NCBI GenBank assembly: GCA_016235245.1
Contig: JACRLO010000027.1
Location: forward strand, 1-64,000
Source of the DNA: Nitrospirota bacterium
GTDB lineage: Bacteria; Nitrospirota; Thermodesulfovibrionia; Thermodesulfovibrionales; UBA6898
Reading direction: 5' to 3'
Length of the DNA: 64,000 nucleotides
Positions 1 through 64,000 of this stretch are shown piece after piece. The position numbers and the translations under genes were made by a program. Each line of letters starts with the position of its first letter. Positions within the stretch are counted from its first letter, which is position 1. The notes under the pieces were generated by a model. It worked only from the letters and a program-made list of their open reading frames with translations, ran no database searches and had not been told where the DNA came from.

Positions 1-46
1 TCTGGATTATTTTGCCCATCTTTTTGCTACAATTCTTCTGAGTCAT
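1..46 (-). CDS. Start of an unknown gene running off the left edge (partial)
   Basis: On the minus strand an ATG at 46-44 opens a frame reading MTQKNCSKKMGKIIQ to the window edge without a stop. It is preceded by a near-perfect ribosome binding site (GAGGAGG, 6 bases before the ATG). Fifteen codons are too few to name a product. The basic start and AT-rich setting would suit a mobile-element gene, but this is only inference. The sequence to the left would settle it. Confidence 0.5.
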   Translation of the reverse strand, partial: MTQKNCSKKMGKIIQ

Positions 47-128
47 GGTGTGCCTCCTCTGGCTATGTTTTTCTCGACAAATTACATTACCAGTTTTGAG
101 GTCACCATGATTCAATTGTGCGAAAAAT

Positions 129-758
129 ATGATACGTTATCAGATTCTTCAATGTAGTCTTGTAATTTTCGTATCTTTCCTGATGAATCCGCTTGTATTA
201 CATGCCCGCAACATCGAAAAGCCAAAGAGTGAATATGCCAACATGCAAGTGCTTCAATTAGTAAATGGTCCAAATCAGGTTGATCTAAATGGTGACGGAA
301 AAAAGGATATCGTTTTCTTGTCTTGGCGTGAGAACTACAATGCTCATGGTTTTAGCTTGTTCACGTTTTATATAGACTACCCAAATGACCTTGAGCCAGA
401 GAAGCATTGGCATCTTGTCACCTTTCCGGATGAAAAAGGTCTTCCCCTTAAGAATGGTGTTGCAACCATGGAGGGAGCGGATTGTTTTTTGCAAGATATT
501 CGAGTTCTTCGTTCGGCTTCACAAAAGAAGATGCCCATTGTGCTAATAATGGGAAAGCGAGAGTTTGGTGAATCGTATGCTGATTCAGAATCAGTTGAAT
601 TCATTGTATACGATCTAAAGCATAATAAAGAAGGAGGACTCGGGGAACCTACTTTCCACTTTGAACCAAAGAAAACAATAAAAGGGAAGAAGAAATATTG
701 CGATATAAACGCAGCCTTCGCAGAAGAGCTCGGCATCGGTAACTATCAAAAAAAATAA
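129..758 (+). CDS. Exported protein of unknown function with an FG-GAP/EF-hand-like calcium loop
   Basis: A 209-aa protein. Residues 1-26 look like a signal peptide (hydrophobic LVIFVSFLMNPLVL, then ALHAR-type cleavage region HAR). Residues 52-60 read DLNGDGKKD, the calcium loop found in FG-GAP/dockerin-like repeats; only one copy is present. The rest is hydrophilic and Lys/Glu rich with no family I recognise. Codon use is clearly more AT-rich than the genes to the right, there is no good ribosome binding site before the ATG, and the gene is flanked by an edge gene on the other strand and by inverted repeats. This suggests horizontal acquisition. The function is unknown. Confidence 0.6.
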   Translation: MIRYQILQCSLVIFVSFLMNPLVLHARNIEKPKSEYANMQVLQLVNGPNQVDLNGDGKKDIVFLSWRENYNAHGFSLFTFYIDYPNDLEPEKHWHLVTFPDEKGLPLKNGVATMEGADCFLQDIRVLRSASQKKMPIVLIMGKREFGESYADSESVEFIVYDLKHNKEGGLGEPTFHFEPKKTIKGKKKYCDINAAFAEELGIGNYQKK

Positions 759-822
759 AAGAAGCCGAACAATAACGTCCACACCGGCGCGGAATAATGC
801 TAATTTGATTTTGACATTGGTT

Positions 823-840
823 GTTACCCGCGCGGGTGAC
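823..840. repeat. 18-bp near-perfect palindrome
   Basis: GTTACCCGCGCGGGTGAC is an inverted repeat with one mismatched pair. It lies 65 bases after an AT-rich gene and 8 bases before a longer hairpin, so the two may form one structured element. It could be an operator, a cruciform or part of a mobile-element end. Confidence 0.5.
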
Positions 841-848
841 GCATCTCG

Positions 849-879
849 TTCCCATCCGGCGCTGCGCGCCGAATGGGAA
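849..879. repeat. REP-like hairpin, 14-bp stem with 3-base loop
   Basis: The left arm TTCCCATCCGGCGC (849-862) pairs with GCGCCGAATGGGAA (866-879) with one mismatch, around the loop TGC. There is no T-run on either side, so it is not a classic terminator. Its GC-rich stem and position between AT-rich and normal DNA resemble REP-type or element-end hairpins. The rest of the 759-1197 gap contains no credible gene. A weak promoter-like TTGACT at 1110 lies before the next gene. Confidence 0.5.
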
Positions 880-1197
880 TCAGCAGAAAGAGCATACAGA
901 AAACACCTCAGTACATTTTCAAAAAGAAACCATACGGATCTGTGGCAGAGAACAAGAACCACGATTACGACAGACACACTCGGACCGAGCCAGTGATTGT
1001 ATTTATTGATGATTACTGAATAATGGGGCTATGTTTGGGGCATGAGAAGTGCCCGGTAGGCACGAGATGATGAACCAGAGATCAGGGAGCTTGGCATCGG
1101 TGCTTTAATTTGACTGCCGCCTCTGGCATAATGATACATATGAGATGATTTTTGATCTGGACTGCTCTGACGGGCCGGCCTAAAAAATGAGGGAGAC

Positions 1198-2547
1198 ATG
1201 TTAAAAAAGGCTTTACTTATCTTCTTACTATCTGCGGGTTCCATAACATCAGGGATTTCTATTGCCGAAGGAACAGCCCTGAATCCAAATCCACCGGCTG
1301 CGGCAAGCCTGATATTCATCCACCATTCAACAGGTGAAAATTGGCTGTCCGATACCGACGGGGGCCTGGGTATCGCGCTGGCCAATAACAACTACTATGT
1401 GAGCGATACCAACTACGGGTGGGGTCCGAACGGCATAGGCGATTATACCGACATAGGAAACTGGTGGAGCTGGTTCAGGGGGCCGGACAGCCAGGCAATA
1501 CTGGGCGCACTTTATAATGAGAGCGGTCAGAACGCCGCCTATTCACGTCTTTCTGTAAAGCCCGCGGGTGAAAATCAGATCATCATGGTTAAGTCCTGCT
1601 TTCCCAATTCCGCACTTCAGGGAAATGCATCTGACATCGTACCGCCGATCGGCAGTAACCCCCTTACTGCTCAGGACAGCAGTTCAGCGTATCATACAAT
1701 CGCAAACGCAAAGGGCATTTACAACGACCTGCTGAATTATTTTGCTGCGAGGCAGGACAAACTCTTTATCGTTATTACTGCGCCGCCGTTGAGCGACGGC
1801 ACCTGGGCCAATAATGCCAGGGCGTTTAACCAGTGGCTGGTAAAGGAATGGCTCAAAGACTATCCATATAAGAACGTTGGAGTGTTCGATTTTTACAATG
1901 TGTTAACAACCAACGGAGGCAATTCAAACGCCAATGATCTGAGCCTGAACACAGGAAATCACCACCGCTGGACAGGATCTGCACTGGCGCACATCACCGA
2001 TGGCGACGACGATCTCGAGCCTAACACCAACGAATATCCGAGCGGCGATGACCATCCCAGTATGGCAGGCAATCAGAAGGCGACTGCCGAATTTCTGCCC
2101 GTGCTCAATATTTATTACAACTGCTGGAAAGGGACGGGTGGCTGCCCCAATGACGGGCAGGCCGGCCGGATTCGGCCTGACATCAAGGCAAACGGCTCAG
2201 ATGGGCCCCTCACGGTCAGTTCAGATAACCCGCTTCAGCTTTCTATCGATCTTGCCCCCGGAGAAGGTAACGGAACAAACGCCGACTGGTGGGGTTATGC
2301 GGAGACGCCGTTTGGATTATACTATTTTTCCCTGCCGAATTTGTGGAGCCCCATCGGCAGCCTGAGCGGCATGCCGGCTGCGTATCAGTATGCCTTATTT
2401 GGCCTCCCTACGGTTTTTCTTGACTGCCAGTCCGGATTGCCGGCCGGCAGATACACTGTTTACTTCGGGATAGACACCACTATGAACGGACAGGCAGAAA
2501 CCTCCCTGTCTTATGTTGACAGTGTCCAGGTAAATATAACGCAGTAG
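1198..2547 (+). CDS. Secreted SGNH/GDSL-like hydrolase
   Basis: A 449-aa exported protein. Residues 1-24 form a signal peptide. HHSTG at 42-46, following a hydrophobic strand, is in the place of the nucleophile block of SGNH-fold esterases. DDHPS at 283-287 matches the DxxH block carrying the other two catalytic residues; ITAPPLS near 192-198 fits a core strand. The ~110 residues after the hydrolase region look like an all-beta accessory domain. Such enzymes usually deacetylate or de-esterify polysaccharides outside the cell; the substrate here is unknown. GAGGGAGAC just before the ATG is a good ribosome binding site. The fold call rests on motif spacing only. Confidence 0.65.
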   Translation: MLKKALLIFLLSAGSITSGISIAEGTALNPNPPAAASLIFIHHSTGENWLSDTDGGLGIALANNNYYVSDTNYGWGPNGIGDYTDIGNWWSWFRGPDSQAILGALYNESGQNAAYSRLSVKPAGENQIIMVKSCFPNSALQGNASDIVPPIGSNPLTAQDSSSAYHTIANAKGIYNDLLNYFAARQDKLFIVITAPPLSDGTWANNARAFNQWLVKEWLKDYPYKNVGVFDFYNVLTTNGGNSNANDLSLNTGNHHRWTGSALAHITDGDDDLEPNTNEYPSGDDHPSMAGNQKATAEFLPVLNIYYNCWKGTGGCPNDGQAGRIRPDIKANGSDGPLTVSSDNPLQLSIDLAPGEGNGTNADWWGYAETPFGLYYFSLPNLWSPIGSLSGMPAAYQYALFGLPTVFLDCQSGLPAGRYTVYFGIDTTMNGQAETSLSYVDSVQVNITQ

Positions 2548-2689
2548 CTGGAGCAGCCGGGACGCTATTGATGAGGCAGTAAGCCGAACGTATGACAGCA
2601 AGAAACCACTCAGGTCTTGCTTCTTGCCGCAGCTTGAGACCTGGGTTTCCAACCAGGCTCAACGCTACAGCATCAGGCAGGACATTGAT

Positions 2690-3085
2690 ATGAGCCCCAT
2701 GCTGATACAAGCCGTCGTATGGATGGTGATGGCGCTGATATTGTATACCTGGGCGGTCTTCAGCGGACGCCGCCAGGGCCTTCACCGCAAGCACCTGATC
2801 ATTTTCGGCGCAGGCCTGCTCTGTGACTTTTTGGGAACATCCCAAATGAACCAGATCTCAATTGCATACGGCAAACCGCCTGTATGGCACACGATACTAG
2901 GGATCGCTTCCCTGTCCGGGATGGCATTCCATTTCCTTCTGGCCCTGATAGCCTCCGGCACAAAACGGGCTGAAGCCGCCAATCTGGTATTCCACCGCGT
3001 CAGTATTTCAATTTACGGATGCTGGCTGCTCGCTTTTATCGGAGGCGCTGTCGCGGGGATGATGAGAATGAAAATGATCTCCTGA
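2690..3085 (+). CDS. Small four-helix membrane protein, HsmA-like
   Basis: A 131-aa protein read from the ATG at 2690, chosen because AGGCAGGA precedes it; a second ATG follows at 2699. An upstream in-frame ATG at 2624 would add 22 polar residues with no hydrophobic character. Four hydrophobic segments are visible: VVWMVMALILYTWAVF, LIIFGAGLLCDFLGT, MAFHFLLALIA and ISIYGCWLLAFIGGAVAG. Pattern and length resemble the HsmA (TIGR03987) family of uncharacterised inner-membrane proteins. It lies between unrelated genes on the same strand. Confidence 0.6.
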   Translation: MSPMLIQAVVWMVMALILYTWAVFSGRRQGLHRKHLIIFGAGLLCDFLGTSQMNQISIAYGKPPVWHTILGIASLSGMAFHFLLALIASGTKRAEAANLVFHRVSISIYGCWLLAFIGGAVAGMMRMKMIS

Positions 3086-3132
3086 AGCTGCGGGATCGCA
3101 TTTCATGACCTGATTACATCCGGACAAAATTT

Positions 3133-4041
3133 ATGGATAATAGTATCACTATGTTCAGAAAAGGCGACCTGCTCCGTTTGATCGATGAAGTGTCCTTGCG
3201 TGCCCTTGCCTCGGGTGCCCTGCTTCCGATCAGCACCGCGTCGGAGTATATCGAAGACAATGGCGTCCGTTTCGTGGTGCGCATCCTCTCAAACCTTGTA
3301 TGCAAGGACGAAGACCGGCTGAAGAGGGCACAGGAAAAGAAGGGAGACCCTTTCCTGCCTTATGAAATAGACCTTTTCGTGGCTGACCTCAGCCTAACGC
3401 ATCTGGCGCTTTTGAACAAGTTCAATGTCATGGAACGGCATCTGCTGGTCGTGACGCGGGAGTTCGAGGAGCAGGAGAACCTTCTCAGCCCTGCAGATTT
3501 CGAGGCCCTCTGGAGCTGTATGGAAGAATACGATGCCGTAGGCTTTTATAACGGCGGAGAGGCCGCAGGCGCAAGCCAGGCCCATAAGCATCTGCAGATC
3601 GTTCCTCTGCCGCTCGCTAACCAGGGGCCCTCAATACCGATCCAGCCGCTGGTTGATGAGATAGAGGAGATCGGCAGAATAAAGCGGCTTAGCAGTTTTG
3701 TGCTCCAGCACTCTTTCGCCCGTTTTAAGCTGGACAGCAGCGGGTTTCCGCTTTCCCCTGTTTCCCAGAGTCTTGGCTTATATAAGGATATGCTTGCAGA
3801 ACTCGGCATGTCGGTCCCGCGCGAAGGAGAAGCAGTAAAACAGTCCGGGCCTTACTGTCTGCTCGTTACGCGGCAATGGATGCTTCTGGTGCCCAGATCA
3901 AAGGAATTCTATCACGACATCTCGGTCAATTCCCTCGGTTTTGCAGGCTGTCTGCTTGTGAGGAAGCCGGAGCACCTGGAACTCCTCAGAAAAGAGACCG
4001 GGCCGTTCTCTCTTCTGAGAGAGGTTTCTCTTCCGCTATGA
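3133..4041 (+). CDS. ATP adenylyltransferase (Ap4A phosphorylase, HIT-like)
   Basis: A 302-aa cytoplasmic enzyme, the usual length for Ap4A phosphorylases, which split diadenosine tetraphosphate with phosphate into ATP and ADP. The catalytic HIT-type signature HxHxQ is at 151-155 (HKHLQIVPL), preceded by a Gly/Ala-rich loop (GGEAAGASQA, 141-150) as in this family. The N-terminal part (residues 10-160) is the nucleotide-binding domain. The C-terminal ~100 residues match the accessory domain (PYCLLVTRQWMLLVPRS). Its stop overlaps the start of the next gene (ATGA, 4038-4041), so the two are probably translated together. Family call is firm; cellular role is inferred. Confidence 0.88.
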   Translation: MDNSITMFRKGDLLRLIDEVSLRALASGALLPISTASEYIEDNGVRFVVRILSNLVCKDEDRLKRAQEKKGDPFLPYEIDLFVADLSLTHLALLNKFNVMERHLLVVTREFEEQENLLSPADFEALWSCMEEYDAVGFYNGGEAAGASQAHKHLQIVPLPLANQGPSIPIQPLVDEIEEIGRIKRLSSFVLQHSFARFKLDSSGFPLSPVSQSLGLYKDMLAELGMSVPREGEAVKQSGPYCLLVTRQWMLLVPRSKEFYHDISVNSLGFAGCLLVRKPEHLELLRKETGPFSLLREVSLPL

Positions 4042-4889
4042 ATAGGATACTGTTTTTGTCGGTTTTCGCATTTCTCTGTCTCATGCCGACCTTTGCCCAT
4101 GCTGACTCTGTTCCGACTTTTTCTGATCAGGACCTGGAGCGGTATCGGAAAAGATCGGATATATCAAGCCCTTCTGCAGAGACCCCGGGCAGGCCCGCCT
4201 CAGGCGAGAGATCTTCTTCGCCCAAAGAGGGGGCGAGGAAACCGCTGAAACATGAGGTGACCTATACTGCCTTTGAAGGCGGTTCGCGCCGCGTGATCAT
4301 ACCGGTCCAGTTGAATGGCTCAGTCACTGCCAGGATGGTCCTGGATACCGGCGCTCCCGGCATGATCATATTCGACCGGCTTGCCAGGAGACTCGGGATC
4401 TTTGACCAAGACGAGGCCAAACTCATGACCTCTTCAGCAGGCATCGGCGGTCAGACGCCGTCCATTCTCACGATCGTCGATTCCGTGCAGGTAGGCAGCG
4501 CAGAGGATACATTCATTCCTACAAATATCGTAAGCTCGCTATCCGATGCCTTTGACGGCCTTATCGGCATGGATTTCATGGCAAACTATGCAATCAGGAT
4601 TGACACGGCAAGACTCGTGGTTGTTTTCGAGGAGCTGCCGGACAGAGAATACATGCCGGGCGGTCATGATGAAATGTGGTGGCGGAGCAACTTCAGGAAT
4701 TTTGCTGCGACCCGCGCTGAGTGGAAACAGTTCATGGTTTCCCTGGACACGCAGAAGATTGACCCGAACCGCCACAAGGAACTGAAGGAATTTGCGGTCA
4801 GACAATACCGCGAGGCCGACAGGCTCTTTACTAAATTGAACAACTATGCGATCACCAACTCGGTACCCATGCACTGGCGGCAATATTGA
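4038..4889 (+). CDS. Periplasmic retropepsin-like aspartic protease
   Basis: A 283-aa protein whose ATG at 4038 overlaps the previous stop. The upstream in-frame extension lies inside the previous gene and is rejected because a clear signal peptide begins here (1-22, ending AHA-D). After a proline/serine-rich linker (30-68), a clan-AA domain starts with the catalytic LDTGAPG (102-108), followed by the flap region and the partner strand GLIGMDFMANY near 170-180. The domain normally acts as a dimer. About 70 charged residues follow it. Related exported proteins are common in Nitrospirota and Deltaproteobacteria with unknown substrates. The pairing with Ap4A phosphorylase is odd and may only reflect shared transcription. 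Confidence 0.75.
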   Translation: MNRILFLSVFAFLCLMPTFAHADSVPTFSDQDLERYRKRSDISSPSAETPGRPASGERSSSPKEGARKPLKHEVTYTAFEGGSRRVIIPVQLNGSVTARMVLDTGAPGMIIFDRLARRLGIFDQDEAKLMTSSAGIGGQTPSILTIVDSVQVGSAEDTFIPTNIVSSLSDAFDGLIGMDFMANYAIRIDTARLVVVFEELPDREYMPGGHDEMWWRSNFRNFAATRAEWKQFMVSLDTQKIDPNRHKELKEFAVRQYREADRLFTKLNNYAITNSVPMHWRQY

Positions 4890-4966
4890 TGATGGACAGG
4901 CCGAGAAGAGATATCGCGCAACGATTGATTCCCTGAAACAAGGCTGCGCCGCAGCAGGAAAAGGCT

Positions 4967-5464
4967 CTACTGCAGTTTCCTGAGTACCGCCTTCAGGATA
5001 TCAGCCCGCGATATGATCCCGACAAGCACATTCTGTTCATCCACCACGACCAGTCTCCTGATCCTCTTTTCATCCATGAGCTGCGTAGCCTCGGCAATAT
5101 TCATATCGCGCTTAATGGTCACAACAGGGGAAACCATGATATCTGCCACAATGTCTCCTGCTTTTTGTTCAGGAAGCTGTTCCCCCAGCATATGTTTCAA
5201 AAGGTCTTTGAACGTATGTTCCTTTCGCACCCCTATCATGGAGAGAATATCAGCCTGGGTAATCATACCGACCACATGGTTTTCCTTATCAACCACCGGC
5301 AGGCCGCTGATATTTTTTTCGGACAATATTTTTGCCACCGGCATGATATTTTCATATTTTTGGACCGTAATGACATTGGAGGTCATCACATCCCGAACGA
5401 GCATCTCAAAGCCAATGCTTGATTTTAAATGTTTGCAGCGATCGTTATTGTCTGTAGCACTCAT
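4967..5464 (-). CDS. Tandem CBS-domain protein
   Basis: A 165-aa soluble protein made almost entirely of two CBS domains (about 24-82 and 105-163). The VRDVMTSNVITV and VADIMVSPVVTI motifs open each repeat; ISGLPVVD and IRRLVVVDE are the second strands. A CBS pair usually binds adenosine nucleotides (AMP, ATP, SAM) and passes energy state to a partner. The start is supported by GCGGAG six bases before the ATG. It is the last gene on this strand after the chemosensory operon, 78 bases behind a CheY gene and with its own ribosome binding site. It may be an operon member or an independent neighbour. Confidence 0.88.
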   Translation of the reverse strand: MSATDNNDRCKHLKSSIGFEMLVRDVMTSNVITVQKYENIMPVAKILSEKNISGLPVVDKENHVVGMITQADILSMIGVRKEHTFKDLLKHMLGEQLPEQKAGDIVADIMVSPVVTIKRDMNIAEATQLMDEKRIRRLVVVDEQNVLVGIISRADILKAVLRKLQ

Positions 5465-5542
5465 AAAAAACTCCGCAGAAAAAATTAGATTTTGTGTTGT
5501 CAGTAAGGTTGTAACACGGACAGTCAGGGCATACGCCGAAAG

Positions 5543-5923
5543 TTATGGTTGACTCCCGCCGCCAAGATAGGTATTGACCAGCCTGATCAGTTCCTGTGTC
5601 TGGATAGGCTTGGGGAGATAGGCATTGGCGCCGATCGCAATCGCCCGCTTCCGGTCCTCCTCGGCCCCCTCAGTCGTGACCATAATAATCGGGATATCCT
5701 TAAAGGTCGCATTGCCGCGCACGAGGCTCACGAGCTTTAGCCCGTCCATTACCGGCATATTGATATCACAGAGGATGAGGTCGATCTTGTCGGACGACAG
5801 TTTTTTTAGTGCGTCAACGCCGTCCGTTGCCTCTATGACACGGGAATTGCCGATGCGCTTCATCGCAAAGCTGATCAACTGCCGCATGGTCGGTGAATCT
5901 TCTACCACAAGAATATTTGGCAT
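5543..5923 (-). CDS. CheY/PilG-type single-domain response regulator
   Basis: A 126-aa REC domain with no output domain. Phosphorylation site D53 (LCDINMP), acidic pocket ED at 8-9, conserved Thr in MVTTEG and Lys in YLPKPI are all present. It should be phosphorylated by the CheA of the same operon. It is one of two CheY-like proteins in the cluster (the other at 20183-20551). Having two suggests one signals output and the other serves as phosphate sink or controls a second target. It follows the GAF-protein gene by 11 bases. No flagellar gene is nearby, so the output need not be the flagellar motor. Confidence 0.9.
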   Translation of the reverse strand: MPNILVVEDSPTMRQLISFAMKRIGNSRVIEATDGVDALKKLSSDKIDLILCDINMPVMDGLKLVSLVRGNATFKDIPIIMVTTEGAEEDRKRAIAIGANAYLPKPIQTQELIRLVNTYLGGGSQP

Positions 5924-5934
5924 CTCGCTCTCTC

Positions 5935-6759
5935 CTATTTCTTCGGCTTATCTTTCAGAAGGTCAAGGAACCCCTGAATGGTCGTCAGCTTCCTCTCGGA
6001 CTGGGTGTACAGCCGGGATGAGAAGATCGCTGTTGCAGCATGACCGGCCAGGAGATTAAAGAGCTCATAATCGACATTATTGAACCCCGACTTCTGCGTA
6101 AGCAGCTTATAGATGGCTATGACGCCGATAACGTGCTCCTTTATCTTCAGCGGAATGCAGACGATCGGCTCAAGGGAGTTGAACTCATGCATCACGCTCA
6201 GGTCTTCCGCAAAATAGCTTTCGCCCTCCTTGGTCACTCTGCCGACAATGCCCTCTCCGATCTTTATCCGCAAAGAATCAGAAGCCTGTATACCTTCCGT
6301 AGCAACCGCAACAAGATCATTCGTCTTGTCGTCAATGAGCATGACGGCGAACTGCTCTGCACCGATAAGGTTGATCACGATCTCGACAACGATCCTCAGC
6401 ACCTCGGAAAAATCGAGGGTCGAATGGAGCTGGTAGCTTGCAACATAGAGGTTGGCGAGATTATTGTTCTCCTCCTCAACCCCAAGATACTTTGAGGCAA
6501 AATCCTTGTTCTCCTCTTCGACCTCTATGAACTTGTCCTTCAGGGAATTCAATTCAAGTTCAAGAAGTCTTATCCGCTCATCATAGAGCTTGATCCGCGC
6601 CTCATCGCCGGAGCGCTCGGCAGACTCCTCAAGCTGGGCGACCCTGAATCTCAGTTTTTCATTTTCCCGGAGAATATCTTTTGTAAATTCTTCACCCTTC
6701 TTGAACATCTGGATGAATTCTTCAGCTTTATTGAGATAGCTGGATTCTTTCTCTACCAC
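5935..6759 (-). CDS. Coiled-coil plus GAF-domain protein of the chemosensory operon
   Basis: A 274-aa soluble protein. Residues 1-100 are Glu/Lys/Leu rich with heptad spacing (FIEVEEENKDFASKYLG), a long coiled coil. Residues ~108-255 form a GAF domain (SYQLHSTLDFSEVLRIVVEI to the strand with VCIPLKIK). GAF domains bind cyclic nucleotides, heme or other small ligands; no heme or bilin cysteine stands out. It begins one base after the stop of cheB. Its place between cheB and cheY suggests a scaffold or co-sensor for the array, but the role is inferred. Confidence 0.8.
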   Translation of the reverse strand: MVEKESSYLNKAEEFIQMFKKGEEFTKDILRENEKLRFRVAQLEESAERSGDEARIKLYDERIRLLELELNSLKDKFIEVEEENKDFASKYLGVEEENNNLANLYVASYQLHSTLDFSEVLRIVVEIVINLIGAEQFAVMLIDDKTNDLVAVATEGIQASDSLRIKIGEGIVGRVTKEGESYFAEDLSVMHEFNSLEPIVCIPLKIKEHVIGVIAIYKLLTQKSGFNNVDYELFNLLAGHAATAIFSSRLYTQSERKLTTIQGFLDLLKDKPKK

Positions 6760-7836
6760 TTAATTTCTCCCTCTGACCGATGGGTTGTTTACAATTCTGA
6801 TGATCTCTGCGGAAATATCGGAAAGCGGAAGGATCTTCTCCACGCCGCCGTTTTTGATCGCCTCTGCGGGCATACCGAATACCACAGCCGTCTCTTCAGA
6901 CTCCGCTATAGTATACCCCCCCTGCGTTTTAATATCCAGCATCCCGTGCTTGCCGTCATTGCCCATGCCGGTCAGGATCACACCCATGGAGGCAATGCCG
7001 TAAAGCTCGGCAACCGACGACATCATATGGTCAACGGAGGGGATGTATTTATCTTCAAACCTGCCCTCCTTAAGCGATATCTGTTTTTTGCTCCCCCGCC
7101 TTTTCAGGCTGAGATGCTGCCCCCCCGGACAGATATAGACAGTCCCTGCCTCGATGATATCACCCTCCGCCGCTTCCCTGATCCTGACATGGGACATCCG
7201 GTCGAGTCTCTCAGCCAAAGGAGCGGTAAAGCCCTTCGGCATATGCTGGCTGATGACCATGGCAGCCTTGAAATCAGAAGGCAGCCGTGTCAGAATGATC
7301 TGCAGCGCCGCAGGACCTCCGGTAGAGGAACCCACCGCAACGATCTCGATATCATGCCTGCCCGTCTTGCCTTTGCCCGCCTCAACAACCTCTTCTTCCT
7401 CTTCCTGATCAAGCAGTTCGAGGTTCTTGCTCAGGATATCAAGCCTGATATTCTTGAGGCCTTTAATCTTTCTGAGAAGATCCTTTTCAATGGTCTGGAG
7501 TTCGATCGATGCACGACGCGTCGGCTTTGCAATGAAGTCAACCGCGCCAAGCTCAAGAGCCTTGAAGACCGTCTTTGAATCGGCATGAGACGTAACCATG
7601 ATCACCGGCGTCGGCCGCTCCCGCATAAGCCACCGGAGGAAACTGAATCCGTCCATACCCGGCATCTCGAAATCAAGGGTGATGATGTCAGGCTGCAACC
7701 GCAGGGTCTTTGCCATGGCATCAATACCGTCAGTAGCAATACCTACTACCTCAAGGGTATTGTCTTCCTCAAGGATCTTCTTCATCGTCTGCCGCGTGTA
7801 TGCTGAATCGTCTACAATAAGAACCTTTGTCTTCAT
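6760..7836 (-). CDS. cheB: CheB: chemotaxis response regulator protein-glutamate methylesterase
   Basis: A 358-aa protein with a REC domain (1-125, phospho-acceptor D55 in TLDFEMP) joined by an acidic linker (EEEEEVVE, ~145-152) to a methylesterase domain. The catalytic triad is visible: S171 in VGSSTGG, H198 in SQHMP and D294 in GMGNDG. It removes methyl groups from (or deamidates) the two MCPs of this operon and so sets their adaptation. Its ATG overlaps the cheR stop by four bases. Length and motifs are those of a complete enzyme. Confidence 0.95.
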   Translation of the reverse strand: MKTKVLIVDDSAYTRQTMKKILEEDNTLEVVGIATDGIDAMAKTLRLQPDIITLDFEMPGMDGFSFLRWLMRERPTPVIMVTSHADSKTVFKALELGAVDFIAKPTRRASIELQTIEKDLLRKIKGLKNIRLDILSKNLELLDQEEEEEVVEAGKGKTGRHDIEIVAVGSSTGGPAALQIILTRLPSDFKAAMVISQHMPKGFTAPLAERLDRMSHVRIREAAEGDIIEAGTVYICPGGQHLSLKRRGSKKQISLKEGRFEDKYIPSVDHMMSSVAELYGIASMGVILTGMGNDGKHGMLDIKTQGGYTIAESEETAVVFGMPAEAIKNGGVEKILPLSDISAEIIRIVNNPSVRGRN

Positions 7837-8696
7837 TTATTCCCCATAGTGCCGTTCGGCTTTTGATAGACCATATCGTTTTTCAGATGCTTCAGGGTAA
7901 AGGCGGTTGAGATATTGATCAGGGACTCTGCATGGCCCAGAAGCAGATATCCGCCATCAACAAGTCTGTCATGGAAGTTCTCAATCACGCGCCGCCGGGA
8001 GGCATTGTCAAAATAGATCAGCACGTTCCTGCAGAAGATGACATCCATCTTCCCGAGAAACTTTGACTTAAACGGATCGAGCAGATTGAGATAACTGAAA
8101 TTCACATGTTTCTTGGCCGCATCGCTGATCTTGAAAGAACCATCTTCTTCGACGAAATATTTGCTCATGAAATAGGGTTCTGTTGTCCGAAAGGAGTTTC
8201 TGCGGTACACACCGCGCCGCGCTGTCTGAAGCACCCGCTGGTTGATATCACTGCCGTGTACCTCAATATCCCATCCGTGAAAATGCCCCTTTTCATTGAT
8301 AAGCATGGCTATCGTATAGGGCTCCTCTCCGGTAGAGCACCCTGCCGACCAGACCCTGAGCGTTTTCTTCTCCCGGTTGACGGTCCTCAGTTCTTCAAGG
8401 ATCTCTTCACTGAAAGCCTTGAGCTGGTTCTGTTCCCTGAAGAAATAGGTTTCATTCACCGTAAGCACATCCATGATCGCCGTAAGCTCTTCCTCTGCCC
8501 GCTTGTCATAACGAATAAACCGATAATAATCCCTGAAATCGCTCAGGTGGTGATTCCTGATACGGCGCGAAAGCCTCTTTTCAAGAAGATAGCGGGAAGT
8601 ATCGTCAAAATACAGGCCGCAATAGTCCTTAATGATGTCCCGGATCAGGCGGAAGACATCTTCAGGAAGAGGAATAATCTCTTCTTGCTCAAACAC
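7833..8696 (-). CDS. cheR: CheR: chemoreceptor protein-glutamate methyltransferase
   Basis: A 287-aa SAM-dependent enzyme with the small N-terminal all-alpha domain (10-80) and the Rossmann domain carrying the SAM loop VWSAGCSTGEEPYTIAM. DVIFCRNVLIYFD is the typical acidic strand. It methylates receptor glutamates, opposing CheB. It overlaps cheB by four bases and the HEAT-repeat gene upstream by eight, so translation is tightly coupled. Neither MCP here ends in an obvious CheR-binding pentapeptide, so docking probably occurs on the receptor body. Confidence 0.95.
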   Translation of the reverse strand: MFEQEEIIPLPEDVFRLIRDIIKDYCGLYFDDTSRYLLEKRLSRRIRNHHLSDFRDYYRFIRYDKRAEEELTAIMDVLTVNETYFFREQNQLKAFSEEILEELRTVNREKKTLRVWSAGCSTGEEPYTIAMLINEKGHFHGWDIEVHGSDINQRVLQTARRGVYRRNSFRTTEPYFMSKYFVEEDGSFKISDAAKKHVNFSYLNLLDPFKSKFLGKMDVIFCRNVLIYFDNASRRRVIENFHDRLVDGGYLLLGHAESLINISTAFTLKHLKNDMVYQKPNGTMGNK

Positions 8697-10482
8697 CCAG
8701 TATCTCCTCTACCGCCTTAATTACCGTAGGATCTTCTTCGGTATCAAGAAGTCTTTCAAGCTCAGTCCGAACTTCAGCCAGGCTATGCCTGCCCAGTGCT
8801 TTCACCGCGGCGATCCTTGCAGCCCAGTCTGGGTCCCGCAGAAACGGAACAAGACGGTCCGTTACTCCCTCAAACTCCGCCAGCGCAGCGATAGCTGTCC
8901 GTTTCACTTCGTCGTCTGCAGAGGTAAGCATGCCTGATATAGCGTTGCACGCTTCCTCGCCTCCCACAGCCTTCAGTGCCTCAATCGCTGTTGTGACCAC
9001 AAAACCGCTTTCGTCGTGCAACAGAGGCACCAGGATAATTATTGAGTTTCTGTCTTTGAGCATGCCAAGAGCCCTGGCAGCGGACACTCTCACGAAATTG
9101 TCAGGGTCGACGGTAAGTATGGTAAGCGAATCAATAATGCCCTCGCCGCCGATCGCACCCAGGCTTAACGTCGCGGAGATCCGGATGTCAGGGTCCTCAT
9201 CGGTAAGCGCATACTTGAGGTAACGAACAGCCTCTTCCGTCCCAATCTGGGAAAGAGCTTTCACAACCGCTTTCCTTACCGCCACCTTCTCGTCCTTTAA
9301 CGCAAACCCGAGGTCCTTCACCGCACGATCGGCCTTCATCTTTCCCAGAAGACGCGCAACATTTCTCCTCAGCACAGGGGAATCCGATCTGAGCATTGCG
9401 AGAATTTCATGGATATCCAGAGAATACTGCAGCATGCCAAGGGCATCAACAGCGGCCTCCTGGACATCTTCGTATGGATCAGCAAGACGTTTTATGAGCA
9501 TGGGCACCGCTTCGGACTTGTTCAGTCTGGCGATGCTCCTTGCGGCGATGGAACGCACGTGTCCGTCTTCGTCGTTCAGAAGTTTCGCAAACATGTCATA
9601 GTACACCGGAGAAACAATTTCGCCTGCCACTTCGGCAATAAACCTGAGCTGATGGGCATTGCCCGAATCAAAAAGTCTGAGGAGTGAATCCGGTCGATCT
9701 CTGCCGATAAATACAAAGGCCCCCTTTACGTCATCCGCATATTCTTCCTCGTGGGATATGTCAAGGAGCGGCCCATATGCAGCCTCGTCCTTCATCAGCC
9801 CGAGCATGAGGATGGCAGAAACTCTCACTTCATTTTTATTCGACCAGGCATGGGCAATAAGAAGATCAATCGCCTTATCACCAAGTATCCTTCTGAATTC
9901 TGAGGTAATGACCTCGGCGCCGAGCCCGTTGTGATACATCTTTTCAATAGTCCGCAAGGCCTGTTCCTGGATGTTTTTTGAAGTCTCCTGGAGCAGCGCT
10001 ATTACCGGTCCGAGCGTTGCAGGGTCAGCAAGCATGCCGAGGGCCTTGAGCACAGGCTCACGAAGCGGCTTCCGTTCCTTCAATGCCTCAAGCATAAGCG
10101 GCAGGGACCTGCTGTCCATCTGCTCTCCCAGCACATCAATAATAAACTTCCTCACATCCCTGTTGGAGGTCTTGAATCCCTCAATGAGAAATGGTGTGGC
10201 CTTCCTGCCGAGTTTAATAAGCGCTTCGATGGCAGAATTCCTTGCGCCTGCATTTTCTTCAATATACAGGAGCTCGATCATGCCCCGGATATATTGATCC
10301 AGGCCATACTCCTCAAAGAGGATATCGACAGCCGACTTCCTGACACGCCAGCTCACATCCGTCATTGCCTTGATAAGAAGCGGTATATATTGGGCATCTT
10401 TCCGGCCTCGCATCTGCTCGACTGCCCGGCGCCTGACCTCAATATTGTTGTCGTTATTGAGCTGTTTTTCCAGTTCCTGCAC
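8689..10482 (-). CDS. HEAT-repeat scaffold protein
   Basis: A 597-aa protein built from about 18 HEAT/PBS-lyase-type helical repeats, seen as recurring VRxxAVxALG patterns (VRKAVVKALSQIGTEEAV, VRVSAARALGMLKD, AAVDALGML) from residue ~15 to the C-terminus. There is no signal peptide or enzyme motif. Such solenoids are protein-protein scaffolds. The gene overlaps the cheW upstream (28 bases) and cheR downstream (8 bases), so it is an integral operon member. A likely role is to assemble or tether the array or its output, but this is inferred. Confidence 0.85.
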   Translation of the reverse strand: MQELEKQLNNDNNIEVRRRAVEQMRGRKDAQYIPLLIKAMTDVSWRVRKSAVDILFEEYGLDQYIRGMIELLYIEENAGARNSAIEALIKLGRKATPFLIEGFKTSNRDVRKFIIDVLGEQMDSRSLPLMLEALKERKPLREPVLKALGMLADPATLGPVIALLQETSKNIQEQALRTIEKMYHNGLGAEVITSEFRRILGDKAIDLLIAHAWSNKNEVRVSAILMLGLMKDEAAYGPLLDISHEEEYADDVKGAFVFIGRDRPDSLLRLFDSGNAHQLRFIAEVAGEIVSPVYYDMFAKLLNDEDGHVRSIAARSIARLNKSEAVPMLIKRLADPYEDVQEAAVDALGMLQYSLDIHEILAMLRSDSPVLRRNVARLLGKMKADRAVKDLGFALKDEKVAVRKAVVKALSQIGTEEAVRYLKYALTDEDPDIRISATLSLGAIGGEGIIDSLTILTVDPDNFVRVSAARALGMLKDRNSIIILVPLLHDESGFVVTTAIEALKAVGGEEACNAISGMLTSADDEVKRTAIAALAEFEGVTDRLVPFLRDPDWAARIAAVKALGRHSLAEVRTELERLLDTEEDPTVIKAVEEILGV

Positions 10483-10939
10483 CGTTATCCTCCAGCAGTT
10501 CCTTTGATTCCTTTAACCATATCTTCTCCTCAGACGTCAGAAGGTTGTCTATATTAAGCAGTATGATGATCTGATCTCCCTTCTTGCCCAGGCCGGTCAG
10601 ATACTCTGTCTTGAATCCCTTGAAAATTGAGGGAGAAGGCCTGAGGTCTTCAGGGTTCAGCCGCAGAATCTCCCTGATTTCGTCAACCAGAAAGCCAATT
10701 TTTTCCTCGCCGTATCTGACGAGGATAATCCGTTCCTTCTTGCCGGAAGGCTTCATCCCGAATCTCAGCCTGAGATCCATGACCGGTATGACAGCTCCGC
10801 GCACGCTCATGACCCCGGTAAGAAATCCCGGGAGTCCCGGGATGGAAAAGATCTTCTGCACCCGGAGGATTTCAAGCACACGGGAAATATCAATGCCAAA
10901 AATATCCCCGCCTATATTGAATATCGTGTATTTGGACAT
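10454..10939 (-). CDS. cheW: CheW-type adaptor (first of two)
   Basis: A 161-aa CheW domain: start FNIGGDIFGIDISRVLEILR, GFLTGVMSVRGAVIPVMDLR in the first half and IGFLVDEIREIL in the second. It bridges CheA and chemoreceptors. Its ATG shares a base with the stop of the MCP gene (10939), so it is probably dedicated to that receptor. A C-terminal tail of ~25 residues beyond the domain is Glu/Lys rich. The second CheW-type gene sits beside the other MCP. Confidence 0.92.
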   Translation of the reverse strand: MSKYTIFNIGGDIFGIDISRVLEILRVQKIFSIPGLPGFLTGVMSVRGAVIPVMDLRLRFGMKPSGKKERIILVRYGEEKIGFLVDEIREILRLNPEDLRPSPSIFKGFKTEYLTGLGKKGDQIIILLNIDNLLTSEEKIWLKESKELLEDNGAGTGKTAQ

Positions 10940-12963
10940 CAGCTGATCTTGAAGGCCTCCATCTCCTGTTTCAGGGCCTCGATTTCCCTAAAGAGCGTTT
11001 TAAGAGAATTTGAAACATCCTCCATGTTCTGCATGGTTACCGTCCCGATGCCATTGATATTCTCCATGGCAGCGATGACCTCGGTGTTCACCTTCTTCTG
11101 ATTCGACTCATTTGTATTGATCTGGTTAATCCGCTCATTGGCAAGTTCAATATTCCTTGTTATAAGTCTTGTTCCTTCCGCCTGTTCTCCTGCGCCGCGT
11201 TTGGAAAGTTCAGCAACCTCTTTCACGTCCCCGACGCCCTCAAGAAGATAACTCAGCGCGTTTTCCTGCTCCTTGGTGGACTTGGTTACGCTGACAATCA
11301 CCTTTTTAATGTCGTCTATTGCAGAGGTAATCTGTCTCAGCCCGAGCGACTGCTCCCCTGTTGCCCTCTCAATCGCCTTGGTCATGTCAGAGGACTGTAT
11401 AGAAGCATTCAGGATGTCCCGCAGAGCCTCTCCGACCTTCACCACAAGAGTATTGCCGTCTTCCACTTTCAGTTTTGCATTATCAACCGAATAAACGGCA
11501 TCCTTGATATCCTTCTGGATGGTTTTGACAATCCCGCCGATCTCCCGCGTTGAACTTGCGGTGCGCTCGGAAAGGGCGCGGATCTCATCTGCCACAACCG
11601 AGAAGCTCTTCCCATGCTCCCCTGCCTGGGCGGCAAGGATGGCGGCATTAAGGCTGAGCAGGTTCGTCTGCTCAGTAACATCCCGGATGACCGAGAGCAC
11701 CTTCTCAATATCGACCGATCTGGCTCCAAGCCGCTGGATGATCTCGGCGGATTTCTGTACCTGGCCGGAAATACTTTCCATGCCTTCAACCGCATTGACC
11801 ACGGACATCATACCAACACCTGAGGTGATTTCCTTCACCCTGTCGGCAATTGCAGAAGAATCGATAGCATGCTCTTCGACCTCCCGCACTGAGGCGCCCA
11901 CCTCTTCAACCGAAGCAGAGGTATCCTCTACCGCAGACAGGGCCTCTGAAGAACTGGCCGATATGGACTTCGATGCCTGGGACATCTGAAGCACCACGGA
12001 ATACGAATCCTCGGTCGAACGGAATAGGCGCTGTGTCTGGGACGACATCTCCTCGGCCGTTGCCTTCATCTGCAGCAGGGAAGTCACATTCTCGGTCGAA
12101 AAATTCAGAAGCTTTTCGATGCTGTCGCTGACCTCTTTTTGGGACTTATTCGCCAACTGTATCGAGCGGATACCGTTTTTGACGGCAACCGCCTGACTGC
12201 CTATCCCTTCGCTTGCGATGCGGTACGTATGGTCCACCTGCTTGATAGCCATACCTACATTGACAGCCGTTTGGCTGATCCTCTCAATCATCTGGGAGAG
12301 GCGTAGTTCGAGCACCCTGACGCCCTTCGCAATGCTGCCGATCTCGTTATCGCCAAGGTCAGGTATTGCCGCCGTAAGATCGCCGTTGGTGATCTTTTCT
12401 ATGACGATATTGAGCTCATGCACAGGCTTCTTGATGTTCTTCTGAAAAAAATAGATCATGACAAATCCAAGCATTACCAGCGCAATGCCCTGGTAAAGGA
12501 TAATTATGAGCATACTTTTTCCGATATTGTCATTAACGGTCTTGCCGGTAAAATGGAGTGAAACCTCTCCGAGCTTGGTATTGCCTGAATTGACCGGCGC
12601 GGTGATTACCATGGCCTTTTTAAAATAAAAGGGGTTCAGGGTACTGATCTCGGCGTCATCCGTCTTGATCTTCTCCCTGGCAACTTTGCCCTGGGCGTCA
12701 AAGATATGGATCGAGGTAATCTCCTCGTCCCTTGATACTTCATCGAGGTACGTGTCAATGAGCGCAAAATCATAGCTCAGGAGCGGCGCCATGCTCACCC
12801 CTGCCATGATCGATGCCGCCCGGTTCATGCGCATGGTAATCTCTTCAAGAAACGATGAGCGAATGTAGAGCATGAAGGCTACCGTACCGACAGACTGTAC
12901 CGCCAGCAGCACGACAAAGACCGTTGCGACAAATTTGACTGTTATGGATTTTCCGAAAATCAT
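10939..12963 (-). CDS. Methyl-accepting chemotaxis protein (second receptor)
   Basis: A 674-aa transmembrane receptor. TM1 is about 12-32; residues 33-150 form a periplasmic sensor domain with no cysteine pair; TM2 is about 150-170; a HAMP domain follows (172-225) and then the MCP coiled-coil. The signalling tip near residue 431 reads NLLSLNAAILAAQAGEHGK. Most MCPs have AAIEAARAGE here, so a Glu and an Arg of the trimer contact are replaced by Leu and Gln. The other MCP of the operon has the same changes. It begins four bases inside the end of the binding-protein gene. The ligand is not evident. Confidence 0.92.
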   Translation of the reverse strand: MIFGKSITVKFVATVFVVLLAVQSVGTVAFMLYIRSSFLEEITMRMNRAASIMAGVSMAPLLSYDFALIDTYLDEVSRDEEITSIHIFDAQGKVAREKIKTDDAEISTLNPFYFKKAMVITAPVNSGNTKLGEVSLHFTGKTVNDNIGKSMLIIILYQGIALVMLGFVMIYFFQKNIKKPVHELNIVIEKITNGDLTAAIPDLGDNEIGSIAKGVRVLELRLSQMIERISQTAVNVGMAIKQVDHTYRIASEGIGSQAVAVKNGIRSIQLANKSQKEVSDSIEKLLNFSTENVTSLLQMKATAEEMSSQTQRLFRSTEDSYSVVLQMSQASKSISASSSEALSAVEDTSASVEEVGASVREVEEHAIDSSAIADRVKEITSGVGMMSVVNAVEGMESISGQVQKSAEIIQRLGARSVDIEKVLSVIRDVTEQTNLLSLNAAILAAQAGEHGKSFSVVADEIRALSERTASSTREIGGIVKTIQKDIKDAVYSVDNAKLKVEDGNTLVVKVGEALRDILNASIQSSDMTKAIERATGEQSLGLRQITSAIDDIKKVIVSVTKSTKEQENALSYLLEGVGDVKEVAELSKRGAGEQAEGTRLITRNIELANERINQINTNESNQKKVNTEVIAAMENINGIGTVTMQNMEDVSNSLKTLFREIEALKQEMEAFKIS

Positions 12964-13811
12964 TTGACTGCGACAGCCTTGTTCGCCTCGATGATCTTCG
13001 CACCCTTGGGCCCTTTTACAAAGTCGATAAACGCCTTTGCTTCACCTTTCGGCTCCCCCTTCACCACAAGGTTCATATTCTTGATCATCCGGTATTTGCC
13101 GTTTCTGACATTCTCCGCCGTTGGTGCAACACCGTCGAGCTTCAGCGGTACGATAGCCCCTGCTGAATCGTCAGTAGCGATCGTATCGGTAAAGCCGATC
13201 GTAAACGGCCGGCCGGAGAGTATCTTGTTCATCTCAGGATGGGTCGGCACGACCACCGCAGAGGCGGGCTCTTTCAGGTCCTTGAAACAGGCAATATGCT
13301 TTCTTACCGCTTCCTTGGTTGCATCGGCCTCAGGCCTTGTCAGCAGCAGGATCGGTTCGGCAGGTCCACCTACTTCGCTCCACTTCACCGTCTTGCCGGA
13401 ATAAATTTTGCAAACATTTTCTGAAGAAATATCCACAATCGGTACGCTTTTGTTCACACCCAATACATTGGCCACACGTGCAATCTCGATTGCAGTGATG
13501 CCAAGCTTCTTCTCCTCTTCCTTCAGGGGGCGTGACGCCATACCTATGTCCACCTTGCCCTCTGCAGCTGACATGATGCCGCCCCTCGTCTCAATTGATT
13601 TCTGATTTACTTCAATCACCGTGTTTTTATGTTCAGCCATAAAGGCCTTGGCCAGTTCCGTGCCCAGGGAGATCATCCCTCCCGCACCGGCTATTCTGAT
13701 CTTCTCTTCGGCAAAAGCAGAGCCTGTGAACATCACAAGCGCCGCGATCATGCCGAGCGCAATCTTTTTCGTTAATCCCTCATATGGGGTCCTTGACACA
13801 CCTGTTTTCAT
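12960..13811 (-). CDS. PstS-like periplasmic substrate-binding protein
   Basis: A 283-aa exported protein: a twin-lobed binding protein of the phosphate/anion type. Residues 1-34 form a signal peptide (IALGMIAALVMFTGSAFA). The mature part opens with IRIAGAGGMISLGTELAKAF, typical of the PBP-like phosphate-binding group, and contains VDIGMASRPLKEEE, where the second ligand loop lies. AAAGGAGGACGGAGAAG before the ATG is a strong ribosome binding site. No ABC permease or ATPase gene is present. Lying between two MCP genes and overlapping the second by four bases, it most likely serves as a sensing protein rather than a transport component. The ligand is unproved. Confidence 0.85.
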   Translation of the reverse strand: MKTGVSRTPYEGLTKKIALGMIAALVMFTGSAFAEEKIRIAGAGGMISLGTELAKAFMAEHKNTVIEVNQKSIETRGGIMSAAEGKVDIGMASRPLKEEEKKLGITAIEIARVANVLGVNKSVPIVDISSENVCKIYSGKTVKWSEVGGPAEPILLLTRPEADATKEAVRKHIACFKDLKEPASAVVVPTHPEMNKILSGRPFTIGFTDTIATDDSAGAIVPLKLDGVAPTAENVRNGKYRMIKNMNLVVKGEPKGEAKAFIDFVKGPKGAKIIEANKAVAVK

Positions 13812-13838
13812 CTTCTCCGTCCTCCTTTTGGGTTTGCT

Positions 13839-16697
13839 TTATATACCTATCTTGGACATCATCATGCGTATCGTGCTGTAATCCTCATCCTCCGCGTCAG
13901 TAAACCCGGTGTAGTTTTCATAGATCGCCTTCAGCACCGGTTTGGTCTCGGGATCATCTTCCTTCAGCCCCATAAGAACAGCCTTGAGATCCCTGCTGAT
14001 CTGCGGGTCAAGGTCAGCTGAAGCCGTAAAATTGAATTCAGGGATGTCTTCCGAGAGCTTGAGCACCCTGATGCCCATATCCTTATGCATGATCGCTGCA
14101 CTCTCTTTGACGCCCCCGGCGTCAAAATCCCCGTTGAGGACCGCCTTCAGGACATCGTCGTGATGACCGAGGTAATTGTAATACTGCAGATCCTTGAGAT
14201 CTATTCCCTCAGCAAGCAGCATTGCCCTGGGCACAACATGGCTCGACGTCGAATTGATATCACCAAAGGCAAAGGAACGTCCCTTGATATCCTGCAGTGA
14301 ATTAATGCCGCTGTCACTTTTTGTGATGATCACCGCCTTATGAAACGGCTTGCCGTTATTGAGGGCCTTCACAAGCACCTTTGCACCGAATTTTACATGG
14401 GCAATGCTATAAGTCGACGGCCCCATAAAACAGAATTGGGTGACACCCTGCTCAAGGTCCCTGATCGCCCCCTGAAAATCCACCGCAACCTTCAGGTCTA
14501 TCTTTCGCTTCATTTTTTTGCTCAGATAGTCGGCCAGGGGGCTGAAATGCTTGAACATAAGCGCCGGCGTCTCAATCGGAACAATGCCCATCCTCAGAAC
14601 ACCGCCGGCAGACATGGCCTGTTCGCCGGCAAACCGGAACCGCTCCATCTCCGTAGAGATCAGTTCCGCATCCTTGTGCAGCTCCTTGACCAGCTGGTTG
14701 AGCTTGAAGGAGCGGTCCTTGTTCTCCCGGGGAATGTCCTTGATCTTCTCGACAGAGGACCAGATCTGGTTCGAACCGATCTTCTGCTCATTGATCGCAC
14801 GCGAGATCTGCTGGCTCTTGTCAGAGACAACTTCTACGGCCTGTGAGATCTGTTTGCTGTTTAAGGACTGCTCATTCGTTGCCGTCCGTACATGGGTGGA
14901 GATATCGCGCATTTTTTCGGTTGACGTCTTGATGAGCTGTATGCCGCTGAACTGCTCGGCCATGGCATTCGTAATCTGTCCTACCATGCTGAGCACCCGC
15001 TCCATAGCTTCCGATACCAGAGAGGTTGCCTTTGACTGCTCCGCCGTAGAACGCTCTATCGCGGCAGCCATCGCAGAGGACTTCGTAGAACTTTCCACAA
15101 TCTTTCTGAGCGCATCGGCAGCTTCCTGTGTCACCTTGAACCCGGTCTCAACCGACTTCAGCCCGTCCTTCATGGCATCGATGGCATCGCCCACTTCCTG
15201 CTGCACGGACTGGATAAGGAGACCGATCTCCTGGGTTGAGATCGACGTGCGGTCAGCCAATTGTTTGATCTCGTCAGCAACAACAGAAAAGCCCTTGCCA
15301 TGCTCGCCTGCCTGGGCAGCAAGGATTGCCGCGTTCAGGGCCAGGAGCGTCGTCTGGTCAGTAATGTCGTCGATCACGGTCAGGATCTGGCCGATCTCTT
15401 CTGATCTGCCCCCCAGTTTCTCGATATATCCGGCAGTCTTTTCTACCGATATTTTAATGTCCTGCATGCCCTGTATCGTCTTGCCGATCGATGTCATGCC
15501 AAAGGTCGAGGCGTCGCGCTTGACCTGTTCGGAAAGCGTTGCAGACTCCTTTACCCGGTGATCGACCTCTTTTACCGAAGCGGCAATCTCTATGATCGCA
15601 GCCTGAGTCTCCTGAGCAGCACCCACAAGCGCGGCAGAGTTGTTCGAAACCTCCCTGCTCGTGGCATAGAGCTGTTCTATGGACGAAGAGGTCGCCTCCA
15701 CCGCAACCGACAGGTCCTGGGTGCTGTTGGTGATCTCGGCAATGCTCGTAACCATCTCTTCCATGGACGCGGCAGTCTGTTCCGCTGATGCTGCCAGGCC
15801 ATCGGTACCGTCTGCAATATCGGATATGGCTGCATTCATCTCTTCGATCGAAGATGAGATGTCTGCGATCGCCTCAGTCTCCAGCGCCGCACCTTCGACA
15901 ATTTTTCTGGACTCGCCCTCCACTTCCACAACAACATGATTTACCCGTTTTGTAATGTCCTTGATCCTTCTCAGAATATCGGACAGGGAGAACATGGACT
16001 GTTTGATCGCCCTGCTTGCCCTGCCGATTTCATCGGTGCTTCTGATCTCGACATTAAAGGACATGTCTCCCTCTGACAGCTTCTGGGCCGCATCTTCAAC
16101 AGACTTGACCGGCTTGATCACCATCCGTCTGATCATGAACCAAAGCACGGCACTGAAAAAAAGTGCTGCCAGGATCGTCAACGTGATAACGAGAACAATA
16201 TATCCGAGCGCTTCCTTATATTCTTTTTCTATCGAGAACCCTATCTTCACCGCACCAAGTACGGCAGGGTCTGTTGCATGACAGGTCTTGCACCGTTCCT
16301 CATTTATGAGCGGTCTGTAATAGGTCATCTTCTTGACATCGCGGACGGAAAAGGATTTTTTCGTCTCCGACAGCTGCTTCATCACGGCACTCTCGCGGAT
16401 TTTGCTGTCAGCGTTAAAGGCATGATGACCGTCATAATGAAGAACCACAAGTTCCTCAATGTTTTTTATATCCTTCAACTCCTGCATCATAGATTTTGTC
16501 ATGTCCGCTTTTCCCTCAAGCATGGTGCGGGCTATTTCCTGGGAAATAATCGACGCCGTCGAATCGAGACTCGATTCGGTTATACTGTAGAGGCTCTTTT
16601 TCTCTATGGTCAGCACCATAAAACCGGCCGACAGGATCCCCACGACCAGCAAAATCATCACCAGGGTGAGGATCTTCAGTTCAAGCCTTTCTTGCAT
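13839..16697 (-). CDS. Heme-type chemoreceptor fused to a PhnD-like binding domain
   Basis: A 952-aa fusion. The start at 16697 is chosen because AAAGGAGGGCGT precedes that ATG; an in-frame TTG eight codons earlier has no such site. TM1 is about 8-30. A periplasmic domain (31-163) carries one c-type heme motif CKTCH (136-140), as in Tll0287/DUF3365-type sensors. TM2 (~165-190), HAMP (190-242) and the MCP coiled-coil follow, with a tip near residue 449 reading LLALNAAILAAQAGEHGK. From ~700 to the end there is a full PhnD-type phosphonate-binding fold (MGIVPIETPALM, FCFMGPSTYSIA, LNGDFDAGGVKES). By topology this domain lies in the cytoplasm, where such folds are rare. A redox signal and an anion signal could meet in this protein. 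Confidence 0.9.
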   Translation of the reverse strand: MQERLELKILTLVMILLVVGILSAGFMVLTIEKKSLYSITESSLDSTASIISQEIARTMLEGKADMTKSMMQELKDIKNIEELVVLHYDGHHAFNADSKIRESAVMKQLSETKKSFSVRDVKKMTYYRPLINEERCKTCHATDPAVLGAVKIGFSIEKEYKEALGYIVLVITLTILAALFFSAVLWFMIRRMVIKPVKSVEDAAQKLSEGDMSFNVEIRSTDEIGRASRAIKQSMFSLSDILRRIKDITKRVNHVVVEVEGESRKIVEGAALETEAIADISSSIEEMNAAISDIADGTDGLAASAEQTAASMEEMVTSIAEITNSTQDLSVAVEATSSSIEQLYATSREVSNNSAALVGAAQETQAAIIEIAASVKEVDHRVKESATLSEQVKRDASTFGMTSIGKTIQGMQDIKISVEKTAGYIEKLGGRSEEIGQILTVIDDITDQTTLLALNAAILAAQAGEHGKGFSVVADEIKQLADRTSISTQEIGLLIQSVQQEVGDAIDAMKDGLKSVETGFKVTQEAADALRKIVESSTKSSAMAAAIERSTAEQSKATSLVSEAMERVLSMVGQITNAMAEQFSGIQLIKTSTEKMRDISTHVRTATNEQSLNSKQISQAVEVVSDKSQQISRAINEQKIGSNQIWSSVEKIKDIPRENKDRSFKLNQLVKELHKDAELISTEMERFRFAGEQAMSAGGVLRMGIVPIETPALMFKHFSPLADYLSKKMKRKIDLKVAVDFQGAIRDLEQGVTQFCFMGPSTYSIAHVKFGAKVLVKALNNGKPFHKAVIITKSDSGINSLQDIKGRSFAFGDINSTSSHVVPRAMLLAEGIDLKDLQYYNYLGHHDDVLKAVLNGDFDAGGVKESAAIMHKDMGIRVLKLSEDIPEFNFTASADLDPQISRDLKAVLMGLKEDDPETKPVLKAIYENYTGFTDAEDEDYSTIRMMMSKIGI

Positions 16698-16707
16698 ACG
16701 CCCTCCT

Positions 16708-17406
16708 TTATCCGATCTCAATGTTCATCGCATCTTCAGCGCGAAGAACCGAAATGAACCGCTTTTCGAGAATGACAATGCCCTCGATATATTTTATTTC
16801 CGCCTCGTTCAGGTGGGCAGGGGGCTCAATTACCCGGTCCCTGGCAACACTGACAACGCCCATAACCCTGTCGATTGTTGCGCCGATAAACCCCCGGGGG
16901 CCGGCGATAATCAGTATTTTCGCTTCCCTGCCACCTCCGGGATTGTCCTCAGTTCCATATTCGGGAGCCTCTCCCGTGGCCTTGAGATTCAGACGTGCCT
17001 TCAGGTCAAGGACCGGTATGATCTTCCCCCGGAGCGACGTAATGCCGATGACATAGTCCGGCATGGTCGGCACCTTTGTCATCTTCTGCAGCCTGAGGAT
17101 CTCTTCCACCTCTGCGACCTTAAAGGCAAATTCCTCTGTGCCGATGCTGAAGGTAAGAAGCTCAACCTGACCATCGTCAACTTCCTGCATATTATTGCCG
17201 GACAGTTCCTTCTCATTGACCGCCGTTTTTTTCGTCTCAGGTTCGGGAGACTGAACTTCTTCGGGAAGAGGCTGTTCCTGTGTCTCTGTCTTCACCTCTG
17301 TCGCGGATAATGGCGCAACCGATGAATCCTGGGGAGCAGACTGGTCATCCGGCCGCTTCCCTGCCTGCTGCTCCTTCGCCTTTTTCCTAATTTTCGCTAT
17401 ATCCAT
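16708..17406 (-). CDS. CheW-domain protein with long charged N-terminus
   Basis: A 232-aa protein. Residues 1-80 are charged and Gln/Pro/Glu rich (KIRKKAKEQQAGKRPDD) without a fold I recognise. Residues ~83-230 form a CheW domain (LLTFSIGTEEFAFKVAEVEE, VIGITSLRGKIIPVLDLKAR). It should link CheA to the heme MCP encoded 11 bases downstream. The extension is unusual for CheW and may bind another array member such as the neighbouring ATPase, whose stop overlaps this gene's start by 20 bases. Confidence 0.88.
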   Translation of the reverse strand: MDIAKIRKKAKEQQAGKRPDDQSAPQDSSVAPLSATEVKTETQEQPLPEEVQSPEPETKKTAVNEKELSGNNMQEVDDGQVELLTFSIGTEEFAFKVAEVEEILRLQKMTKVPTMPDYVIGITSLRGKIIPVLDLKARLNLKATGEAPEYGTEDNPGGGREAKILIIAGPRGFIGATIDRVMGVVSVARDRVIEPPAHLNEAEIKYIEGIVILEKRFISVLRAEDAMNIEIG

Positions 17407-18205
17407 GCAAACTCATCTCCCGGGCAGCCCCGTCGATTAACGAAGCGTCTATGACGCCTGCTTCATGGGCAAAACCGTCAAGCAGTGCAGAGGTGGCGAT
17501 ACTGTTAATCAGGCGCGGCACCCCTTCGGAATAGGTGTGAAGAAGTTTCAGCGCCTCATCAGTGAAGAGCAGCTGTTCCCTTCCCGACGTCTTCAGCCGG
17601 TGCTGGACATACTCCCGTATCTCGTCCTCGCCAATGGGGCCGAGATGATAATAGAGCCCTATGCGCTGCTTCAGCGGAATATACGCCTTATGGTTCAGCC
17701 TCTTCCTGAGATCGGTCTGTCCCACAAGGATAAGACTGAGAAGGTTTGTGTTATCAAGCTGGAAATTCGTAAGCAGTCTGATCTCCTCAAACGTGTCCTT
17801 GCTCGGGATGAGCTGGGCCTCGTCGATGATGATGACGATGGAGGTGCCTGCCTCATACTCCTTGTATACTTTTTCATAGATCGCATCCAGCAGGTCAGAT
17901 TTGTACACAGAGGGGATATCAATATCGAGGCGTTTTGCAAGGGCACGCAGGAACTGGGCCGGCGTGAGCACCGGGTTGATGATCGTGACGATCTTGTACC
18001 GTTCGCCCAGGATATCCATCAGCGCCCTGGTCAGCGTTGTCTTTCCGCAGCCTACATCGCCGGTCAGCAGGATCAGCTCCTTCTCTTCAACCGCATACTG
18101 GAGCCGCGCAAGGGCCTCCTCATGGCTTCGGCTTAAAAAGAGGAACTTCGGGTCCGGCGTCTTGGTAAACGGCCGCGCAGTCAGGCCGTAAAATTCCTCA
18201 TACAT
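17387..18205 (-). CDS. ExeA/GspA-type AAA ATPase
   Basis: A 272-aa ATPase of the ExeA/MshM group. It starts MYEEFYGLTARPF, the family hallmark, followed by Walker A GDVGCGKTT (49-57), Walker B IVIIIDEAQ near 124-132 and a sensor-2 region with GVPRLINSI. Relatives act with type II secretion or type IV pilus machinery, or as Tn7-TniQ-like helpers; none of those partners is encoded here. The gene overlaps cheA (8 bases) and cheW (20 bases). This suggests the ATPase drives or gates an output of the pathway, for instance pili or export, which is inference. Confidence 0.85.
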   Translation of the reverse strand: MYEEFYGLTARPFTKTPDPKFLFLSRSHEEALARLQYAVEEKELILLTGDVGCGKTTLTRALMDILGERYKIVTIINPVLTPAQFLRALAKRLDIDIPSVYKSDLLDAIYEKVYKEYEAGTSIVIIIDEAQLIPSKDTFEEIRLLTNFQLDNTNLLSLILVGQTDLRKRLNHKAYIPLKQRIGLYYHLGPIGEDEIREYVQHRLKTSGREQLLFTDEALKLLHTYSEGVPRLINSIATSALLDGFAHEAGVIDASLIDGAAREMSLHGYSEN

Positions 18206-20186
18206 AGGCCGCCCCCTTCTGCTTCAGAAGCGATTCATCGATCAGCGACTCAATATCAAGGACAAGGATCACCTCGTGCTTGCCGATCTCAGCGGCCCCG
18301 GCAAAACCCCTCAGTTTTTTCAGGTACTCACCGAGGGTCTTGATAACAATCTCGTGCTGGCCGAAAAGCTCGTCGATCAGAAGACCGACCTTTCGTTCGC
18401 CGAATCCCACTACGACCGCAAAAGAGCGATCGTTCTCATCGCCCGGAAGACCCAAAAACGTGCTGACCCGTATCATCGGCAGCATCTCGCCCCTCAGATA
18501 AATTACCTCTTTCCATTCGATGGTCTGGATTTCGTTATGGTTCACGATGAGCGTCTCGGACATGGAAGTAAGCGGTACGGCAAACTTCTCGGCGCCAACC
18601 CTCACGATAAGCGCTTTAATGATTGCAAGGGTTATCGGCAGTGTCACCATGAAGGTTGTGCCGACATTCGTCCTGGTCTCAATATCAGCAAAGCCGCCAA
18701 GGGCAGAAAGCTTTTCCTTGACAACATCCATGCCGACGCCCCTGCCGGACATCTCGCTGGCCACATCCTTCGTGCTGAAGCCCGGCGCAAAGATAAAATT
18801 GATGATCTCCTTGTCTTCGAGTTCAACGTCGTCATCGATAAGCCCTTTTTCAATCGCCTTTTTACGCACCTTATCGAGGCTCACTCCGCTGCCGTCGTCC
18901 TTCACCTCCACAATTACATGGTTGCCCTTCTGCTATGCCTTAAGGGTGATGGTCCCCTGTTCCTTCTTTCCCTTGGCCTTCCGCTCCTCGGGCATCTCTA
19001 TGCCGTGGTCGATGGCATTTCTGATCAGGTGCATAAGCGGGTCCACGATCTCTTCTGCAAGAAATTTGTCCAGCTCCGTATCTTCTCCATACATCTGAAG
19101 GTCTATCTGTTTGCCGATCTCCCGTGAGTAGCGTCTGACAATCTGCGAAAGCCGCGCAAAGATCTGTCCGATGGGGACCATGCGTATTTCAAGGACCTGG
19201 TCCTGGAGTTCTGCCAGTCTCCTCTCCAGGGTCTGGGAGATCTTGTGAATATCATAGACAAGAGATGTGTGGCCGTAGTTATCGATGAGCTCTGTGCCGA
19301 TCCTCTTGACCGCCCCCTTGGCCAGCGTAAGCTCGCCGATGGTATTGAGGATTCGATCGAGCTTTTCAATATCAACACGGACCGTTGTCGACGTGCTTTT
19401 GAGATGCGTGTCCTGAATCTTCTGGCTGTCTGCGGAGGGCACTGCCGCAGGTGCTGCCGGTAAACCCTTCGGTGCAGAGAGCACCTCGATCTCGACATTA
19501 ATCTCCTTCTTCAGATCCTCAAGGCGCCGGAGGCTGCCAAACATCAGATTAAAACCTATGGAGCCGTCCGGCACATTCGACGATGTGGGGAGCGTCGAGA
19601 TAAGCTCACCCATTGTCTTGATCGTCTTTGTCATCGACTCAAGCGCCTTGTCGAAAATATCGAGGCTAAAGACCGCCTTGGCGAGATAGACGCCCTTGCC
19701 TTCCTTGATATTGGCTTTAAGCCTGTGCTCCTCATATTCAGAGAGCACCCTCATGATGGCAGGGTCAATGACACTCTCGGCCGGAGCTGCCGCACCCTGT
19801 CCTTTCTGGCCGCTCCTGAAGTTCTCAATGTCCGTGAGGTACGCGGCAATATCATCATTTTCCTGCTCGTTGCCGACGCCATCCACAAGACTGCGGAGGA
19901 TATCGAGGTTTTTAAAAAGAAACGAAACAATAGCGTCGGTCACATCGACCTTGCCGAGCCTCACATCGTCCATAAGCGCCTCGAGGGCATGGCTCAGCTT
20001 GGAGATGCCCTGGAGTCCAAAGAGGCCTGACACACCCTTCAGGGTATGCATTGCCCTAAAGAGGGCATTGATGGTGTCCGGGTTGATGCCGGTGGTAACC
20101 GAATCCTGTATCTCAAGAATCAGGTTCTGTGATTCCTGCAGGAGATCTTCGGCTTCTGCAATGAATTCTTTCTTGGAGGTGCTCAT
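18198..20186 (-). CDS. cheA: CheA histidine kinase, interrupted by an in-frame TAG
   Basis: The frame encodes a 662-codon CheA split by one amber codon at 18935-18933. Before it: Hpt domain with H47 (FRAMHTLKG), linker, dimerisation helices (LDRILNTIGELTLAKGAV) and the ATP-binding N box (LIRNAIDHGIE). After it, in the same frame: VEVKDDGSGV (G1 box), the rest of the ATPase and a C-terminal CheW-like domain. The sequence around the stop is continuous with the family (TITLKA, stop, QKGNHVIVEV); an aromatic residue, usually Tyr, belongs there. A GTG at 18911 could restart the second part but lacks a good ribosome site. As read, the kinase would be inactive unless TAG is suppressed or is a sequence error. 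It overlaps cheY (4 bases) and the ATPase gene (8 bases). Confidence 0.9.
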
Positions 20187-20551
20187 GGGACCAGGATTTT
20201 CTTGATGATTTCCTGCAGCTCAGATGACTTGAACGGCTTCGTGACATAGGCAGTAGCGCCAAGGGCCATTCCGCGTTTTTTGTCCTCCTCACTCCTCTCC
20301 GTACTGACGATGATTATGGGGAGATGATTGTAGCGCGGATTGTTCCTCACAAAATTGATAAGCTCGAGGCCGTTGATGTCGGGCATGTTGATATCCGTAA
20401 CGATCAGGTCATACTCCTGCTGAGGCAGCATTTTCAGCGCCTCAAAACCTGACCCTGCCTCGACCGTCTCATAGTCACCAAGTTCGTCGATAACAGCCCG
20501 TATCAGGGCCCTCGTTGTAGCTGAATCTTCAACAATAAGAATGGTTTTCAC
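20183..20551 (-). CDS. CheY-type single-domain response regulator (second)
   Basis: A 122-aa REC domain with phospho-acceptor D53 (VTDINMP), acidic pair ED at 8-9, Thr in IVSTERSEED and Lys in VTKPFKSS. It lies immediately before cheA and overlaps its start by four bases. It is about as similar to the other CheY of the operon as one family member to another, not a recent copy. It is probably the primary phosphate acceptor of this CheA. Confidence 0.9.
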   Translation of the reverse strand: MKTILIVEDSATTRALIRAVIDELGDYETVEAGSGFEALKMLPQQEYDLIVTDINMPDINGLELINFVRNNPRYNHLPIIIVSTERSEEDKKRGMALGATAYVTKPFKSSELQEIIKKILVP

Positions 20552-20616
20552 AGAATCTCCACATGTGCTGAGATTGTATCAGAACATCTGCAAAAAAATC
20601 TCTCCCGGACCGCTTC

Positions 20617-21759
20617 TTACCCCCTGCCTTTTTCCATTTCATGAATCCTTCTCTGAAGCAGCGACTTTTCGAGGGCAAGGCCCGCATGGCTGATGAATAT
20701 CTCGAGTCCTTCGGTCTCGCCGATAGGGTCCCGGGAAATGGCATTGTCACAATAGAGTACGGCAGCGACCTTGCCCTCTGCAACAATCGGGAAAAAAGCG
20801 GCTTCTTCAGGCCAGGGGCCGCCAATCTCATCCATAAAATACCGTGTTACGTCATCGTCCTCAAGAGGCCCCTTATACGGCATCTGCTCCAGTATGATAG
20901 TCTTCAGAAACGTACTCATTTCAAGAGAAAGAACGATACCGCGGATCTTTTCGTCAGCCCTCTCCACTTCAATGCCGAACTGACCAAGCCCGATGATCTG
21001 ATTTTTCCCCGCCATGAAAAGCACGCCCCGCTGAAAGATATCGCTTGCAAGCCTGAGGACCAGAAGCGTTATCTCGGAGGTCGAGTTCGGGAAACGGAGT
21101 TCCTGGGTCAGCGATTTAAGAGCCGAAATATCCTTACGCTCCGCCGCGGGAGAATCACCCCAGTTATCATCCCAGCCGGTGCCTGCATCTGCCTCTTCTT
21201 TCTGTCCGTGGTCTTCGATGGTGAAGGCCTGGGTCGGATCAAACGATGACTCTGCTGATTCGTCCTGAACCCTGGCGCCCTCCATAAGGAGATATTCAGG
21301 ACTCAGGCCCTTCGAAAGCTCCCAACCGAGGTCCTGCAGTTCGGTTTTGTCTCCAATATCAAGGTCGTCAAGTTCAAACTGAAAATCGCCGCCTTCCCAG
21401 AGAAGGAGACGATAGATAACATGCTCAATTCTCTTTCTCGTTGCCTGCTCAAGAGCTTCCCTGCTGACAGCGCCAAGGTCCAGAAGGAGGTCGGCAAGGG
21501 ATTGGTCCGGAAGCTTTTTTTTGACCTCCACCGCCATCTGAAAGACCGTTTCCTTGATCATGCCTGCCTTCAGCATGAAATCAGCCAGCGTACCTTCAAG
21601 GTCATCGGTCTCTGCCCTCACCACGAGGCCGTTCTTAAATACAATAAGTGCAGTGCCCTGTGCTCCCTTTACCAGAAATGTCCCCGTCTTCTTCCCGATA
21701 CTCAGGATCTGGAAAATATCGGCAATGGCAAGGTCCTCAAGCCTTCCGGCAAGGCTCAT
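20617..21759 (-). CDS. PATAN/DUF4388-domain protein
   Basis: A 380-aa soluble protein. Residues 1-105 match the DUF4388/PATAN domain (start MSLAGRLEDLAIADIFQIL, then GTFLVKGAQGTALIVFKNG), found in bacterial signalling proteins and in PatA-type regulators. Residues ~70-145 add a helical part often seen with it. After an acidic low-complexity stretch (~165-205), the C-terminus (~215-375) looks like a GAF-like domain (VLRLASDIFQRGVLFMAG, AAVLYCDNAI). It may link the chemosensory signal to cell-surface or pilus functions. Its start overlaps the glgC stop by four bases. Confidence 0.8.
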   Translation of the reverse strand: MSLAGRLEDLAIADIFQILSIGKKTGTFLVKGAQGTALIVFKNGLVVRAETDDLEGTLADFMLKAGMIKETVFQMAVEVKKKLPDQSLADLLLDLGAVSREALEQATRKRIEHVIYRLLLWEGGDFQFELDDLDIGDKTELQDLGWELSKGLSPEYLLMEGARVQDESAESSFDPTQAFTIEDHGQKEEADAGTGWDDNWGDSPAAERKDISALKSLTQELRFPNSTSEITLLVLRLASDIFQRGVLFMAGKNQIIGLGQFGIEVERADEKIRGIVLSLEMSTFLKTIILEQMPYKGPLEDDDVTRYFMDEIGGPWPEEAAFFPIVAEGKVAAVLYCDNAISRDPIGETEGLEIFISHAGLALEKSLLQRRIHEMEKGRG

Positions 21760-23009
21760 CGCACCTCCGCACCCTTGGGAATGACAACCACGCCTCCTGG
21801 GCTCACGCTGAAGCGCTTCCTGTCTTCTTCGGGATCATACCCGATGGTCGTGCCCGAAGGAATATAGACGTCTTTATCAATAATCGCCTTGCGTATTCTG
21901 CAGTGCCTTCCGATCTCAACGTTTTCAAGCAGGATGGAATCCCTGATGTCAACATAACTGTTCACCCTTACATTGGGGGAGAGCACAGAACGCTGGACCC
22001 TGCCGCCGCTGATGATGCAGCCTCCGCATACGATCGAGTCGAGTGCAACGCCAAGTCGTCCCCCCTTATATTCCTGCGAGAAGACAAACTTCGCAGGCGG
22101 ATACTGCCCCTGGTATGTCCGCATCGGCCAGCTGTCGTCATAGAGATTGAACTGGGGATCAACGGAGACCAGATCAATATTGGCCTCCCAGTATGCATCG
22201 ATCGTCCCGACATCCCTCCAGTATTTTGATTCTTTCCTGTTTTCGTCCTTGAACTCGTGGGCAAACAGCTTTTCGGTCTTCAGCATCGCAGGCAGGATGT
22301 TCTTGCCAAAGTCGTGTGCAGAAGACTTGCCGGAATCAGTCTTCAGCTCGTTTATGATGTCTCCGGTATTGAAGATATACAGCCCCATCGAGGCATAGCA
22401 GTGCTCCGGATCACCCGGAATCGTCTTGGGATCAGAGGGCTTTTCCTCAAACCCGATGATACGCGAGTCAATGTCCACCTGGACAATGCCAAATGCCGGG
22501 GCAATGGATTTTTCAACCCGTATGGTCGCAACCGTACCCATCGCATTCTTCTGCAGATGGAAATCGAACATCTCGGCATAGTCCATTTTGTAGATATGAT
22601 CGCCGGAAAGGATCAGGATATAAGGCGAATTCTCTTTTTCGATGACATAAATATTCTGGAATACCGCATCAGCAGTGCCTTCATACCAGCGGTCATCAAT
22701 GCGCTGCTGGGGAGGTATGGTAAAGATATATTCACCAAGCTGCGGGTTCAGAAGGTTCTCCCAGCCAAGCGCAAGATGCCGGTCAAGAGAGAGCGATTTA
22801 TACTGCGTGATCACCGCAATCTTCCTGATGTCCGAATTAATGCAGTTGCTGAGCGTAAAATCGATGATGCGGTATTTCCCCCCAAACGGAACTGCAGGCT
22901 TTGCCCGATGGATGGTGAGCGGGTGCAGACGCTCTCCTTTGCCGCCGGCAAGGACCACGGCAAGGACATCCTTCATCATCTTTTCTCTGCTTCTTTCCTT
23001 AACTTTCAT
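21756..23009 (-). CDS. glgC: Glucose-1-phosphate adenylyltransferase
   Basis: A 417-aa enzyme making ADP-glucose from glucose-1-phosphate and ATP, the committed step of glycogen synthesis. The nucleotidyl-transfer signature VVLAGGKGERLHPLT (18-32), PFGGKYRIIDF and the C-terminal left-handed beta-helix (SVLSPNVRVNSYVDIRDS) are complete. I chose the ATG at 23009, which has GGGGGCCAGAG before it; 22979 or 22976 would also give a full enzyme. Longer upstream starts add residues foreign to the family. Its stop overlaps the PATAN gene, so it is the first gene of the chemosensory operon, an unusual place for glycogen synthesis. No other glycogen gene is near. Confidence 0.92.
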   Translation of the reverse strand: MKVKERSREKMMKDVLAVVLAGGKGERLHPLTIHRAKPAVPFGGKYRIIDFTLSNCINSDIRKIAVITQYKSLSLDRHLALGWENLLNPQLGEYIFTIPPQQRIDDRWYEGTADAVFQNIYVIEKENSPYILILSGDHIYKMDYAEMFDFHLQKNAMGTVATIRVEKSIAPAFGIVQVDIDSRIIGFEEKPSDPKTIPGDPEHCYASMGLYIFNTGDIINELKTDSGKSSAHDFGKNILPAMLKTEKLFAHEFKDENRKESKYWRDVGTIDAYWEANIDLVSVDPQFNLYDDSWPMRTYQGQYPPAKFVFSQEYKGGRLGVALDSIVCGGCIISGGRVQRSVLSPNVRVNSYVDIRDSILLENVEIGRHCRIRKAIIDKDVYIPSGTTIGYDPEEDRKRFSVSPGGVVVIPKGAEVR

Positions 23010-23388
23010 CTCTGGCCCCCAGAAACAGGACTTGTGCCCTGCGGGTAAATGCATTAATGCCCTATACGCCACAAACAGATACGCTCTTCCGAAGCGACAG
23101 GGACAGAGCACCTTAAGCAGGTCTTGCCCACTCCCTGGACTTTTACCGCATATGACGAGTATATCAGTCAAAATTCAAGAGTGTCAATGAGTTAGGGTCT
23201 TCGTGGCGGACTGTTCAGAGACCTGAGATAACCACTTCTGTTCATGAAAATAGATGCAATCTGAAGCAGGAATCACACACTATCGGCAAGGTCATCCCTC
23301 ATTATTTTAGCGGTCGGATTTCGATGCTGCCGCGGCCGGTTTTCACGAGCGCTTATCCCATAACAGACAGGCAGCACAAATGTATTGG

Positions 23389-23415
23389 TTGAAAGCAGTC
23401 TCTTTGGGTTATACT
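23389..23415 (+). promoter_or_regulatory. Possible sigma-70-type promoter of the cyclase gene
   Basis: TTGAAA (23389-23394) and TATACT (23410-23415) are separated by 15 bases, shorter than ideal. They lie about 60 bases before the cyclase start. In the 460-base divergent region between glgC and the cyclase I see no convincing gene and no other clear signal; the promoter of the long glgC operon was not recognised. Confidence 0.35.
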
Positions 23416-23472
23416 TTGCAAGCCGGATCGTAGCGTCTGCACCTAATTCAAGAAATCTGCGTTGAGAGGGCC

Positions 23473-24744
23473 GTGAGAGAATCAGCATCGCGCTTTACAG
23501 ACGAACTTATTCTTTATTCAGGCCAGTATGCCCTCTTTTATATCCTGATGAACTTCAGCATGGACTTCCTGAACTATTTCAGAAATTTCGGCCATACCAT
23601 GCTCCTTCTCATCCTCTTCGTGCAGACCACAATCCTCGCACGTTATGGGTCAAGGGGAAGGGTTCGTTTTTTTGGCTCACTCATTGCACCGCTGATATAT
23701 ACACTGGTAGAAATCCGGGAAGGGTCATCCTTTATTTTTAATACCGGCCATATATTTTTCTGGGTTTTTTCAATTATTACCGGCGCCCTTCAGGCTGTGG
23801 CAGCGCAGTACCCGGGCGGGAGCCGAAAGAAGATCATTGAGGCGCTTATCACAACGACAAACGTGATCATCTTTATCTTCCTCTATTTTTATTTTGATCT
23901 GAAGCTGTCCGCTGAGAAGCAGTATGCTGCGGGCAACATAGGATATGAGGCGATGCGAGAGAGACTCGATGTTTTTCATCTTCTGGAAGGGTTCAGGGCT
24001 TTTCTCTCCGACCCTGCACATATTTACATCATTTTTGGAGGTCTGATCCTCAGCCTGTCGCTCTCTATCGGAAGGATCAGGATTATCACGCTGAAAGAAC
24101 GGATCAATGAGCTGTTTGGCCGGTATGTTGACAATAACTTCCGCGACGAAATTCTACGCCGGCCATCCAATAAATCATCAAGGAAAAAGCTCTGTATCCT
24201 GTTTGCTGACATCAGGGGATTTACCGGCATCAGCGAGACCTATGAGCCTGAGGCGGTCACCGAGATGCTGAACTTGTATTTTACGGCGTGGGAGCAGACA
24301 GCCACGGCACAGAGCGGAATCATCGACAAATACATCGGCGATGCCATTATGGTGATATTCGGGGTCAAGAGCCTAAAAGACCCCTGCGGCCTTGCGGTTG
24401 CATCTGCAACTGAAATGCTCCGCCGCCTCCCCGAGATACAGCAGGCGCTCAAAGAGAGGGAGCTGCCGGTAATCAAAGACATCGGGATCGGCATTCATTA
24501 CGGAGATATTATTATCGGCGACATCGGAAGCAGAAACAGACTGAACTATACCGTAATCGGAGATAATGTCAACATCGCAGCACGCATCGAATCGCTTTGT
24601 AAAAAATACACCAGACAGTTGATTGTAAGCGAATCGGTTTTTGAATCGCTTGGCGCTGAACAGCAGGTCCTGTTTGATTTTCTTGACAAGACAGCGTTAA
24701 AAGGAAAAAAAGGGGAGATTGCTGTTTATTCTGCCCACCCATAA
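23473..24744 (+). CDS. Membrane-bound class III adenylate cyclase
   Basis: A 423-aa protein with five or six hydrophobic segments (about 18-55, 68-80, 92-110, 125-142, 183-203) and a cytoplasmic class III catalytic domain (~238-405). Metal-binding aspartates are D246 (FADIRGFTG) and D289 (DKYIGDAIM). Lys285 and the later VIGDNVNIAARIE agree with an ATP-specific cyclase, so cAMP is the expected product. The start is a GTG with GAGAGGG very close before it; a later start is possible. cAMP would act through a CRP-like protein, of interest because CRP-like palindromes occur at 61562-61596. Confidence 0.88.
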   Translation: MRESASRFTDELILYSGQYALFYILMNFSMDFLNYFRNFGHTMLLLILFVQTTILARYGSRGRVRFFGSLIAPLIYTLVEIREGSSFIFNTGHIFFWVFSIITGALQAVAAQYPGGSRKKIIEALITTTNVIIFIFLYFYFDLKLSAEKQYAAGNIGYEAMRERLDVFHLLEGFRAFLSDPAHIYIIFGGLILSLSLSIGRIRIITLKERINELFGRYVDNNFRDEILRRPSNKSSRKKLCILFADIRGFTGISETYEPEAVTEMLNLYFTAWEQTATAQSGIIDKYIGDAIMVIFGVKSLKDPCGLAVASATEMLRRLPEIQQALKERELPVIKDIGIGIHYGDIIIGDIGSRNRLNYTVIGDNVNIAARIESLCKKYTRQLIVSESVFESLGAEQQVLFDFLDKTALKGKKGEIAVYSAHP

Positions 24745-24846
24745 TGAAATTACCGAATAGGGACGTCACGTCTGCCGGCCCGCGCCTGTCACCTATTTTG
24801 ATATCCGCGAGACCGTCTGCTAAAAGGCCTTTATAAATGTCGCGCC

Positions 24847-25050
24847 CTATTTCTTTTCTTTATACGTTTTGTCTTTCCGGACTGACACAGTGACAGTAAA
24901 ATTCTCCGGTCCCAGGTCCGGGTTTTTCTCGAGCTCTTCGACAAAAATCGCAATCGCCTTTTTCATATAGTCCGCAAAGTGTACTCTCCCCGGTAATGCC
25001 TGGATCCTCTGTCGCGTCTCTTCGTCGATTGAAGCCGTATACTTTGCCAT
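24847..25050 (-). CDS. Small protein of unknown function
   Basis: A 67-aa soluble protein with an excellent ribosome binding site (ACGGAGGAA, spaced 6-8 bases). It starts MAKYTASIDEETRQRIQ and has an amphipathic helix YMKKAIAIFVEELEKNP, then a short beta-like tail rich in Lys. The beginning resembles the strand-helix arrangement of ribbon-helix-helix proteins, but no toxin partner adjoins it. I do not recognise a family. Confidence 0.6.
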   Translation of the reverse strand: MAKYTASIDEETRQRIQALPGRVHFADYMKKAIAIFVEELEKNPDLGPENFTVTVSVRKDKTYKEKK

Positions 25051-25203
25051 TGATGTTCCTCCGTTTCTCCGCCCGCATTATGCCGGCAGCGTTATTTCGC
25101 CGTCCCGCGACCTGAAGATATGCGTCAGTCATACATAGAATTATTCAGCAAACACGATACATAACGTAAAACGACGTCCGGGAAGGTGCGCAGGGAGAGC
25201 GTG

Positions 25204-26862
25204 TCAGCGGGCTTGCCGCAACTCACCGTTATAAAAAACCTCGCACCTGCCGCCTTGAACAATGCGTTTTGTCTTCCGGTAAAGGTTGAGGAGCGGACCG
25301 GCGAGAGACTCCACCGCGCTCACCGCGCCGATCCGTGGACTGCCGAAGGGACCGCTGATGCCCTGTTTTACTTTTGCGCATCCCTTGTTATCGACAATAG
25401 CCACTAGTATAGTATCATATTGTTGCCTGACCAGATCGAGCTTGCCTTTCAGGGCAAGCCGGTTATGGTGAGTCGCAAGGGCGCAGTCCGCAGCCTCTGC
25501 TACGCCGTCTTTGATCTTCCAGCGGGAGATGAACTGCGTGATGACACCCTGCCCTCCCCGGGTCTGGTTATACAAGTCCCCATAGCGGTATCCCTTGAGT
25601 GCAACGGTACTGAGAGGTCCGGCGATGAAGAAAGCTCCAACATCGACGAGATTGAAATTCTGGCTCGTTTCATATGACGAGAGGACCCTGTCGAGGTCTA
25701 TCGTATGCGTGACGAGATTTTCACCCCGGAGAGAAAAAATACCGTCCATGCCGCTCATCAGATTGGGGCTTCCTTTTTCTTGTAGCGTCAGGGAAGCATA
25801 AAGCTCCCCCTTCCCGCCGATCATTTTTTTGGTGCCAAAGGACTCCTGAAGTTTTTCGAAGTCAATCTTCGATGCCTTCAAATTGATTGTATACAGAGCA
25901 TCGACTTCCGACTTGTCTGCCGTTGCATCTCCTTCGGCCTTCGCTCCAAACAAATCCATCGTAAGAGATGTGAGGGAGATTACACCTTTCTCCGTTTTTA
26001 TAAAACTTTTGACATTGTCGATCTTGAGGTCCTTTTTCCGTATCTCCTTGCAGTTGAGGATCCCGGTGAATGCGATGTTTCTGATGATAACCCCTGAGGC
26101 TTCTACTATTGTAAGGTTCTTGACAGCCAGTTTAATTTCTTTCAACGAGGTCTTTTCCCCGGCCTTGCTGTCAACGTAGTCGAGGGCCGCGATGGTAAGA
26201 GGTTCGAAATTGTATATCCCCCTGACCGCTGTTACGGAAGACTTGAGATTCCCGATTCTGAAGCCTTTTTGCAGCACCTCCCTGCAGTCCATGCTTCCGA
26301 AAAACGAGGCGCTTCTTATGGCGTTGCCGGCTATTGAAAGGTCCTTGAGAGCGAGGTTGAAATCCTTAAACTCCGTCTTTTCCCCCGACTTCCTGTCGAT
26401 ATAGACAAATGCCCCCTTAAAGAGCTTAAGATCATTCAAACGGAAAGCTGCCCCGGGACTCCCTTCAGTGGCTTTATTATCCGCGCCTTCAAAATTAAAT
26501 TTCCCATCTACTTCCTTCACAATGGTGACAACCGGCCTGACAAGCTCGCAACTGGTGACTTTGAGCTGCTTCCTGAGCAGGGGTATCAACTCCGCTCCCA
26601 GTTTAAGGTTTTTGAGGGAAAGGACTTCGGCCCCCTTGTTGTAAACATGCATATCCTCTGCCGATATCGCCAGGGGAAAGAAAGACAGCCCCATCGTTCC
26701 CTTGATCCTGACATCAAGGCCGGTAGCCCCCGAGGCAACCGTCTCGATGCGGGGTCTGAATGAATTTATGTCGAAGGCAAGGGAAATAACGGCTGCAGCC
26801 AAAAGGAGTGCAATGGCAAAACCGCCAAGGGTAAAAAGGACTTTTTTTGTCTTTGCTTTCAT
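25204..26862 (-). CDS. AsmA-family protein
   Basis: A 552-aa protein anchored by one N-terminal membrane helix (about 8-28, FTLGGFAIALLLAAAVISLAF), with the rest in the periplasm. The opening INSFRPRIETVASGATGLDV is the AsmA signature. The repeated LKNLKLGAEL and KEIKLAVKNLTI blocks form the long beta groove of this family, thought to carry lipids between membranes. The C-terminal part contains LVDVGAFFIAGPLSTVALKG as in other AsmA proteins. It stands alone on this strand. The exact lipid or protein served is unknown. Confidence 0.85.
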   Translation of the reverse strand: MKAKTKKVLFTLGGFAIALLLAAAVISLAFDINSFRPRIETVASGATGLDVRIKGTMGLSFFPLAISAEDMHVYNKGAEVLSLKNLKLGAELIPLLRKQLKVTSCELVRPVVTIVKEVDGKFNFEGADNKATEGSPGAAFRLNDLKLFKGAFVYIDRKSGEKTEFKDFNLALKDLSIAGNAIRSASFFGSMDCREVLQKGFRIGNLKSSVTAVRGIYNFEPLTIAALDYVDSKAGEKTSLKEIKLAVKNLTIVEASGVIIRNIAFTGILNCKEIRKKDLKIDNVKSFIKTEKGVISLTSLTMDLFGAKAEGDATADKSEVDALYTINLKASKIDFEKLQESFGTKKMIGGKGELYASLTLQEKGSPNLMSGMDGIFSLRGENLVTHTIDLDRVLSSYETSQNFNLVDVGAFFIAGPLSTVALKGYRYGDLYNQTRGGQGVITQFISRWKIKDGVAEAADCALATHHNRLALKGKLDLVRQQYDTILVAIVDNKGCAKVKQGISGPFGSPRIGAVSAVESLAGPLLNLYRKTKRIVQGGRCEVFYNGELRQAR

Positions 26863-27083
26863 GAGAGAATACTACAGGTTCCGGCATTAAAATGCTGCCC
26901 GCCCAGCGGCATCCCGGCCTCCATACAATTTGCAGATCCTGATTTCAGGGTATCACACAAGGGTAGAGTCGTCAAATAGCGGACAGGCTATCTGAAGTTT
27001 ACTGAATACGGGCAGACCATTGTGTATGACGGTTGCATCATTTCAGATCTTTAAGAAATGGCCGGACAAAAATAGTCTTGATC

Positions 27084-27111
27084 TTGACATTATCTGAAAA
27101 TAATATAGTAT
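27084..27111 (+). promoter_or_regulatory. Likely sigma-70 promoter of the OmpA-type lipoprotein gene
   Basis: An exact TTGACA (27084-27089) is followed after 16 bases by TAGTAT (27106-27111) in an AT-rich run. It lies about 190 bases before the lipoprotein start. The 26863-27298 gap shows no gene I trust. Confidence 0.5.
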
Positions 27112-27298
27112 GTAAGTAGTCAGCAGGCGAATCGGATTGATCATTTATGATTCTGCGCATACTGCTGCTCCCTGGGATGGATTGTATGACCCGAAAGGTA
27201 GTATGATATTCAGTCACCAAGGGCGTGAGAAGAAAACGATATTTTTCTCAGCGGATATTGCAGCCGTAAAAAATAAGAAATTCAGCAGGAGGGCAGAG

Positions 27299-28060
27299 AT
27301 GAAAGGAAAAACAGCAAAGAGTGTATTGGTATTCGTTGTTGCCGTATTTTCGATGAGTTTGATGGTCGGGTGCTCCCATCTGGAGAAGGCCCCCAACAGA
27401 GAAGGGTATGTCATGTATCACAAACCGCTGCCGGAGGCAGACCGGGCGATTGAGAAGGCCCGCGCTGCGGGCAAAGACAAAGAATGCCCGGCAGAATTCA
27501 ACGCTGCAAAAGCCAAGGTAGACGAAGCCTTTGAAATCTACATGGCATGCCGTAATCAGGAAGCGATGGATATGGCAAAAGACGCGATCAACAAGTTTAA
27601 TGCTCTTTGTCCGCCTAAACCGGTGGCAGAGGTAAAACCTGAGCCCAAGCCAGTGACGCCACCGCCGCCTCCGCCGCCTCCGGCTCCAGTCGTTGCACCG
27701 GTAAAGATAATCCTTGAGGATATACATTTCGACTTTGATAAGGCGAAACTTACGAAAGAGGCAATAGCTATTCTCGACAGCAACATTAAGACACTGAAAG
27801 CAAACCCGCGCGTAACTGTTCAGGTCGAGGGACATACCTGTGCTCATGGTGCTGAAGCTTACAATATGGCCCTGGGAGAACGCAGGGCAATTGCAGTTAA
27901 GGAATACCTTGTGCAGAAGGGTATAACTGCCGACAGGATGACGACGATCAGCTATGGCGAAACCAGACTCGCCATGCCGGAGAAACCAACACCAAAGAAC
28001 AAGAATGCAGCGGAAGCAAAGGAAAACAGACGCGTCCACTTTGAAGTAATCGTAAAATAG
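27299..28060 (+). CDS. OmpA-family outer-membrane lipoprotein
   Basis: A 253-aa lipoprotein. The ATG at 27299 is preceded by CAGGAGGGCAGAG; earlier in-frame ATGs lack this and would bury the signal. Signal peptide 1-24 ends in the lipobox LMVGC with the lipidated Cys at 25. Residues ~45-105 are Ala/Lys/Glu rich helices, then a proline linker (TPPPPPPPPAP) leads to an OmpA domain (~138-253) with FDFDKAKLTKEA and the peptidoglycan-binding region VEGHTCAHGAEAYNMALGE. It should anchor the outer membrane to the cell wall. It is an isolated gene with its own promoter and a following hairpin. Confidence 0.9.
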   Translation: MKGKTAKSVLVFVVAVFSMSLMVGCSHLEKAPNREGYVMYHKPLPEADRAIEKARAAGKDKECPAEFNAAKAKVDEAFEIYMACRNQEAMDMAKDAINKFNALCPPKPVAEVKPEPKPVTPPPPPPPPAPVVAPVKIILEDIHFDFDKAKLTKEAIAILDSNIKTLKANPRVTVQVEGHTCAHGAEAYNMALGERRAIAVKEYLVQKGITADRMTTISYGETRLAMPEKPTPKNKNAAEAKENRRVHFEVIVK

Positions 28061-28072
28061 AAGCACGAGGGC

Positions 28073-28110
28073 AAGGGGCCGGGAAACGTCATGCGTTGAC
28101 CCGGCCCTTT
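28073..28110 (+). terminator. Hairpin after the OmpA-type gene, probable terminator
   Basis: AAGGGGCCGGG pairs with CCCGGCCCTTT around a 16-base loop, 12 bases after the stop. The T-run is short (TTT), so termination may be partial. From here to ftsH (28111-28368) there is a 64-codon open frame (28171-28365) that I do not trust. Confidence 0.55.
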
Positions 28111-28368
28111 GATCTTGATACGTATGCCAACGATGTAATCTGACTTGACGATTGCGGGGCAAAGGACAGAATGTCGTACAAACCAAGGCACCGTCATTTG
28201 CAAACCGATCTTTTCCCGACAGCCGGCAGCGTTCTTCAGTGCTTTATACCATACAAAACCGCTGGGGATCTGATCGTGGCTAAGATCAGACAGATCAAGG
28301 ACATGAACTCCGTGGACCGCTCCCTGAACATCAATAAAACAATGGATGAGGGCATACCGTTCTAAAGC

Positions 28369-30249
28369 ATGGCTGAACTCAGGAAAGACAGCATTGGCGG
28401 TATCCCCAATATGTATTGGCGATACGTCGCGGCACTTGCTATCACTGCAGTGGTCATATTCACCTGGAACACCTTTTTCAATGTCGGCCCTCCGCCCCGC
28501 TATACGATAAACTACACGCAGTTCATGGAGCAGCTGAACGCCGGGACCATAAAATCCGTTTCAATAAAAAAGCTGCTTGTACACGGGGAACTCTCAAAGG
28601 AAGTCAGCCTGCCGTTTCCGGGGGAACAGAAACCCGCAACCGTAAAACACTTTCTTACCGTCCTGCCTTCTTTCCAGGGGGAACAGCTTCTGTCCCAACT
28701 GAAGGAAAAAAACGTAATGATAACCATCGAATCAGGAGAAGAAGGCTTCTTCACGCAGTTCATGATCGGCATCCTGCCATGGGTGCTGATCATCGGCATC
28801 TGGGTCCTGGTCATGAGAAAAAGTCAGCAGATTCAGGGCGGTCCCGGAGGACTCTTTACGTTTGGGGCAAGCAAGGCCAAACTGTTCGATGTGAAGAAAC
28901 CGGGTGTTACCTTCAAAGACGTTGCCGGCATGGACAATGTAAAGATGGAGCTGCGGGAAACGATAGAGTTCCTGAAAGACCCCTCCCGGTTCGAAAAGAT
29001 CGGCGCAAAAGTGCCTAAGGGGGTGCTTCTGATCGGGCCTCCGGGAACCGGCAAGACCCTCCTTGCACGTGCAACCGCCGGAGAGGCTGCAGTGCCTTTT
29101 TACAGCATCAGCGCCTCTGAATTCATCGAGATGTTCGTGGGAGTAGGCGCCTCACGCGTCAGGGATATGTTTAAAAAGGCAAAAGATACCCATCCGAGTA
29201 TTATATTTATCGATGAGATAGATTCTGTGGGACGAACACGCGGCACCGGTCTTGGCGGCGGTCATGATGAAAGAGAACAGACCCTGAATCAGCTTCTGAG
29301 CGAAATGGACGGATTCGATCCTCACACCGAGGTGATCGTCATGGCAGCAACGAACAGGCCTGATGTGCTGGATCCTGCACTCCTGAGGCCCGGAAGGTTT
29401 GACCGGCATATTGTGATAGACAGGCCGGGATGGAAAGAACGGAAGGCGATCCTTGAAATTCATGCAAGGGGCAAGCTGCTTTCAGATAATGTCGATTTCG
29501 AAATTCTGGCTCGGGGAACACCCGGCATGACAGGCGCAGACCTTGAGAATCTTGCAAACGAAGCAGCCCTCGTTGCCCTGAGAAAGGGCAAGGAGAAGAT
29601 CGATATGCATGACTTCGAAGAGGCGCAAGACATTATTCTCATGGGAGCAGTGAGAGAAGAGACCATAAGTGAAAAGGAAAAGAGGATAACCGCATATCAT
29701 GAGGCAGGCCACACCCTGGTCTCCTGGAGTCTCCCCGGCGCTGACCCGATATATAAGGTCAGCATCATCCCGCGCGGCATGGCAATGGGTGTCACACAGC
29801 TCCTTCCTGAGGAAGACCGGCATTACTATCCGCGCATATATCTCATGGACAAATTGAGCATAGCCCTTGCAGGAAGAGTTGCCGAAAAACTCGTTTTTAA
29901 CGACAGTAGCAGCGGTGCGCAGAACGATCTGAAAGAAGCAACAGCACTCGCAGAAAAGATGGTGGCGCAGTGGGGAATGAGCGATCGGGTCGGCCCGATC
30001 AATCTCGGCAGAGGAGAGGAGCATCCGTTTCTCGGCAGGGAGTTGTCTGCGCCGAAGCGGTATAGTGAAGAAATGGCCTGGATCATGGATCAGGAAATTC
30101 AGAAGCTGATCATTGATTCGGAATCAAGGGCAACAGAAATACTGGAAGGAAAAAGAACTACGCTTGATGCCCTTGCTGAAGCCCTGATCAGGGACGAGAT
30201 CCTTGAACGGGCTGATGTGGAGCGGATAATACAGGGTTCCATTGAATAA
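28369..30249 (+). CDS. ftsH: FtsH ATP-dependent zinc metalloprotease
   Basis: A 626-aa membrane protease with TM1 (~17-35), a small periplasmic domain, TM2 (~125-147), a AAA+ module and an M41 peptidase. Walker A GPPGTGKT begins near residue 223. Walker [12 protein letters not shown], the second region of homology [17 protein letters not shown] and the zinc site HEAGH (444-448) are all intact. It degrades misfolded membrane and regulatory proteins as a hexamer. Length is normal. The C-terminus ends soon after the protease domain. No operon partner is evident. Confidence 0.96.
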
Positions 30250-30387
30250 CCTATTCGTATGACATCGCCCACGCGGCAATAGGGTAAAGGGTGCCGTTTA
30301 CCCCCTAATACAGGACCGCCCCATTCTGATTTGCGGTTTCGGCTGTGAAAGAGCATTTATACAACGCCCCGTGCAGACCGTGAAAAA

Positions 30388-30681
30388 TCAGTTCCAACTG
30401 ATTATTTTGCTGAAATGAAAGTGCAAGGCAGGCTGTAACATGGGGTTCATGAGTTCAGCAAAGGAAATACCCACAAAATAAAGGTTCCCCCTCCCCGCAC
30501 AATGAACCACCCTCCCCCGGATCGTATCTTTCTGGCGCATACCGTTTGCTGCAAGAAATTCTATTTCAATCGATGCCGCTGTCCCTGGCTTTATGGCTTC
30601 AGACGAGTAGAGACCCAAACCGGCAAGTGATATATTTGCGACAAGCGCTTCAAAGGGGACCGCATTTTCGTCTTCTGTCAG
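30388..30681 (-). pseudogene. PilZ-domain gene truncated at its 5' end
   Basis: The minus strand encodes the C-terminal ~97 residues of a PilZ domain: ALVANISLAGLGLYS contains the NxSxxG c-di-GMP-binding motif, and GRVVHCAG and FVGISFAEL are typical strands. The N-terminal RxxxR arm that also grips c-di-GMP is missing. To the right of ~30682 the same frame runs antisense through a response-regulator sequence, so the true 5' end has been lost by a rearrangement. The remaining frame could only start inside foreign sequence. It is probably non-functional. Confidence 0.7.
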
Positions 30682-30682
30682 T

Positions 30683-31975
30683 GACCAGGTCCAAAACATC
30701 GAACTTCTCGAGACATATCTTGCCCCGCAGGGGTATGACATTGTCAGGGCAGAAAGCGGAGCAGAAGCGCTCTGGAAACTTTCCGGCAATCAAATCGATC
30801 TAGTTCTGCTGGACGTCATGATGCCCGGCATGAATGGTTTTGAAGTTACCTTCAGGGTCAGGCAAAATGATACCGATCGACAGCTTCCGATAATCCTGGT
30901 CACTGCGTTACGGGAAACAGAAGACCGGGTAAAAGGCATTAAAGCCGGTTGTGATGATTTTATTTCAAAGCCTGTTGACAAGATGGAGCTTTTAGCCAGG
31001 GTCAGGTCTCTGCTGAGGGTCAAGGCCTACAACGACCTGCTGGACAATTATCGGGAAGAACTTGAGGCAACAAAACTATCCGCAGTTGAAGCCAGTGAAT
31101 TTGCCGAGAGCGTCATAAACACCGTGCGTGAACCCTTAATCGCTCTGGATCAGGATTTACGGGTAGTCAAAGTCAGCCGCTCCTTCTATGAATTCTTCAA
31201 GGTAAACCCCCAGGAGACTGTGGGGCGGCTTATCTATGACCTGGGTGATAAACAGTGGGATATCCCTGGGCTGCGGGAACTTCTCGAAACCATCCTTCCC
31301 CAAAAAACGACCTTTGATAACTATGAGGTAGAGCACGATTTTGCCATCATCGGCAGACGCACCATGCTTTTGAACGCCCGGCAGATTCAGCGGAAGATGG
31401 GCAAGGAACGGATCATCCTCCTGGCCATCGAGGACATCACCTAACGCAAACAGTCAGAGGAAAAGATCCAGCAGATGGCCTTCCATGATTTCCTGACAGG
31501 TCTTCCCAACCGCAAACTTTTCTCCGATCACCTGAACATTGCCCTGGCCCATGCCCAGAGGAATCAAAACAAAATAGGCATCGCAATGCTCGACCTCGAT
31601 AATTTCAAGGACGTCAATGACACCCTTGGTCATGATACAGGAGATCTCCTTCTCAAAGCTACGGCAGAGCGGCTAAGTGCATCTCTGAGGAAGGGTGATA
31701 CGGTTGCACGCTTTGGCGGCGACGAATTTGTGCTGATCCTGCACGACATGGAGGGAATGGAAGGTGCAATCGAGGTTGCACAGAAGATCGTTGAGCGGTT
31801 TCGTGAGCCTTTCCTCATTGAAACCCATCACCTTGTGGTGACAACGAGTATCGGCATCGCTGTCTATCCTGATGATGGAAAAGATGAAGGCATCCTCCTG
31901 AAAAATGCCGATATTGCCATGTATCAGGCAAAGCAGGCAGGGCGGGCACAATACCAGCTCTATAAAGAGGCCTGA
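30683..31975 (+). pseudogene. REC-PAS-GGDEF gene, 5'-truncated and with an in-frame TAA
   Basis: The frame begins abruptly inside a receiver domain (DQVQNIELLETYLAPQGY), lacking the ~9 residues before the acidic pair; no start codon lies upstream in frame before a TAG at 30608. The receiver (D in LLDVMMP), a PAS domain (~31110-31440) and a GGDEF domain with intact RFGGDEFVLIL follow. TAA at 31442-31444 separates PAS from GGDEF where EDITERK-type sequence usually continues (here EDIT, stop, RKQSEE). The GGDEF part (from ATG 31475) could still be made alone and form c-di-GMP. The receiver closely resembles that of the next gene, so the two are likely duplicates. Confidence 0.75.
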
Positions 31976-32009
31976 GGATGTTTAAGAGTCACATTACAAG
32001 GGATAGAGG

Positions 32010-33524
32010 ATGAACAATAAACCCGTAATTCTGGTTGTTGATGACCAGATCCAGAACATCGAACTTCTCGAAGCACATCTCGCTCCGCAGGGATATGAAA
32101 TTCTCAAGGCAGAGGATGGTGAAGCAGCACTCATGGTTGTCAGGGAGAACCCTGTTGACCTCGTGCTGCTTGACGTCATGATGCCGAAGATCGACGGGTT
32201 TGAGGTCTGCAGGAGGATCAAGGCGGACGAGAGGCTCCGGAACATTCCTGTCGTCCTGATTACAGCCCTTGCGGCAAAGGAAGACAGGATCAAAGGCATC
32301 GAGGCTGGGGCAGAGGACTTCATCTCAAAACCGATCGATAAAGGAGAAGTCCTCGCCCGGGTCAGAATGCTTCTTAAAATGAAGACCCTGAACGACCGTC
32401 TTAATCACGCCTACGAAGAGATCAACAATATGACGAACTTTGGCGAGGCGAGCATCCTGTCTTTTGATCCACTGAAATTTGCCTTCCTCCCGAAGGTGGA
32501 TGATATTGTAAATCAGATAATCCGTAAAACGTCCGATGCCTTTGACAGACCGCAATTAGTTATTGTTGGAATTCCTGATGAGCATCATGACTGGCAGTGG
32601 TACCACTATGAGTATATGCTGAATGAGCTTACCAGGACACCGCTCTCCTTCGACTTCCAGCAAACAGTTGGGGATACCGATAAACCGAGAATCGTTTTTT
32701 ATAACGAAAACGACCAGAGCCAATCGGAATTGCATATAATTAAGGAAAAGCTCGCATCCCTGATGATACCAGTCTCCAACATGGCATGCTATCAGAGCCA
32801 ATCGCTATGCATATTTGCAGTAAATTACAACAGGGATGTTACACCGTATGACGCGTCGGTCTTAAACAGCTTTGTTATGCAGAGTCTGTTTCTGAAGTCC
32901 CTCTCCGGCCAGATTCTCGAAACAGAATCCGCTTTTGAATATACCGTCTATGCGCTTGCTCGGGCATCAGAGGCATATGACGAGGACACAGGCAATCATA
33001 TTCTTCGGGTTGGTGATTACTGCGCCATGATCGCAGAGGGCCTCAAAATGCCTGAGAAATTTATTGAGGCTATGCGTATTCAGGCCACCCTGCATGATGT
33101 CGGCAAAGTTCATGTCCATCCCGATATTCTGAGAAAGCAGGGGGAACTCACGCCCGAAGAATGGGTCAAGGTAAAAGAACATACCGCGCACGGGTCGAAG
33201 ATCATCGGAAATCATCAGAGACTGGTCATGGCAAGTAAAATAGCCTCATCGCATCATGAGCGGTGGGATGGAAGCGGTTATCCGCAGGGACTGAAAGGCG
33301 ATAAAATCCCTATTGAAGGACGGATTTTAAACATTGCAGACCAATACGACGCACTGAGAAACAGTCGCTCCTATAAACCGGCCTTCGATCATCAGACCAC
33401 ATATAAGATTTTAGTCAGTGGTGATGGGAGATCATTGCCTGCGCATTTTGATCCCGAAGTGATGCGTCAGTTCAAGAAACTCCATAATCGTTTTGAGGAA
33501 TCGTATGAAAGACGAAAAGGCTGA
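32010..33524 (+). CDS. Response regulator with HD-GYP c-di-GMP phosphodiesterase
   Basis: A 504-aa protein. The REC domain (1-125) has D55-region LVLLDVMMPK and KPIDKGE. The middle ~150 residues (~150-310) are not a domain I recognise. The C-terminal HD-GYP domain (~315-495) shows HDVGKVHV, a histidine-rich SSHHERWDGSGYP and ADQYDALR. It should degrade c-di-GMP when phosphorylated, the opposite of the damaged GGDEF protein just upstream. A ribosome site (GGATAGAGG) precedes the ATG. Its probable kinase is the large hybrid kinase downstream. Confidence 0.9.
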   Translation: MNNKPVILVVDDQIQNIELLEAHLAPQGYEILKAEDGEAALMVVRENPVDLVLLDVMMPKIDGFEVCRRIKADERLRNIPVVLITALAAKEDRIKGIEAGAEDFISKPIDKGEVLARVRMLLKMKTLNDRLNHAYEEINNMTNFGEASILSFDPLKFAFLPKVDDIVNQIIRKTSDAFDRPQLVIVGIPDEHHDWQWYHYEYMLNELTRTPLSFDFQQTVGDTDKPRIVFYNENDQSQSELHIIKEKLASLMIPVSNMACYQSQSLCIFAVNYNRDVTPYDASVLNSFVMQSLFLKSLSGQILETESAFEYTVYALARASEAYDEDTGNHILRVGDYCAMIAEGLKMPEKFIEAMRIQATLHDVGKVHVHPDILRKQGELTPEEWVKVKEHTAHGSKIIGNHQRLVMASKIASSHHERWDGSGYPQGLKGDKIPIEGRILNIADQYDALRNSRSYKPAFDHQTTYKILVSGDGRSLPAHFDPEVMRQFKKLHNRFEESYERRKG

Positions 33525-33750
33525 TGTTCCCCCTGTTGAAAATGCATTTCCCTTATGTGGCAAATTCCGATTTTGTTGACCCGCCCCAACACAGTGATCT
33601 GCCCGGATCTCAAATGCCCCCTCATCCTAAGAACTCATTCAGATTTTAGCGCCAATTTCGTATAATACCTTCACGGGTTCAAATCCGGAGAAAGATGCGG
33701 GGCTGAAATATTGCAGATAGATACACTATGACAAAGCAGAGAATTGTCTG

Positions 33751-36700
33751 ATGCTGAACCGGCGACATTCAATATCCAGAGTCATTACCTACATCTCAGC
33801 CGCGGTCATCAGCATTTTTGTGATCGCCATTCCGCTCAGTTATTTTGTTATCTCGTATCAGTATATGGCCGGAAGTCTGAAGACCGATGCTGAAATTAAT
33901 GCCGCCATAATCTCTCATTCAATGAATCTGGAAGGTCCCGAGCAGGAGATCGGACAGGAAAAACTTACGGAATCGATCTCACAGCGGCTCAGACAGGGCA
34001 GCGGTGAGATCCGGCGTCTCGTCAATGAGAAAAATGTGGTTGTGGCTGAAACTGCCGACCATATCAAACCGCCCTTTATCATGCAGGCCGCTCTTCTTAC
34101 CAACCCTGACAAGGCCACTCTCAGGGTTGAGATTTATCGTTCTGTCCGTCCGCTGGTCGAAAGAACATTGCTGATCGCGCTTCTGGGGTCCATTGTCGGC
34201 ACAGTCGTTTTTATTACCCTGAGAAACCTGCCGCTCAAGACACTCTACCGCTCTGAAATGGCGCTCATACAAAGCGAAGAGAGATACAGAGATTTATTCG
34301 ACAGCGCCTCTGACCTCATCCAGATCATCTCGCCTGAGGGGGCCATTGTGTATGTCAATCGGTCATGGCTCAAAGTGATGAAATACGATCAGCAGGAGAT
34401 CGAGGGGCGGCCCTTTCTGGATATCGTCCATCCTGAAGACAGGCAGATGTTTACCGCAGCCTTTCAGGCGCTGCTGGCAGGGGAAATAACCGACCGCTTC
34501 GAAGCCAGACTCATCACGAAGTCCGGGACGATCATCCAGGTCGAGGGGAGCGTTGATTGCGGATTCAGGGACGGACAGCCCGTATCGTTCCGGGCCATCT
34601 TTCATGACAGCACAAAACGCAGGATCGTCGAAGACGCCCTGTACCATTCGGTGGAAGACCTTGAATCAAAGACTGTTGAACTTCAGGACGCATACGCAAA
34701 GATCGAGACCGACCGAAACAATCTGCGTTCGGCCCTCACCGTCTTTGCCGAGATCATATCCGACATAGAAAAGAAAAAGGGCTTCGAATCCTATGTCTAT
34801 GAGCCGCAGGAAAACCCTTTTATCCCTGTCTGCTGGCAGACCCTCAACTGCGGCCATCTGGAATGCCCGGTATACGGCAAAGTGAATATCCGATGCTGGC
34901 AGATAGCGGGAACGCACTGCGGCGGCATGATACAGGGACATTTTGCCCGAAAATTCAGCGATTGCAAGGAATGCCGCGTATATAAACTGTCGATCACAGA
35001 CCCGGCCTTCGAAATACGTGAGACCTTCAGCAATATGATGCATATTCTTCAGATCAAGCATAATGAACTGGTAGCGGCACGTCTGGCCTCGGAAGAGGCC
35101 AGCAGACTGAAATCGGAAATCCTTGCGAATATGAGCCACGAAATTCGTACGCCGATGAACGGCATTATCGGCATGACGCTGCTGGCGCTGGATACTGAAC
35201 TGACCGTCGAGCAGCGCGACTACCTGGTAAACGTGCGCAAAAGCGCCTATGCACTCCTGGACCTGATCAATGACATCCTGGATTTTTCAAAGATCGATGC
35301 AGGCAAAATGACGCTCGAAGATACAGACTTTAACCTGCGCGTGCTTATGGAGGACGTGATCGATACCCTGGCGCCGCAGGCTGCTGAAAAGGGGCTTGAA
35401 CTGGCACTGCTCCTCAGTCATGATGTGCCGTCGCTCCTCAGGGGAGATCCGGGCAGGCTGCGCCAGATCCTCCTTAACCTTGGCGGCAACGCCGTGAAGT
35501 TTACGCAGACGGGTGATGTTCTGATCAGCGCCGAACTGATTGAGGAGACCGACAATACTGCTGCCATTCTGTTTCGGGTGAAGGATTCGGGGATAGGCAT
35601 CCCGGCCGATAAGCAGCAGAACATATTCGAGGCTTTTGTCCAGGCTGACGGCTCTACAACCCGCCTCCACGGAGGTACGGGACTTGGCCTCTCGATATCA
35701 AGGAAGCTGGCCGATATGATGGGCGGCGAAATAACACTTGAGAGCGAACCAGGAAAAGGCAGCAGCTTCTGGTTTACCTTGTCCTTTGCTAAACAGCAGG
35801 GCGTTCATGCACCAGAGGAGGCCTCGGGCTTTGATTTCAGGGGCATCAGGGTCCTGATCTCCGATGACAATGCGACAAACAGTGACATCCTGATCAGGAT
35901 GTTCGGCAGTGTGGGCTGCCTCACCGATGCGGCAGCAGGCGGGGCATCCACCATTGAAGCACTCGGTGAAGCTGCCGCTGCGGGAAGGCCGTACCACGCA
36001 GTAGTGCTTGATTTGCAGGTGCCCGACATGAACGGTGAACACACTGCCGCTATCATCAGGAACACACCCTCGATTAAAGATACGGCGGTAATTGTAATCA
36101 CGTCGCTCGGAAATCGCGGGGACGTGGCTCATTTGCGGGAACTCGGCTGCGAAGGGTATCTCGTAAGACCGGTAAAACAGACTTTTCTGCTGGATGTTAT
36201 GGCTGCAATCCTGAGCGCAAGAGCGGAGGGAAAACGCAGAGAGATATCTCCTGTGGTAACAAGGTACGCCATTGCCGAGAGAAAATTCAGTGACCTCAGC
36301 ATCCTCGTGGTAGAGGACAACCCGATCAACCAAAAGCTCATTGTGTCGATGCTCAACAGGGGAGGATACAGCAGGATCGAGATGGCAGACAATGGCCGTA
36401 CAGCTGTCGAGACCTCAGGAAGAAATGACTTCGATATTAGTCTCATGGATGTCCAGATGCCGGAAATCGACGGCTTCGGGGCCACACAGTTAATCCGCGA
36501 AAGGGAAGCAGGCAGAAGACATACGGTTATCGTGGCAATGACAGCGCTTGCGATGAAGGGAGATCGCGAAAAATGCCTGGCAGCCGGAATGGACGATTAT
36601 CTCTCCAAGCCGATAGACCCTCATACCCTCTTCAAGGTCATCGAAAAATGGTCAAGATCGCAGACAGCCAAATATTTCAGACCGGCTGAGTACAGCATGG

Positions 36701-37089
36701 ATAAGGAGCATGAAACAAAAAAGAGCGTTTGCATGGCGTCGCCGATTGATATGCCTGCAGCCCTGACACGATTTGACAATGACAAGGTCTTTTTCAAAAC
36801 AATGCTCGATACCTTTCTGAACAGTCTCCCCCAAAAGATCCATGAACTTGAAGATGCCGTCAGATCGGGAGATGCTTCCCTGGTCGAACAGTGCAGCCAC
36901 AACATAAAGGGGGTGGCAGGAATGCTGAGCGCCCAGGCTGTCTTTTCTGCCGCGATGAAGATCGAGGGAAAGGGATCGGATAAAGACCTGACGGACGTTG
37001 CCGTGCTGATCAATGTCCTGAAAACGGAAATATCTGAACTGACCGCCTTTGCAAAAACTATTGAGACTGGGGCGGAGGGGTATATCTGA
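33751..37089 (+). CDS. Large hybrid sensor kinase: PAS, two-CW region, HisKA, HATPase, two REC, Hpt
   Basis: A 1112-aa membrane kinase. TM helices are at ~12-35 and ~130-152 around a short periplasmic part. A PAS domain follows (~172-300), then a cysteine-rich segment (~350-415) with paired CW motifs (CWQTLNC, CPVYG, CWQIAGTHC, CKECRVYK), the so-called two-CW arrangement likely to hold metal or sense redox. HisKA has H463 (MSHEIRTPMNG), followed by the ATPase, REC1 (D in VVLDLQVPDMNG), REC2 (D in SLMDVQMPEIDG) and a C-terminal Hpt (CSHNIKGVAGML). It is therefore a complete internal phosphorelay. The neighbouring REC-HD-GYP protein is a likely partner. Confidence 0.92.
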   Translation: MLNRRHSISRVITYISAAVISIFVIAIPLSYFVISYQYMAGSLKTDAEINAAIISHSMNLEGPEQEIGQEKLTESISQRLRQGSGEIRRLVNEKNVVVAETADHIKPPFIMQAALLTNPDKATLRVEIYRSVRPLVERTLLIALLGSIVGTVVFITLRNLPLKTLYRSEMALIQSEERYRDLFDSASDLIQIISPEGAIVYVNRSWLKVMKYDQQEIEGRPFLDIVHPEDRQMFTAAFQALLAGEITDRFEARLITKSGTIIQVEGSVDCGFRDGQPVSFRAIFHDSTKRRIVEDALYHSVEDLESKTVELQDAYAKIETDRNNLRSALTVFAEIISDIEKKKGFESYVYEPQENPFIPVCWQTLNCGHLECPVYGKVNIRCWQIAGTHCGGMIQGHFARKFSDCKECRVYKLSITDPAFEIRETFSNMMHILQIKHNELVAARLASEEASRLKSEILANMSHEIRTPMNGIIGMTLLALDTELTVEQRDYLVNVRKSAYALLDLINDILDFSKIDAGKMTLEDTDFNLRVLMEDVIDTLAPQAAEKGLELALLLSHDVPSLLRGDPGRLRQILLNLGGNAVKFTQTGDVLISAELIEETDNTAAILFRVKDSGIGIPADKQQNIFEAFVQADGSTTRLHGGTGLGLSISRKLADMMGGEITLESEPGKGSSFWFTLSFAKQQGVHAPEEASGFDFRGIRVLISDDNATNSDILIRMFGSVGCLTDAAAGGASTIEALGEAAAAGRPYHAVVLDLQVPDMNGEHTAAIIRNTPSIKDTAVIVITSLGNRGDVAHLRELGCEGYLVRPVKQTFLLDVMAAILSARAEGKRREISPVVTRYAIAERKFSDLSILVVEDNPINQKLIVSMLNRGGYSRIEMADNGRTAVETSGRNDFDISLMDVQMPEIDGFGATQLIREREAGRRHTVIVAMTALAMKGDREKCLAAGMDDYLSKPIDPHTLFKVIEKWSRSQTAKYFRPAEYSMDKEHETKKSVCMASPIDMPAALTRFDNDKVFFKTMLDTFLNSLPQKIHELEDAVRSGDASLVEQCSHNIKGVAGMLSAQAVFSAAMKIEGKGSDKDLTDVAVLINVLKTEISELTAFAKTIETGAEGYI

Positions 37090-37178
37090 TCTCATCCGTT
37101 TCTGTCATTCGTAATTCATGCCGGGCGATAATTACGGAAGCCATTGACAATTCGTTTTTTGGAAACGTAATCTAAATA

Positions 37179-37790
37179 ATGATCGCAATTGTTGATTACG
37201 GTATGGGCAATCTCAGAAGTGTAGAGAAAGGCTTCCAGAAAGTCGGTATAGAGGCAACAGTAACTTCAAGTCCAGGGGTGATTGATAATGCCGGGGCAGT
37301 GGTGCTGCCCGGTGTCGGGGCCTTCAAGGACTGCATCAGAAACCTTACTGACCTGTCACTTACGGACAGCGTAATCAGGTCTATACAAAAGGGCAAACCC
37401 TATCTCGGTATCTGCCTCGGCCTTCAGGTGCTCTTCAGCGAATCAGAGGAGTTTGGGACCTGCAAGGGGCTCGATGTTTTCAGGGGAAAGGTCGTCCGCT
37501 TCGGCGCGGGAATGAAGGTGCCGCATATGGGCTGGAACACGGTTACCATTGCCAGAAGGCCTCCGATATTCGGCAGTATTGAGGACAATTCCTATTTCTA
37601 TTTCGTGCATTCTTTCTACGTTGTCCCCGAAGATACGGGAATTATCAGCGGGACCACCGACTATAACGGCAGCTTCACCTCCATGATCTGGAAGGACAAT
37701 GTTTTTGCGACCCAGTTCCACCCGGAAAAAAGCCAGGAACTGGGCCTCAGGATATTGAAGGGCTTCGGAGATTTTGTAAAAAAGGCCTGA
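37179..37790 (+). CDS. hisH: HisH: glutamine amidotransferase subunit of imidazole glycerol phosphate synthase
   Basis: A 203-aa class I glutaminase. It releases ammonia from glutamine for HisF in histidine synthesis. The catalytic triad is C79 (LGICLGLQ), H181 and E183 (QFHPEKS); the oxyanion strand is LPGVGAFKD. Length is standard. No hisF or other his gene is in the window, which is unusual because hisH and hisF are commonly neighbours. Lone HisH homologues also occur in surface-sugar pathways with a HisF-like partner, but no such genes are seen here either. Confidence 0.88.
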   Translation: MIAIVDYGMGNLRSVEKGFQKVGIEATVTSSPGVIDNAGAVVLPGVGAFKDCIRNLTDLSLTDSVIRSIQKGKPYLGICLGLQVLFSESEEFGTCKGLDVFRGKVVRFGAGMKVPHMGWNTVTIARRPPIFGSIEDNSYFYFVHSFYVVPEDTGIISGTTDYNGSFTSMIWKDNVFATQFHPEKSQELGLRILKGFGDFVKKA

Positions 37791-38028
37791 TATCACCGAC
37801 CCCCTCTGCTCGTTTCATCCCCTGTTTTTTGTAATCCACTGCTCTCTTTGCTACTGTTTGTGAACATATCAATGTATGGGACAACCGTGGAACTGAAGCA
37901 ATTCTTCATACCGCAATCAGGGCCAGCTGCATTGTTCAGGGAGATGTCCAGGAAAGATAGCAGCACTTCAGGGGACTTACGTGGTAAACTGTTTCAGTCG
38001 CAAGAAATACTATATCAAGGAGGGTTCA

Positions 38029-38412
38029 ATGGGCGAGACAAATGAGGAGATCACGCAGTTTGATGCACAGGATGTGGAGAAGAACAAAGTATTGGCGATC
38101 GTGGGGTACATATTCCCGATTCTATTTTTCATCCCGCTGGTGACGGATGCCAAAAACAGCCTCTATGCCAAGTTTCATGTTAACCAGCAGTTGATCCTCC
38201 TTATCTTCGGGTTTGCCGGAGGTATAGGACTGGGCATTATATCATTCATTTTGGCCTTCATCCCTGTTATGGGGCCGTTGATGGCTATGCTGCTTATGCC
38301 GGTATTCTGGTTTGCCTGCCTGGCGCTTATGATCATGGGCATCATTAATGCGGCAAACGGCGGCACAAAAAAACTTCCTGTTGTCGGCGGTCTTGCCACT
38401 CTTATTAAATAA
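38029..38412 (+). CDS. Small membrane protein, DUF4870-like
   Basis: A 127-aa protein read from the ATG at 38029, which has AAGGAGGGTTCA before it; an earlier in-frame start at 37981 has none. After a polar N-terminus there are three hydrophobic segments (ILAIVGYIFPILFFIPLV, LILLIFGFAGGIGLGIISFILAF, MLLMPVFWFACLALMIMGIINAA). The pattern with YAKFHVNQQL between them is that of DUF4870/Tic20-like proteins. The function is unknown. A strong terminator follows. Confidence 0.75.
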   Translation: MGETNEEITQFDAQDVEKNKVLAIVGYIFPILFFIPLVTDAKNSLYAKFHVNQQLILLIFGFAGGIGLGIISFILAFIPVMGPLMAMLLMPVFWFACLALMIMGIINAANGGTKKLPVVGGLATLIK

Positions 38413-38438
38413 ACCGCTCACCGTATCGGTTAACAATG

Positions 38439-38469
38439 AAAAGCCCTGCATTTTTGCAGGGCTTTTTTT
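38439..38469. terminator. Bidirectional rho-independent terminator
   Basis: AAAAGCCCTGC pairs with GCAGGGCTTTT around ATTTT, flanked by an A-run and a run of seven Ts. It serves the small membrane protein gene on the plus strand and, in the other direction, the end of the MacB-like permease gene, whose last bases it overlaps. Confidence 0.9.
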
Positions 38470-39697
38470 ATTCGTATCTGAGTGCTTCTATGGGGTCGAG
38501 AAGGGATGCCTTATATGCTGGGTAGAAGCCGAAGAAGATGCCGACCAGTCCTGAGAAACCGAAGGCCAGGACAATCGAGAGCGGCGAGACGATCGTGGAC
38601 CATCCTGCAAGCGCAGACAATATTTCCGAACCGGATATGCCGATGATGATCCCGGCAACACCGCCTATGAGGGAGAGAATCAGCGCCTCGATGATGAACT
38701 GGAGCCTGATGTCCCAGGTCTTTGCGCCGATCGCCATCCTGATGCCGATCTCCCTGGTCCGCTCCGTTACCGAAACGAGCATGATATTCATAATGCCGAT
38801 GCCTCCCACAAGCAGGGAAACAGAGGCTATGGCTGCAAGCAGAAGGGTCATTACCTCTGTCTGCTGCTCGGCAGCCTGCATCATGGAGGTAAGGTTTCTG
38901 ACCGTGAAGTCATCGTCCTGTTTCGGTCCGATATGATGCCTCTGCCTCAGCAGTTCATTTATCTGTTTTTCGGCGTTGGGAAGGTCCTCAGTGCTTTTTG
39001 CCTTCACCATGATCATCCTCACCATGCCCGGGAACGTAGTGCCAAAGAGCTTCTTCTGTGCCGTTGACACAGGGACATATATCGTATCGTCCTGGTCACG
39101 TCCGCTTGGGTCCTGGCCTTTGCTGTCAAGGCTCCCTATAACCGTAAAGGGCACATTCTTTATCCTGATAATCTGGCCGATAGGGTTGATGCCGCCGAAG
39201 AGATTATCAATAACTGTCTGGCCAAGCAGGCAGACCTTTGCCGCACTTCTGACCTCTTCATCACTGAACGGCCTTCCCTCTGTCAGGGGCCAGTCCCGCA
39301 CAGAGAGCATATTCGTTGTCGTCCCGGTAATACTGGTTGACCAGTTCTGATGGCCGTAAATCACCTGGGCCGACCCGTTGTGTGCCGGCGCAACATACAA
39401 AACAGCCGGGCATTCTTTCTGTATTGCGTCTGCATCACCGATCGACAGCGTGGACTGGGTCCCTGCCCCCAGCCTCACCCCGCCGGCAGCGGTTGAGCCG
39501 GGCACAATCATGATGAGGTTGCTTCCGATGCTGGCGAGTTGGTCCCCAAGCTTCTGTTTTGCTCCGGTGCCCACCGCAAGCATGGTTATGACCGCACCGA
39601 CACCGATGATAATGCCAAGCATAGTCAGGGCAGAGCGCATCTTGTTCACCCTGAGCGCCCTAAAGGATATGCGCAATGTTGAAGGGATATTAATCAT
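38468..39697 (-). CDS. MacB-type ABC transporter permease
   Basis: A 409-aa permease of the MacB/FtsX group: one N-terminal membrane helix (ALTMLGIIIGVGAVITMLAV), a large periplasmic domain (~50-280) and three C-terminal helices (LLLAAIASVSLLVGGIGIMNIML, ILSLIGGVAGIIIGI, VLAFGFSGLVGIFFGFYP). The motif TEREREIGIRMAIGA-like segment is present as RTREIGIRMAIGAKT. These proteins do mechanical work on the periplasmic side to export peptides, siderophores, macrolides or lipoproteins. The ATPase, fused in E. coli MacB, is a separate overlapping gene here (4 bases). Confidence 0.9.
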   Translation of the reverse strand: MINIPSTLRISFRALRVNKMRSALTMLGIIIGVGAVITMLAVGTGAKQKLGDQLASIGSNLIMIVPGSTAAGGVRLGAGTQSTLSIGDADAIQKECPAVLYVAPAHNGSAQVIYGHQNWSTSITGTTTNMLSVRDWPLTEGRPFSDEEVRSAAKVCLLGQTVIDNLFGGINPIGQIIRIKNVPFTVIGSLDSKGQDPSGRDQDDTIYVPVSTAQKKLFGTTFPGMVRMIMVKAKSTEDLPNAEKQINELLRQRHHIGPKQDDDFTVRNLTSMMQAAEQQTEVMTLLLAAIASVSLLVGGIGIMNIMLVSVTERTREIGIRMAIGAKTWDIRLQFIIEALILSLIGGVAGIIIGISGSEILSALAGWSTIVSPLSIVLAFGFSGLVGIFFGFYPAYKASLLDPIEALRYE

Positions 39698-40386
39698 GTC
39701 TTCCCCGATGATTCATCGCTGAGGACAACACCGTCTCTGAAGAATATCAGCCTCCTGCTGAAATCAGCTATGTCTTTTTCATGGGTCACCAGAATGATCG
39801 TGATATTTGACTCTTTGTTCAATTGCACAAAAAGGTCCATTATTTCAAAGCTGGTCTTTGTATCGAGGTTCCCGGTCGGTTCGTCAGCGAGGATCACCGG
39901 CGAGTTGTTTACCAGCGCCCGCGCGATGGCTACCCTCTGCTGCTGGCCCCCTGAGAGCTGGTTGGGATGATGGTTTTCCCTGCCTGCAAGGCCCACCTTC
40001 GCAAGCGCTGCCGAAGACCTCTCCACCCGTTCCTTTGCAGAAATGCCTTCATAGAGCAGGGGAAGTTCGACATTCTCCATAGCCGAAGTCCTCGGCAGAA
40101 GATTGAACCCCTGAAAGACAAACCCCAGTTTCTTGTTCCGGATGGCTGCAAGTTCGTCCCTGTCCATATGAGCCACATCAACCCCTTCAAGCAGGTATCT
40201 TCCGGCTGTCGGCTTATCAAGACAGCCAAGGATATTCATAAACGTAGACTTGCCCGAGCCCGAAGGTCCCATGATGGCTATGAATTCGCCCTTTTCAATG
40301 CTGAGGGAAACATTCTTGAGCGCATTCAACTCAATGTCCCCGAGACAGTACGTCTTGGAGATTTCCCTTGTTTCGATAAGGGCCAT
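39694..40386 (-). CDS. MacB/LolD-type ABC transporter ATPase
   Basis: A 230-aa ATPase started at the ATG at 40386, one base after the adaptor stop; the longer frame upstream lies inside the adaptor gene. Walker A is GPSGSGKST, the signature LSGGQQQRVAIARAL, Walker B VILADEPTGNLD, followed by the switch His in LVTHEKD. Start ALIETREISKTYCLGDIEL is typical of the MacB/LolD group. It powers the neighbouring permease. The order adaptor, ATPase, permease is a standard three-gene efflux operon. Confidence 0.93.
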   Translation of the reverse strand: MALIETREISKTYCLGDIELNALKNVSLSIEKGEFIAIMGPSGSGKSTFMNILGCLDKPTAGRYLLEGVDVAHMDRDELAAIRNKKLGFVFQGFNLLPRTSAMENVELPLLYEGISAKERVERSSAALAKVGLAGRENHHPNQLSGGQQQRVAIARALVNNSPVILADEPTGNLDTKTSFEIMDLFVQLNKESNITIILVTHEKDIADFSRRLIFFRDGVVLSDESSGKT

Positions 40387-40387
40387 G

Positions 40388-41560
40388 TCAGAAACGCATG
40401 CGCGGTGCCGAAGACTGGGACTGGGACTGGCTTTTCGGTTTTGCCAGGGACTCGACAATTATTTCCTGTCCCTCGGCTATTTCGCCTGAAAGCAGTTCCG
40501 TATAGGTGCCGTCGTTTATGCCGGTGGTTATTGCAATGCGCTTGAGCTTCTCATTTTCAAGGACCCAGACGCCGATGCCCTTGCCCTTCTTTGCAGGCGC
40601 GTCCTTCTTGTCGGAAGGCGGCCGGAAACGGAGGGCCGTATTGGATACCCTCAGGACATCCTTTTTGCTCGAAACAATTATGGAAACATTGGCAGTCATG
40701 CCCGGTTTGAGCTTCAGCTCGGGATTTTCCACCTTTACCACCACGTCATAGGTGACCACGTTCTGCACCGTAATCGGCGCATTTCTTATCGCGGAGACTG
40801 TCCCCTGGAAAGGGCTGTCAGGATAGGCATCAACTGAAAATTCAACAGGCTGTCCAACCTGTATTTTCCCTATGTCAGCCTCGGCAACGCTGCTGTCAAC
40901 CTGCATCTTCGTCAGGTCCTGGGCTATGGTGAAAAGCGTAGGAGTTTGAAAACTTGCGGCAACGGTCTGTCCCGGATCTACGTTCCTGGATACGACCGTG
41001 CCGTTTACCGGAGATTCTATTCTGGAATATCTCAGGTTCGTCTCGGCTATTCTCAAGGCAGCCTCGGTCTGGCTGAGCTGTGCCTTTGCAGCAGAGACCT
41101 GCGTGCCGGCGGTATCATGGGCAGTCTCTGCTGTATCAACATCGCTCCTTGATATCAGGTTCTTCGCAAAGAGTTCCTTCTGTCTGTTGAAGGTCCTCTT
41201 TGCATCGGCAAGCGCCACAACAGCCTTTTCGACGTTCGCCTTTGCAGAAAGGACATTTGCCCGTGCCTGAGCCACCTGGGCATCAAAGATCGCCGGATCA
41301 ATCTGCGCGATAAGCTGCCCTTTCTTTACCACGGAATTGAAATCAACAAAGATATCTTTGATCGTACCCGAGACCTGGGTGCCGACAAGGACCGTTGTTA
41401 CGGCATTTACCGTACCGGACGCAGTGATCGACTGTACAATATCACCTTTCGTTACTTTCTCCGTCCGGAATTTTACGCCGTTTCCCTTGCTGTTGCGCCA
41501 GAAAAAGCCGGCTGCTGCCAAAACAGCAACAACAGCGACGACTGCAATGATCTTTTTCAT
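40388..41560 (-). CDS. MacA-type periplasmic adaptor (HlyD family)
   Basis: A 390-aa membrane-fusion protein. An N-terminal membrane helix (IIAVVAVVAVLAAAGFFW) anchors it; a lipoyl half-motif (VGTQVSGTIKDIFVDFNS), a coiled-coil hairpin (~95-175) and the second half (SPVNGTVVSRNVDPGQTV) follow, then beta-barrel and membrane-proximal domains. It joins the MacB-like transporter to an outer-membrane TolC-type channel; a TolC gene lies upstream on the same strand but behind a terminator. The C-terminus ends in a Ser/Gln run (QSQSQSS). Confidence 0.92.
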   Translation of the reverse strand: MKKIIAVVAVVAVLAAAGFFWRNSKGNGVKFRTEKVTKGDIVQSITASGTVNAVTTVLVGTQVSGTIKDIFVDFNSVVKKGQLIAQIDPAIFDAQVAQARANVLSAKANVEKAVVALADAKRTFNRQKELFAKNLISRSDVDTAETAHDTAGTQVSAAKAQLSQTEAALRIAETNLRYSRIESPVNGTVVSRNVDPGQTVAASFQTPTLFTIAQDLTKMQVDSSVAEADIGKIQVGQPVEFSVDAYPDSPFQGTVSAIRNAPITVQNVVTYDVVVKVENPELKLKPGMTANVSIIVSSKKDVLRVSNTALRFRPPSDKKDAPAKKGKGIGVWVLENEKLKRIAITTGINDGTYTELLSGEIAEGQEIIVESLAKPKSQSQSQSSAPRMRF

Positions 41561-41722
41561 CCTACCTCCGGGCAGTACACAACCCCTCTTTATTCATGGA
41601 ACAATCTGAACCGTTTAATAGTTACATCAGGGTATAGTTTACCATTTAGGCATCTAAAACAGACTTATTTTGCATCTGACTATGGACCTGTTTTGCTCTC
41701 TGGGATGGAAGCCTGGAGTGTG

Positions 41723-41758
41723 AAGAAAAATGTGGTAGCCGGTGGGGGACCGGCTACC
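41723..41758 (-). terminator. Rho-independent terminator after the TolC/RND operon
   Basis: A perfect 10-bp stem (GGTAGCCGGT with ACCGGCTACC, 41734-41758) has a five-base loop. On the minus strand it is followed by ACATTTTTCTT, a U-run. It lies about 100 bases after the tolC-like stop. This separates the RND operon from the MacAB-type operon. The rest of 41561-41860 is AT-rich with no gene visible. Confidence 0.75.
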
Positions 41759-41860
41759 GTAGGAGGGGTTTTGATAAGGGTTTTTGCCCTTGTGATCATG
41801 TTACAAGAAAATAATGAATTCAATATGAATTACATATTAAATATATTTAAGAATTTTCTA

Positions 41861-43156
41861 TTATCTGACGCCCATCGCCTTTTCAAGACTTGCAGCCGCG
41901 ATCTTATAATCATAGAGCGCCTGTATATGCGCTGCCTTTGCATTGCTCAGGGCGACCTCAGCATCAGTCACCTCTATGGGGTTGCCTACACCGGCCGAAT
42001 ACCTGCCGGTGGCGATCTCATGGTTTTCTTTGGCCTGGCCCACGGTAAGCTCGGCCGTGACGATCCTCTCTTCGGCTTCCTTCAGACTGAGATAATTCTG
42101 CTGTACCTCTAAAAGCACATTTTGGCGCACCGCCTCTTCATTGGCCGTAAATATGATCAGATTTGCCTTAGCCTCTGAAACCTGGTTTTTGGTGAGAAAT
42201 CCGCTGAAGATCGGTATGGAGAGGGTCATGCCTGCGCTCCAGGAGCCGTCATTGATATCGAATCTCGTGCCTGCCCAAGCCCAGGAGGCATTGCCGGTCA
42301 GCATCGGGAAATAGCCTGTCCTGGCGCCATACACTGCTTTTTCCGCAGCAATCCGGCGGGCTGTGAGCGCTTTCAGTTCCGGCCTGTTGTCATAGGCCTT
42401 CTTCACCGCATCCTCCAGTCCAACGACATATTTTTCAAAAGAAAGGTTGTCCTCAACAACATACTCCGGCGCATCAGGAACGCCTATGGCATTGTTGAGC
42501 GACACCACGGCAAGCCGAACGGCATTCTCTGCCCTGATAAGGTTCAGCCGTGCATTGCTCAGGTCGACCTCAGCTTTTGTCACGTCGAACTTCGGTTTCG
42601 TGCCGACCTCGAAAAAGGCCTTTGCCTGTTCAAGGTGCTGCCGGAACTGATTGACCGTCTCTTCAGCAACCGTCCTGTTCCTTTTCGTCCGCAGGATGTT
42701 GTAATACGCCTGCTTGACATTCAGAATGATCTGTTCTTCCGTATTTTCAAGGTCAGCCTTCGATGCCTCGATATTCAGTTTCTGGATATTGACGTTTGTC
42801 GAGGTCTTGCCAAAATCAAAGAGCATCTGTTTTGCGGATGCGCTGCCTGAATACTGCCACTGGGAGCCGGCTGGCGTAAGCGTCGTGCTGCCGGACTGGA
42901 CACCGGAAGGTTCATACCGCGCATACCCGGCCGCAGCATCGACCGTCGGCCAATAGCCTGCCTGGGCCTGTCCCTTCCTCGCCTCGCTGACCGCAACTGA
43001 GCCCTGTCCCGCAAGCATGTTGGGGTGTCGTATAAGGCCCACCTCGACGGCCCGTTGAAGGGTAATCAGTTCGCCCTTCCCGATAATTTCGACAGCATGC
43101 GCGGCAGGGACAAAAGAAAAAGTCGTGATCAACAGTATGAGAATTATTCGTTTCAT
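41861..43156 (-). CDS. TolC-family outer-membrane efflux protein
   Basis: A 431-aa protein with signal peptide 1-21 (ends AHA-V) and two repeated long-helix units (TolC repeats ~35-225 and ~235-425). Repeated stretches such as SNARLNLIRAENAVRLAVVSL and ALSNAKAAHIQALYDYKIAAA are the hairpins of the periplasmic tunnel. It should form the outer-membrane channel for the RND pump encoded 54 bases upstream and possibly also for the MacAB-type system. Confidence 0.92.
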   Translation of the reverse strand: MKRIILILLITTFSFVPAAHAVEIIGKGELITLQRAVEVGLIRHPNMLAGQGSVAVSEARKGQAQAGYWPTVDAAAGYARYEPSGVQSGSTTLTPAGSQWQYSGSASAKQMLFDFGKTSTNVNIQKLNIEASKADLENTEEQIILNVKQAYYNILRTKRNRTVAEETVNQFRQHLEQAKAFFEVGTKPKFDVTKAEVDLSNARLNLIRAENAVRLAVVSLNNAIGVPDAPEYVVEDNLSFEKYVVGLEDAVKKAYDNRPELKALTARRIAAEKAVYGARTGYFPMLTGNASWAWAGTRFDINDGSWSAGMTLSIPIFSGFLTKNQVSEAKANLIIFTANEEAVRQNVLLEVQQNYLSLKEAEERIVTAELTVGQAKENHEIATGRYSAGVGNPIEVTDAEVALSNAKAAHIQALYDYKIAAASLEKAMGVR

Positions 43157-43209
43157 ATATCATTCCTCCGATGGCAAGCATTCATATTGCACTTATTATA
43201 CACCTTCAG

Positions 43210-46200
43210 TCAGCTCTGCATAGTGTCCGGTTTTTGCCTGTGCAGGTTGATCCTGAAGCGCCCTTTTACCCATTCCTGCATCCTGTCCATATAGTAATAG
43301 ACCACCGGAGTTATGTAGAGCGTCAGGAGCTGTGATACCAGCAATCCGCCCACCACCGCAAGACCTAACGAGCGGCGGGAAGCTGCGCCTGCGCCAAACC
43401 CGATCGCAATCGGCAGTGTGCCCATGAGCGCTGCCATGGTGGTCATCATGATGGGACGAAACCGTACGATAGCACCCTGGTAGATGGCATCCAGAGGCGC
43501 TTTCCCCTCATGCCGCTGTGCATCAAGGGCAAAATCGATCATCATGATCGCATTTTTCTTCACAATGCCGACCAGCATGATAATACCGACAAAGGCATAG
43601 AGGTTCAGGTCCTTGCCGAATATCATCAGGGTTATGAGCGCACCAAACCCTGCCGACGGCAGGCCTGAGAGGATCGTGAGAGGATGGATATAACTTTCAT
43701 AGAGAATACCGAGCACGATGTAGATGACCAAAATAGCTATGATCAGCAGAAGCGCAAGCCCCTTGGTCGAGGCCTGATAAACCTGGGCCGTTCCCTGAAA
43801 ACCGGTCGTGATGGTCGATGGCAGTGCCATGGCCTCTTTTTGGATGGCAGATACCGCATCGCCGAGTGGCACATCCGGCTTGAGGTTGAACGAGATGGTC
43901 ACTGAGGTGATCTGGCCGAGATGGTTGACCGACAGCGGCCCCAGATTATTCTTCAGGGTTCCGAGGGATGAGAGCGGGACCAGCTGATCGGCCGAGGAAC
44001 GGACATAGAGCATGCCCAGTGCCGACGGGTCGGACTGATATCGCGGCTCCAGCTCCATCACGACTTTGTACTGATTATTGGGCGAGTAGATCGTAGTGGC
44101 CTGGCGTGAACCGTACGCCGAGTACAGAGTATCCTCGATCTGCTGGGCGGAAATGCCGAGGGCCGCAGCCCGGTTGCGGTCAATGTCGAGATTGATCTGC
44201 GGGTTCTTCATCTGCAGGTCCGAGGTGACGTCCTGCAAGATCGGCATGCCGCGCAGTTTCGTTTCGAAGACAGAAGCCTGACGGTAAAGCTCCTCCGTGT
44301 CAGGGCTCTGCAGCACAAACTGATACTGGGCCTTGGACTGGGTCGCCTCAAGTCTGATAGGAGGCGGGTTCTGCATGATCATCACAATGCCCGGCACTGT
44401 TGCAACCTTGGGACGCAGTTTCTGGATGATCTGATCAGCGTTCAGTTTGCGTTCATAGCGCGGTCTGAGTTTGATAAACATGGCGCCGCTGTTGCCGCCG
44501 ACCCGGCTGCCGGTGGCTCCCACGGACGACATGAAGGCCTCAACATCCGGCTCCTGCAGCACGATCTCGACAAGCTTCTGCTGTTTGCGCTTCAGTTCTT
44601 CAAAAGATATGCCCTGCGCCCCTTCCGTAGTGACGCTGAGAGCACCTATGTCATCGGAAGGAAGCAGGCCCATCGGCATCCTGGTGAAAAGCCATGCCGT
44701 CAACAGGGTCATAATAAAGGTCACTGCCATGACCGTGCGGCGGAAATGAAGCACCCACTTGAGTGTCCTTTCATAAAGATTGCGCATGCCGTCAAAGAAC
44801 CGTTCCATGAACTGATACAGACGACCGTGCCTCTCTTGACCCGGCGGTTTCAGAAAACGGCTCGCGAGCATGGGGGTGAGGGTCAGGGAGACTACTCCGG
44901 AGATGAGGATGGCAAAGGTGATCGTAACGGCAAACTCATGCAGCATCCTCCCGAGCATCCCGGCCATGAAGAGCACCGGGATGAAGACCGCCACCAGCGA
45001 GATGGTCATCGAGAGGATCGTGAAACCGATCTCCCGGGAACCCTTCAGGGCCGCCTCCATGGGCGTCTCGCCGTGCTCCATATGCCGGACAATGTTTTCG
45101 AGCATCACAATGGCGTCGTCCACCACAAAACCGACAGACAGGGTAAGCGCCATCAGGGTGATGTTGTTGACCGAAAAGTCGAGGGCGTACATGACCGCAA
45201 AGGTGCCGATGATCGACAGCGGCAGCGCCAGACTCGGTATGACCGTGGCCGACAGATTGCGCAGGAAGAGGAAGATCACCATGATGACCAGGCCAATGGT
45301 AAGCAGAAGGGTAAATCTGACGTCAGCCACTGATTCCCGGATCGTTTCGGTGCGGTCGAAGAGTATGTCCAGCTCTACCGATCCGGGCAGCTGCCGGCGA
45401 AAGCCCGGGATCTGCTGCTTTATGTTGTCCACCACTTCAATAGTATTCGTGCCTGGCTGGCGCTGAATGGCCAGGACTATTGCCCGGGTAGATTTACCTT
45501 TGGTATTGAACCAGGCAGCCACCTTGTTGTTCTCAACACTGTCGGAAACGGTGGCGACGTCCTGCAGCCGCACCGGGGCTCCGCCGCGCCAGGCAATGAT
45601 CAGTGGTTTGTACGCCTCGGCATTGTACAGCTGACCGGTTGCCAGAATAGTGTAGGCCTGCTTGTCTCCCTGCAGGACGCCGGTAGGCAGATTGACATTG
45701 CCGCTGTTCAGCGCTGCCGACACCTCGTCCAGACCGATCTTGCGGCTGGACAAGGCTTTGGGGTCCAGCTGTACCCGCACGGCATACTTCTGGGAGCCGT
45801 ACACCAGCACCTGGGCCACGCCGTTGATCATCGAGATGCGCGGAGCAATGATGGTATCGGCAAATTCATTGACATCCGAAAGCGGCAGGGTCGGAGAGCT
45901 GAGCGCAAGGTAGAGCACCGGCTGGTCGGCCGGATTTACTTTTTGATAGGATGGCGGGGTCGGCATGTCAGCAGGCAGTTGCCGGGCAGCCTTGGAGATG
46001 GCTGCCTGTACGTCCTGGGCCGCGGCATCGATGCTCTTCTCGATGGCAAACTTAAGGACAATGATCGAGATCCCCTGACCGTTCGTTGAGGTCATGGCGT
46101 CAAGACCTGCAATCGTCGAAAACTGCCGTTCCAGAGGCGTCGCAACAGCGCTGGCCATGGTCTCGGGACTCGCCCCCGGCAGATCGGCCCGCACCTGAAT

Positions 46201-46332
46201 GGTCGGGAAGTCGACTTTCGGCAGGTCATTGACCGGCAGGACCCGGTACGCAAACATACCGACCAGCATCACCGCCAGCATCACCAGGCTGGTCATGATG
46301 GGGCGCTTTATGAATAGTTCAGAAAGGTTCAT
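43210..46332 (-). CDS. RND efflux transporter, AcrB/MdtC type
   Basis: A 1040-aa inner-membrane pump, the full length of the HAE-RND family. It begins MNLSELFIKRPIMTSLVML, has 12 expected membrane helices and two large periplasmic loops. TM4 carries the proton-relay pair in GFVVDDAIVMLENI. The closing helices run TMAALMGTLPIAIGFGAGA. Sequence style is closest to MdtB/MdtC-like multidrug exporters. The adaptor upstream overlaps by four bases and TolC lies downstream, so all parts of a tripartite pump are present. Substrates cannot be told. Confidence 0.95.
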   Translation of the reverse strand: MNLSELFIKRPIMTSLVMLAVMLVGMFAYRVLPVNDLPKVDFPTIQVRADLPGASPETMASAVATPLERQFSTIAGLDAMTSTNGQGISIIVLKFAIEKSIDAAAQDVQAAISKAARQLPADMPTPPSYQKVNPADQPVLYLALSSPTLPLSDVNEFADTIIAPRISMINGVAQVLVYGSQKYAVRVQLDPKALSSRKIGLDEVSAALNSGNVNLPTGVLQGDKQAYTILATGQLYNAEAYKPLIIAWRGGAPVRLQDVATVSDSVENNKVAAWFNTKGKSTRAIVLAIQRQPGTNTIEVVDNIKQQIPGFRRQLPGSVELDILFDRTETIRESVADVRFTLLLTIGLVIMVIFLFLRNLSATVIPSLALPLSIIGTFAVMYALDFSVNNITLMALTLSVGFVVDDAIVMLENIVRHMEHGETPMEAALKGSREIGFTILSMTISLVAVFIPVLFMAGMLGRMLHEFAVTITFAILISGVVSLTLTPMLASRFLKPPGQERHGRLYQFMERFFDGMRNLYERTLKWVLHFRRTVMAVTFIMTLLTAWLFTRMPMGLLPSDDIGALSVTTEGAQGISFEELKRKQQKLVEIVLQEPDVEAFMSSVGATGSRVGGNSGAMFIKLRPRYERKLNADQIIQKLRPKVATVPGIVMIMQNPPPIRLEATQSKAQYQFVLQSPDTEELYRQASVFETKLRGMPILQDVTSDLQMKNPQINLDIDRNRAAALGISAQQIEDTLYSAYGSRQATTIYSPNNQYKVVMELEPRYQSDPSALGMLYVRSSADQLVPLSSLGTLKNNLGPLSVNHLGQITSVTISFNLKPDVPLGDAVSAIQKEAMALPSTITTGFQGTAQVYQASTKGLALLLIIAILVIYIVLGILYESYIHPLTILSGLPSAGFGALITLMIFGKDLNLYAFVGIIMLVGIVKKNAIMMIDFALDAQRHEGKAPLDAIYQGAIVRFRPIMMTTMAALMGTLPIAIGFGAGAASRRSLGLAVVGGLLVSQLLTLYITPVVYYYMDRMQEWVKGRFRINLHRQKPDTMQS

Positions 46333-47570
46333 TTCGCTTTGCCAGCTGCAGGGATTTCAGTCTTCGGACCTTTTTCCCTGCCGTGCATTTCCTGTCCCCT
46401 GACCTCTGACCCTTGCCCCTTCTTATCCGCTGTCTGCTGCTCTGACTTAATCTCCACCTTTGCTCCGGGAGTAAGCCTGAGTTGTCCGTCAGTCACCACT
46501 TTTTCACCTGACTTCAGGCCGCTCTCTATGACCGACTCCTCGCCGAATGTCCTGCTCACCACAACCGGCCGCGCCTCCACGGTTGCATCTTCCCGGATGA
46601 CAAAGACAAATGCTCCCATCTGTCCGGTCTGCACCGCCTGATTTGGGATAACAATAGCGTTGCTCTGGGTCGCAAGGGTCAGCAGCACATTGATGAACTG
46701 ACCCGGCCAGAGTCGTCTGTCGCTATTGGCAAAACTCCCCTTGAGTCGTATCGTTGCCGTTGCCGAGTCAACAGCATTGTCGATAAAGGTCAGCTTTCCC
46801 TGAAGCGGGTTCGTGTCGTCCTTTGAGAGCAGGGCCTCCACCTTCAATGACCCCCCTGCCATATATTTCTTTATTTCAGGGAGGCTCTTGTCAGGCACGG
46901 CAAAGCTCACGTTGATCGGCTGGATCTGGTTAATGGTCACCATGGCCGTATCGGCATTGGCCTTGATAAGGTTTCCTTCATATACCACGAGGCTGCCGGT
47001 CCTTCCGGCAAAGGGCGAACGGATCGTGCAGTACGCCAGCTCGAGAGCGGCATTATCCACCTGTGCCTTTGAGGCCTGGGCAACAGCCTCAAGAGCCAGG
47101 GCATTGGTGCGCACCTGTTCATACTGGGTCTGCGATACATACCCTTTCTTCACCAGATCCGTATACCGCCGTTCCTCTGCGCGGGCATTCTCTGACTGGG
47201 CGCGGTCCCGCGCATAATTGGCGTCAGCCTGCCTGAGCGCTGCCTCATACGGCCTCGGGTCTATGGTAAAGAGCAGGTCGCCCTTCTTCACATCCTGCCC
47301 TTCCGTGAAATGGACCCTGGTCAGTGTTCCACCGACCTGGGCCTTGACCGCAAACGTAGACGATGCCTCCGCATTACCGATAGCAGCGATCTGCAGAGGA
47401 ACTGACTTCTGTGCTGCAACGCCGGCCGTAACCGGCACAGGCGGTTTCGTTATCGGCTGCTCCTGTTTCCTGCCGCAGGCAGCAAGCAGAAAAAACAGTG
47501 CCATAAACGCAGCCCAGGACCGCAACCCGGGACCAGGGCCACTTCTTCTGTAACGGATATCGCGCATCAT
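46329..47570 (-). CDS. RND-pump periplasmic adaptor, MdtA type
   Basis: A 413-aa membrane-fusion lipoprotein or anchored protein: N-terminal hydrophobic segment AAFMALFFLLAACGRKQ has a lipobox-like LLAAC. Lipoyl halves (VKAQVGGTLTRVHFTEGQ and SPFAGRTGSLVVYEG) flank a coiled-coil hairpin (~110-180), then barrel and membrane-proximal domains to ~365. The last ~45 residues are a Lys/Gly/Gln-rich tail. It connects the RND protein to TolC. Its start lies two bases from the tetR stop. Confidence 0.92.
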   Translation of the reverse strand: MMRDIRYRRSGPGPGLRSWAAFMALFFLLAACGRKQEQPITKPPVPVTAGVAAQKSVPLQIAAIGNAEASSTFAVKAQVGGTLTRVHFTEGQDVKKGDLLFTIDPRPYEAALRQADANYARDRAQSENARAEERRYTDLVKKGYVSQTQYEQVRTNALALEAVAQASKAQVDNAALELAYCTIRSPFAGRTGSLVVYEGNLIKANADTAMVTINQIQPINVSFAVPDKSLPEIKKYMAGGSLKVEALLSKDDTNPLQGKLTFIDNAVDSATATIRLKGSFANSDRRLWPGQFINVLLTLATQSNAIVIPNQAVQTGQMGAFVFVIREDATVEARPVVVSRTFGEESVIESGLKSGEKVVTDGQLRLTPGAKVEIKSEQQTADKKGQGSEVRGQEMHGREKGPKTEIPAAGKAK

Positions 47571-47571
47571 T

Positions 47572-48168
47572 CTATCTCCTTATTCCATGAAGTATCATCT
47601 GAAAAAGCCCTTCACCGTGCTTTTTCAATGCTTTTATTTCGCCGGAGAGGTAGGAAAGCATGGCTCCCCTGATGCAGAAAAGAACGACATCTGCAGTCTC
47701 ATCACAGTCAATCTTTTTAAAGACGCCGGCCGCCATACCCCGTTGCAGGATATCCCTGATCAGCTGCTTCTGGAACCGGAAAAAAACCTTTTTAAGGGGC
47801 TTTTTGAGGGCCAGATCATGCTCCTTGATATTGGTCGAAAGCATTTTCGTCTTCCTGAGCGCATGCTCCATATAGCTGTCGATGATGGACTTCAGAGCAT
47901 CAAGCGGTTCTCTGGTTCTGACTCTGTCGGTGTCTTTGCAGAAGGCGTCCATCTGTTCCCGCATGAGCCCTGTATACAGCTCTTCCTTGTTTCTGAAATA
48001 GAGATAGATGCCGCCGATACTTATGCCCGAGCGGAGCGCAACTTCGCGTATCGTAGTCTTTGCATACCCTTTCTCGGCAAATACCTCACCGGCGGCATCG
48101 AGGATGCGCCTCTTTGACTGATCTGCGGTGCGACGTTTCACGGTGGTCTTCCCGGCCTTAACGGACAT
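47572..48168 (-). CDS. TetR-family transcriptional repressor
   Basis: A 198-aa regulator with an N-terminal HTH (residues ~20-66, ILDAAGEVFAEKGYAKTTIR then GISIGGIYLYFRNKEELY) and a helical ligand domain. It heads the RND pump genes and is expected to repress them until a pump substrate binds. Here it is the first gene of the same transcript, so it may control itself. Its start overlaps the end of the upstream sulfatase-fold gene by 11 bases, so no promoter sits immediately before it. Confidence 0.92.
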   Translation of the reverse strand: MSVKAGKTTVKRRTADQSKRRILDAAGEVFAEKGYAKTTIREVALRSGISIGGIYLYFRNKEELYTGLMREQMDAFCKDTDRVRTREPLDALKSIIDSYMEHALRKTKMLSTNIKEHDLALKKPLKKVFFRFQKQLIRDILQRGMAAGVFKKIDCDETADVVLFCIRGAMLSYLSGEIKALKKHGEGLFQMILHGIRR

Positions 48169-50158
48169 CTTGAGACGCCCCCGCTTCGAACCGGTTCAGA
48201 CGATGTTCAAAAAAATAGTTTGCTCCCTGATAATAACTGATCGCCTCCTCCAGCAGCCCCTGATCAGGGGCTGCAGTCCTGGACTTCTTCGTCTCCCGGT
48301 CGATCTGGTAAATGCCGCTTTCCTTCTTCACGTCGAGGATGACAAGCCGGTCCTGTTTCAGATACCCGAGTTTTTCATAGGTCCCGATAAAGGCCCGTTC
48401 CTGCTGCGGGGACATCCTGAATATATCCTTGCCGAAGAACCGGGAATGATAACTGATATTAAGCAGGCCCATAACGGTCGGCGCAATATCGATCTGGCTT
48501 GCGAGCCTGTCGATGCCCTGAGGGGCAAGATGCGCCGGAGAGAATATAAAGAGGGGGATTTCATACCGTTTCACCGGCAGCGACGACTTACCGGCAGAAT
48601 TTGCACAGTGGTCTGCCACGAAAACGAAGATCGTATCGTTGAACCAGGGCTCTTTCGCGGCATCCTGCAGAAATTTACCGATTGCATAATCGGCATACAT
48701 TACCGCGCCGTCTCGCCCGGTATGGGACCGTATGCTGATCCTTCCTTCGGGGTAGGTATAGGGCCTGTGGTTTGAGGTTGTCATGATCAGGCCGAAAAAG
48801 GGCCTGCGATTTTCATATGATGTACGGAATTCCGCCAATGACTTGCGGAAAAGGTCTTCGTCACTCACACCCCAGGCATTCTCAAAAATGATCTCAGACT
48901 TTGAGAAGTCCGCCCGGTCAATAATACGGTCTACACCGTTATGGCTGAAGAAATAGTTCATATTGTCAAAATAACCGTATCCGCCATACAGGAACTTTGT
49001 GTCATAGCCGAGGCTTTTCATCAAGGCAGGCCAGGAAAAGAGGCCCTCGTTGTTTTTGCGCTTCAGCATCGATCTGCCGGGCGTTGGCGGCATAGAGAGG
49101 CTGACTGCCTCAAGCCCCCGGTCGGTCCTTGTTCCGGTCGCATGCATATTCGTGAAGAAGACGCTCTCCTTTGCGAGGCGGTCAAGATTCGGGGTGAGCC
49201 CTTTGCTGTTGCCGAAGACCCCAAGATATTCAGCGCTCAGGCTTTCCTCCACAACGACCACGACATTCAGTCTTTTCTCTGCGCCGTTCGTACGGAGCCT
49301 TCTTGTAATGTCGAGGGGATCATCATTCAGAAAAACCGCATTTTCTTCCTGCAGCAGGGTTCTCAGATTTCTAAAAAGATCCCTGTCCTCCAATGATGCA
49401 TAAAAAGCGTTGTAGTTAATCTTGTTGTTCCTGAAGGCCGAAAAAAGACTATAGATACCATTGGAAGCAAGCTCGTTGGCATAGGTATTTGAGGATATAT
49501 GCGACAGAGGCAGACTCACAAACACCGTAGTAACCACCGGTATAATGAAAAAAAACGCTCCTTTTTTCAGTCTCTGGCCCAGGCTGCTCTCATGAGCAGA
49601 GGCAAGGTGGAGTCTTCTCCGTATCAGGAAAACGGTCAATGCCGCTATGACAGCAATGGCCGAAAAGAGCGGGACCACAGGATATGATTCAATGATATTC
49701 TGCACAACCTCATGGGTATAGATAAGATAGTCTACCGCAATGAAGTTGAACCTCACGCCAAACTCGTCAAAAAAGAAATATTCAGCAACGCTGCTGAATA
49801 TAAAAACATAGGTCGTAAGAAAGACGGCAATAAACATGGCAATACGGTGCAGCCTGCTGCGATACAGCCGGTCAGGCAAGAAAATCAGGTAGATGACAAA
49901 GGGGAGCGCGACATATCCGGCCGTCACAAGGTCGAACAGAAAACCGACACCGTATACTTTCAGGAGAAGCAGCGGGTTTGCATCAAGCAGGCGCAGGCTC
50001 TTTACCATGAGGACGACGCGCGTGATAAAGGATAGGCCAAGAAACGCAGAAAAAAAGACGCCCAGGATAAGAAAACGACCCGGCTCTTTCCTGGTGCAGC
50101 CGCCTGAGCCGTTCTTGTCTTCCGATTCTACAATGGGGGTTGCCGGGTGATTCTGCAT
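48158..50158 (-). CDS. LtaS/MdoB-type membrane phosphoglycerol or phosphoethanolamine transferase (sulfatase fold)
   Basis: A 666-aa protein with five N-terminal membrane helices (between ~27 and ~185) and a periplasmic alkaline-phosphatase-like domain (~295-600). VVVVEESLSAEYLG carries the first metal acid. TGTRTDRGLEA holds the likely Thr nucleophile. FVFVADHCANS provides the Asp-His metal pair. In Gram-negatives this family decorates periplasmic glucans or envelope glycolipids with head groups taken from phospholipids. It shares its last 11 bases with the tetR gene, linking envelope modification with efflux. Confidence 0.85.
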   Translation of the reverse strand: MQNHPATPIVESEDKNGSGGCTRKEPGRFLILGVFFSAFLGLSFITRVVLMVKSLRLLDANPLLLLKVYGVGFLFDLVTAGYVALPFVIYLIFLPDRLYRSRLHRIAMFIAVFLTTYVFIFSSVAEYFFFDEFGVRFNFIAVDYLIYTHEVVQNIIESYPVVPLFSAIAVIAALTVFLIRRRLHLASAHESSLGQRLKKGAFFFIIPVVTTVFVSLPLSHISSNTYANELASNGIYSLFSAFRNNKINYNAFYASLEDRDLFRNLRTLLQEENAVFLNDDPLDITRRLRTNGAEKRLNVVVVVEESLSAEYLGVFGNSKGLTPNLDRLAKESVFFTNMHATGTRTDRGLEAVSLSMPPTPGRSMLKRKNNEGLFSWPALMKSLGYDTKFLYGGYGYFDNMNYFFSHNGVDRIIDRADFSKSEIIFENAWGVSDEDLFRKSLAEFRTSYENRRPFFGLIMTTSNHRPYTYPEGRISIRSHTGRDGAVMYADYAIGKFLQDAAKEPWFNDTIFVFVADHCANSAGKSSLPVKRYEIPLFIFSPAHLAPQGIDRLASQIDIAPTVMGLLNISYHSRFFGKDIFRMSPQQERAFIGTYEKLGYLKQDRLVILDVKKESGIYQIDRETKKSRTAAPDQGLLEEAISYYQGANYFFEHRLNRFEAGASQDVR

Positions 50159-50419
50159 ATCTCTTTATCGTTCCAATCTGCAATTAGAGTGCGGGCTGCG
50201 AAGAGATGAACGTCTGTTCACATGAACTCCTGTTTATTATCGCGTCAGATGTGCGCTTCTGTCAAGCTTGATCCGCAACGCTGCGAAAAGACCGGGAACG
50301 CTCATAGCGATGTCAGCGACTTCTTATGGACAGATTCGTAGACTGTGCTATCATTTGTATCAAGGTTAAGAAAAGATAAATTGAAAACAGGTAGACAGAA
50401 GATTAAGGCATCGACAGGC

Positions 50420-51700
50420 ATGTTCGATACTATTCATAAAAAACTTATTCTGCGGCTTGCTGTTGCGTGGTTTATTCTGTCAGTTGTCGCAGGCGCGGTA
50501 AGCTACTTTGTTGAGCATAAAAAGATAGATGATTTTGTCATCGGCCTGGCTGAAATTGAGTCGAGAAAATTTATTGCTGATGAGATGACGTATCTTGATG
50601 ATCTCACGCCAGAAAATGTTGCCATTTTACGCCAGAAGAGTCAGGAGCACCTTCTGACCGGAAGGTTTTCAGTAATTGAATTTTATGATAAGAGCAAAAA
50701 ACAGGTTATCGAGCTTGCCCGCGAAGATACGGAAAAGATCGAAGATAGAATGAACCTTCTCAAGCATGACCGTCTCATGAATGAGATCATACAGTATGAG
50801 AACTTCTATATTGATGACCAGATGTTCGTAAGGGTGTTGAGCCCGTTAAAGACAACAGACGGAAGAATAGTCGGCTATTTTGAAGGTGCCTACCGGGTAG
50901 AGCCCAGAATCGTGAAAGACATACGAGAACGCGTGCTGTTTTCTCTGATACAGGTGGTAATGACGGTTCTGATCTCCACCGTAGTCTTGTATCCTGTTAT
51001 CATTGCCCTCAATAAAGGGCTGATTAAGTATTCCGTAGACTTGTCCAGTGCTAATCTGGGAATGCTGGAGGTGCTTGGCAGTGCAATTGCCAAAAGGGAT
51101 AGTGACACAAATGATCATAATTATCGTGTCACGATCTATGCGGTCAGGCTTGCGGAGGCAATGCATTTAAAAAGAAAAGAGATTCAGGCGCTGATTAAAG
51201 GCGCATTCCTGCATGATGCGGGGAAGATTGCAATAAGCGACAACATCCTCCTTAAACCGGGCAAATTGACTGAAGCAGAGCATGATATTATGAAAACTCA
51301 CGTTGAACACGGTGCAGAGATCATTGGAAGTTATGTCTGGCTGCAGGACGCAGAAGAGGTGGTTCGTTATCATCATGAGAAGTTTTCAGGAGATGGGTAT
51401 AAAGATGGCTTGAAAGGCAGCGCAATTCCTGTTGCTGCTAAAATATTTGCAGTAGTTGATGTATTTGATGCCCTGACCTCAAAACGCCCCTACAAGGAGC
51501 CATTATCTTTTGAGGATTCAATGCGCCTTATACGCGAGGAGCGGGGGAAGCATTTTGATCCTGTAATCCTCGATGTGTTTAGCGACATTGCCTGGTCCAT
51601 TTACTCAGAAACTCATAAAGTGGAGGGAGCATATATGAGGGCGACGGTGCAAGAGCTTATAAGCAGATACTTTGGTTCTGATATCCTTGTCAAAATCTGA
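50420..51700 (+). CDS. Membrane HD-GYP-domain protein
   Basis: A 426-aa protein from the ATG at 50420; a GTG at 50345 would add 25 basic residues, and neither has a strong ribosome site. TM1 is ~12-32 (LAVAWFILSVVAGAVSYFV), a periplasmic sensor follows (~33-165), then TM2 (VLFSLIQVVMTVLISTVVLYP). The cytoplasmic HD-GYP domain has HDAGKIAIS, RYHHEKFSGDGYKDGL and DVFDALTSKRPYK. The GYP position reads GYK, so activity on c-di-GMP may differ from the standard form. Confidence 0.88.
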   Translation: MFDTIHKKLILRLAVAWFILSVVAGAVSYFVEHKKIDDFVIGLAEIESRKFIADEMTYLDDLTPENVAILRQKSQEHLLTGRFSVIEFYDKSKKQVIELAREDTEKIEDRMNLLKHDRLMNEIIQYENFYIDDQMFVRVLSPLKTTDGRIVGYFEGAYRVEPRIVKDIRERVLFSLIQVVMTVLISTVVLYPVIIALNKGLIKYSVDLSSANLGMLEVLGSAIAKRDSDTNDHNYRVTIYAVRLAEAMHLKRKEIQALIKGAFLHDAGKIAISDNILLKPGKLTEAEHDIMKTHVEHGAEIIGSYVWLQDAEEVVRYHHEKFSGDGYKDGLKGSAIPVAAKIFAVVDVFDALTSKRPYKEPLSFEDSMRLIREERGKHFDPVILDVFSDIAWSIYSETHKVEGAYMRATVQELISRYFGSDILVKI

Positions 51701-51759
51701 ATTCACAGGGGAATAGAGTCATATCCCTTCCAAATTGTGATATAATTTGCACGGAAGTT

Positions 51760-52590
51760 ATGATAATGCAAGACGGTAATTCAAAAGAGGCATTCCCGTT
51801 CAAACAGCTCTTATCGGGCGCACTTCTCATGTCAGCTTTGCTTTTCAGCGCCTGCGGCGGCGGTTCATCATCCAGTCCCGAGTCTCCCACATCCAGTCCC
51901 GAGTCTCCCGCATCCAGTCCCGAGTCTCTGCTGAAAACATTTCAGACCAGCTTTGAATCAGTTGACGATTTCCTGGGCTTTTATATTGTCCCGCAAAATC
52001 ATATGAAGTCTGCTTCTCATGATCTGTCGTCTGAGAAGACGCGCTCCGGCAGCTATTCTCACAAAGGCTGGATTTATGCCGCAAATCCACCCAGCACACC
52101 AACTCAAAATAATAACCATCGGGCGTATCCAACGATTCAGCTCTATAAAACAGCCGGCGGCGCATTTAAGACCCCGGTAGTAATCGAATTCTGGGTCTGG
52201 CTGGATGTGAATCTTTCTCCCGGAGAATGGGTCAGTTTTGCGACGCTGGACCACACTACCTCTGACAGCTGGGATGCTGTCCTGGTAAATTTGAGCGATC
52301 AGGGCTTTGTTCATCTTATGCATGTGCCCTATACCGGCCAGGGGGAACGTACCTTTCAGACTTCAACGATTACGTTTCCCATGAAACAGTGGGTAAAACT
52401 TACAATATCTCTTCATTTCGACAGCGAACACGGCTATGCCAGGGTCTGGCAGGACGATCAGCTGGTTTCCGAGGCCGAGGTAAGGAGAGGCAATGGCTTT
52501 CTTACCCAGGCACATTTCGGGCTCTATGCCCCGCCATCATTGTCAAGCGGCGTAATATACAATGATGATTTAATGATCAGAGAGGAGTGA
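51760..52590 (+). CDS. Lipoprotein with Ser/Pro repeat and LamG-like domain
   Basis: A 276-aa protein with an N-terminal signal ending in a lipobox FSAC (lipidated C32). Residues ~38-62 repeat the unit SSPESPT/A three times, encoded by 21-bp direct repeats. Residues ~75-275 look like a beta-jelly-roll (concanavalin/LamG-like) domain (VVIEFWVWLDVN, WVKLTISLHFD, ARVWQDDQLV), often sugar-binding. A TATAAT at 51741-51746 lies close before the ATG but without a matching -35. The function is unknown. Confidence 0.7.
   Translation: MIMQDGNSKEAFPFKQLLSGALLMSALLFSACGGGSSSSPESPTSSPESPASSPESLLKTFQTSFESVDDFLGFYIVPQNHMKSASHDLSSEKTRSGSYSHKGWIYAANPPSTPTQNNNHRAYPTIQLYKTAGGAFKTPVVIEFWVWLDVNLSPGEWVSFATLDHTTSDSWDAVLVNLSDQGFVHLMHVPYTGQGERTFQTSTITFPMKQWVKLTISLHFDSEHGYARVWQDDQLVSEAEVRRGNGFLTQAHFGLYAPPSLSSGVIYNDDLMIREE
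51870..51930 (+). repeat. Three 21-bp direct repeats inside the lipoprotein gene
   Basis: The unit ATCCAGTCCCGAGTCTCC recurs at 51870, 51891 and 51912 with only one or two changes. It encodes the Ser-Pro-Glu linker. Being a multiple of three and nearly identical, the copies can expand or shrink by slippage without breaking the frame. Confidence 0.85.
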
Positions 52591-52640
52591 CAGGTAGTCC
52601 CGGACTTTACCGCGGACGCGGCTGATCGCAACGATCATCG

Positions 52641-52763
52641 ATGCTGCCATATCCTCTATGGCAGGAAGCGGGTTTTGACAAAGAAATGGCAGAGCGCATC
52701 GTAGCCTCTTTCAAATGGAAGAAAGGGACGCATAACCAGCCGAATGCAGGCGACAGAAAATAG
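52641..52763 (+). pseudogene. Possible 3' remnant of a lost gene
   Basis: A 40-codon frame reading MLPYPLWQEAGFDKEM then AERIVASFKW and ending at TAG has the style of the C-terminus of a larger exported protein (the IVASFKW ending is common there). No start signal supports it. It lies in the 200-base gap between two exported-protein genes. It may be a remnant or chance. Confidence 0.3.
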
Positions 52764-52792
52764 CCGCGCCTGAATCGTTACGTTAACGCAAA

Positions 52793-53599
52793 ATGCGAAG
52801 AAGAAATATTAAGGTAATTAAACGTATTCATTTAAGAGCAGCGTCAATACTTCTGCTGCTGGTAACACTTGCATCTGCAGCTTCAACCGCCGATAATCTT
52901 CCCCGCTCAGGGACGGTAAAAGGAATTATCGAACGGACAGAATCAGATAATGAGGGGCTATTTTCCATCTGGATCATTGTAGACGGCCGCATGCATGAGT
53001 TCCTGAGTCGTGAGGCCAGGGTTACAGACTGCTCTGCCGAAGATATTTCAAAAGGCCAGCATGTCCGGGTCAGCTTCAAAGACCGTGAGCATAGCGAAAT
53101 GGACGATTTCTTTACCGCAAAGGCCCTGACAATCAAGGTTATCCGACCGGGGACAACAGCCGCCCCTAATGGCGAGGCTGTTGTCGAATACCGGCTCGAG
53201 TCAATGCACGGACAGGAACCTTCCAAAACCTTTCAGTGGAGAGACGGTTCCAGGTCTGTGAAGACGGAGACCCAACCCTTCATGGCAATCTCCGATTTTC
53301 GTGTCGCCAGGACTGTCCCGACCGGCCGCAATTCGCCGGGCAACTACAGCGTTGAGCTGATTCATACGAAGTCCGGGGCGAAGAAGTTCAGAGAAGTCGC
53401 AGACAGGGACCGGCAGCGCCAATTCTCCATACTGGTCGACAGCAGGATCGTCCAGTCCTATGCCTTCCCACCTGCACAAAAGAAGGTCTATGACCGCGGC
53501 ACAACACTCTACGGTCCATTCACGAAAACCGAAGCAGCGTCCCTTGCGCGCAGAATAAACGCCTCAATCCGTGCGCAGAGTCGCAGTCTGGTTAAATGA
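52793..53599 (+). CDS. Exported protein with a SecD P1-like domain
   Basis: A 268-aa protein with a signal peptide (~1-33, AASILLLLVTLASAAS). Residues ~38-115 form a small beta domain (GTVKGIIERTESDNEGLF). The C-terminal half has YSVELIHTKSGAKKFREVA, then FSILVDSRIVQSYAFPPA and LYGPFTKTEAASLARRINA. This order matches the P1 head region of the SecD translocase subunit, but without any of SecD's membrane helices. It is thus an orphan periplasmic relative. The function is unknown. Confidence 0.65.
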   Translation: MRRRNIKVIKRIHLRAASILLLLVTLASAASTADNLPRSGTVKGIIERTESDNEGLFSIWIIVDGRMHEFLSREARVTDCSAEDISKGQHVRVSFKDREHSEMDDFFTAKALTIKVIRPGTTAAPNGEAVVEYRLESMHGQEPSKTFQWRDGSRSVKTETQPFMAISDFRVARTVPTGRNSPGNYSVELIHTKSGAKKFREVADRDRQRQFSILVDSRIVQSYAFPPAQKKVYDRGTTLYGPFTKTEAASLARRINASIRAQSRSLVK

Positions 53600-53633
53600 A
53601 TCAGCAGAAGGCCCTGCTGCTCAGCTGCCTGCC

Positions 53634-54071
53634 TTATGGGAAGCCTGCAGGGGGCTCACCGTTTAAATTGAGGCCGCTCTCGATAAAATGTCTTGAATAT
53701 TTCATATCGGTTCCGAGGATATGGTTTTGGAGCCATTCTTTCAGAAAATGCAATATTTCCATTGTAAGCACAAAGCTGACGCCTTCCACTCTCTCTTTTA
53801 AATCAAGCGCCTTAAGGGTAAATTGTTCGTGCTCGATCTTATGAGATTGATAACCGGGGAAATTGAAGCTCTGCATATACCTTTCTTCTGTCACAAAATG
53901 GTCATTCGCATAATGTACCATCTCAATTATTATTGTTTTTTGAGCTTCACGCCCCTTGTTTGAAATCAACGCCTGGTGTAACGTGTTAATCATTTTAATC
54001 AGCGTTTTATGCTGCTCGTCAATTTCCTTTACCTTGACACTATACTCATCCGACCACTTCAAATAAGACAT
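53634..54071 (-). CDS. Bacteriohemerythrin
   Basis: A 145-aa single-domain hemerythrin read from the ATG at 54071, preceded by GAGGAGGGTG. All seven di-iron ligands are visible: H21, H58, E62, H77, H81, H117 and D122 (in [18 protein letters not shown] and HILGTD). It binds oxygen reversibly and in anaerobic or microaerophilic bacteria serves to sense, store or remove it. It is a single gene facing the previous one. Confidence 0.93.
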
Positions 54072-54300
54072 TATAATTTCACCCTCCTCATTTCTTACTA
54101 TTCTGCCCTTTACATAATTATGCCGCAGTACCAAGGATCATCAACCGGATATTCAGCTAAAGCTTAGCATGCTTCTTTTCTGCCAAATACTGTAATTTTT
54201 TACCTATATTTGAAAGCGGGGCTTTCTTCGTGCAATACTATAAAAGTGTTCCAGGCGTGCTGGATGCTTTATGACAACAGATGAATAAGAGGGACCGATT

Positions 54301-54558
54301 ATGCATACGGATGAATACGGTATTACGCTTTCGCGGGAAGTAAATATCTGCAACAGGAAGCTGAAAGAAATCAGACTATTCCTTGCAAAAATGGAGGAGA
54401 AATACCATATGAAGACAGATGCATTCATCGGAGAATGCACGGGCACCGAACATAAGGATAACAGGGATTTTGCGGAATGGAAGGAAAATCATGAAGCCCT
54501 GAAGACCTGGATGCAGTTGAAGGAACAGTATGATGAAATCTACCGCAACATGCGTTGA
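54301..54558 (+). CDS. Small soluble protein of unknown function
   Basis: An 85-aa, highly charged, mostly helical protein (LSREVNICNRKLKEIRLFLA, WKENHEALKTWMQLKEQYDE). GAGGGACC precedes the ATG. It lies alone between the hemerythrin and PAS-protein genes. It resembles small coiled-coil proteins of anaerobes but I do not recognise a family. Confidence 0.6.
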   Translation: MHTDEYGITLSREVNICNRKLKEIRLFLAKMEEKYHMKTDAFIGECTGTEHKDNRDFAEWKENHEALKTWMQLKEQYDEIYRNMR

Positions 54559-54584
54559 TCCGGTATTTCAGCGCTGACGGGCAG

Positions 54585-55208
54585 TTATTTTTTATAATAT
54601 TTCGCATATAATTTTTTTGCGCAGTCCGGACATACACCATGACTGAATTCCGCCTCAGAACGCTCACGAATATAGCATTCAATCTGCTGCCAGCACCCCT
54701 TGTCATCTCTGATTTTCTTGCAGGAAGCACAAATAGGAAGAAAGCCGCTCAATTGTTTGACCTTTGTAAGGGCATCCCGCAATTCGGAGATAAGCGTTCC
54801 CCTTTCTTCCTCCAGTTTTTTTCGCTCACTAATATCCCGGGCAATATGGATACTGCCAACCACATTACCGCCTGAATCTGTCCAGGGCGACGTTGTGACC
54901 AGGAACCATCCCCCCAGGTTTTTCTCATAACCCTCTGTCGTATGGATGGAGCCGTCTTGTAATGTTTTGGTATGAGGACAAGAATCGGCAGGGCATCCTT
55001 TTTCATGCACTGCCTCATAGCATGTTGTGCCAATACAGTTTTCTCTCATAAGGCCTAAGCGCTCGGACATGGATTTATTGATCCGAACAATCCGATAGCT
55101 GCGGTCTAAGATACAGACCGCATCAGGAATCATATCGAACAGTTTGTCCCAATTCTCATCGGGCGCAAACAATGCTTCCCCTGCGCTCTTGCTGTTATTT
55201 AAAGCCAT
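54585..55208 (-). CDS. PAS-domain sensor protein with C-terminal zinc-ribbon-like Cys cluster
   Basis: A 207-aa soluble protein taken from the ATG at 55208 (a TTG 14 codons earlier overlaps a hairpin). The PAS domain spans ~15-135 (WDKLFDMIPDAVCILDRSYR to the PAC end VVGSIHIARDISERKKLEEE) and includes a Cys group CYEAVHEKGCPADSCPH. After a coiled segment, the C-terminus reads ICASCKKIRDDKGCW and then VCPDCAKKLY, a metal-ribbon-like ending seen on many stand-alone PAS proteins. There is no output domain, so it may act on a partner. Confidence 0.8.
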   Translation of the reverse strand: MALNNSKSAGEALFAPDENWDKLFDMIPDAVCILDRSYRIVRINKSMSERLGLMRENCIGTTCYEAVHEKGCPADSCPHTKTLQDGSIHTTEGYEKNLGGWFLVTTSPWTDSGGNVVGSIHIARDISERKKLEEERGTLISELRDALTKVKQLSGFLPICASCKKIRDDKGCWQQIECYIRERSEAEFSHGVCPDCAKKLYAKYYKK

Positions 55209-55248
55209 CTCAAAAATACCCCATGTATTTTTTTGGGGTCTGACCGTC

Positions 55249-55291
55249 AAGGCAGAGACCGCACGGAATACCGTTTGGTCTCTGCCTTTTT
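55249..55291. terminator. Long hairpin after the transporter/small-protein genes
   Basis: AAGGCAGAGACC pairs perfectly with GGTCTCTGCCTT around a 16-base loop. The T-run is on the plus strand (CTTTTT). On the minus strand, where the upstream genes lie, only TT follows. It most likely still ends or processes the transporter transcript. Confidence 0.55.
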
Positions 55292-55323
55292 GCGGATAAC
55301 CCCTGCATCATCTGCCGGAAAAA

Positions 55324-55491
55324 TCAGTGCCCGCTTGGGAAAAAGGTGGTGCTCACCCAGTACAGGATCAAAAGCAGGCCTGTTCCCAACCCCACGCTCC
55401 AGCCGATAAGCTGTTTTTCGATCGGGAGCAGGGGCTCATACTCAGCGTTCATTTTTTCCAGCTCATTCGAAAGATTCGGTTTTTCTGCCAT
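55324..55491 (-). CDS. 55-aa single-span membrane protein beside the YeiH-type transporter
   Basis: A short gene with ATG at 55491-55489, AAGGAGATAACC directly before it, and TGA at 55326-55324. The product has a polar N-terminus (MAEKPNLSNELEKMNAEYEP) and one membrane helix (IGWSVGLGTGLLLILYWVS) near the end. It lies 37 bases after the transporter stop on the same strand and so is probably co-transcribed. It may be a small subunit or stabiliser of the transporter; this is inferred only from position. The strong ribosome site and clean helix argue that it is real. Confidence 0.7.
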   Translation of the reverse strand: MAEKPNLSNELEKMNAEYEPLLPIEKQLIGWSVGLGTGLLLILYWVSTTFFPSGH

Positions 55492-55528
55492 GGTTATCTC
55501 CTTTTGCGACTATAGATTAATTATCCTG

Positions 55529-57274
55529 TTATATGACCGGCGGCTTCACGCCATGGAAAAATAGCCATGAAATACCAAGACCGACCCATATAATAAACCC
55601 GAACAGGCAGAGGATATATACTGCTGCCAGTTTTCCGATGCCTTCTTCCCAAAGCTTTTTGAAGTTCGACACAATACCGATGGTAAAGAAGGTGAGCACA
55701 AAAAACATTACCCGAAACACGTTGCCTTCGCTGGTGGCCGCGCCGGCTGCTGCCATGGTCTTCTTTGGCTCCCTGATCGAGGTCTCAAGCTCTTTGATCC
55801 TGTCCTTTGTTGCAGCTATTTTCCCGTTAAGCGCAGTCAACTCTGCAGGGTCTGTTGTCTTCGGCAGCTGCTTTTCGACTGAGGCGATCTCTTCCCTGGC
55901 CGCCTTGATCTGTTTGTCTACGGGACTGATGGCGTTGGCTGCAGGCCAGCAGATTGCCAAAACCAGAAAGAAGGTGAAGGCGTATCCGATGACGAATTTC
56001 GGAAAGCGATGCCAGATCTCGATAGCCTGGATTTTCTGGCCCGGCTTGCATTCAATCTTGGTGCACCAGATAATGGCCAGGATGAATGCCCAGATGCCGA
56101 TGAAGATGTCAATAAACATCTTGACCGTGGTAGCCGTCATGGTTATCCAGTCTGCCTTGTAATTGATCCCTTCCATTTCGAGGGCCTTGGCCCTGATGAG
56201 CGCATCGGTAATGGCGCCGCTTGCTACTGCACCTCCATCGGTCTTGACGGCAAGCCCCATCCACGCACCTGCCACCAGCGGCTCGCTCCAGAGCATCGCC
56301 TGGGCAATAAAGGGCAGAAGGATCATCTCCACGACCGCAAATATGACAACAAGGGAGGAGACCATAATTGGAACCACCGGCCTTGCCCTGATAGCGCCGC
56401 CAGTCGCTATGGCAGCTGACACGCCACAGATCGAAATACCTGACGCCAGTGGGGCCGCCCATTCCCTGCTGAACTTGAAATACTTCCGGGCAACAAAATA
56501 TACAACGGCCCAATAGATCAGGTAGGCCTCAATAATCGCGCAGAGTCCGCGGAACATGACGTTTGTTGCCAGGCTCATGGATTCAGCAGACTTCAGGCCA
56601 AGGCCGGCGCCCATAATAACAATGGCAGTCTTAATGTAGAGTTCAGGACGCGATGCCTCCTTCAACATCCCGGAGAGTTTCGGGAAGAAGTTTCCGACAA
56701 CGAGTCCGGCAAGGAGAGCGATAATAAACCCGGCTTCACCGGTCAGGCTTAACGCCCAGGGTATATTAAAGTTTTTCAGCTGATTTTTTGTTGCTGCAAT
56801 ATAGGCATAATGGCCGCAAAACCAACAGAGATAGCCTATCCAGAAAACTATCGTAAAACCGACAGCGAACTTTCCTACGTTTGTGCCCAGCAGTTTGGCT
56901 CCAGCTCCCATGACCACCAGCATGGCGAGGTAGGTCAAAAGGATTGAGACAAACCCTGACATGCCTTTCCTCTCAAACTTGTCCCCGGCTTTAAGGGTGC
57001 TGGTATCTTCTTTAACCGTTATGGTTTCTTCTTTCCCATCTGACTTTTTAAGAGTGATTTTCTGCCCGTCAATCTTTACAATATCACCCTTCACTGCCTG
57101 AAGATTTTTTGCCACCGGCCCCATGGCTTTCGCAGGGTCGGTCCATACTTTTGTATTTATTCCCCATCCCAGAAGATCGACCCCCCCGAAGCTACCGAGA
57201 GAGAGGAGAAAAATAAAGAGACCGAGGAACAGCGATAACCAGTCCTCACTTATACCACTCTTTTTCCCTTCCAT
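55529..57274 (-). CDS. YeiH-family (UPF0324) transporter with extra insertions
   Basis: A 581-aa membrane protein. The core (~120-560) is the YeiH/putative sulfate exporter family: PELYIKTAIVIMGAGLGLKS, FKFSREWAAPLASGISICGVSAAIATGGAIRA and GAWMGLAVKTDGGAVASGAI are its hallmarks. It is much longer than the usual ~340 residues: an N-terminal membrane helix is followed by a small soluble beta domain (~55-100, VKGDIVKIDGQKITLKKSDG), and a charged coiled-coil (~455-505, AAREEIASVEKQLPK) is inserted near the end. Substrate is uncertain; sulfonate, sulfite or sulfate anions have been suggested for the family. Its upstream region carries a sigma-54 promoter. Confidence 0.85.
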   Translation of the reverse strand: MEGKKSGISEDWLSLFLGLFIFLLSLGSFGGVDLLGWGINTKVWTDPAKAMGPVAKNLQAVKGDIVKIDGQKITLKKSDGKEETITVKEDTSTLKAGDKFERKGMSGFVSILLTYLAMLVVMGAGAKLLGTNVGKFAVGFTIVFWIGYLCWFCGHYAYIAATKNQLKNFNIPWALSLTGEAGFIIALLAGLVVGNFFPKLSGMLKEASRPELYIKTAIVIMGAGLGLKSAESMSLATNVMFRGLCAIIEAYLIYWAVVYFVARKYFKFSREWAAPLASGISICGVSAAIATGGAIRARPVVPIMVSSLVVIFAVVEMILLPFIAQAMLWSEPLVAGAWMGLAVKTDGGAVASGAITDALIRAKALEMEGINYKADWITMTATTVKMFIDIFIGIWAFILAIIWCTKIECKPGQKIQAIEIWHRFPKFVIGYAFTFFLVLAICWPAANAISPVDKQIKAAREEIASVEKQLPKTTDPAELTALNGKIAATKDRIKELETSIREPKKTMAAAGAATSEGNVFRVMFFVLTFFTIGIVSNFKKLWEEGIGKLAAVYILCLFGFIIWVGLGISWLFFHGVKPPVI

Positions 57275-57432
57275 TTGCTGCCTCCTTTTTGGTTCTTTTC
57301 TGTCACCATCCGGCCCCCACCCTCTTTCATTCGGCAGTCTGATTCACCTCCTTCTTCCGAACATAAAGAAGAGCCGGCATGCCCATCTGCTTATGTTGTA
57401 TCCCGGATATCATCGTCGATAATTATGGATGA

Positions 57433-57447
57433 GCAAGGAGGGTGCCA
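57433..57447 (-). promoter_or_regulatory. Sigma-54 promoter of the YeiH-type transporter
   Basis: On the minus strand the bases read TGGCAC, five bases, TTGC: an exact match to the -24/-12 consensus with correct spacing. The start of transcription would be near 57421, about 150 bases before the transporter ATG. Sigma-54 promoters need an NtrC-type activator; one is encoded directly upstream. Confidence 0.85.
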
Positions 57448-57500
57448 TGATACAGAGTGATTTAATTACAAAGAGTTGTACTGTTCTTCTGAAAAAAAAC

Positions 57501-57516
57501 GTTCCCGCGCGGGAAC
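57501..57516. promoter_or_regulatory. Enhancer-type palindrome, proximal copy
   Basis: GTTCCCGCGCGGGAAC is a perfect 16-bp palindrome centred about 87 bases before the predicted transcription start. With the second copy it forms a pair of GTTCCC-N4-GGGAAC sites, the layout of NtrC-family upstream activator sites. Confidence 0.8.
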
Positions 57517-57533
57517 AAGGGGAAGAGGTTCAC

Positions 57534-57549
57534 GTTCCCAGGAGGGAAC
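57534..57549. promoter_or_regulatory. Enhancer-type palindrome, distal copy
   Basis: GTTCCCAGGAGGGAAC keeps both arms of the proximal site and differs only in the central bases. It is centred 33 bases further upstream, about three DNA turns, so two activator dimers would lie on the same face of the helix. Confidence 0.8.
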
Positions 57550-57590
57550 ACAGGCAGGCTATATGAAGCAGTTCATTGCATAGTCTTGCA

Positions 57591-58946
57591 TTATTCGATT
57601 CCGATTTCTTTTATTTTTTTCCATAGCACCTTTCTGCTTATGCCAAGCCTCTCGGCTGCCTCGGTCTTCTTTCCCCCTGAGTCGCTGAGCGCTCTGATAA
57701 TCCGCTGCTTTTCAAAGCATCTGATGCTCGCCTCAAGGGAAAGGTCTTCCGCATAACAGGCTGTCTTGTCGGAAGTCCCGGACATCTCATCAGGAAGGTC
57801 CTTCACCTGGATGGTATCATCCTTGCCAAGAACAGCTCCCCGCTCCACCGCATGCTTTAGCTCCCTTACGTTACCTGGATAATCATAGGAAAGGATAGTA
57901 TCATATGCCGCCTGAGATACCTTGAGGCCCGGCTTGTTGAATTTGGCTCTGAAGTAAGCGAGGAAGTGGTCGACAAGATGCGGGATATCTTCTTTCCTGT
58001 CCCTCAGGGGAGGCAGAGAAATAGGCACGACGTTGATGCGGTAGAAAAGGTCCTCCCTGAATTCCCCCGCTTCTACACACTCCTTCAGGTTCCTGCGCGT
58101 TGCGTAAATACTCCGGACATTGACCTTAATCGGAGAATTGCCGCCTATCCTCGTGACGTTGCTGTCCTCCAGTATCCTCAGCAGCTTGGGCTGCAGCGTA
58201 AGCGGGATATCGCCGATTTCATCGAAAAAGATCGTCCCTTCATCAGCGAACTCGAACTTGCCCTTCCTCATTTCTGAAGCACCGGTAAAGGCCCCTTTCA
58301 TATGCCCGAAAAGCTCAGACTCGAATAAGGCCTCGGGGATGGCAGCACAATTTATCTTGATAAACGCCTTATTGTTCCTGCGGCTCAGCCGATGGATCGC
58401 ATTTGCCACGAGTTCTTTCCCCGTACCGCTTTCTCCCCGAATCAGCACCGGCACATCCGTATCGGCAACAGCGGTAATGCGGTCGAATACATCTTTCATG
58501 AGAGGACTGCTGCCTATGATATCCCCGAACTCGACCCGTTCCCTCAACGTTTCCCTGAGGAAAATAACCTCATCTTCAAGCTTGCGGAAATTGAAAAATC
58601 TTTCTATGGAAATAAGAAATTCGTCATTTGAAAAAGGCTTGGCAATGTAATCGAAGGCCCCCTCCTTCATGGCCTCAACAGAACCCTTTATTTCGGCAAA
58701 TGCGGTAATAATAATAACTCCTGAGGCAGGGCAGGCCTCCCTGGCCTTTCTGAGCACGTCAAGACCACTCCGATGCGGCAGCCGGAGGTCTGTAATGATC
58801 AGGTCGAAGCTCCCTTTCTCAAGAGCCATAATCCCTTCCGCACCGTCAGCGGCTAGGGTGATTGCATAACCCTGTGAGGAAAGAAAATGTTCCATGCCAA
58901 GCCGCATGATCGGATCATCTTCGACAATAAGAATCTGTTTTTTCAT
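57591..58946 (-). CDS. NtrC-type sigma-54-dependent response regulator
   Basis: A 451-aa activator with a REC domain (phospho-acceptor D53 in IITDLRLP), a AAA+ domain (~143-370) and a Fis-type HTH at the end (GGKKTEAAERLGISRKVLWK). Walker A is GESGTGKE near residue 170. The sigma-54 contact loop GAFTGA is intact, so it can open sigma-54 promoters. Its start overlaps the kinase stop by four bases. The paired palindromes and sigma-54 promoter immediately downstream are its likely target. Confidence 0.93.
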   Translation of the reverse strand: MKKQILIVEDDPIMRLGMEHFLSSQGYAITLAADGAEGIMALEKGSFDLIITDLRLPHRSGLDVLRKAREACPASGVIIITAFAEIKGSVEAMKEGAFDYIAKPFSNDEFLISIERFFNFRKLEDEVIFLRETLRERVEFGDIIGSSPLMKDVFDRITAVADTDVPVLIRGESGTGKELVANAIHRLSRRNNKAFIKINCAAIPEALFESELFGHMKGAFTGASEMRKGKFEFADEGTIFFDEIGDIPLTLQPKLLRILEDSNVTRIGGNSPIKVNVRSIYATRRNLKECVEAGEFREDLFYRINVVPISLPPLRDRKEDIPHLVDHFLAYFRAKFNKPGLKVSQAAYDTILSYDYPGNVRELKHAVERGAVLGKDDTIQVKDLPDEMSGTSDKTACYAEDLSLEASIRCFEKQRIIRALSDSGGKKTEAAERLGISRKVLWKKIKEIGIE

Positions 58947-60541
58947 AACGCCACCGGCAATTGTATGGTAAACGTGGTCCCATATTCCGAAGTTTCAACT
59001 TTTATCTCTCCACGGTGCTGCTCTATAATGGCCTTACTTACCGAAAGACCGAGGCCAGTGCCCTCGCCGACTCCTTTCGTCGTATAGAAAGGATCAAATA
59101 TCTTCTGGAGCACCTCCGGAGATATGCCTTTCCCTGTGTCGGAAACGGATACGAAACACCAATTTGCCTCATGACGCGTCCTGATCGTGAGCTTGCCTCC
59201 CACCTCCATAGTCTGAGCAGCGTTGATAATCAGGTTGAGGAAGACCTGTTCCAGTTTATTCGCATCCGCCGGAAGATCCGGCATGTCCGATGCCAATTCC
59301 GTAACTACCGATATCTCCTTGCCCCTGAGGGTATATCCCACAAGGGCAAGGGCATTTTCGATAATACCGTTAATCCGGGCCGGAGCAATACAGAGAGGCG
59401 CATTTTTCGCAAAGTCCAGGAGATGTCTCACTATGCTCTGTATCCTGAGGAAGCCGGTATTGATTACCTCGATATGCTTGACCCTCTTTTCTTCATCCAT
59501 CTCGGTATTCATAAGATTGTTGAAACAGAGTTGTATCCCGCCAAGGGGATTGTTTATCTCATGCGCTACACCTGCCGATAATTGTCCCAAAGCCGCAAGC
59601 TTTTCGGTCTCCATCATCTGTTTCTCTATTTCAGCAGTCTTTCTCAGTTTCTCGTGCGCCTCCATAAGGTGTTTTGCCAGCATATTGAACGATCCGGTAA
59701 GGTCACCGATCTCATCTGCGCGCGTGCTTCTTATTTCTCTTCCGAGAGGCTCTGACCCCTGCGCAATGTTCCGGAAGATGCCGGAGATGCGGTTGAGCGG
59801 GTTGGTCACAAGGTGCCTGAAGGTCGTGTACAGGGCAAGGAACAGAAAGGAGAGCGTGCCCAATCCAAAGATAAAAGCATCAATCGAGATTTTCTTTGCC
59901 TGCGCAAGGGCCTTATCCAGGGGAATGGAAATAGATTCCAGACCAATCAGTTCTCCTGCTTTCCATCCGAACTTGCCCGTCTTGCCGTATTTTTCCAAAA
60001 TACCGTGCGCTGCCGCAGCGACTTCTCCATGGCAATGCAGGCAGTCCTCTTCAGAATAAAGAGGCCGCGAATAAATAAGGTATTCCTTTCCTCCCACCTC
60101 TTCCCTGCCGTGCCTCTCTGCAACATCTCTGTGCTGTCTGAAATAATTCATCATTGTAAGATCAAAGACATCTGCGGTATTTTCAGGGTTCAGCGGCCTG
60201 TCAGAAACTCTTTTGTAGGCATAGTCCGGGAGATGGCGGGTGAACTTTTTCATGACCTGAAGATTGACGTGAGTCGTTGACATGGCTTCGACCACAAAAT
60301 CATCTTTCGTGTGAAGCTTCGAAAAGATTTCGAACATGCGGGGCCGCAACGACTCCTTCACATAGTCACCCAAAGCGCGCACATGGGTCATGATGATGGT
60401 CGTTTTGTTTTCAGCCTCATTAATGACCTGGGCCCTCAGGTAGTAATAGAGCACCGTAGAGAATAATGCACAGAACAGAAGAAGAATGATTCCGACAAAC
60501 AGGCTGAAACGCAAACTAAGACTGAACATATTTATTTTCAT
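58943..60541 (-). CDS. Membrane histidine kinase with a periplasmic c-type heme sensor
   Basis: A 532-aa kinase: TM1 ~9-34, a periplasmic Tll0287/DUF3365-type domain (~35-215) with heme motif CLHCH (167-171), TM2 ~218-240, HAMP (~242-295), HisKA with H in GVAHEINNPLGG, and HATPase (NLIINAAQT, DTGKGISPE, GTGLGLSVSKAI). The heme should let it sense redox state or a gas such as NO, CO or O2 outside the membrane. It is paired with the NtrC-type regulator that overlaps it. No ribosome site precedes the ATG; a TGATACAAT -10 element 6 bases upstream hints at a leaderless mRNA. Confidence 0.92.
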   Translation of the reverse strand: MKINMFSLSLRFSLFVGIILLLFCALFSTVLYYYLRAQVINEAENKTTIIMTHVRALGDYVKESLRPRMFEIFSKLHTKDDFVVEAMSTTHVNLQVMKKFTRHLPDYAYKRVSDRPLNPENTADVFDLTMMNYFRQHRDVAERHGREEVGGKEYLIYSRPLYSEEDCLHCHGEVAAAAHGILEKYGKTGKFGWKAGELIGLESISIPLDKALAQAKKISIDAFIFGLGTLSFLFLALYTTFRHLVTNPLNRISGIFRNIAQGSEPLGREIRSTRADEIGDLTGSFNMLAKHLMEAHEKLRKTAEIEKQMMETEKLAALGQLSAGVAHEINNPLGGIQLCFNNLMNTEMDEEKRVKHIEVINTGFLRIQSIVRHLLDFAKNAPLCIAPARINGIIENALALVGYTLRGKEISVVTELASDMPDLPADANKLEQVFLNLIINAAQTMEVGGKLTIRTRHEANWCFVSVSDTGKGISPEVLQKIFDPFYTTKGVGEGTGLGLSVSKAIIEQHRGEIKVETSEYGTTFTIQLPVAL

Positions 60542-60596
60542 GCCCGTATTGTATCACAAGCTGGTCTGGCTTCCCGATAGCGGGAGGGTCAGCCTT

Positions 60597-61361
60597 TCAG
60601 GCGCGATAGTCTAATTTTGGATTCGAAGGAATAAGCCCTTTTTCCATCGCAATGGCAACGGCATGGGTCCTGTTCTGCGCATCGAGTTTCTTGATGATAT
60701 TATAAATATGAAAATTCACCGTCCGCTCCGTAATTTTCAGGATTATTGAAATATCCCACGAGCTTTTCCCCTTTTTAAGCCACCAGAGTATTTCCTGTTC
60801 CCTGGGGGCAAGAAGCAGGCCTTCCACCGGATTAAAAGTTATCTGCCGAGCCCACCCCTCCGGCTGCACAGCTGACAGGATTGCGCTGACATCCTCCAGC
60901 AGCAGGAAGGCGCATTTTCTGCTGCGGCAGAGGAAGGGGGATGCAGTCACCAGAAGGTAGATCTCTTCGACCCTGTTGCTGCGGCAGATCTCGACCACGG
61001 CCAATTCACGGTATACCCTGCTGGAATTGATGGAATCGTTAACCAGGGTTCGGATGACGCAATTTTTGCAGGCAAGGGTAGTCCCACAGCCCCCCGGTCC
61101 CTCAGAGGCATGAACACACTTCAACGCCTCGCCCCCCTTAAGGACGCTTACATGCCCTTTATGCAGCCCCAGTTTGCGGGCAGTGCAATTCCAATGCAGA
61201 AGTTTTACGTCTTCGTCAACAATAAATGCCGGGGCAGGTATGGCATCAAAGATCTCACCAATAGGCATATCTTCAAAAAACTTATCGGACATCTGTTCAT
61301 CCATACCGTTGCCGGACGACCTCCTCAGCCTGTTCAATTTGATCCATCGTGTCAGCGTCAA
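60597..61361 (-). CDS. LuxR-type regulator with Cys-rich PAS-like sensor
   Basis: A 254-aa regulator. Residues ~30-165 are PAS-like (IFDAIPAPAFIVDEDVKLLH) with four cysteines arranged CVHASEGPGGCGTTLACKNC (~82-101), which could hold a metal or sense redox. The C-terminal LuxR HTH (~180-240) reads LAPREQEILWWLKKGKSSWD and ITERTVNFHIYNIIKKLDAQ. The start is uncertain: TTG at 61361, or ATG at 61304 or 61292. It precedes the heme kinase by 55 bases on the same strand and is divergent from the multiheme cytochrome. Confidence 0.85.
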   Translation of the reverse strand: MTLTRWIKLNRLRRSSGNGMDEQMSDKFFEDMPIGEIFDAIPAPAFIVDEDVKLLHWNCTARKLGLHKGHVSVLKGGEALKCVHASEGPGGCGTTLACKNCVIRTLVNDSINSSRVYRELAVVEICRSNRVEEIYLLVTASPFLCRSRKCAFLLLEDVSAILSAVQPEGWARQITFNPVEGLLLAPREQEILWWLKKGKSSWDISIILKITERTVNFHIYNIIKKLDAQNRTHAVAIAMEKGLIPSNPKLDYRA

Positions 61362-61561
61362 TAACTCCAGTCAGTATTGATCCCAAAAAACGGCTTTGTG
61401 CCAAGTTCAATATCACCTCCGGTAAGACGTATGGAAACCTCTGAAAACCCTTTTATTACCGAGTTCCCGCAACCGCTCTAAAGACTGAATTCGCATGACA
61501 CCATGCCGACAGAGCATGGCCATCCTGAAGCCCATTCAGGTCTCCCGAAGGAGTCGATTAC

Positions 61562-61575
61562 GTGAAATGCCTCAC
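61562..61575. promoter_or_regulatory. CRP/FNR-like operator, upstream copy
   Basis: GTGAAATGCCTCAC is a GTGA-N6-TCAC palindrome, the core of CRP and HcpR-type sites. It is one of two identical copies in front of the multiheme cytochrome gene. Confidence 0.65.
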
Positions 61576-61582
61576 ACGACAT

Positions 61583-61596
61583 GTGAAATGCCTCAC
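61583..61596. promoter_or_regulatory. CRP/FNR-like operator, downstream copy
   Basis: The same 14 bases, GTGAAATGCCTCAC, recur exactly 21 bases later, two helical turns, so bound proteins would sit side by side. This copy covers the place of a -35 box for the TATAAT at 61611, suggesting repression or direct contact with polymerase. Confidence 0.65.
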
Positions 61597-61610
61597 CAGA
61601 AATATCGGAT

Positions 61611-61616
61611 TATAAT
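61611..61616 (+). promoter_or_regulatory. Probable -10 element of the cytochrome promoter
   Basis: An exact TATAAT lies 15 bases after the second palindrome. Its -35 position has no good match, as expected for a regulator-controlled promoter. The leader to the cytochrome start would be about 215 bases and contains an 18-codon frame (61640-61696) with its own ribosome site. From 61697 to 61824 I see only AT-rich sequence and a small stem (TGCGT with ACGCA). Confidence 0.5.
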
Positions 61617-61639
61617 ACTATCAAATAGGGAGAAAACTC

Positions 61640-61696
61640 ATGCTGTTACTTCTTACAGTTGCAATCATTATATCAAATTGTAATTATAAATCATAG
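61640..61696 (+). CDS. Possible 18-aa hydrophobic leader peptide
   Basis: ATG at 61640 follows ATAGGGAGAAAACTC, a good ribosome site, and reads MLLLLTVAIIISNCNYKS before TAG. It is a membrane-like peptide upstream of the cytochrome. It may be a regulatory upstream frame or simply chance in AT-rich DNA. Confidence 0.35.
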   Translation: MLLLLTVAIIISNCNYKS

Positions 61697-61838
61697 GGAA
61701 TATGCAAACTTAATGATAATAGCTATGCGGTAATTAGATTATGATTAAAGTAATTTAAGTGAATCAGAACATTTGTCCTCGTTTAGAATGCGTCAAATAA
61801 CGCAGCAAAGGGAGGCTTTTGAAAGGGAGGTTTCATTA

Positions 61839-64000
61839 GTGATCAGGGCAATTTTAAGTGAGGGCATTTCAAAAGCGTGGATGAGGCTATATATCGAGCT
61901 CCTGGCCGCGTTTATAGTCATCGGAACATGCAGCCCCTCAGAAGCAGCGAATCAAACACAGGCCGGAACAATATCGGCGTGTGCCGCAGATGAAACATCT
62001 ATTCTTGTCCGGATGCCCTACAGGGGCGACGACAACGTCAACAACACCTATACCGTTGAATACAAGGCATGCAATGAAGAGTCCTTCACTCCCTGGTCAT
62101 CGGCAGCTCATACCGTCAGCCCCTATAGCACAACCATATTCGGGCTCTCTCCCAATACCTGCTACAGCATCAGGGCGACTTACAACGACCCTGACGGGAT
62201 CACCGGCACTGCCATTCAGACAATAAAGATCTCCTCGACATGGGACAACACGATGCTCCATAACAGCAACCGTTTTCCCAACACAACGAAATGGTCAGGC
62301 GTCTGGGGCACTCAAGGCACAGGCCAATACGGCCAGATTGTATGTGCGACTTGCCATACAAGGACAACAGCCAACATCAAGCGAGTAAAAGACACGGTAA
62401 TTGTTGCTCCTGATACCCCTGCGCACAGTTTTCCGGCTCAAGCAGGTGGACTGGGGCCTGACTTTCTGAGCACAATAGCACCAAGAGGATTTGGTGATGA
62501 TACCGGGGGGCATGCCGTTTCACAAAAAATATGCGAGGTCTGCCACAGTCAGAACAAATACCATAACTATAACACGGCAAACAATACCGGCGACCTCAGC
62601 CACAACAACAATACAGACTGTATCGTCTGCCATAAACACATGTCTGGGTTTGCGTCTTCATGTTCTGACTGCCACGGCAATCCTCCGGTTGTCAATTCCC
62701 ATAGCGGACCTGATGGGCTGGCATATACCCCTGCTACCGGGTCTGTTACTGCTGGGGCGCACAACGTGCATACCGCGAAGTCAGTGGCATGCAGAAACTG
62801 CCATTATAGCAGCGCAGGCACAGGTGCCACGCACCGGGACAGCGCAATCACACTGGGCTTTTATCTCTTTGGGGGGATATACCAGGGAGGAGCATACAAC
62901 GGCCAGACTACGGCAATTTACAACGCTACTTCCACTTCCCCTGCCACCGTAGTAACAAAGACAGGAGCAAAGACATGCAGCAACATTTATTGCCACGGCA
63001 ACTATCCCGGCAGCGGCAGGAATGCTACGCCTGTATGGGACGGAACCGTGATTTGCGGTTCCTGCCATAATGCATCAAACACAACTGATCCCGGCACCGG
63101 AAAACACGGCAAACATGCAAGTTCAGATTATTATGAGTTTAAATGCACCCTATGTCATAAAGATATTGTTGGAGGAACATCACCTGCCGGTTATACGATC
63201 ACAGACCAGAGCAGGCACGTAAACGGCTATGTGGACTATAAATTTGATACAACTGATCCAAGGGTTGGCGGAGGCGCATACAGTATAGCCACCGGGACCG
63301 CAGCCCCGACAAATGGGACCACGCCTCGGGCTTTTGGGAGTTGTAATACTATCTACTGCCATTCAAATGTTCAACCAGAGGGTGGAGTGGGTGGACCTTC
63401 GAGTTATTCCAATCCTTCCTGGGCCTCTACCGGCACTGCTGCATGTGGTTCATGCCATGCAGGAGGACATGGAGCGCTGATAGGGACCGGCAGTCATTCA
63501 GCGCATCTTGCCTATGCCTTTACGACATCTGATACGTATAAATGTGCCATATGTCATTCATGGGACCAGTCGCAGTCATTAAGCTGTTCAAGTTGCCATA
63601 ATTTTTATGCAGTTCCTGAATATGCAAAACATGCCAATTATAAAATCGAGGTTGTATTTGATCCTGCCTTTAACAGCAGCGCTTCATACGGCAAAAGCCC
63701 ATCGTTTACCCCGGGAACAGGATACAGTAACTGTTTTAATACTTACTGCCACAGTAACGGCACATCGGTCTCAACCAGCGTTATCCCTTCCAATGCATCG
63801 CCGAATTGGGGCTCAGTCGCTTTGACATGCGCAGCATGCCACGGCTATCCGCCCTCGTATGCGCAGGATGAGCCAAAGTCTAACAGCCACGCGGCTCATT
63901 TGTCGTTCAACCCGACCTGTAATCTCTGCCACTACCCGACCACAACGAACGGCAGCACGATCACGAGCACGGTAAATCATGTCAACGGGACCTATAATGT
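61839..64000 (+). CDS. Large multiheme c-type cytochrome with FN3 domain (partial, runs off the right edge)
   Basis: An open frame of 720 codons with no stop before the end. The GTG at 61839 is chosen because GAAAGGGAGG lies eight bases before it. Residues 1-36 form a signal peptide ending SEA-A. A fibronectin-III-like domain follows (~45-135: SILVRMPYRG to CYSIRATYND). Then 15 heme-binding motifs are visible: twelve CXXCH (CATCH, CEVCH, CIVCH, CSDCH, CRNCH, CGSCH twice, CTLCH, CAICH, CSSCH, CAACH, CNLCH) and three CX4CH (CSNIYCH, CNTIYCH, CFNTYCH). The repeat of one CX4CH followed by CXXCH is the Geobacter CxxxxCH/CXXCH family, linked to electron transfer outside the cell. Confidence 0.93.
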   Translation, partial: MIRAILSEGISKAWMRLYIELLAAFIVIGTCSPSEAANQTQAGTISACAADETSILVRMPYRGDDNVNNTYTVEYKACNEESFTPWSSAAHTVSPYSTTIFGLSPNTCYSIRATYNDPDGITGTAIQTIKISSTWDNTMLHNSNRFPNTTKWSGVWGTQGTGQYGQIVCATCHTRTTANIKRVKDTVIVAPDTPAHSFPAQAGGLGPDFLSTIAPRGFGDDTGGHAVSQKICEVCHSQNKYHNYNTANNTGDLSHNNNTDCIVCHKHMSGFASSCSDCHGNPPVVNSHSGPDGLAYTPATGSVTAGAHNVHTAKSVACRNCHYSSAGTGATHRDSAITLGFYLFGGIYQGGAYNGQTTAIYNATSTSPATVVTKTGAKTCSNIYCHGNYPGSGRNATPVWDGTVICGSCHNASNTTDPGTGKHGKHASSDYYEFKCTLCHKDIVGGTSPAGYTITDQSRHVNGYVDYKFDTTDPRVGGGAYSIATGTAAPTNGTTPRAFGSCNTIYCHSNVQPEGGVGGPSSYSNPSWASTGTAACGSCHAGGHGALIGTGSHSAHLAYAFTTSDTYKCAICHSWDQSQSLSCSSCHNFYAVPEYAKHANYKIEVVFDPAFNSSASYGKSPSFTPGTGYSNCFNTYCHSNGTSVSTSVIPSNASPNWGSVALTCAACHGYPPSYAQDEPKSNSHAAHLSFNPTCNLCHYPTTTNGSTITSTVNHVNGTYN

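Follow-up and report, generated by a model that had tools for sequence, protein, structure and literature searches.

The 64,000-nucleotide stretch of DNA that we have analysed (the window) encodes a protein that is best explained as a transmembrane chemoreceptor with two sensory inputs, a heme domain outside and a PhnD-type binding domain inside the cell, a reading to which we assign a probability of about 70%. Its 952 residues begin with a transmembrane (TM) helix, followed by a heme-Cache sensor that carries CxxCH, another TM helix, a HAMP domain, an extended MCP hairpin and, last, the PtxB/PhnD-type domain in complete form. A preliminary description of this DNA had placed a CKTCH-bearing periplasmic domain, an MCP hairpin and a PhnD fold in one protein at positions 13839-16697; those limits are right, the strand is minus, and the parts do lie in a single 952-residue frame in the computed Pfam order, as listed below.

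13839-16697, minus strand: fusion receptor, complete gene, 952 residues plus stop (ATG at 16697, stop at 13841-13839)
16605-16673, minus strand: TM helix 1, residues 9-31 (hydropathy; helix 2-60 in the AlphaFold model)
16227-16550, minus strand: periplasmic heme-Cache sensor, residues 50-157 (Pfam Mcp40H-20_sensor; relatives 3b42/3b47)
16521-16523, minus strand: Met59, probable distal heme ligand (54/55 relatives; His144-Met60 in GSU0935, PMC8396549)
16278-16292, minus strand: CKTCH c-type heme motif, residues 136-140 (both Cys and the His invariant in relatives)
16134-16211, minus strand: TM helix 2, residues 163-188 (hydropathy)
15993-16133, minus strand: HAMP, residues 189-235 (Pfam)
14631-15977, minus strand: MCP hairpin, residues 241-689, tip E465, 224 residues per side (Pfam, model, arm arithmetic)
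14601-14630, minus strand: short flexible linker, residues 690-699 (pLDDT under 50 at 683-698)
13842-14600, minus strand: PtxB/PhnD-type binding domain, residues 700-952 (Pfam, NCBIfam, AlphaFold model, fold matches)
14244-14252, minus strand: S816-T817-S818 oxyanion motif, equivalent to PtxB S130/T131/S132 (alignment, PtxB literature)
14160-14162, minus strand: H846, equivalent to PtxB H160 (82/85 rows)
14034-14036, minus strand: F888, where PtxB has its capping Tyr, Y208 (Phe in 85-row alignment, 81/85)

Pfam scores for the window protein exceed the cut-offs for Mcp40H-20_sensor (PF21563; 45.8 bits against 27, residues 50-157), for HAMP (41.8 against 25, residues 189-235) and for MCPsignal (144.6 against 34.6, residues 407-570), the last two together identifying an MCP, and also for Phosphonate-bd (PF12974; 207.8 against 27, residues 703-940), where positions 1-242 of the 242-position profile are covered. 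NCBIfam assigns the protein to subfamily TIGR01098 (142.5 bits, cut-off 112.05); for the PhnD equivalog TIGR03431 the score of 141.3 bits falls below the cut-off of 261.1.

The protein had been presented initially as a lone, odd fusion. What we find instead is a conserved receptor, widespread in Nitrospirota, of which the heme domain is the replaceable part. The search for other MCP-PhnD fusions that the preliminary description had proposed gave 84 distinct fused frames, all from Nitrospirota. Matches to the full-length chain (from query residues 1-5 to 945-952) number 42, in 39 of 61 related genomes and at 44-100% identity, a single one of them having an internal TAG, and a long-frame match occurs in about 60 genomes of a 296-genome Nitrospirota sample; named relatives are Nitrospirota MAGs, several labelled Thermodesulfovibrionales. 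A false join of two genes near 14600, through misassembly or misreading of the sequence, might be imagined from the unrelated origins of the fused domains and from the stop in cheA of the same assembly, but the same frame and length recur in 39 genomes and the spacing between hairpin and PhnD domain is near constant over 80 frames, so that we regard such an error, whose probability is vanishingly small, as excluded.

Beyond Nitrospirota, a search of 195 Myxococcota genomes at E 1e-45, run with no positive control there, returned no match, and at the same threshold 398 Pseudomonadota genomes returned 14, all free frames of 293-347 residues and none a fusion. Fused copies were found in Nitrospirota only in a scan of 84,980 species, which used two short patterns and so reaches close relatives only; phyla other than these three are covered solely by that scan. 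In a phylogeny of PhnD domains one label change is required for the long fusions, with a support of only 69; they group with the short ones and with a few free copies from Nitrospirota, and we do not take this as proof of a single origin. Loss of the domain is possible, since relatives without it exist, one receptor ending at 699 residues (genome G027) and another, 40% identical, at 702 (genome G002).

Hydropathy and the logic of the hairpin lend strong support to a predicted cytoplasmic location of the PhnD domain, in agreement with what had been proposed from topology at the outset. Just two segments of the window protein reach TM-level hydrophobicity, at about residues 9-31 and 163-188, and past residue 200 the highest 19-residue mean is 1.16. 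Of the 80 fusion frames whose tip could be recognised, just two contain a 19-mer above 1.6 late in the chain, within the PhnD domain in one (L137) and near the hairpin tip in the other (L037); hydropathy thus rules out a third TM helix ahead of the PhnD domain, for the window protein as for these 80 frames. The hairpin, which sits between TM helix 2 and the PhnD domain, must itself be cytoplasmic because it needs to meet the CheW and CheA of its operon. Characterised relatives are mostly periplasmic or transport-linked binding proteins, and it could be imagined on that account that the PhnD part is exported through some unusual topology and works outside, as in ABC transport. A signal peptide is, however, impossible in mid-chain, a third TM helix is lacking, nothing resembling the TM or signal sequence that export of an ABC-transport binding protein calls for is found between hairpin and PhnD domain, and the hairpin preceding that domain requires the cytoplasm, making export highly improbable.

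The geometry of the hairpin bears on the same point. Residue E465 in the AGEHG tip is 224 residues from the HAMP end (241) and 224 from the end of the last helix (689), corresponding to arms of ∼32 heptads each if continuous (sequence arithmetic, with helix limits from the AlphaFold model), and arms of equal length would return the C-terminal one to HAMP. Tip and PhnD domain are 229-236 residues apart in every long form with an identifiable tip motif and 139 apart in short hairpins, and this constancy within each hairpin type implies that the PhnD domain always ends up at the membrane end. Prediction of the full-length structure, as had been suggested, was useful for the helix limits; with a pTM of 0.35 the placement of the PhnD domain relative to HAMP is unusable.

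Comparison of the variants establishes that the outer domain is replaceable and that PhnD domain and hairpin travel together, retention of the PhnD domain in receptors devoid of a periplasmic part adding to the case for its cytoplasmic location. Three long-hairpin receptors (L164, L168 and L176; 833-843 residues) have adjacent TM helices, no periplasmic domain and a PhnD domain. A short type of 640-655 residues (L130-L133, from genomes G230, G158, G058 and G044) combines near-adjacent TM helices (by hydropathy in L130, L131 and L133, from its sequence in L132) with a hairpin 13 heptads shorter, accompanied by the tip-to-PhnD distance of 139 residues, and a C-terminal PhnD domain, again with no periplasmic domain. 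Other families have a periplasmic domain that lacks CxxCH (L135, L139, L160 and L161). Because receptors without a periplasmic domain still hold the PhnD domain, we take the latter to be the fixed input and the heme domain to be the one that varies; the G027 receptor is the reverse case.

In the window protein the outer domain is predicted to carry a covalent heme c, with His140 and probably Met59 as ligands. Residues C136, C139 and H140 are invariant in 27 of 27 unselected full-length relatives, and in rows picked for having CxxCH the Cys-Cys-His set is present in 55/55 and Met59 in 54 of these. The domain matches PDB 3b42 (E 1.4e-4), and its match to Geobacter heme sensors is clear; the heme ligands of GSU0935 are His144 and Met60 (PMC8396549), and Met59 sits where the Met60 ligand predicts. 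Heme loading, and with it the outside heme input that had been suggested earlier, is something that we infer, supported by Pfam membership, the invariant CxxCH and the near-invariant distal Met. The family has recently been named sCache_heme, with signalling members that bind NO and with Nitrospirota rich in such domains, according to a preprint whose accessible text does not mention phosphonate (PMC12889525). GSU0935 and GSU0582 of Geobacter sulfurreducens (sCache_heme, PF21563) resemble the window protein in having a Cache domain with CxxCH and distal Met between two TM helices, then HAMP and a hairpin; their cytoplasmic part is described as HAMP and MCP only, whereas here a ∼250-residue PhnD-type domain follows the hairpin (PMC8396549, PMC12889525).

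Modelled alone, the PhnD domain gives a pLDDT of 95.9 (AlphaFold, AF2). Among solved structures phosphite-bound PtxB matches it best, at 30% identity and a Z of 29.8 (rmsd 2.8 over 247 residues), and ArrX, XAC2383 and PhnD are further top folds. The oxygens of phosphite are bound in PtxB by Y55, Y100, S130, T131, S132 and H160, and the P-H faces Y208, itself held by D22 (PMC5700983). By alignment, in which the row named PmPhnD_5jvb is Trichodesmium PtxB, these eight residues become, in the same order, F741, H786, S816, T817, S818, H846, F888 and I708, so that the STS-H oxyanion motif of PtxB is present and its cap, Y208 stabilised by D22, is not. In 85 rows (84 fusions and the window protein) Ser816 is found in 85, His846 in 82 (Gln or Asn replacing it in a few fusions), Thr817 in 70, Ser818 in 71, Phe888 in 81 and Leu, Ile or Val at 708 in 85, while the Y55 and Y100 positions have drifted to Phe and His/Gln in the fusions. 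Compared with randomly drawn sets of columns from the domain, conservation is higher at the four oxyanion positions (P 0.008) and likewise over the full pocket of eight (P 0.009). In the short receptors L130-L133 STG stands in place of STS, and both PtxB Tyr positions are retained.

Because the oxyanion end is kept while the Tyr/Asp cap over phosphite has become Phe/Leu, a small oxyanion or phosphorylated compound is the probable ligand, as judged from sequence; specificity for phosphite is not supported. The C-P lyase gene product PhnJ was not found in a search of the genome, rendering a role in phosphonate nutrition less likely. The likeness to PtxB (5o2j, 5jvb) thus lies in the fold and the STS-H anion motif, the difference being that PtxB is a free periplasmic ABC-transporter protein whereas the present domain is fused, predicted to be cytoplasmic and altered in its cap.

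A precedent for other uses of the fold exists in ArrX and AioX, where a PhnD-family fold serves sensing and not transport, although these are separate binding proteins, 22-24% identical to the domain here, that act on partner sensors. A narrower form of the two-input explanation, which we put forward as a tentative possibility, is that the PhnD domain reports specifically the cell's load of phosphate or of an arsenate-type oxyanion, in the manner of its phosphate-, arsenate- and arsenite-binding relatives ArrX and AioX. Both were solved with arsenate, phosphate or arsenite and are among the closest folds, and free homologues of the ArrX type adjoin an MCP and kinases in the same genome; on the other hand, the fusion domains stand apart from these free ArrX-like copies in the tree, and their cap residues match neither those copies nor PtxB. 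Free PhnD-type proteins, one of 575 residues with two PhnD domains, are seen at L134 (G000:C6:116500-131500), together with an MCP, a histidine kinase, an NtrC-like regulator and the start of an apparent TAT-exported molybdopterin oxidoreductase (by eye), possibly a locus for oxyanion sensing and respiration. A frame at L140 (G012:C57:21900-24600) fuses a membrane part that by eye resembles cytochrome-biogenesis proteins to PhnD-type sequence.

It is also conceivable, if rather unlikely, that the PhnD domain has lost the ability to bind a small ligand and now forms a cap at the receptor foot that is structural or offers a docking site, to a partner protein in the cytoplasm for instance. Two of the PtxB anion contacts (Y55 and Y100) are changed, relatives without the domain exist and no ligand-linked neighbour gene is conserved, all compatible with such a cap. 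The pocket is nevertheless conserved above the domain average, with Ser816 in all rows and His846 in 82/85, and receptors that have almost no periplasmic part keep the PhnD domain and would otherwise have no obvious sensor, observations that favour a binding function.

The fusion is usually found within the same conserved che operon, whose order in most loci that are long enough is response regulator, CheA, AAA ATPase, CheW, fusion, a PstS-like protein in some, a second MCP, CheW, HEAT-repeat protein and CheR. In the window these are, together with a CheB-like protein of the same cluster:

20183-20551, minus strand: response regulator (Pfam)
18198-20186, minus strand: CheA, cut by an in-frame TAG at 18933-18935 (Pfam)
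17387-18205, minus strand: AAA ATPase (profile match)
16708-17406, minus strand: CheW with an N-terminal extension (Pfam)
12960-13811, minus strand: PstS-like binding protein (PBP_like_2), likely signal peptide (profile match; in part of related operons)
10939-12963, minus strand: second MCP, no PhnD domain (Pfam)
10454-10939, minus strand: CheW (Pfam)
8689-10482, minus strand: HEAT-repeat protein (Pfam)
7833-8696, minus strand: CheR (Pfam)
6760-7836: CheB-like protein (by eye)

The TAG in cheA is codon 418, where a 93% identical relative (L080) has Tyr and no stop, and reflects a genuine nonsense mutation or else a mistake in assembly. The PstS-like gene between the two MCPs occurs once in some related operons, twice in L080 and is absent from many, and since only part of the operons have it, it gives no indication of the ligand. 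With its own CheR and, by eye, a CheB-like protein in the cluster, adaptation is plausible. FliG lies on another contig. The corresponding operon of a 1.7 Mb genome (L142, G027:C7) contains the 699-residue receptor without a PhnD domain and has no second MCP.

Computation shows the arrangement of the domains, the topology with two TM segments, the conservation of the operon, the fold and the retained oxyanion residues. According to the two-input explanation that we prefer, heme c in the periplasmic Cache domain would read the redox state or nitric oxide outside, with oxidation, reduction or NO at the heme moving TM helix 2 and HAMP. The PhnD-type domain, beside HAMP at the foot of the hairpin, would close around its small oxyanion or phosphorylated compound, and closure of the lobes would alter packing at the foot of the helix bundle, biasing CheA. 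From these steps we infer the direction of signalling and its integration: CheA would sum both inputs, and the kinase output would mirror the signals from outside and inside.

Periplasmic binding proteins normally act outside the inner membrane, feeding transporters or receptors, and the present case suggests a transport-type binding protein turned into an internal sensor. A cytoplasmic sensor domain behind the MCP hairpin is familiar from CZB-type chemoreceptors such as TlpD and McpA. The CZB domain, in contrast, is small, binds zinc and is unrelated to the two-lobed PhnD fold (CZB receptors are treated in PMC13370339). A Treponema CheWS paper was considered as a precedent and set aside, as it concerns a CheR-like domain on CheW, a different fold. 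Heme receptors of this type and the PhnD family are both already known; in the open-access literature we found no paper that joins a PhnD-type domain to a chemoreceptor, nor a cytoplasmic PhnD-type sensor on a chemoreceptor tail.

We consider it somewhat better than an even chance that these proteins form a phylum-wide lineage in which a solute-binding protein of the transport type, permanently fused and lying in the cytoplasm, is the main sensor of an oxyanion or phospho-metabolite within the cell. An outer domain, of the heme or another kind, would be exchangeable on top of it, so that one receptor would compare inside and outside. If so, confinement of such a fold to the cell interior in a conserved family of receptors would represent a new use of it, and would offer a directly testable case of one receptor weighing redox state or NO outside against an internal pool of anion or metabolite. 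Nitrospirota are mostly uncultured, and the ligand of a receptor in a conserved che operon would help to tell what these cells respond to.
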